IMG/VR virus record: IMGVR_UViG_3300024339_000095 | Coordinates: 1 to 22,102 of that record | DNA from: a virus | Reading direction: 5' to 3' (one strand) | Length of the DNA: 22,102 bases | Shown here: positions 1 through 22,102 of the stretch, one piece after another | Layout: each line of letters starts with the position of its first letter | Numbering within the stretch: the stretch's first letter is position 1 | Notes under the pieces: model-generated | What the model was told of the DNA's origin: nothing | Database searches by the model: none | What the model saw: only the letters and a program-made list of their open reading frames with translations | Translations under genes and position numbers: made by a program

Positions 1-36
1 GTGCGTTGTGTGTTCTATAAATATACAGGAGTATAT

Positions 37-222
37 ATGAAAAAAGAAAAAAGATGGTTACTGCAGGTGCAACCTCAAGGTGACGGCAACTGGTATGAGT
101 TTGATACCGGCTCTAAGAAGGCGATGGAAGCAAAGAAACGTGAGCTTCTATCAATGGCAAAGTGTGGCGACTGTGTAGGATTAACAGCCGAAGCATGTGT
201 AAGAGTAGAACCTTACATCTAA
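37..222 (+). CDS. small hypothetical phage protein (61 aa)
   Basis: I do not recognise this protein. The start at 37 is chosen because AGGAG (27-31) lies 5 nt before the ATG; an in-frame GTG at position 1 has no visible ribosome site. The product is short, basic and soluble, with a WYEFDTGSKKAMEAKK stretch in the middle and two cysteines near residues 43-46. Its centre weakly resembles the 56-aa protein at 1127-1297 (aromatic residues, then YEF/T/SK and a charged helix), so the two could be distant paralogues. A GAAA-loop hairpin follows the stop codon. Function unknown; the reading frame and ribosome site support it as a gene. Confidence 0.6.
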   Translation: MKKEKRWLLQVQPQGDGNWYEFDTGSKKAMEAKKRELLSMAKCGDCVGLTAEACVRVEPYI

Positions 223-229
223 CAACTTA

Positions 230-253
230 GGCAAAGGGCGAAAGCCCTGAGCC
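230..253 (+). other. GAAA-loop hairpin after the first small gene
   Basis: GGC (230-232) pairs with GCC (251-253) and GGGC (236-239) with GCCC (244-247). They are separated by an AAA/TGA internal loop and closed by a GAAA tetraloop. Only three T residues follow, so it is a weak terminator at best. It may instead be an RNA stability or processing element between the genes at 37-222 and 273-383. Confidence 0.45.
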
Positions 254-272
254 TTTCAACTAAGGAAACAAT

Positions 273-383
273 ATGTTTTTAATACACAAAAAGAAGTTCG
301 CTAAGTATCTACGACTTAAAGAACATTACAGGAATAACAGATGGTTATACAACATACATAACTTATCACCTTATCCCTACTAA
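273..383 (+). CDS. tiny hypothetical protein (36 aa)
   Basis: ATG at 273 is preceded by AAGGA (262-266) at 6 nt spacing. The frame runs 36 codons to TAA. The product is basic and aromatic (MFLIHKKKFAKYLRL at the start, then several Arg, Asn and Tyr residues) and matches no family I know. It sits between a hairpin and a strong terminator (403-426), which fits a last small gene of a short left-end transcript. At this length the call rests only on the ribosome site and position. Confidence 0.4.
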   Translation: MFLIHKKKFAKYLRLKEHYRNNRWLYNIHNLSPYPY

Positions 384-402
384 TATCTAGTACAACTAAG
401 AG

Positions 403-426
403 CCCTGCGAAAGCAGGGTTTCTTTT
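403..426 (+). terminator. intrinsic (rho-independent) terminator
   Basis: CCCTGC (403-408), GAAA loop (409-412) and GCAGGG (413-418) form a perfect 6-bp stem, followed by a T-rich tract (TTTCTTTT, 419-426). It ends the left-most small-gene transcript. A box repeated after the second terminator starts at 431. The 294 bases between 384 and 677 hold no gene: only this terminator, the box, the motif at 577-593 and the hairpins described separately. Confidence 0.85.
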
Positions 427-430
427 CGCC

Positions 431-475
431 TGTTATATTTACAACAAACTTTATTTTTATTGGCTCGGGGGGTTA
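431..475 (+). repeat. bipartite post-terminator box, copy 1
   Basis: A 20-base box (431-450) and the 13-base box GCTCGGGGGGTTA (463-475) lie 12 bases apart, directly after a terminator. Copy 2 at 1341-1384 matches 18 of 20 bases in the first box and 13 of 13 in the second, with an 11-base gap. The flanking DNA is not conserved, so this looks like a selected site (phage promoter, processing or antitermination site) rather than a simple duplication. Role unknown. Confidence 0.6.
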
Positions 476-576
476 TAAAACGGATATTAAATGGGTGTTG
501 TAGCCCTAACCCACTGTATCAAACCACCACCTCGCAAACCCTTATGTAGCAAGGGATACACGGCTTTTAATATTCT

Positions 577-593
577 ATGGTGTAATGATGGCA
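577..593 (+). promoter_or_regulatory. conserved leader motif, copy 1
   Basis: The 17 bases ATGGTGTAATGATGGCA match 14 of 17 with 2130-2146. The motif lies about 100 bases upstream of the start of the 132-aa gene, as its partner lies about 110 bases upstream of the 111-aa gene. The stretch just before each start is also alike (TATAA, then ATGGAG). It could be a promoter for a phage-specific or modified RNA polymerase, or a conserved element of an untranslated leader. Confidence 0.4.
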
Positions 594-622
594 TCACTTC
601 GCAATGATGCGTCGTGATAGGG

Positions 623-648
623 GCAGGTAGGCATACTTGCTTACCTGC
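623..648 (+). promoter_or_regulatory. long hairpin in the leader of the 132-aa gene
   Basis: GCAGGTAGGCA (623-633), a TACT loop (634-637) and TGCTTACCTGC (638-648) form an 11-bp stem with one G:T pair. It ends 17 nt before the GGAG of the next gene and has no T tract, so it is unlikely to be a terminator. It may protect the 5' end of the message or control translation. A smaller stem, GCATCA (591-596) with TGATGC, lies just upstream. Confidence 0.5.
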
Positions 649-677
649 GAATCTATAACTCAAATGGAGATAAAACC

Positions 678-1076
678 ATGGGTAAATTGTTCAAAGGTGG
701 TGTTAGACTTGCACCCAAGAAAGACCAAAAGTCGGGCGTGGAAATGGTTACTATTGTATCTGATAAGGTCAATGGTGAGTACGAAGCGAAAGAAGTTGCC
801 GAACTATTCAAGCATATGCTTGAAGTGGTACAGGAAACTGGTTATGGCGTCGACCGATATGCTATATATATCAAGGGCGTAAACGAGAAAATCTCTGCTA
901 CCAAGCCAACAATCCCACTTGCCACTATAAATAAGGCACTTGAGGACGGCGCTAAGTTGAAACTTGTTCAAGCGAACAAAGGGTATCCAAGCCCACGTAT
1001 CGACCTAGAGTTTGCAACCGATAAGGCTACCAAGGCGAAAGCCAAAGTAATCAACTCGATATTTACACGCAAGTAA
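678..1076 (+). CDS. hypothetical phage protein (132 aa)
   Basis: Start at 678 has GGAG (666-669) at 8 nt spacing. The product is lysine-rich, soluble and mixed alpha/beta in appearance. It begins MGKLFKGGVRLAPKKDQKSG, has a likely helix around residues 39-56 (EVAELFKHMLEVVQETG) and ends in a basic stretch of Lys, Ala and Thr. No catalytic motif, signal peptide or membrane segment is visible. A long untranslated leader with a strong hairpin and the conserved 577-593 motif suggests its own transcription unit and perhaps high expression. It may be a DNA- or RNA-binding early protein, but that is a guess from charge and position. I do not recognise the family. Confidence 0.8.
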   Translation: MGKLFKGGVRLAPKKDQKSGVEMVTIVSDKVNGEYEAKEVAELFKHMLEVVQETGYGVDRYAIYIKGVNEKISATKPTIPLATINKALEDGAKLKLVQANKGYPSPRIDLEFATDKATKAKAKVINSIFTRK

Positions 1077-1083
1077 ACCCAAC

Positions 1084-1106
1084 GGAGTCCTGGGAAACCA
1101 GGCTCC
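1084..1106 (+). other. GAAA-loop hairpin between genes
   Basis: GGAG (1084-1087) pairs with CTCC (1103-1106) and CCTGG (1089-1093) with CCAGG (1098-1102). There is a bulged T at 1088 and a GAAA loop at 1094-1097. No T tract follows. It lies seven bases after the stop of the 132-aa gene and just before the next ribosome site, like the hairpin at 230-253. Confidence 0.5.
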
Positions 1107-1126
1107 ACCCCTTACAGGAGTTCAAT

Positions 1127-1297
1127 ATGAATGATAAATGTAAAATAACCATACTCAACAAATCACCATGTGGTAGATATTGGATGAGATACGAGTTCAC
1201 AAGCAAACAGGAACTAAGAAAGTTCGAATCTGCAAAGCTAAAGCGGATGCCAAGTGAAATAACCGAGATACCTGAGAAACGCAGGGCTCATTACTAA
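1127..1297 (+). CDS. small hypothetical protein (56 aa)
   Basis: ATG at 1127 follows CAGGAG (1115-1120) at 6 nt. The frame runs 56 codons to TAA. The product is basic, has two cysteines in its first 15 residues, a GRYWMRYEFTSKQEL segment and a Lys/Arg-rich C-terminal half. Its pattern weakly echoes the 61-aa protein at 37-222. It is followed within 10 nt by a perfect terminator, so it closes the transcript that begins with the 132-aa gene. Function unknown. Confidence 0.6.
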   Translation: MNDKCKITILNKSPCGRYWMRYEFTSKQELRKFESAKLKRMPSEITEIPEKRRAHY

Positions 1298-1306
1298 ATA
1301 AACCAA

Positions 1307-1337
1307 AAACCTAGGCCAATAACCTAGGTTTTTTATT
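1307..1337 (+). terminator. intrinsic terminator
   Basis: AAACCTAGG (1307-1315) pairs perfectly with CCTAGGTTT (1323-1331) around a 7-base loop. The T run TTTTTTATT (1329-1337) overlaps the end of the stem. The symmetric A/T flanks mean it could also work on the opposite strand. It isolates the left small genes from the AT-rich region that follows. Confidence 0.85.
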
Positions 1338-1340
1338 GTC

Positions 1341-1384
1341 TGTTTTATTTCCAACAAACTAATGTGCCATAGCTCGGGGGGTTA
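1341..1384 (+). repeat. bipartite post-terminator box, copy 2
   Basis: Second copy of the box at 431-475. The first part (1341-1360) differs at two of 20 bases and the GCTCGGGGGGTTA part (1372-1384) is identical. As with copy 1, it begins a few bases after the T tract of an intrinsic terminator. The repeat array starts straight after it. Confidence 0.6.
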
Positions 1385-2101
1385 CACCTTACACACTTTT
1401 AAATGTATCTATATAAGAAGATGTTAATAGTTTACACTTCGCACCTGTACTTTACACTGTAAAGTTAAACGCTTTACAGGTAGATTATTATGTAAGTCAT
1501 TGATATTACTACACTTATAGATGTAAAGTTTTAAAATAATCTACATAAGACAATCTTAATATAGGTGTGTTTAACCACATAGATTATTGGAGAACTTTAC
1601 ATGTAAAGTTAAGCCAAAACCATTGATACAAAAGGATTTGAGGTATAATATAAGTATAATAGTTAATATATATAATCTATATAATCTACAAATATTTATG
1701 TCTTTCTCTGAAAAAATGTTTTTTACATAAATATTACTTTACATGTAAACTATTGGATACCAACATATTTTTAGCACCACATTAAATATATTTTTGTAGA
1801 TTTTATAGATTATTTTTCACCAACCCTTACTCCAATGCACCCTCTAGCGATACATTTTTTTAATACACCCCATAACTTTACATAGATTATTTACCCTAAC
1901 CTTACACCTTACATAGATTATTTATGGATTACCCTATATAACTTTACACCCACGCGCGTACTATAATAATATAAATACTCAAACTTTACACCCTTTACAC
2001 TACCTATTTAGTGTAAACTTTACACATAACTTTACATTTACCTATCGGACACATCCCTATATAGGTGACTTTACACTAACCCTATCTAAAATTATAGATA
2101 G
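1381..2101. repeat. AT-rich region with two interspersed short repeat families (candidate origin/regulator cluster)
   Basis: This is the bulk of a 943-base gene-free stretch (1298-2240). Motif A, ACTTTACAC or ACTTTACAT, occurs exactly on the plus strand at 1449, 1594, 1736, 1875, 1941, 1983, 2017, 2029 and 2068, and on the minus strand at 1521-1529 and 1601-1609, with further near matches. Motif B, TAGATTATT, occurs at 1481, 1580, 1806, 1883 and 1914, and inverted at 1535-1543; one-mismatch inverted copies cover 1671-1688. A and B are fused at 1875-1891, with looser fusions at 1472-1489 and 1908-1922. Inverted A pairs give palindromes at 1449-1465, 1593-1610 and 2011-2025. The A+T content, repeat density and lack of coding suggest an iteron-type origin or a multi-site operator, read from sequence only. 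Confidence 0.6.
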
Positions 2102-2129
2102 AATGGAAATCCACACCCCGAAAAAATTT

Positions 2130-2146
2130 GTGGTCTAATGGTGGCA
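2130..2146 (+). promoter_or_regulatory. conserved leader motif, copy 2
   Basis: GTGGTCTAATGGTGGCA matches the motif at 577-593 at 14 of 17 positions and lies 110 bases before the next start codon. Part of it, TTTGTGGTCT (2127-2136), recurs at 2202-2211 within the same leader. It is a candidate phage promoter or leader element; no sigma70 consensus is evident nearby. Confidence 0.4.
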
Positions 2147-2240
2147 CGAATTTGGTCTTGCCCTATTGGGTGTTCCTTTTCGTGGGGCTCTTAGTGGTTA
2201 CTTTGTGGTCTCTTATTTATAAACTATATGGAGGACTCTT

Positions 2241-2576
2241 ATGTCTGGAAATTATAAAGGTAAGTTTGATGTTGTTGTTAATACGGTAAATAAAGTGGTA
2301 CTTAAAGAGAATGCTTCAGGACTCTGGTCTAATGAAGGTGAACTTGTTGATGGTAAATTAAAGTATGATGTTAAGGCTTGTTATCAATGGATGCTTGATG
2401 TGGCTAAATCACAGAAGGCTGAGTTTAAACCATTCACACCGAATGCTTCAGCCTCTGACTTAGAGCCAACGGTTAAGAGTGGTCGTGGTGATAAACCATA
2501 CATGGCTATGTTGAGTGCATCAGATAACTTTGGTGCTTCAAACAAACGTACTGTTACTGTATTTGCACCACAGTAA
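2241..2576 (+). CDS. hypothetical phage protein (111 aa)
   Basis: Start at 2241 has a strong GGAGG (2230-2234) at 6 nt. The protein begins MSGNYKGKFDVVVNTVNKV, with a beta-rich look. It then has a short helix (YQWMLDVAKSQ, about residues 48-58) and ends in a strand-like RTVTVFAPQ. No motif, membrane segment or signal peptide is seen. It stands alone between the AT-rich repeat region and a terminator at 2594-2622, with the 2130-2146 leader motif upstream, so it is probably a separately expressed, perhaps abundant, early protein. A single-strand-binding or host-takeover role is possible but unsupported by any motif. Confidence 0.8.
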   Translation: MSGNYKGKFDVVVNTVNKVVLKENASGLWSNEGELVDGKLKYDVKACYQWMLDVAKSQKAEFKPFTPNASASDLEPTVKSGRGDKPYMAMLSASDNFGASNKRTVTVFAPQ

Positions 2577-2591
2577 TATCACAGTAATATC
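2570..2591. repeat. 11-bp tandem duplication at a stop codon
   Basis: ACAGTAATATC is present twice head to tail (2570-2580 and 2581-2591). The first copy contains the TAA stop of the 111-aa gene. This looks like a recent slippage duplication; the second TAA gives a spare stop. Confidence 0.7.
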
Positions 2592-2593
2592 AT

Positions 2594-2622
2594 GGGTGGT
2601 CTACACGACACCCTTTTTATTT
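2594..2622 (+). terminator. probable intrinsic terminator
   Basis: GGGT (2594-2597) pairs with ACCC (2610-2613) and GTC (2599-2601) with GAC (2607-2609). There is a bulged G and a TACAC loop, followed by TTTTTATTT (2614-2622). It is weaker than the terminators at 403 and 1307 but in the right place, 18 nt after the 111-aa gene. Confidence 0.65.
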
Positions 2623-2649
2623 GTTTTATAACTATTAAAGGAGTTAAAT

Positions 2650-2895
2650 ATGAAGGTTAAAGATATTATTACTGGATTAGAAGAAGAGTTTAATCTTGAT
2701 GATGAGTTAATTATTGTATTTGTATCCCATAAAGAGATGCAAGAACTAACAGATGGTTGGTGGTTAAAGGTGGTTAATGCCTATGATAATGAGCCTTATC
2801 CGATAGATGTTAAGACTAGTAACAAACATACACTGCATAGGTCAGTGATTAACCACGTTATAACAACTGCGAATACTATTAGGGGGGATAACTGA
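2650..2895 (+). CDS. hypothetical protein (81 aa)
   Basis: ATG at 2650 follows AAAGGAG (2637-2643) at 6 nt. The acidic N-terminal half (MKVKDIITGLEEEFNLDDEL, then IIVFVSHKEMQ) looks like a small alpha/beta domain. The C-terminal part is neutral. No catalytic motif is recognised. It is the first gene of a tight run of small genes; its TGA shares one base with the next ATG. Function unknown. Confidence 0.7.
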   Translation: MKVKDIITGLEEEFNLDDELIIVFVSHKEMQELTDGWWLKVVNAYDNEPYPIDVKTSNKHTLHRSVINHVITTANTIRGDN

Positions 2896-3167
2896 TGACT
2901 TTAAGAGAGTATTACTTTGAGACTATTGGTCAGTACAGCGACAACATCGACCATAACTGGATACACTATCTTGACAGGGGGTATGATATAACGACAGGTG
3001 AACTGTTGTCGTTGTATGAACTTATGTACAGCCTTAAGCATCCAGAGGACTGCGGTGCAGTAGAGTCTTCAGCGACTCGTATGATGGTTCTTAGGGTAGG
3101 TAAAGCACTCGGTATATATAGACTATATATGCGGTGGGTAGACTACCTTGAAAGGAGGGCTAACTGA
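2895..3167 (+). CDS. hypothetical protein (90 aa)
   Basis: Start overlaps the previous stop by one base (TGATG), with GGGGGG upstream as a poor ribosome site, so it probably depends on translational coupling. The product is helical and aromatic, with several Tyr and Trp (YYFETIGQYSDNIDHNWIHY near the N-terminus, YRLYMRWVDYLERR at the end). There is no signal peptide or membrane segment. It overlaps the next start by one base, too. Not recognised. Confidence 0.7.
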   Translation: MTLREYYFETIGQYSDNIDHNWIHYLDRGYDITTGELLSLYELMYSLKHPEDCGAVESSATRMMVLRVGKALGIYRLYMRWVDYLERRAN

Positions 3168-3589
3168 TGGCTGAGGATATCAAGGGTTACACCATACACA
3201 AGACATCTAACAGAGATGCAAACATTCACACTACCAAGAGAGAGTCGTTTGATGGTAGCAATACCTTCGGGAGATGGAGACATAGGGACTTGTGGGATAC
3301 GAGTGATGAGTTGTATATAGTGTATAGTTATGGTGAGCATGAGCCTATGTATATTTATAGTACACTGCTTGGTGAGTGGTTTGAGAATGGTGACAAGTAT
3401 GACTCGAACTCAACCAAGAGGCACTACACACAACTTAAGCCTAGGAACACTGCTACTACCATCAAGAGCCACTTGTATATGAAGAAGGTGGAACGGCATG
3501 GGGTGGTTGGGGCTACCAGAGAGAGGGTAGCACCTAAGGGTACAACCAGTACAAGGGCTGAGTCATGGGTTAATGGGACATGGAGGTAG
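3167..3589 (+). CDS. hypothetical phage protein (140 aa)
   Basis: Start overlaps the previous TGA by one base; AAAGGAGGG ends about 8 nt before it. The central part (ELYIVYSYGEHEPMYIY, then GEWFENGDKYDSNSTKRH) reads as a small beta-rich domain of a kind often seen in uncharacterised phage proteins. It is followed by a conserved-looking TQLKPR and a basic, Thr/Arg-rich tail. No active-site motif is visible. It is part of a run of coupled small genes leading into the MoxR-type ATPase. Function unknown. Confidence 0.75.
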   Translation: MAEDIKGYTIHKTSNRDANIHTTKRESFDGSNTFGRWRHRDLWDTSDELYIVYSYGEHEPMYIYSTLLGEWFENGDKYDSNSTKRHYTQLKPRNTATTIKSHLYMKKVERHGVVGATRERVAPKGTTSTRAESWVNGTWR

Positions 3590-3590
3590 T

Positions 3591-3776
3591 ATGAAGCAGT
3601 TAAAGTTATTCTGCCTCAGATGGGGCAAAGGTGGACAGATGGTGTGTGATGTAGAGGGTAATCCCACATACTTCGGTGATAAGACGGTGGCTAAACAGCA
3701 CCGAGATGAGAGCATGGTGGTGTCATATGGCATTGACCATAAGAAATATAACTACGTTAAAGGAGATGTAAGATGA
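3591..3776 (+). CDS. hypothetical protein (61 aa)
   Basis: I place the start at 3591 because GGAGG (3582-3586) is 4 nt upstream; an earlier in-frame start at 3573 would overlap the previous gene without a ribosome site. The product is short and basic, with two cysteines in its first 25 residues and a lysine/tyrosine-rich end. It overlaps the ATPase gene by ATGA (3773-3776), which suggests coupled translation with it. Not recognised. Confidence 0.65.
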   Translation: MKQLKLFCLRWGKGGQMVCDVEGNPTYFGDKTVAKQHRDESMVVSYGIDHKKYNYVKGDVR

Positions 3777-4765
3777 GAGCAACATTGATGAAAGAAACAG
3801 TGAAGGCGTTATTCCCACAGCAGAGGACGCTGTGTATAGAGGGTAGTCCAGGTGGTGGCAAGACGACCATAGTGCATGAGGTTGCTGATGACCTTGGGGT
3901 TGAGTGCAGAGAGTTGCATATGCCGACTATGTTGGTGGAGGACTTCGGGATACTATACCCCGACAAAGAGGACAGTGACAACCTAACATACCGCTTACCA
4001 GAGTGGTTCCCGCAAGAGGGTAAAGCACCAGATAAAGGGATACTGTTGTTCGATGACAGGAACCAAGCAGGTGCTGACTTGCAGAAGGTACTGGCTAACA
4101 TCTGTCAAGCGAGGACTCTACATGGACACAAGTTACCAGATGGTTGGCAGGTTATCTCAACGGGTAACAGGCAGAAGGATAGAGCAGGGGCTAACCGTGT
4201 CCTATCACACCTTAGGAATAGGGAGACAGTCGTTGACCTTGATACACACCTTGATGACTGGAGTGCTTGGGCAATAGAGCATGGGGTTAAGACTGAGGTG
4301 GTGTCGTTCATACGGTTTAGACCTAACTTACTGCATGACTTCGACCCACAGAGAGAGCAGAACGCTACGCCGAGGAGTTGGGTAGATGGTGTGAGTGATG
4401 TGCTTGGGACTGTGCCACCAGAGGCAGAGTATGAGTGCTTTAAAGGGGCAGTTGGTGAGGGTGCAGCAGCAGAGTTCGTAGGGTTCATAAGGATATATCG
4501 GAAACTACCTAACCCAGATGCAATCTTGCTTAACCCAACTACTGCTAGTGTGCCATCAGACCCTGCAACGCTGTATGCATTGAGTGGTGCGATAGCAGAG
4601 AGGGCAACAGAGGACAACTTCAACAGGGTGTGTACTTATGCAGAGCGTATGCCACCAGAGTTCAGTGTGTTAAGCATCAGTTATGCAGCGAGGAAGAAGC
4701 CAGAGTTGGCAAGTACCAAGGCGTTTACAGACTGGGCAGTTAAACACCAAGACATCTTATTTTAG
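3773..4765 (+). CDS. MoxR-type AAA+ ATPase
   Basis: A 330-aa P-loop ATPase. Walker A is GSPGGGKT (residues 24-31), Walker B is ILLFDD (90-95) with Asp rather than Glu in the second acidic position, sensor 1 is STGN (129-132), and HLRNR (146-150) is a likely arginine-finger region. The order and length fit the MoxR branch of AAA+ proteins, which act as chaperone-like motors and usually work with VWA-domain partners. Here the candidate partner is the VWA protein at 6611-7747, with a helical companion next door (4775-5620). Start at 3773 has GGAG (3762-3765) at 7 nt and overlaps the previous stop by ATGA. Family assignment is firm; target and role are unknown. Confidence 0.9.
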   Translation: MRATLMKETVKALFPQQRTLCIEGSPGGGKTTIVHEVADDLGVECRELHMPTMLVEDFGILYPDKEDSDNLTYRLPEWFPQEGKAPDKGILLFDDRNQAGADLQKVLANICQARTLHGHKLPDGWQVISTGNRQKDRAGANRVLSHLRNRETVVDLDTHLDDWSAWAIEHGVKTEVVSFIRFRPNLLHDFDPQREQNATPRSWVDGVSDVLGTVPPEAEYECFKGAVGEGAAAEFVGFIRIYRKLPNPDAILLNPTTASVPSDPATLYALSGAIAERATEDNFNRVCTYAERMPPEFSVLSISYAARKKPELASTKAFTDWAVKHQDILF

Positions 4766-4774
4766 GAGGAATGT

Positions 4775-5620
4775 ATGAAACTTACAGATAAAGCACTGCT
4801 AGTGCAACTTAACATCAGCCAGTGGTCAGCGAGGAAGTATGACCGCAAGGTTACTAAAGACATACTGACACAGCATGGTGCATCGATGGGTGCAGGGAGG
4901 TTCAACAAGAGCCTACTGCCTATGAGTGGACACCTTGACAGTGTGCATAAGAAAGCGACTGCGATTAGGCAGAAGTATTACACCAACACCCTACCATGGG
5001 GCATTGAGGGAACTCAGATGTTACCTAGTGCGAACTACTTGGAGTTTATGACAGCGTTTCGCAAGGAGAAAGGGGAATGGGAGTCGCTTGTTGCAGAGTT
5101 CATAAGTAATTATAGTAGACTAAAGGAGGACGCCAAGAGGTTACTACCTAATGGACTGTACAATGAAAGCGACTACCCATGTGACGACAGTATACACGAG
5201 AAATTTCGTATGGATATGGCAGTATTCCCTGTACCTAGTGATGACTTTAGGGTTGAGATAGGTGATGATGAACTCAACAGCATACAGCAAGATGTTGAGA
5301 GGCGTGTTGCTGAGGCGAGTGAAATTGCTATGGCAGACATCTGGAAAAGACTGTATGATAGAGTGAAACATATGAGTGAGAAGTTAGCAGACCCGAAGGC
5401 AGTCTTTAGAGATACTATGGTGGAGAACACACGAGAGTTGTGTGCTTTGTTGCCACGCCTTAACTTTGCTGATGACCCTAACCTTGAGGACTTACGACAA
5501 CAAGTTGAGGGTTCTCTGCTGTTACACCCTGATGCACTGAGGAACAACCCAGTAGTGCGACAGGATAAGGCACGAGAGGCTAAGGATATCATGGATAAGA
5601 TGAGTGCATTTATGGGGTAA
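4775..5620 (+). CDS. helical MoxR-associated protein, DUF3150-like
   Basis: A 281-aa protein, largely alpha-helical and rich in charged residues, with no catalytic motif or membrane segment. Its beginning (LLVQLNISQWSARKYDRKVT) and its place between a MoxR ATPase and a VWA protein recall DUF3150 proteins as I remember them from phages and plasmids. I cannot check that by profile search. The central region (about residues 90-225) looks like long helices that could bridge ATPase and VWA protein. AGGAGG (4764-4769) lies 5 nt before the ATG, and only nine bases separate it from the ATPase stop. A 136-base gap follows, with small inverted repeats (AGTGA/TCACT at 5632-5646 and around GGTTGCAACC near 5701) but no terminator. 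Confidence 0.7.
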   Translation: MKLTDKALLVQLNISQWSARKYDRKVTKDILTQHGASMGAGRFNKSLLPMSGHLDSVHKKATAIRQKYYTNTLPWGIEGTQMLPSANYLEFMTAFRKEKGEWESLVAEFISNYSRLKEDAKRLLPNGLYNESDYPCDDSIHEKFRMDMAVFPVPSDDFRVEIGDDELNSIQQDVERRVAEASEIAMADIWKRLYDRVKHMSEKLADPKAVFRDTMVENTRELCALLPRLNFADDPNLEDLRQQVEGSLLLHPDALRNNPVVRQDKAREAKDIMDKMSAFMG

Positions 5621-5756
5621 CTCCATAACACAGTGAGTGTATCACTGCCACACTGCCTGCCCCATAATTCATACGAGGTGGTGTGGGTTATAGAACGGTA
5701 TGGTTGCAACCGTATACACAGCAACCCCCTATTTATCAATTATCGAGGAGATTATG

Positions 5757-5966
5757 ATGGCACTACCACCACGAATAAGAGCATATACACCAAGACCTTG
5801 GGAGTACGAGGACTACCTTGGTGCAACAAGGCGTAAGAGCAACGCAGTCAGTCAGAAAAGATGGCTTGAAGTTGTTGCATTACTGAACACTGAGTACAAA
5901 GATGAGATGGACGACGCTGTGTACTCAATTATTAAAGAGATAGACAAGGAGGTTGGTGATGACTGA
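5757..5966 (+). CDS. hypothetical protein (69 aa)
   Basis: GAGGAG (5745-5750) lies 6 nt before the ATG at 5757; an adjacent ATG at 5754 is also possible at 3 nt. The product starts with a proline-rich, basic segment (MALPPRIRAYTPRPWEYEDY) and continues as an acidic helix (LNTEYKDEMDDAVYSIIKEI). It is the first of five tiny overlapping genes placed between the DUF3150-like protein and the VWA protein. It overlaps the next gene by 8 nt. Not recognised. Confidence 0.65.
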   Translation: MALPPRIRAYTPRPWEYEDYLGATRRKSNAVSQKRWLEVVALLNTEYKDEMDDAVYSIIKEIDKEVGDD

Positions 5967-6150
5967 TGCACCACGAATGAGATACTTTGTTATTGATTCG
6001 ACAACAGGTCTAACATTCCACAACTTCTTTGATGAAGGTGCTGCAATGGAGGCATGTATGCGAATGAAGGGTGATTATCATATAGGTAGAGAGTTAGTTG
6101 ATGAGAAGAACGCATCTCTACCATTTAAAGAGGAGGAATATCATGGTTGA
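5959..6150 (+). CDS. hypothetical protein (63 aa)
   Basis: GGAGG (5948-5952) lies 6 nt before ATG 5959, inside the previous gene; the overlap is ATGACTGA (8 nt). The sequence RYFVIDSTTGLTFHNFFDEG, then AAMEACMRMKG, suggests a small beta-alpha fold. No motif of known function. Its own end overlaps the next start by 8 nt. Confidence 0.65.
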   Translation: MTDAPRMRYFVIDSTTGLTFHNFFDEGAAMEACMRMKGDYHIGRELVDEKNASLPFKEEEYHG

Positions 6151-6334
6151 TAAAGTTGGATACCATACGTTTGATGAGTGTAAGTGTAAGGTGGCAGGGA
6201 TTAAGTCCTTGCTGGAACAGATATGTCGGGTTAGTGATGACGACACTGTAAGGGCTGTATCAGAGAGTGCGATACAGATGTGTGATGAACTACTTGTGGA
6301 GGGTGATGATGATAGCAGGAATAGATGTGCTTGA
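6143..6334 (+). CDS. hypothetical protein (63 aa)
   Basis: GGAGG (6132-6136) lies 6 nt before ATG 6143, better than the upstream in-frame ATG at 6098, which would sit deep in the previous gene. The product is acidic and helical with four cysteines (CKCK near residue 13, later ICRV and MCDE). A metal site is conceivable but not shown. It overlaps both neighbours. Function unknown. Confidence 0.6.
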   Translation: MVDKVGYHTFDECKCKVAGIKSLLEQICRVSDDDTVRAVSESAIQMCDELLVEGDDDSRNRCA

Positions 6335-6449
6335 GGTGTTGTTAGGTGTAGGGATACTTGTGTATGGGTGGATGCTGATATACATGCTTGATTTTAATAA
6401 GAAGGTTATTAACAATGACAGACACAGAACTAAGAAAATTAAAGGCTGA
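6309..6449 (+). CDS. tiny single-span membrane protein (46 aa)
   Basis: GGAGG (6298-6302) is 6 nt before ATG 6309. Residues about 4-26 (IDVLEVLLGVGILVYGWMLI onward) form one strong transmembrane helix, followed by a basic tail (FNKKVINNDRHRTKKIKG), which by the positive-inside rule would face the cytoplasm. Small one-span proteins are common in phages, where they act at the host membrane (lysis control, exclusion or inhibition), but nothing here says which. It overlaps the previous gene by 26 nt. Confidence 0.6.
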   Translation: MIAGIDVLEVLLGVGILVYGWMLIYMLDFNKKVINNDRHRTKKIKG

Positions 6450-6636
6450 GTTTCCTACTGCATTGATGGTGTGGTATGACAACATGCATGAGTTACCAAC
6501 AGGTATGCTCATTGAAACGCTACTTGTCCATATGCCGAAGTCCGTACTAGGGGTTTCACTTATGAATATAGATAGCACTATTGAAACAATCCGTGAAGAG
6601 GAGAAACAAGATGGAGATAGAGAAACGACTGAGTAA
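6415..6636 (+). CDS. hypothetical protein (73 aa)
   Basis: The start at 6415 has only a weak AAGG (6402-6405) at about 9 nt, so translation may rely on ribosomes finishing the membrane-protein gene, which it overlaps by 35 nt. The product is acidic, with LPTGMLIETLLVHMPKSVLG in the middle and a charged C-terminus (REEEKQDGDRETTE). It overlaps the next, VWA-protein gene by 26 nt. Not recognised. Confidence 0.55.
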   Translation: MTDTELRKLKAEFPTALMVWYDNMHELPTGMLIETLLVHMPKSVLGVSLMNIDSTIETIREEEKQDGDRETTE

Positions 6637-7747
6637 AGCAAAGACATCATTAGTGCTGGAACACCCATTCATTGGGAACATAGCACTGAACATGCCCTTT
6701 GAAGTAACAGAAGAAGTACCAACTGCCGCAACCGACGGTAAGAGGGCGAAGTTTAACCCCAACTTCTGTGAGAAGTTAAGTGATGAGGAACTCAAGTTCC
6801 TTGTAGCCCATGAGTGTATGCACCCCATGTTGGAACACCCATTCAGACGAGGTGAGAGGGATATCCGCAACTGGAACAAGGCAGGTGATTACGTCATCAA
6901 CCAACTGCTTGTTGATGAGGGCATTGGTAAGATGCCAGAGGGTGGGCTGTATGACAACGGCATATGGCAACAAGGCAATGGAACTACTGATGGTATCTAC
7001 AAGGTACTACCGATTATAGATGACGGTGACGGTGAAGGTGGCGTAGGCTCTGTTGGTGGGCAAGGCGACCCACTTGATGAGTGCCTTGATGCTGATGGCT
7101 CACCTGCTGAGAAGGAACAGAATGCAGCCGAGTGGAAAGTTAAGGTAGCCCAAGCAGCACAGGCTGCGAAGATGATGGGTAAGATGAGTGCAGGAGTGGA
7201 ACGCTTTGTTGGTGAGGTACTGCAACCTAAGGTGGACTGGCGTGAAGTATTGCAACGGTTTGTAGAGAAGTGTAAAGATGACACTCGCTCTTGGGCTAGA
7301 CCTAACAGACGCTTCCTCTCACAAGGTATGTACCTACCAAGTACCAGTGGTGAGGCAATGGGCGAACTTGTAGTAGCAGTGGATTGTTCTGGCTCTATCG
7401 GGCAAGAAGAGATAGACCAGTTCGCTGCAGAGGTGACTACTATTAAAGAGGACAGTAACCCTAGTGCTATCCATGTTGTATACTTTGACAGTGAAGTATC
7501 ACACTACGATAAGTTTACAAGAGATGATGAAGTACACATCACACCGCATGGTGGTGGAGGTACAGCATTTAGCCCTGTGTTTAAGTACCTTGAGAAACAC
7601 AACATAGAACCAGTAGCCTGTGTATTCCTCACTGATTTATACTGTGGTGATTTCGGTGCTGAACCAGCATACCCTACACTGTGGGTAACTACTGACAGTA
7701 ACAGCACAGATGCACCGTTTGGTGAAGTGGTGGTGATGAATGATTAA
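6611..7747 (+). CDS. metallopeptidase-like/VWA protein (DUF2201-type)
   Basis: A 378-aa two-domain protein. Residues 1-130 carry HECMH (67-71), an HExxH zinc-peptidase motif in a helix (LKFLVAHECMHPMLEH), as in the DUF2201 N-terminal metallopeptidase-like domain. A Gly/Asp-rich linker (about 137-165) follows. Residues 250-378 are a VWA-like domain with MIDAS DCSGS (258-262), Thr318 after GGGG, and TD at 341-342. VWA proteins of this type pair with MoxR ATPases, here at 3773-4765. GAGGAG (6598-6603) at 7 nt supports the start at 6611. It may be an adaptor or protease-like effector remodelled by the ATPase; the substrate is unknown. Confidence 0.88.
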   Translation: MEIEKRLSKAKTSLVLEHPFIGNIALNMPFEVTEEVPTAATDGKRAKFNPNFCEKLSDEELKFLVAHECMHPMLEHPFRRGERDIRNWNKAGDYVINQLLVDEGIGKMPEGGLYDNGIWQQGNGTTDGIYKVLPIIDDGDGEGGVGSVGGQGDPLDECLDADGSPAEKEQNAAEWKVKVAQAAQAAKMMGKMSAGVERFVGEVLQPKVDWREVLQRFVEKCKDDTRSWARPNRRFLSQGMYLPSTSGEAMGELVVAVDCSGSIGQEEIDQFAAEVTTIKEDSNPSAIHVVYFDSEVSHYDKFTRDDEVHITPHGGGGTAFSPVFKYLEKHNIEPVACVFLTDLYCGDFGAEPAYPTLWVTTDSNSTDAPFGEVVVMND

Positions 7748-8297
7748 GATAACACCAGAACTACTCGATGAACACCGAGAGATAAATGTCTACGACCAGT
7801 GGCATGAGTTCGTATACTCAGACTTCATTGATGACATGAAGAAGAAAGGCGTAGTAGTAGAGAACATATTGTTCAGTGGGTTCTGGAGTCAAGGTGATGG
7901 TGCTTGCTTTGAAGGGTATGTTGATGATGTATCCAAGTTGTTAGACATGAGTGAGTACCCAGAGGCTACGAAGTTTCTTGCAGTAGGTGGGCAGATAGAG
8001 TTCAAGGTAACACACAGTGGACACTACTACCATGAGATGTGTACAGATATAGACCTGTACAACGACAACTACTACGACCTACGGTTCATGGAAACACCCA
8101 CCGAGTTCCACCAAGAGGTAGTCAATGCCCTTGATGGGATACTACAACCAGAGATAGACAAGATGTATAGCGACGCTGTTGATGTGCTTAGAGGACACAT
8201 GAAACAGTTGTATAGTAAGTTAGAGAAAGAGTATGAACATTTAACCAGTGATGACCTCGTGGAAGAGGCTATCAAAGCAAACGATATAGGAGAGTAA
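7740..8297 (+). CDS. phage protein with FSGFWSQGDGA motif (185 aa)
   Basis: The N-terminal segment (about residues 15-65) contains YDQWHEFVYSDFIDDMKKKG, then FSGFWSQGDGACFEGYV. I associate this pattern with a widespread phage/prophage family that databases often label antitoxin-like without good experimental support. The rest is acidic and helical, ending in EKEYEHLTSDDLVEEAIKAN. No enzyme motif is seen. It overlaps the VWA gene by ATGATTAA (8 nt), so it probably belongs to the same message. Family recognition is moderate and the biochemical role unknown. Confidence 0.7.
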   Translation: MIKITPELLDEHREINVYDQWHEFVYSDFIDDMKKKGVVVENILFSGFWSQGDGACFEGYVDDVSKLLDMSEYPEATKFLAVGGQIEFKVTHSGHYYHEMCTDIDLYNDNYYDLRFMETPTEFHQEVVNALDGILQPEIDKMYSDAVDVLRGHMKQLYSKLEKEYEHLTSDDLVEEAIKANDIGE

Positions 8298-8298
8298 C

Positions 8299-8946
8299 AT
8301 GGCAACAGTAAGATTTAGTGATAAATTAAAAGAAGATATAACCCAGAACGCTAAGAAGATGTTCAAGCAAGAGCATGACCAAGCGGTTAAAGCCACGCCA
8401 ACACAATGGACTGGTGATTACCTATACAACACTATATTCACCGAGGATATAAGGGATAAGATGAACGCTCTACCCGACAAGTTCTTAGACACCACTTCAA
8501 AGTTATCCTTTGGTGGATTTAGAAATGTGCCTCAGGGTGAGTTTAATGCACCTGATGTAGAGTTTACACTCAATGCATCGCAACGTATGCCACAAGGGTC
8601 AACCTTTGATGATTGGCATAAGAGTTGGCGTAGTGTGTCGCTCAATTTTAATACTCCACGCTTTGCAACCATACAGGCAGAGTATAAAGTATGGGCAACA
8701 GGTATTAAGGCAGTAAACGATAAACAAGAGGTATTTATTAAAGGCATTGGTAAGATAATGAACACCTACTCTACACTCGGTCCAGCACTCAAGGTATTCC
8801 CTGCACTATGGGACTTGATACCAGAGGAGTACAGGGAACGCCACTTGAAAATTACTAGCCGTAAGCGAGGTGATGCTAAGGAACTAGGCGACCTTGATGT
8901 CAACAGCCTAACAGCAGCAGTAACGCTCAACAAACTAACACGATAG
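8299..8946 (+). CDS. hypothetical phage protein (215 aa)
   Basis: GGAG lies about 8 nt before ATG 8299, and the previous stop is adjacent. The N-terminus is helical (FSDKLKEDITQNAKKMFKQE). The middle is beta-like (FGGFRNVPQGEFNAPDVEF). The C-terminal third has a long helix leading to LKVFPALWDLIPEEYRE. That layout, with a PALWDLIPEE-type segment near the end, faintly recalls phage families called nucleotide-modification-associated (Nmad5-like), but I would not name it on that basis. No membrane segment or catalytic signature is visible. Confidence 0.72.
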   Translation: MATVRFSDKLKEDITQNAKKMFKQEHDQAVKATPTQWTGDYLYNTIFTEDIRDKMNALPDKFLDTTSKLSFGGFRNVPQGEFNAPDVEFTLNASQRMPQGSTFDDWHKSWRSVSLNFNTPRFATIQAEYKVWATGIKAVNDKQEVFIKGIGKIMNTYSTLGPALKVFPALWDLIPEEYRERHLKITSRKRGDAKELGDLDVNSLTAAVTLNKLTR

Positions 8947-8955
8947 GGAGAACAC

Positions 8956-9846
8956 ATGGGAACATATATAGGTCAATGGTACACACACCAAACCGTAGGG
9001 GCATACGACGGACACTGGTTAAGAGATGCAACAGTAACAGACTATAAAAGTATTAAGGCATACTTTGAACGTGCAAGAACACCAGATAAAGGTAAGCCGT
9101 TACGCTCTTGGGCTAGGATATTTAAAGATGGTGCTGACTACTACGTTAAAAATTGGGGTAGTGAACTGTGTAGGTTCAAGCCTAACAACACAGTGGTATT
9201 TACTGCCACAACTGAGGAAGTATGGCACAGTTCTAACACCCTAGTTAGTGCATTACACAGAGCAATGCCCTTCGCTATGGTTAGGATTGCTAAGGGTAGG
9301 TATCGCATTGCACATAATGAAGAAGTAATTAAGAACGCTAAGGAAAGTACACGGTCAGAGTGTTATACACGGTCAGAGTGGTATACATGGCTAAAGAAAG
9401 AAGCACCCGAATACTTCCAAGGGATTACCTTCAACTTAAAGACAGGTGAGTGTCTTAACCGTAGACCAGATGACAAACTCATACCTATCCCAGAGAAACG
9501 CAAAGAGTGGTTGAGAGCACTACGAGAATTTAAGAAGGGTATTAAAGTTAGAGCAAAGATGAATGTGTTTGAAGGTATCTCTGACATAGTAGCAACAGGG
9601 GGCAACATAGGATACTACGACCGCCCCGATTGGTCGCATGGTATATACAAAGAACTACTGTTCACAAGCATTAGAGATGCTAAGTATCCACAAGAACTAC
9701 TCAAGGGTATCGCTAAAACACATAGACCAGACCACTCGTGGCAGTGGACAAGACCTTCACCTGCCGAAGTTATAACCGCCGCTAATAAGATATGCAATAC
9801 ATATAGTGTTGAGTTACGCAGACAGTTCGGAGTGTTTGAGAAATGA
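8956..9846 (+). CDS. hypothetical phage protein (296 aa)
   Basis: GGGAG precedes ATG 8956 at 7 nt. The N-terminal region has a compact aromatic block (residues about 40-85: YFERARTPDKGKPLRSWARI, then YYVKNWGSELCRFKPNNTVV) that looks like a conserved small domain. The middle carries a tandem duplication (TRSECYTRSEWYTW) encoded by an 18-bp repeat. The C-terminal half is basic, with several Trp and His (PDHSWQWTRPSPAEVITAAN). No known catalytic motif. It is coupled to the Ntn-hydrolase gene by ATGA. Function unknown. Confidence 0.75.
   Translation: MGTYIGQWYTHQTVGAYDGHWLRDATVTDYKSIKAYFERARTPDKGKPLRSWARIFKDGADYYVKNWGSELCRFKPNNTVVFTATTEEVWHSSNTLVSALHRAMPFAMVRIAKGRYRIAHNEEVIKNAKESTRSECYTRSEWYTWLKKEAPEYFQGITFNLKTGECLNRRPDDKLIPIPEKRKEWLRALREFKKGIKVRAKMNVFEGISDIVATGGNIGYYDRPDWSHGIYKELLFTSIRDAKYPQELLKGIAKTHRPDHSWQWTRPSPAEVITAANKICNTYSVELRRQFGVFEK
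9348..9380. repeat. 18-bp-period tandem duplication inside a gene
   Basis: TACACGGTCAGAGTG occurs at 9348-9362 and again at 9366-9380, a period of 18 bases. It keeps the frame and duplicates YTRSEW-like residues in the 296-aa protein. The near identity suggests a recent event. Confidence 0.7.
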
Positions 9847-10277
9847 GTGTCGTAGTATGGGACGGTATGACTCTTGCTACTGATAAGTCAGCGAGTAATG
9901 GGAACATACACCACTGCTTAGATAAAGCATGGGTATATAAAGATGTACTGTTGACAGGTACAGGTTCACTTGGAGGTATACTTGCAATGAGAGAATGGTA
10001 CAAGGCAGGGGCTAAGGCGGAGGATTTCCCAGAGATGCAGAAGGGAAACAACTGGTGTCACTTTATAGTAGTAACAGAACATGGGTTAGAGCGATATGAA
10101 CAATCGCCTATACCTATTGAGCATGGGCGTAACGCTTGTGCTTTTGGAAGTGGGCAAGATATTGCCTATGGTGCGTTAGCAATGGGTGCTAATGCAGAAC
10201 AAGCAGTGGGTATAGCAAACCAGTATGTCGCAGACTGTGGACATGGTGTAGATGTATTCACTTTAACAGGAGAGTAA
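9843..10277 (+). CDS. HslV/proteasome-like Ntn-hydrolase homologue
   Basis: A 144-aa protein with the layout of phage HslV/proteasome-beta-like proteins. It starts SVVVWDGMTLATDKSAS (first strands and the D-K/R site), has LLTGTGSLGG, and ends with the hallmark FGSGQDIAYGALAMGANAEQ followed by DCGHGVDVFTL. In HslV the residue after Met is the catalytic Thr; here it is Ser2, which could still act as a nucleophile after Met removal, or the protein may be inactive. It is shorter than HslV (about 175 aa) and no HslU-type ATPase is next to it; the MoxR ATPase lies 5 kb upstream. ATGA overlap with the preceding gene. It may cleave or bind host or phage proteins. Confidence 0.78.
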   Translation: MSVVVWDGMTLATDKSASNGNIHHCLDKAWVYKDVLLTGTGSLGGILAMREWYKAGAKAEDFPEMQKGNNWCHFIVVTEHGLERYEQSPIPIEHGRNACAFGSGQDIAYGALAMGANAEQAVGIANQYVADCGHGVDVFTLTGE

Positions 10278-10278
10278 C

Positions 10279-10647
10279 ATGAATGGAACGTCAAAAAAAG
10301 AAAAGATATTAGTATATCTAAAAGCAAATCCTAGTAAGTCTACGATACAAGTAGCGAAAGCACTAGGTGTTAGGAAGGAGTATGTGTACAACATCAAGTC
10401 ATCAGCAGGATTAACCAAAACTAAGGCACAACCAATCAATGGTGCAATGGCAGAGGCAATTACTTCAGCACTGGTTGATACAAAGCCTGCAGCGAAGAGT
10501 AAGAAGATAACCAAGCAGGAAGTTGTTGTCAAGAAGTCTATGAGTGTGAGACTACAAATAGAGATGGAACATGGCACGCTCATCATGAGCATGGCTGAAG
10601 CCAGAGAGTTGTATGGTGTACTTAACCCGCTGATGAGCGATGACTGA
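10279..10647 (+). CDS. helix-turn-helix DNA-binding protein (122 aa)
   Basis: GGAGAG lies about 6-8 nt before ATG 10279. Residues 7-40 (KEKILVYLKANPSKSTIQVA, then KALGVRKEYVYNIKS) read as a winged or simple helix-turn-helix of the type that binds DNA, with the recognition helix near VRKEYVYNIK. A Lys/Ala/Pro linker follows. The C-terminal part (SVRLQIEMEHGTLIMSMAEA, RELYGVL) looks like a small separate domain found in other phage proteins. It could regulate phage transcription, for example at the repeat region 1381-2101, but that link is untested. It overlaps the next gene by 8 nt. Confidence 0.7.
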   Translation: MNGTSKKEKILVYLKANPSKSTIQVAKALGVRKEYVYNIKSSAGLTKTKAQPINGAMAEAITSALVDTKPAAKSKKITKQEVVVKKSMSVRLQIEMEHGTLIMSMAEARELYGVLNPLMSDD

Positions 10648-10954
10648 AGAACTAAAGAAATATGTACAAGCATACATTGATGGTGAAGATGTTGAGTATA
10701 AAGGTACACAATGGAATAAAGTAACTGGCTTACGTTACTTTATTGATGAAGATGGTCACGAAGAACCTGCCGACCTGTTTCGTATCAAACCTAAAGCAGA
10801 GGACAAAGCCTTAGAACTACAAGAGGAAAGGGACTCATTAGTAATAGAGGTTAATGAGTTAACATCTACTAATAAAGAGTTATGGGCAACTATCAAGAGT
10901 TTGCCGACAATAGCGGAAGATGCCCTAATAAGGAAACTAAAGGAGAATGACTGA
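10640..10954 (+). CDS. hypothetical protein with YIDGEDVEYKG...RIKP domain (104 aa)
   Basis: The first 50 residues (YVQAYIDGEDVEYKGTQWNK ... DLFRIKP) match a small phage module I know as an A-x-hDG-x-x-V-x-h-K...W...hRIKP pattern; a second version is at 13503-13682. Residues 52-104 form a likely coiled coil (ALELQEERDSLVIEVNELTS). Overlap with the previous gene is ATGACTGA (8 nt) and with the next start 1 nt. Function unknown; no enzyme motif. Confidence 0.65.
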   Translation: MTEELKKYVQAYIDGEDVEYKGTQWNKVTGLRYFIDEDGHEEPADLFRIKPKAEDKALELQEERDSLVIEVNELTSTNKELWATIKSLPTIAEDALIRKLKEND

Positions 10955-11058
10955 TGTATACATTGATAGCAGAATGGTTCGATGAAGAAGACGGTAAGTG
11001 GAAACCTGTCCTGTCTAAAAAACCTGTAATTTTATTAAAGGAGAATGAAAATGATTGA
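10954..11058 (+). CDS. tiny hypothetical protein (34 aa)
   Basis: ATG 10954 shares a base with the previous TGA and has GGAG (10942-10945) at 8 nt. The frame runs 34 codons (MYTLIAEWFDEEDGKWKPVL, then SKKPVILLKEN) and ends inside the next gene with an 8-nt overlap (ATGATTGA). The regular spacing of start and stop signals is the main support. It fills an otherwise unexplained 96-base gap. No function can be assigned. Confidence 0.5.
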   Translation: MYTLIAEWFDEEDGKWKPVLSKKPVILLKENEND

Positions 11059-11239
11059 AGAAAAAGGTACATACAGACTGGAGATGATAATTTTTAGAAA
11101 CTTTAATGGTACAAAAGATGAGGCTTTAGATGAACTTCAAGGAGATGTAGAGGCTTTTGAGAATGGAGATGCTGGGTGGTTTAGTGAGAACTATATGCCT
11201 GAGTCTCCACTATCAGATGAATTAACAACGGAGAAATAA
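11051..11239 (+). CDS. small acidic hypothetical protein (62 aa)
   Basis: The start at 11051 is preferred over an in-frame ATG at 11045 because GGAG (11040-11043) would be only 1 nt from the latter and is 7 nt from the former. The product is strongly acidic (DEALDELQGDVEAFENGDAG) and may be a DNA-mimic-like or binding protein, though nothing beyond charge supports that. Two bases separate its reading frame end from the next start. Not recognised. Confidence 0.6.
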   Translation: MIEEKGTYRLEMIIFRNFNGTKDEALDELQGDVEAFENGDAGWFSENYMPESPLSDELTTEK

Positions 11240-11240
11240 T

Positions 11241-11489
11241 ATGAAATATAAAGTAGAGGCACAGTACACGGCGTACTCGCAATGGGATATTGACTTTGAT
11301 TTAGAGGAGTCTTATAACTGGTACATTAAGTATGACACCTTAGAGGTACAACATAAAGAAGATGGTGAGTGGGTTTCATATGCATCAAATGCTCAAGGTG
11401 AGTGCGATTACAAACGACCTGAGAAAGTGTATCAAGCAGAGTTAGATGAAGATGGTGATGCTGATGAATGGAATGAGGTAGAGGAATGA
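11241..11489 (+). CDS. small acidic hypothetical protein (82 aa)
   Basis: GGAG (11230-11233) lies 7 nt before ATG 11241. The product is very acidic, with alternating aromatic and hydrophobic residues (MKYKVEAQYTAYSQWDIDFD, SYNWYIKYDTLEVQHKEDGE), ending in a run of Asp and Glu (LDEDGDADEWNEVEE). The pattern suggests a small beta domain with an acidic tail. Overlap with the next gene is ATGA. Together with the preceding 62-aa protein it makes a pair of acidic small proteins just before the polymerase. Confidence 0.6.
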   Translation: MKYKVEAQYTAYSQWDIDFDLEESYNWYIKYDTLEVQHKEDGEWVSYASNAQGECDYKRPEKVYQAELDEDGDADEWNEVEE

Positions 11490-11656
11490 ACTACAAGACA
11501 GCAGAACAAATAGATGATATGGCAGTAGAACTAGACCAGTGTAAGGAGAACAAATTACCACTAGGCGTACAAGAGAAACTAGAAGATGCTTGGGATAAGC
11601 GTAAAGCAGATAACTTTCAGGAGAAAGAAGATGGACATAGTAACCCTCGACTTTGA
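11486..11656 (+). CDS. small hypothetical protein (56 aa)
   Basis: ATG 11486 overlaps the previous TGA by ATGA and has GAGG (11475-11478) at 7 nt. The frame of 56 codons runs 26 nt into the polymerase gene. The product is charged and helical (MNYKTAEQIDDMAVELDQCK, VQEKLEDAWDKRKADNF). It probably delivers ribosomes to the polymerase start. Function unknown. Confidence 0.5.
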   Translation: MNYKTAEQIDDMAVELDQCKENKLPLGVQEKLEDAWDKRKADNFQEKEDGHSNPRL

Positions 11657-13493
11657 AACCTACTGGGATAAGAAGTTCTCGTTATCCAAGATGACAACCG
11701 AGGAGTATGTACGCAGTGCAGACTTTGAAGTCATAGGTGTAGGTATTAAAGTAAACGACAACCCCACTGATTGGTATAGTGGTGAAGATGTTGGTGGGTT
11801 TTTGAATAGTCTTGACTACACAGACAAGGCTATCTTATGCCACAACACATACTTTGATGGTGCAATCCTGTCGTGGCTGTACGGTATTAAGCCTAAGTTC
11901 TGGTTTGATACTATGTGTATGGCTAAACCTAAGCACCAGATGACGGAGGGTAGTTCCTTGAAAGCCCTAGCAAACTACTATGGTATAGGTGAGAAAGGTG
12001 CAGAGGTGGAGAACACAGTAGGTAAACGGCGTGAGGATTTCAGTGAGTCAGAGATGCAAGACTTTGCAGACTACTGTATCCAAGATGTTGAACTAACCTA
12101 TAAGTTATTCAACAAACTAAAGCAGGGCTTCCCACCGCATGAGTTACTCATCATTGACCAGACATTGCGTATGTATACTGAACCAACAGTGGTACTTGAC
12201 TCTGATGTATTAGAACGCCACATCATAGGTGTTAAGCAAGCCAAGTCGGACTTGATAGATAGCCTAGGTATGGGTCAGTTCAGTGAGGCACAGGTAAAAA
12301 AAGTGTTAATGAGTAATGCTATGTTTGCTAAGTTACTTGAGGCATTAGGGGTGGAAGTACCTACTAAGACTAGCCTGCGTACAGGCAAGGTAGCATATGC
12401 ATTCGCTAAGACTGACAAACCTTTCTTAAACTTGTTGGAACATGATGACCCCCAAGTTGGTAGCCTTGTTAAGGCAAGACTTGGCATCAAGTCTACCATA
12501 GAGGAGACTAGAACACAACGGCTAATCGAAACAGCCAAGCGTGGCTACTTACCTATCATGATTAAATACTATGGTGCTCACACTGGTAGGTTCTCTGGCG
12601 GTGACAAGTTAAATCTACAAAACCTACCTCGTAATGGTGCTATCCGTGAGTCACTGACTGTACCACTAGGTTATAAGATGGTTGCTTGTGACTCATCACA
12701 GATTGAAGCCCGTATGACAGCATATGTTGCGGGGCAAGAGGACTTGCTTGATGCCTTCAGAGAAGGGCGTGATGTGTACAGTGAGTTCGCTTCAGATGTG
12801 TATGGGTACAAGGTAGAAAAGACTGATAAAGTTAAAAGGTTCGTAGGTAAAACATGTATACTAGGTCTTGGTTATGGCATGGGTCATGCTAAGTTTAAAG
12901 ATACCTTAGCACTAGGTATGGGTGGGCTGTCCGTTGATGTTGATGAGTTTGAAGCACAACGAATAGTAAATTTATACAGACAAAAGAACCACAGGATTGT
13001 TGCATTTTGGAATAGATGTGGCACGGTTCTTACAGGCATGTTAGCAGGTGGTAGTGGACAGATTAACGACATTCTGTCCTATGACCACAAGGGCATACTG
13101 ATGCCGAACGGTTTGCGTATTCACTACCCTGCATTAAGAGCAGGTTCGGGTGGGTTCTCCTATCTTGCTGACTCCCGAGTGTATAGAAAGCACTCGAATG
13201 GTGACAGCATAGCAGGTAATAACTGGACACGCATCTATGGTGGTAAGGTGGTGGAGAATGTAGTGCAAGCCCTTGCAAGGAACGTAGTTGCAGAGCAGAT
13301 GGTGCGTATAGGGCAACGATACCATGTATCTTTCCAAGTCCATGACGAGATTATCGTAGTGGTTAAGGAAGAAGAAGCAGAAGAAGCAAAGGCATTTATG
13401 ATTGAAGAAATGTCTAAGCCCCCAAGTTGGGCAAAGGATTTACCAGTGGCTTGTGAAGCAGACCTTGGTAATAATTATAGTGAAGCAAAGTAG
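11631..13493 (+). CDS. polA: family A DNA polymerase (PolA) with 3'-5' exonuclease domain
   Basis: A 620-aa replicative polymerase. The N-terminal DnaQ-like proofreading domain shows DFET (Asp7/Glu9), CHNTYFDG near residue 72 and YCIQDVE near 147. The polymerase domain has motif A (VACDSSQIEARM, Asp354, Glu359, Arg361), motif B (Arg403, Lys407, Leu411, Tyr415) and motif C (VHDE, 570-573). No 5'-nuclease domain, as usual for phage PolA. The start at 11631 is set by GGAG (11620-11623) at 7 nt; a longer in-frame start at 11586 has none. The residue equivalent to E. coli Phe762 is Leu411. Genes for exonuclease, nuclease, helicase and primase follow on the same strand. The symbol denotes the family. 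Confidence 0.96.
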   Translation: MDIVTLDFETYWDKKFSLSKMTTEEYVRSADFEVIGVGIKVNDNPTDWYSGEDVGGFLNSLDYTDKAILCHNTYFDGAILSWLYGIKPKFWFDTMCMAKPKHQMTEGSSLKALANYYGIGEKGAEVENTVGKRREDFSESEMQDFADYCIQDVELTYKLFNKLKQGFPPHELLIIDQTLRMYTEPTVVLDSDVLERHIIGVKQAKSDLIDSLGMGQFSEAQVKKVLMSNAMFAKLLEALGVEVPTKTSLRTGKVAYAFAKTDKPFLNLLEHDDPQVGSLVKARLGIKSTIEETRTQRLIETAKRGYLPIMIKYYGAHTGRFSGGDKLNLQNLPRNGAIRESLTVPLGYKMVACDSSQIEARMTAYVAGQEDLLDAFREGRDVYSEFASDVYGYKVEKTDKVKRFVGKTCILGLGYGMGHAKFKDTLALGMGGLSVDVDEFEAQRIVNLYRQKNHRIVAFWNRCGTVLTGMLAGGSGQINDILSYDHKGILMPNGLRIHYPALRAGSGGFSYLADSRVYRKHSNGDSIAGNNWTRIYGGKVVENVVQALARNVVAEQMVRIGQRYHVSFQVHDEIIVVVKEEEAEEAKAFMIEEMSKPPSWAKDLPVACEADLGNNYSEAK

Positions 13494-13502
13494 GAGGAGT
13501 AA

Positions 13503-13682
13503 ATGGAAAAACATATACACGCTAGAGAGATACACGCTTGGGCAGAGGGCTACACAGTGCAACATAAAGTACATCTATGCTGTGAACACCCAGATACTGC
13601 TGACTGGGAAGATTGTACTGTCACACCAGGTTGGTACACAGATAGAGAATATAGAATTAAACCTGTTGAGGAGGAGAAATGA
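13503..13682 (+). CDS. small phage protein with REYRIKP motif (59 aa)
   Basis: ATG 13503 follows GGAGGAG (13492-13498) at 4 nt. The 59-aa product (REIHAWAEGYTVQHKV early; then WEDCTVTPGWYTDREYRIKP) is a compact version of a domain common in phages, also present at 10640-10954. It holds four cysteines or aromatic-flanked sites but no enzyme motif. Its TGA overlaps the next ATG (ATGA). Role unknown. Confidence 0.7.
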   Translation: MEKHIHAREIHAWAEGYTVQHKVHLCCEHPDTADWEDCTVTPGWYTDREYRIKPVEEEK

Positions 13683-13801
13683 TACAAGTAATAGTAAGTT
13701 GGCTAGGTGTAGCAATGGTATTTGTTCTAGGGTATGTAGCAGGTGTAGTACATACAATATACATGGGCAAGTGTGACAAGTTCTTTGGAGGTGACAAATG
13801 A
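13679..13801 (+). CDS. tiny membrane protein (40 aa)
   Basis: ATG 13679 overlaps the previous stop by ATGA, with GGAGG (13670-13674) at 4 nt. Residues about 4-27 (VIVSWLGVAMVFVLGYVAGV) form one transmembrane helix, followed by a short basic/cysteine-containing tail. Its own TGA overlaps the exonuclease start by ATGA, so three genes in a row are coupled this way. A host-membrane role is possible; not recognised. Confidence 0.6.
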   Translation: MIQVIVSWLGVAMVFVLGYVAGVVHTIYMGKCDKFFGGDK

Positions 13802-14457
13802 AATTAGCACATTCATTCTCGGCATTAAAGATGTATGAGAACTGCCCCAAAAGATATATGCACCAGCGTATTAACAAGGAAGTACAAGATGAAGGGGGCG
13901 AGGCAAGTATGTATGGTGAACGTGTCCATGAGTCACTGGAGTTGAGGCTTAGAGATAAGACACCATTGACTGATGAGACCAAGATGTATGAGGGACTGTG
14001 TGTATCTATGGAGAAGGCGGCAATCGGCGGTGAGTTACTAGCCGAGCAGAAGATGACGCTTGACGAAAACTTAACACCAACAGATTGGTTTGCATCAGAC
14101 GCATGGCTTAGGTCAATCCTTGATGTGTTGATTGTCCATGAGGATAGAGCCTATGTACTGGACTGGAAGACAGGTAAGCGTAGACCAGACTTCACACAGA
14201 TGGAGATGTTTGCACTACAAGTGTTCAAGCACTACCCTAAGGTGAACACAGTTAAGTCATCATTGATATGGTTAAAGACTAAGGCAATGGACACAGAAGT
14301 TTACAAGCGTGAACAGTCTAACGAGATGTGGACTCGTTTGATGACACGTATCAACAGGATTTATGAGTCAGCAGAGCATGACAACTGGCCACCTAAGCCA
14401 AGTGGGCTATGCCCTTGGTGTCCAGCGAAACATATGTGTGACTATGCAAAACTTTAG
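13798..14457 (+). CDS. Cas4/RecB-like PD-(D/E)XK exonuclease
   Basis: A 219-aa nuclease of the Cas4/RecB type. Gly40-Glu41 and His44 (GERVHE), Asp109 (LDVLIV), Asp122-x-Lys124 (LDWKTGK) and Gln134 (QMEMFALQ) make the PD-(D/E)XK catalytic set. Four cysteines, Cys16 in NCPKRY and Cys205, Cys208 and Cys214 near the C-terminus, match the iron-sulfur cluster of Cas4 and AddB nucleases. Such phage enzymes resect DNA ends to single strands for recombination or replication. Directly followed by a promoter. No cas1, cas2 or CRISPR array is near, so a CRISPR role is not indicated. Confidence 0.92.
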   Translation: MKLAHSFSALKMYENCPKRYMHQRINKEVQDEGGEASMYGERVHESLELRLRDKTPLTDETKMYEGLCVSMEKAAIGGELLAEQKMTLDENLTPTDWFASDAWLRSILDVLIVHEDRAYVLDWKTGKRRPDFTQMEMFALQVFKHYPKVNTVKSSLIWLKTKAMDTEVYKREQSNEMWTRLMTRINRIYESAEHDNWPPKPSGLCPWCPAKHMCDYAKL

Positions 14458-14487
14458 TTGACACTGCTGTAAATATAAGTATATAAT
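14458..14487 (+). promoter_or_regulatory. sigma70-type promoter
   Basis: TTGACA (14458-14463) and TATAAT (14482-14487) are both perfect, with an 18-base spacer. The -35 begins directly after the exonuclease stop codon. Transcription would start around 14494-14496, giving a very short leader for the VRR-NUC gene, whose ribosome site is at 14497-14502. This should be read by the host RNA polymerase. Confidence 0.85.
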
Positions 14488-14507
14488 ACAAGTGAAGAGG
14501 AGGAACA

Positions 14508-14819
14508 ATGGCAACAACACCAGAAGGTAAGATTAAAAGTCGACTGGATAAAGTATTTAAGAAGTATAAGATATGGTACTTTAGTCCACAGTCTGGTCCG
14601 TTTGGAAGGGCGGGTATACCAGACAGGCTTGCAATAGTTAAAGGTAGGATAGTAGGAGTCGAGGCTAAGGCTGACAGGACTAAGAAACCCACAGCCCTAC
14701 AAGATAAGTGTATGAGGGACATAGAAGCAGCAGGTGGCAAGTGCTTCTTGGTCTTTGATGACGACACTATTAAAGAAGTCGAGGACTATATCATTAGTGC
14801 CAAGGAGGTACAGTGGTAG
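14508..14819 (+). CDS. VRR-NUC domain nuclease
   Basis: A 103-aa single-domain protein with the VRR-NUC fold signature: GIPDR (36-40, Asp39), GVEAK (50-54, Glu52, Lys54) and Gln65 in the following helix. These form the PD-(D/E)XK-type metal site. Stand-alone VRR-NUC proteins in phages are thought to cut branched DNA. GAGGAG before ATG 14508 gives about 5 nt spacing. It is the first gene after the sigma70 promoter and overlaps the SNF2 helicase start by 7 nt, a pairing seen in many phages. Lack of fused FAN1-like domains fits the minimal viral form. Confidence 0.9.
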   Translation: MATTPEGKIKSRLDKVFKKYKIWYFSPQSGPFGRAGIPDRLAIVKGRIVGVEAKADRTKKPTALQDKCMRDIEAAGGKCFLVFDDDTIKEVEDYIISAKEVQW

Positions 14820-16363
14820 TTGTCGAACAAGCCAAGGCTATTGCGTTAAAACTTACTAACCCTAACCGTGTGCTTGACTGCATACCATCTGCAAAGTTAA
14901 TGACAGTTAAAGGTACTGACATTGTAGTAGCACCCCATAAGATTGATGAAGTAAAGGTACTGCGTAACCTCGGTATTAAAGTACCCTCACCTATCCTACA
15001 TTACTATGACTGGGTTGGCGATTTCACTCCCTACAAGCACCAACGCTTAACCTCTGCATTCTTAACCATGCACAAGAAAGCACTGGTACTTAATGACATT
15101 GGTACTGGTAAGACGCAGTCAGCACTATGGGCTGCTGACTACTTGATGGATGCAGGTGAGGTTAAGAAGTGTCTAATCATATCACCACTGTCTACACTTG
15201 AAAGGGTGTGGGGTGATAGTATATTTACAGGCTTTATACATCGCACTGCAGTCACACTACACGGAACAGCAGCACGTAGAAAGAAGTTGCTACATACTAA
15301 GGCTGACTTCTACATCATTAACCATGATGGATTTAATATCATAGCAGAGGAAGCGAAAGATATGTTTGACCTTATCATCGTTGACGAGGCTGCTGTACTA
15401 CGCAACCCATCTACTAATAGGTTTAAGATATTCCGTAAGTGGATGGAAGGTAATAGGAATACAAGGTTGTGGTTGATGACAGGTACACCAACACCTAATG
15501 ACCCAACAGATGCTTGGGCGTTAGCGAAGTTAGTCAACAGTCCGTTCTGTTCCAACACATACACTGCGTTCCGTGACCAAGTGATGATGAAGATAGGACA
15601 GTGGAAGTGGCTACCCAGACCAGAGTCAGTGGACATTGTGAAGGATGTATTACAACCATCGGTTAGGTATTCTCGTGATGAGTGCTTTGATTTACCCGAT
15701 ACTATAATACAGACACGTAAAGTACCATTGACTAAGGAACAGGAAAAGTATTACAAGGAAATGCTAAGGCGTTTCGTTATTGAAATGGAAGAGGAAGGCT
15801 CTATCACTGCTGTCAATGAGGCTGTTAAGTTACAGAAACTTGTACAGATAGCATGTGGTGTAGTCTATGGTGATGACGGGCAGAACATTGAGTTGGACTG
15901 TTCGCCTAGAATTAAAGCAGTAGAGGAGGTGATTGAAGAAGCAGGTGAGAAAGTTATATTGTTCGTTCCGTTAACTGGAACATTACATATGTTGAAGGCT
16001 AAGTTGGAGAAGAAGTGGAGTGTCGCAGTTGTTAATGGTGCAGTGAGTTCAACAAAACGCAACCAGATATTCAACGACTTCCAAAATAGTAAAGACCCAA
16101 GGGTATTGATTGCACATCCTGCAACTATGGCTCATGGGTTAACACTAACATCAGCGTCGACCATCATATGGTATGGACCGATAACAAGTAACGAGCAGTA
16201 TGTTCAAGCGAATGGTCGCATTGAGCGAATAGGTAAGAAGCATGTATCAAATGTTGTACACATTGAGTCCATCGCAGTGGAGGCTAAGATGTATGACAGG
16301 CTACGTAACAAACAAAAGTTACAGGGATTGCTTCTTGATTTAATACAACAAGAAACGAGGTGA
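14813..16363 (+). CDS. SNF2-type DEAD-like helicase/ATPase
   Basis: A 516-aa superfamily 2 translocase. Motif Q-like YKHQ (Gln77), Walker A NDIGTGKT (94-101), Walker B DEAA (191-194), motif III MTGTPTPN, and the C-terminal motifs V (PATMAHGLTL) and VI (QANGRIERIGK) appear in the right order. The start is GTG at 14813, with AAGGAGG (14802-14808) at 4 nt, inside the VRR-NUC gene. Short SNF2 proteins of this type in phages act on double-stranded DNA and often sit beside VRR-NUC, suggesting joint work on replication or recombination structures. Confidence 0.93.
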   Translation: MVVVEQAKAIALKLTNPNRVLDCIPSAKLMTVKGTDIVVAPHKIDEVKVLRNLGIKVPSPILHYYDWVGDFTPYKHQRLTSAFLTMHKKALVLNDIGTGKTQSALWAADYLMDAGEVKKCLIISPLSTLERVWGDSIFTGFIHRTAVTLHGTAARRKKLLHTKADFYIINHDGFNIIAEEAKDMFDLIIVDEAAVLRNPSTNRFKIFRKWMEGNRNTRLWLMTGTPTPNDPTDAWALAKLVNSPFCSNTYTAFRDQVMMKIGQWKWLPRPESVDIVKDVLQPSVRYSRDECFDLPDTIIQTRKVPLTKEQEKYYKEMLRRFVIEMEEEGSITAVNEAVKLQKLVQIACGVVYGDDGQNIELDCSPRIKAVEEVIEEAGEKVILFVPLTGTLHMLKAKLEKKWSVAVVNGAVSSTKRNQIFNDFQNSKDPRVLIAHPATMAHGLTLTSASTIIWYGPITSNEQYVQANGRIERIGKKHVSNVVHIESIAVEAKMYDRLRNKQKLQGLLLDLIQQETR

Positions 16364-16366
16364 CAT

Positions 16367-16771
16367 ATGAGTCTAACAGTAGACCAAGTAATTGAAACTT
16401 ACATGAAGTTTCGCAAGAAGAAAGAAGCCATTGAGTCTGAGTCGAAAGCAAAGGTCAAAGGTATTAAAGAGAACATGACGAAACTTGAGTCGTGGTTAAA
16501 GGAGAAAGCAGATGCCGACGGAGTAACATCCTTCAAGACCAATCATGGTACAGCATTTCTAACTACCAATGACTATGCTCGAGTTGCAGACTGGGACGCT
16601 ATGCTAGGATTTATCAGAGAGAACGAAGCATACGACTTGTTTGAAAAGCGTGTAAGTAAAACAGCAGTTCGTGGATACATCGACATGAACAAGGCTGTCC
16701 CCGCAGGAGTTACATACGGCACAAAGATTGACGTCAATGTCCGTAAGCCTGCACCCAAAGTTGATGTTTAA
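16367..16771 (+). CDS. phage protein with coiled coil and beta domain (134 aa)
   Basis: The first half (about residues 10-50, YMKFRKKKEAIESESKAKVK onward) is a charged coiled coil. It is followed by ADGVTSFKTNHGTAFLT, then DWDAMLGFIRENEAYDLFEK. The order, coiled coil then a G-x-x-S-h-K-T-x-x-G-T beta-hairpin and an acidic helix, resembles siphovirus Gp157-like proteins next to SSB or recombination genes. I cannot claim homology. Four bases separate it from the helicase stop; it precedes the candidate SSB gene by 22 nt. It may be a recombination accessory protein. Confidence 0.7.
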   Translation: MSLTVDQVIETYMKFRKKKEAIESESKAKVKGIKENMTKLESWLKEKADADGVTSFKTNHGTAFLTTNDYARVADWDAMLGFIRENEAYDLFEKRVSKTAVRGYIDMNKAVPAGVTYGTKIDVNVRKPAPKVDV

Positions 16772-16793
16772 TAATAAAAAATAGGAGAGTACA

Positions 16794-17768
16794 ATGTCAA
16801 ATATTGTTCCCAGTAATATCCAAGTTCCTGCACACCTTGCAGGCAAAGTAGGCGCACCATCTGTATTAGCGCAATCGTTAACAGGTGGACTAGCAACGGG
16901 TGGCGATGGCTTCCCACGTATCTCTATCAAAGGTAGTCGTTTCCGCATCGTTGATGGCGGTGATGAAACAGTCCTTGACTCAACCAAGATTGATGTAATC
17001 ATTGTGGGTGCTAACCCTAGGTTATCTAAGACATGGTATGAGAAAGCATGGACTCCAGATGCAGAGCCTTCAGCACCAGACTGTTTCTCGTTGACTGGTG
17101 TCGGTCCACATACTGACAGCACCAATCCACAGAACGATTTGTGTGCCTCATGTCCTCAGAATGCTTGGGGTTCTAAGTTAACACCACAAGGTCAGCAGAT
17201 TAAAGCCTGTGCAGACCAGAAACGTTTAGCAGTAGTTGCTGCTGATGATGCCGATGGTTCAGTGTACTTACTACAAGTAACTCCGGGTGCATTGAAAGGG
17301 TTGAACGCCTACCAGAAAGAACTATCTACAAGAGGCATACCACCAGAGATTGTTAAGACCACGTTGTCTTTCGATACTGATGCGTCATACCCTAAGTTAG
17401 CGTTTGGATTTGGTGGCTTCATTGATGAAGCAGCGCAAGCCGCAGTAGATAAGTTGTTTGGTACTGAGCAAGTGTTAAAGATAACAGGTGAGAAAGAAAT
17501 TGATAAGCCTGTTGTACCTAAAGTTGCAGCCAAGCCAGCACCAGTGGTTGAAGCAGTGGTTGAAGCAGTGGTTGTAGCAGTGGTTGAAGAAGCACCAGTG
17601 ACTAAGGGATTTGGTAAAGCAGCACCTGTTGAAGCACCTAAGCCTAAAGCAAAACCTAAAGCGAGAAAAGTTGTTGAAGAGCCAGCGGAAGCACCTGTTG
17701 TTGACAAGGCTACAACTAATCTTGCTGATGAGATTGCTGCTCTTGTAGGGGAAGTTGCTGATGACTAA
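16794..17768 (+). CDS. candidate ssDNA-binding protein with zinc site and acidic tail (324 aa)
   Basis: I do not know a named family, but the layout fits a phage single-strand-binding protein. Residues 40-160 hold a beta-rich core (PRISIKGSRFRIVDGG) with four cysteines, Cys97, Cys117, Cys120 and Cys139, suited to a zinc site. Residues 190-235 complete the fold. Residues 240-305 are a Pro/Ala/Val/Lys/Glu linker, and the end is acidic (LADEIAALVGEVADD), as in SSB proteins that recruit partners by the C-terminus. AGGAGAG lies 5-8 nt before ATG 16794. Its place between the nuclease/helicase genes and the primase-helicase supports the role. A 12-bp repeat encodes VVEA in the linker. Confidence 0.68.
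   Translation: MSNIVPSNIQVPAHLAGKVGAPSVLAQSLTGGLATGGDGFPRISIKGSRFRIVDGGDETVLDSTKIDVIIVGANPRLSKTWYEKAWTPDAEPSAPDCFSLTGVGPHTDSTNPQNDLCASCPQNAWGSKLTPQGQQIKACADQKRLAVVAADDADGSVYLLQVTPGALKGLNAYQKELSTRGIPPEIVKTTLSFDTDASYPKLAFGFGGFIDEAAQAAVDKLFGTEQVLKITGEKEIDKPVVPKVAAKPAPVVEAVVEAVVVAVVEEAPVTKGFGKAAPVEAPKPKAKPKARKVVEEPAEAPVVDKATTNLADEIAALVGEVADD
17542..17589. repeat. four tandem 12-bp repeats in the linker
   Basis: CAGTGGTTGAAG is present at 17542-17553, 17554-17565 and 17578-17589, with a one-base variant (GTAG end) at 17566-17577. Each unit encodes four residues (VVEA-like), so copy changes keep the frame. This is a natural site for slipped-strand length variation. Confidence 0.85.
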
Positions 17769-18048
17769 ACCGAAGCCACTTGATTTTTCTAAAGTGGAGT
17801 CGCTGCGTAAGCATATGATGCTTACTATCACTGACATGGCGTCAGTGGTGGGAGTGTCACGTATGACCTATCATAGTTGGAAGAAGGGTACGCCCATTCG
17901 GAAAGATAATGATATCAAACTACGTGATACACTACGCAAACTTCTGTCAGTTATGCAAGACAAAGGGTGGCCATCACCCGATGTCATTGTGCTTGAACCC
18001 AAGGACAGAAAAAAGCAACTCGTTGAGTATTTAGAGGAGTATCATTAA
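17761..18048 (+). CDS. helix-turn-helix regulator (95 aa)
   Basis: ATG 17761 overlaps the SSB-like gene by ATGACTAA (8 nt), with GGGGA (17748-17752) at 8 nt. Residues 20-44 (MLTITDMASVVGVSRMTYHS, WKKGT) read as an Xre/Cro-like helix-turn-helix with a W-KKG end, as in many phage regulators. Flanking basic residues (RKHMM, RKLLS) fit DNA binding. The remaining C-terminal part is basic and helical. It closes this transcript before the terminator at 18058. It may be a repressor or a replication-timing factor; the target is unknown. Confidence 0.75.
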   Translation: MTKPKPLDFSKVESLRKHMMLTITDMASVVGVSRMTYHSWKKGTPIRKDNDIKLRDTLRKLLSVMQDKGWPSPDVIVLEPKDRKKQLVEYLEEYH

Positions 18049-18057
18049 GCAGACTAG

Positions 18058-18082
18058 AGAGGGGAACTTCCCCTCTTTTTAT
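18058..18082 (+). terminator. intrinsic terminator
   Basis: AGAGGGG (18058-18064), AACTT loop and CCCCTCT (18070-18076) make a perfect 7-bp stem, followed by TTTTTATT. It starts ten bases after the regulator stop and ends before the ribosome site of the primase-helicase. The latter would need read-through or its own promoter; none is visible in the short gap. Confidence 0.85.
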
Positions 18083-18094
18083 TGAGGAGGACAA

Positions 18095-20941
18095 ATGGAC
18101 ACGTTGGAATTTCTACAGCGCGTTCTACCTACCAAGGGGTTCTACGTCACTACTGTCATTAACAAAGACGGTAATAGACAGGGATTCTTTGATAGCGTAG
18201 ACGAACTGTCAAAGGTCTGTGTTAGGTCAGACCAAACTAAAAACAATACCTACTACGCAATATCAGCCTTCAAGACTAAAGGCAACAGGAAGCAGGAGAA
18301 TGTCAGAGCAGTTAAAGTTGTTGCACTAGATGTAGACTGTGGTGAAACAAAGCCATATCCAGACTGGAAGGCTGGACTAACAGCACTAGGCAAGTTCATC
18401 AACGAGTTGGAACTACCGAAGCCTATGATAATTTTCTCTGGTAACGGACTGCATGTATACTGGGTTCTTACAGAAGAACTAACACCTATGCAGTGGAAGC
18501 CATTGGCTGGTGCTATGAAGTTAGCCGCAGCAGAGAAAGAGTTTCATATTGATGCAGGACTAACAACCAACAGTGCACTGGTACTACGACCAGTTGGAAC
18601 TCACAACCCTAAGAATGGGAACGAGGTGAAGTTGTTGGTGGATGCTGAGCCTGTTACGCCTAAAGCTCTTCTAAGTAAACTTACAAACTACATGCAATAC
18701 AACCTGGCCCATAGTAACCGACAACCACGTGAGAGTTCGTTGCTGAATAACTTAGCAGTGACTCAAGAGTACCCACCTGCTGTTGGCTCTGTTGTATCTA
18801 GTAAGTGTCAGCAGATTGGTTGGGCAATTAAGAACCAGAAGGATGTACCAGAGCCGTTGTGGTATAGCCTCATCGGAGTTGCGGCATTCTGTGTAGACCC
18901 AGAAGATACTGCAATCAAATGGAGTGAGGGGCATGACTCCTACTCTGAGTCAGTGACAAGAGATAAAGTTATCCAGTGGAAAGACAATGCTACTGGACCA
19001 ACAACTTGTGACAAACTTAAATCTGATAGACCGAATGGTTGTAGAGGGTGTAAGTATGCAGGCAAAGTTGGCTCACCAGCACGACTAGGTATCCAGTACC
19101 AAGAGGTAGCCATTACTACAGAAGTACCAGATAAGGTAGCGAACCTAGTACCTATCCCGAAACCGTTTAAGCGTACACAGCATGGTATCAAGATGACTAT
19201 TGATGATACTGATATTGACATATGTAAGTTTGACATATACCCTGTAGGTTATGGACGTGATGACCACCTTGATTATGAAGTTGTTCGTTTCCACTGGAAG
19301 CGACCACACATCGGGTGGACTGAACTTAAATTACGACAAGCATACTTAACAGATGGAAGCAGAGAGTTTCCTACTGCGATAGCAGACCAAGGTATTGTGC
19401 TATTCAACAAACGACAGACGGAGTATTTTCAACTTATGTTACGAACATACATGGAAGAACTAAGGCAGATACGTACCATGACCAACCTCTATTCAACCAT
19501 GGGTTGGAAAGAAAACAATACGCATTTTGTTATAGGCGACACAGTTATAAGCAAAGCAGATGACGGCAGTGTCTCAGAAGAACAAGTTACATTATCAACA
19601 GCATCAAGCAACTTAAGTACAGGTATGTATGGCAGGAAAGGAGACGCTGCAGCGTGGACTACGATGACTAACATGCTAGAGAAAGCACATATGCCGAGTC
19701 ATATGTTTGCTTTGGGCGTTGGTTTCTCAGCACCACTGTTTAACTTCACTGGCTTGAAGGGACTAACGATATCGTTATATGGCCCAACAGGTGGTGGTAA
19801 AACACTAGCCCAATACTGGATACAATCCATCTATGGTGACCCAGACAAGTTGCACTTCGCTGCGAAGTTTACACAGAACACACTGTTCAACCGTATGGGT
19901 TTGTATGCACATTTACCGATGACCATTGATGAGGTCACCATGATGCAAGACAAAGAGGTTGGCGACTTCTGTTACTGGGTGAGCCAAGGTAAAGACAAGG
20001 CGAGACTAAGTCGCTCAGCAGTAGAGCGTGATACAAAAACATGGGCAACCCCGGTCGTTGTATCTACAAACAAGTCACTGCAATCTAAGTTGATAGCCTC
20101 TGGGTTAGACACCGATGCACAGATGGCACGTTTACTAGAGGTTACTGTGCCGCCACACGAACTATTTACTAAGAGCAGCTCAGCAGGTAGAAACCTCTAT
20201 AACTTCGTAACAAATAACTACGGTCATGCAGGCCACACATTCATAAACAAGTTGATGGAAATAGGTTCTGAAGATATAAGAGCCATGGTTGCCGAAGCAA
20301 CTGACACATTCCACAAACGATACGGCGCTGAGTTCAGTGGGCAAGAACGATTCTGGGAACAAGCTATCATACTATCAGACCTAGCATCTAAACTTGCTAA
20401 GGACTGGGGATTGATTGACTATGACTATACTAAGGGAACTGAGTGGGTACTTGAACAGATAGGTGCTATCCGAATAGTGGCAGAAGAAAGTAAGATGGAC
20501 TCGTTTGATATCATATCAGCATACCTTAGTGACTTCGCTGATGTTGCTGTCACTGTTATGCACACAGCAGGACAGAAGCCAGTGGTTGACTTCCAACGAT
20601 TACCACGTGGAGAGATACGTGTTAGGTTCGATGTCTTCCGTAAGACAATGACTGACGTGTTCAGCAGTGGTACGCTAATGTTAGACCGTACTCACTTCCG
20701 TAAGTGGTTATCCATGAGTGGCCATGATTACAAATCGTTCTGTGGTGAACTTACCTGTGAACACATTGATGCTACACCTAAGTCTAAGAAGTGTTTCTTA
20801 GGTAAGAACACACCTATCAAACTAGGTCAAGCATATGTTGTGGGTATCAACCTCAACCATCCGCGACTACAAGGCATACTAGATGATGCTGATGTAGCCG
20901 CAGAGGATTTGTTGCAGGGTCAATTACAGATGGTTAATTAG
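18095..20941 (+). CDS. primase-helicase (AEP-like N-terminus, DUF927-like ATPase)
   Basis: A 948-aa fused replication protein. The N-terminal third looks like an archaeo-eukaryotic-type primase: hydrophobic-DVD (Asp79, Asp81), SGNGLHVYW (His120) and RPVGTHN (Arg165, His170). A cysteine cluster (Cys305, Cys316, Cys319) may bind metal. The C-terminal half has Walker A GPTGGGKT (563-570) and Walker B TIDE (610-613) with VVVSTNKS downstream as sensor 1, like DUF927/SF3-type helicases. It should open DNA at the origin and lay primers. GAGGAGG (18084-18090) at 4 nt supports the start. It ends tail-to-tail over the minus-strand gene. Confidence 0.9.
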   Translation: MDTLEFLQRVLPTKGFYVTTVINKDGNRQGFFDSVDELSKVCVRSDQTKNNTYYAISAFKTKGNRKQENVRAVKVVALDVDCGETKPYPDWKAGLTALGKFINELELPKPMIIFSGNGLHVYWVLTEELTPMQWKPLAGAMKLAAAEKEFHIDAGLTTNSALVLRPVGTHNPKNGNEVKLLVDAEPVTPKALLSKLTNYMQYNLAHSNRQPRESSLLNNLAVTQEYPPAVGSVVSSKCQQIGWAIKNQKDVPEPLWYSLIGVAAFCVDPEDTAIKWSEGHDSYSESVTRDKVIQWKDNATGPTTCDKLKSDRPNGCRGCKYAGKVGSPARLGIQYQEVAITTEVPDKVANLVPIPKPFKRTQHGIKMTIDDTDIDICKFDIYPVGYGRDDHLDYEVVRFHWKRPHIGWTELKLRQAYLTDGSREFPTAIADQGIVLFNKRQTEYFQLMLRTYMEELRQIRTMTNLYSTMGWKENNTHFVIGDTVISKADDGSVSEEQVTLSTASSNLSTGMYGRKGDAAAWTTMTNMLEKAHMPSHMFALGVGFSAPLFNFTGLKGLTISLYGPTGGGKTLAQYWIQSIYGDPDKLHFAAKFTQNTLFNRMGLYAHLPMTIDEVTMMQDKEVGDFCYWVSQGKDKARLSRSAVERDTKTWATPVVVSTNKSLQSKLIASGLDTDAQMARLLEVTVPPHELFTKSSSAGRNLYNFVTNNYGHAGHTFINKLMEIGSEDIRAMVAEATDTFHKRYGAEFSGQERFWEQAIILSDLASKLAKDWGLIDYDYTKGTEWVLEQIGAIRIVAEESKMDSFDIISAYLSDFADVAVTVMHTAGQKPVVDFQRLPRGEIRVRFDVFRKTMTDVFSSGTLMLDRTHFRKWLSMSGHDYKSFCGELTCEHIDATPKSKKCFLGKNTPIKLGQAYVVGINLNHPRLQGILDDADVAAEDLLQGQLQMVN

Positions 20942-22102
20942 TCAAACCCATACATCCTACGGAGCTGCTCTAACGTAGGATTCATAGTCTTCGCAGGTTG
21001 TAGTCTTTCAGACGGTGGTTTTTCCCATTCGCGTAGTGACCTATTAGCAGACTTTATAAAGTTACTAATGTAGAAAGGAGAGTCATTACCTGCGACTGCA
21101 TTCCACTCATCCACTGATGTCTCAATAGAACGTGCCAATCCAGTATCTTTATTTATAGTTGCCTTAACCCAAGCATTGCGGAAGTCTGCACGTACTGACT
21201 TCGCGTAGTCACCTGTCTGTTTCGCCATCCTAACAATATCATTCTGCCTTGATGCAACCGATGGGTAGAACCCTAACATCCTCATAAGGACAGTCTTGTT
21301 GTCCATCTCTCGCGACAACACTTGCCCCCTAGAGTTAGTTATCTGACCTGTATCCATGTATGAGTAGGAGTCAGATAACGCTCGTAGCCCAGTCAATGGT
21401 GCATCTCTAAGCACATCAATAAAGTTGCTCTTATCAGACTTAATACCCACAGCTTCTGCACCATACTCAAGTAAGTTCCAACCTGTTGTTACTATGCCTT
21501 TACCTGCTGCGGCTACTGGCCCGAGAGCATTAATCGTTTCATGTTTGAACGACGCCCCTTCTTTAAGCGACCCCGTCAATGGCAACAAATCTCCCATACC
21601 AATTCGTGTTGAAATTGTACCGCCTGTTATGTTGTCCAACACACCTCTCATAGCGTATGGCGCTAAGCCGGGGGATAACGCATCAAAGAAATTATTGAGC
21701 TCAGTTTCAACGGTCTTCTTCTTAATACCAAAATGTTGCATCAGAGTATCTACTAAGTCCATGAGGTCATCAGCAAAAGGTATACCTTTAATACCTGCAA
21801 CAAACACAAGCAGTGATAGGTAATAGACTCTACCAGCTGGTGGCATACGTGTCAATAACTGCACTGATGTGATAGGGAACTGCTTATACATAAATGGAAA
21901 TTGTAATATAGAACCACGTGCTACCTTAGGTCTATTAAACATACCGTACTCACCCTGCGATTGCTCGACAGTAATTCTTGCCTCTCGCTTAGCAATATGT
22001 ACAGCTTCTTTCTCAGACTCACCAGATGCAATGGCTCTAGCGTACTCCATCTCATATGAAGCGATGGCTGAAACTCTACGGTTGAGTTGCTCAGTGTAGG
22101 TG
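20938..22102 (-). CDS. C-terminal part of a large virion-associated polyvalent protein (partial)
   Basis: The reading frame on the minus strand stays open to the window edge, so the N-terminal part is missing; 387 residues are visible. The ATG at 22050 has no ribosome site and is internal. The segment GEYGMFNRPKVARGSILQFP (then FMYKQFP) resembles the C-terminal module of phage large polyvalent proteins (LPD38-like, from memory): G-x-Y, NRP, and a FKxFP-like end. A hydrophobic stretch (VYYLSLLVFVAGI) follows, then a GlyThrSer-rich region and basic helices. Such proteins are packaged in virions and are thought to enter the host with DNA. Orientation opposite to all other genes marks the structural module. 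TAA overlaps the primase stop. Confidence 0.7.
   Translation of the reverse strand, partial: TYTEQLNRRVSAIASYEMEYARAIASGESEKEAVHIAKREARITVEQSQGEYGMFNRPKVARGSILQFPFMYKQFPITSVQLLTRMPPAGRVYYLSLLVFVAGIKGIPFADDLMDLVDTLMQHFGIKKKTVETELNNFFDALSPGLAPYAMRGVLDNITGGTISTRIGMGDLLPLTGSLKEGASFKHETINALGPVAAAGKGIVTTGWNLLEYGAEAVGIKSDKSNFIDVLRDAPLTGLRALSDSYSYMDTGQITNSRGQVLSREMDNKTVLMRMLGFYPSVASRQNDIVRMAKQTGDYAKSVRADFRNAWVKATINKDTGLARSIETSVDEWNAVAGNDSPFYISNFIKSANRSLREWEKPPSERLQPAKTMNPTLEQLRRMYGFD
20955..20980. other. hairpin at the convergent gene junction
   Basis: TCCTACG (20955-20961) pairs with CGTAGGA (20974-20980), with an inner GAG/CTC pairing. It lies 14 nt after the primase stop and inside the end of the minus-strand gene. 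No T tract follows on either strand, so it may be only a coding coincidence or a factor-dependent stop. Confidence 0.3.

Follow-up and report, generated by a model that had tools for sequence, protein, structure and literature searches.

A predicted replication origin built from two repeat families in a group of uncultivated phages encoding a DUF927 primase-helicase

Iteron-based origins and Rep helicases that load themselves onto DNA are already known. In the SaPIs, the origin sits directly downstream of rep, and in SaPIbov1 its short iterons flank an AT-rich stretch. The satellite phage P4 uses its alpha primase-helicase to bind an origin whose octamer iterons run in both directions, and needs two separate regions, ori and crr. 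The origins of SV40 and the papillomaviruses, recognised by T antigen and E1, respectively, combine short, oppositely directed initiator sites with AT-rich DNA, onto which a double hexamer is loaded. Finally, lambda ori and the origins of the iteron plasmids place their iterons beside AT-rich DNA; that of lambda is embedded in the O gene, and the helicase is borrowed from the host.

Here we analysed a stretch of 22,102 bases from an uncultivated virus record, hereafter the window, which is a fragment of a genome. Our results suggest that an array of repeats at 1382-2101 is probably the origin of replication of this phage, used with its own primase-helicase. This prediction, which comes from sequence comparison, rests on the density of the motifs, their mirror layout around the least stable DNA, the conservation of the array and the homology of the candidate initiator. 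As in the iteron-type origins, short repeats are clustered at one place next to an easily melted AT-rich element. The same genome encodes a DUF927 Rep-like helicase, which is the candidate binder of the repeats.

The likeness to the SaPIs lies in the short iterons and in the helicase family, to which the candidate initiator belongs by both structure and sequence and which includes the SCCmec Cch protein. However, the array is present in a phage genome and not in an island, is located approximately 16 kb upstream of the initiator gene instead of directly downstream of rep, and contains two unrelated motifs. The phage initiator, in addition, carries a fused AEP primase, and the neighbouring gene codes for a dedicated HTH protein. 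With P4 the phage shares the fusion of primase and helicase and the bidirectional octamer iterons, but the helicase family and the iteron sequence differ, and all the exact copies are in a single cluster (the window being a genome fragment) rather than in two regions. The SV40 and E1 origins also have oppositely directed sets of sites with AT-rich DNA, although the phage initiator is unrelated to theirs in sequence and its site sets are 84-123 bp apart. As in lambda, the iterons lie beside AT-rich DNA, but the phage studied here encodes its own helicase. To our knowledge, a mirror origin with two motifs, a distant AEP-DUF927 initiator gene and a dedicated HTH partner has not been described.

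Layout and conservation of the repeat array

The array occupies about 700 bases of gene-free, AT-rich DNA (27% GC). Motif 1, ACTTTACA, is present 12 times in the window, and motif 2, TAGATTAT, 8 times, compared to the 1.4 and 1.0 copies expected from whole-window shuffles (means of 1.44 and 1.02), none of which matched the observed counts. Moreover, every exact copy of both 8-mers in the 22,102 bases falls within 1449-2075. When 1381-2101 was itself shuffled 2000 times, the means were 0.18 for ACTTTACA (maximum 3) and 0.15 for TAGATTAT (maximum 2). The dense array that had originally been predicted is therefore real, with counts above those of shuffled sequence of equal composition, the comparison proposed at the time. 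The copy number given then for ACTTTACA[C/T], nine on the plus and two on the minus strand, was exact; dropping the last base adds one further minus copy at 1458, which makes the total of 12. Similarly, TAGATTATT occurs five times on the plus strand and once on the minus strand, and the shorter TAGATTAT adds two minus copies at 1672 and 1681, for a total of 8. The statement that no ORF covers the array also holds, since 1298-2127 is the longest stretch of the window free of ORFs of at least 50 aa.

The spacing of the repeats had been described as irregular. This is half right: spacing varies overall, but motif 2 is arranged in 9-bp tandems with a conserved mirror layout, which the original prediction missed. 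Thus, two head-to-head tandem sets of TAGATTAT surround an AT-rich core of 108 bp (1689-1796, 21% GC). The left arm (1672-1688, minus strand) consists of two copies of TAGATTAT, reading ATAATCTATATAATCTA on the plus strand, and the right arm (1797-1813, plus strand), which has the opposite direction, of TAGATTTT and TAGATTAT. Both have the 9-bp spacing, by far the commonest between neighbouring motif 2 copies in all the arrays compared (54 cases), and both belong to a 28-nt inverted repeat (I1) that is 89% complementary. The core, which we propose as the DNA-unwinding element, carries an imperfect motif 1 palindrome, TACTTTACATGTAAACTA, in its middle (1735-1752), and a third conserved box, TTTTTAGCACCACATTA (1768-1784, plus strand), found in a similar form (about TAGYRCCACATTAYC) in many relatives. 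To the left of the core, motif 1 forms the palindrome ACTTTACA-C-TGTAAAGT (1449-1465) and a perfect 16-bp palindrome, ACTTTACATGTAAAGT (1594-1609). To its right, a copy of motif 1 is fused to one of motif 2 (ACTTTACATAGATTATT, 1875-1891, plus strand), and five copies of motif 1, at 1941, 1983, 2017, 2029 and 2068, make up the right-hand cluster (1941-2075), all on the plus strand.

Nearest-neighbour energies placed the least stable 100 bp of the window at 1644-1744 and the least stable 200 bp at 1617-1817, corresponding to the core, which lies entirely inside the latter, and its left edge. Of 12 relative contigs (19-58 kb), 11 had their overall least stable site at the array, which ranked third in the remaining one. 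In the majority of the long contigs, no more than about 2 kb separates the array from the GC-skew minimum, and the leftward structural and the rightward replication genes diverge nearby; this position supports an origin weakly, because skew also follows gene direction and the two causes are inseparable.

With the ATPase, the DUF927 protein and two proteins encoded nearby as queries, we retrieved 164 loci. The relatives carry the array at the same place, approximately 2 kb before the ATPase gene, with one array per genome; the motifs were thus kept where the original prediction had asked whether relatives might lose them. Using a strict definition (9-bp-spaced AnnATCTA repeats in two sets that face each other head to head, 84-123 bp apart), the layout was present in 46 of 83 relative loci and in none of the reversed sequences. 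The figure of 46 is a lower bound because some loci do not reach the array, and not 46 independent cases because many are close relatives of one another. Among the other 37, some stop short of the array and others have degenerate arms. The same head-to-head tandem layout was seen in 20 of 30 real arrays, compared to none of the shuffled arrays. Note that the sequence of motif 2 drifts across lineages (ATAATCTA, ACAATCTA and ACTATCTA), and that the left and right arms shift jointly, ATAATCTA being paired with TAGATTAT and ACTATCTA with TAGATAGT. Such joint drift is what a shared reader would enforce. The position of the array, its layout and the co-variation of the arms are kept across lineages whose initiators are only 51-68% identical.

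The phage group is without close cultured relatives. Neither the first 6 kb of the window nor the HTH protein had a match in 50,697 phage records, and a scan of 84,980 species genomes with two peptide patterns, by which distant ones can be missed, returned no relatives of the initiator. In Pseudomonas phage Rollin (43 kb examined), whose initiator homologue is 26% identical, we found neither an AnnATCTA tandem nor a dense 8-mer cluster, and the small ORF that precedes the homologue gene bears no resemblance to the 95-aa HTH protein.

The candidate initiator and its HTH neighbour

The rightward genes of the window include those for a MoxR-type ATPase, a DUF2201 protein, a family-A DNA polymerase, a helicase and the DUF927 primase-helicase (18095-20941, plus strand), our candidate initiator. 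Directly 5' of the latter is the gene for the 95-aa lambda-repressor-like HTH protein (17761-18048, plus strand), an order that is kept throughout the phage group. The DUF927 protein (948 aa) comprises an AEP primase, a DUF927 helicase similar to SaPIbov1 Rep and Cch, and a C-terminal domain of helices and strands. Its AlphaFold model, built from 35 relatives (mean pLDDT 75, pTM 0.46), had as best Foldseek matches the SCCmec Cch (E 7e-14) and SaPIbov1 Rep (E 4e-9), followed by an AEP PrimPol domain, and in sequence profile searches the helicase region also matched SaPIbov1 Rep (6.7e-12) and Cch (3.3e-11). This homology supports the primase-helicase as a partner of the array, as originally suggested. 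By contrast, the DNA-binding role considered at the time for its N-terminus is not supported: the N-terminus matches AEP primases, and the homology points to the C-terminal domain.

DUF927 has been described as a bona fide helicase family (PMC5862659). The SaPI Rep helicases recognise their iterons via the C-terminal domain and apparently bind as two hexamers; T antigen and E1 recognise DNA with an N-terminal domain (PMC7581432). By analogy with the SaPI proteins, the origin-binding part of the DUF927 protein should be its C-terminal domain. In the model, the helices and strands of the C-terminal part (about residues 803-945) could form a winged helix, a reading based on secondary structure and not on a fold match. 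Nine of the 22 positions that separate the motif 2 classes are in this domain (p 0.003). As several control contrasts based on other groupings showed the same degree of enrichment, this covariation was set aside as non-diagnostic.

For motif 1, the candidate reader is the 95-aa HTH protein, whose model (pLDDT 91) gave weak but consistent matches to HipB and to the 434 and P22 c2 repressors. In 27 of 30 arrays, AC[CT]T[TG]ACA was present 3-16 times; it was absent from those of G013, G021 and G041, which carry [CA]GGTTACA 6-9 times in its place. Among the genomes with a known HTH sequence, the recognition helix VTRMTY[YF]RW[IV]QG was found in these three only. Thus, motif 1 has shifted from ACYTKACA to GGTTACA in this clade together with the HTH helix, while motif 2 remained unchanged, which suggests that motif 1 is read by the HTH protein and motif 2 by a different factor. 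This covariation is evidence and not proof, because it represents one event in one clade of three genomes. The small-terminase-like protein encoded near the array shows no break in the same clade (about 70% identity, as elsewhere).

The covariation supports the proposal that the HTH protein at 17761-18048 is a partner of the array. The second HTH protein put forward with it, at 10279-10647, does not qualify as a general partner, being present in only 27 loci compared to 86 for the former. A further change of motif 1 and HTH protein was considered in G044 (GTATACAC, three copies) and rejected as ambiguous, as this genome also retains five copies of AC[CT]T[TG]ACA.

An origin and the competing explanations

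If the array is the origin, the DUF927 primase-helicase would bind motif 2 via its C-terminal domain, load as two head-to-head rings, one per arm, and melt the AT-rich core, in the manner put forward for the related Rep of the SaPIs. The HTH protein may bind motif 1, including the palindromes in and around the core, and could either help or limit initiation. The fused AEP primase would then prime and the phage family-A DNA polymerase extend. We tentatively propose, with rather less confidence than the origin itself and slightly short of even, an origin with two codes: the AEP-DUF927 protein would load itself on the mirror arms as a double ring, while the HTH partner would gate melting by reading the separately evolving motif 1. 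If true, this would represent a T-antigen-like origin design in a widespread group of uncultivated phages. The origins of such phages are rarely located, and here comparison alone points to the sites that would be bound, the core that would melt and two proteins that may do the binding. With these defined, double-helicase loading becomes testable in a compact phage system related to the SaPI and SCCmec helicases; moreover, the natural joint change of motif 1 and the HTH helix offers a ready specificity test, and the mirror layout can be used as a marker for origins in this phage group.

The original prediction had named both origins and multi-copy operators as possible readings of the array. 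The first is supported by the layout, the melting profile and the initiator homology; the second explains less. As a multi-operator transcription switch, the array would be bound on both motifs by the HTH protein or another regulator to control the promoters of the rightward replication genes, and would not be an origin. We consider this unlikely, even though the HTH protein has a lambda-repressor-like fold, motif 1 makes operator-like palindromes of 16 bp and, in some variants, contains the -35-box-like TTGACA or TTTACA, and the array is upstream of the rightward gene block. The sigma-70-like sites in 1-3000 (12) are as many as expected from shuffles (11.9); the genome has a single array, with no exact copy of the motif words directly before the HTH gene itself in the window; and operators would not be expected to show tandem arms mirrored about the least stable DNA of the genome. 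Note that an origin containing a promoter would not conflict with our reading.

It is improbable that the array marks where DNA packaging begins (pac or cos), with the small terminase subunit as its reader. The small-terminase-like protein has no particular change in the clade with the changed motif 1, unlike the HTH protein beside the initiator, and we know of no packaging site in which mirror iterons flank an unstable core of about 100 bp. What would fit packaging is that the terminase genes are just left of the array, transcribed away from it, and that the ends of one contig share a repeat of 123 bp, which a circular or circularly permuted genome would produce. Still less credible is a partition site of a plasmid-like phage state: repeated sites and a small HTH protein could form a ParB-like centromere system, but profile searches with most of the larger window genes revealed no partition ATPase, the only such ATPase being of the MoxR type (phrog_1297), and melting fits the mirror arms around unstable DNA better. 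Finally, AT-rich DNA raises the counts of short words, so that chance or drifting repeats in functionless intergenic DNA could be imagined; this we regard as nearly excluded, because the counts far exceed those of the same-composition shuffles, and the conserved position, layout and arm co-variation contradict it. Two further candidates were discarded. A CRISPR array, which had already been dismissed in the original prediction, is ruled out by the repeat length (8-9 nt), the use of both directions and the varied spacing. For a DnaA-dependent oriC, we found no TTWTNCACA box in the array and two in the window.

Borders and neighbours of the array

The left border of the array is marked by the element CGGGGGGTTA (1375-1384, plus strand), with a second copy at 466-475; in many relatives, too, the array is bordered by a copy. 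In its general form, CGGGGGGTT[A/G], this element is often part of a longer sequence (about CCATNNNTCGGGGGGTTATRGC), is oriented with the replication genes, and is present in 1-3 copies per genome, after terminators and, in many relatives, just left of the array. It could be a promoter, a packaging element or a border of the origin. In the right part of the array, the clade of the window keeps a CG-alternating run, ACGCGCGCGCG followed by ATTACTACTA (L085:3490-3515, L088:3428-3445 and L095:8530-8545), the version at 1951-1966 of the window being CACGCGCGTACTATAA. The right border (2100-2235; L085:3590-3650; L088:3520-3600) is conserved and possibly structured, with CCGACCACTTTCTCTGTGTACTGGTCGAAACTTGACAAATCGGCGACGGCG in relatives, and could be a leader RNA; the stretch 2100-2235 of the window had no Rfam match, and the single match to known RNA families was below the gathering score and outside the array.

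Left of the array, the first leftward genes include the terminase large subunit and a conserved small-terminase-like protein (L169:11914-13383 in G002, and adjoining genes). The reading frame at the right end of the window (20938-22101, minus strand) is the C-terminal part of a giant leftward protein of 2600-2900 aa, located at 30758-39379 in G004 (early-gene orientation); its only match was phrog_11358, in the C-terminal part, with no Pfam domain. Finally, the MoxR-type ATPase and the DUF2201 protein (metallopeptidase/VWA) form a pair at 3773-4765 and 6581-7747, and relatives of the ATPase with approximately 30% identity occur in many phages with genomes of 70-80 kb, several of which we take to be N4-like.
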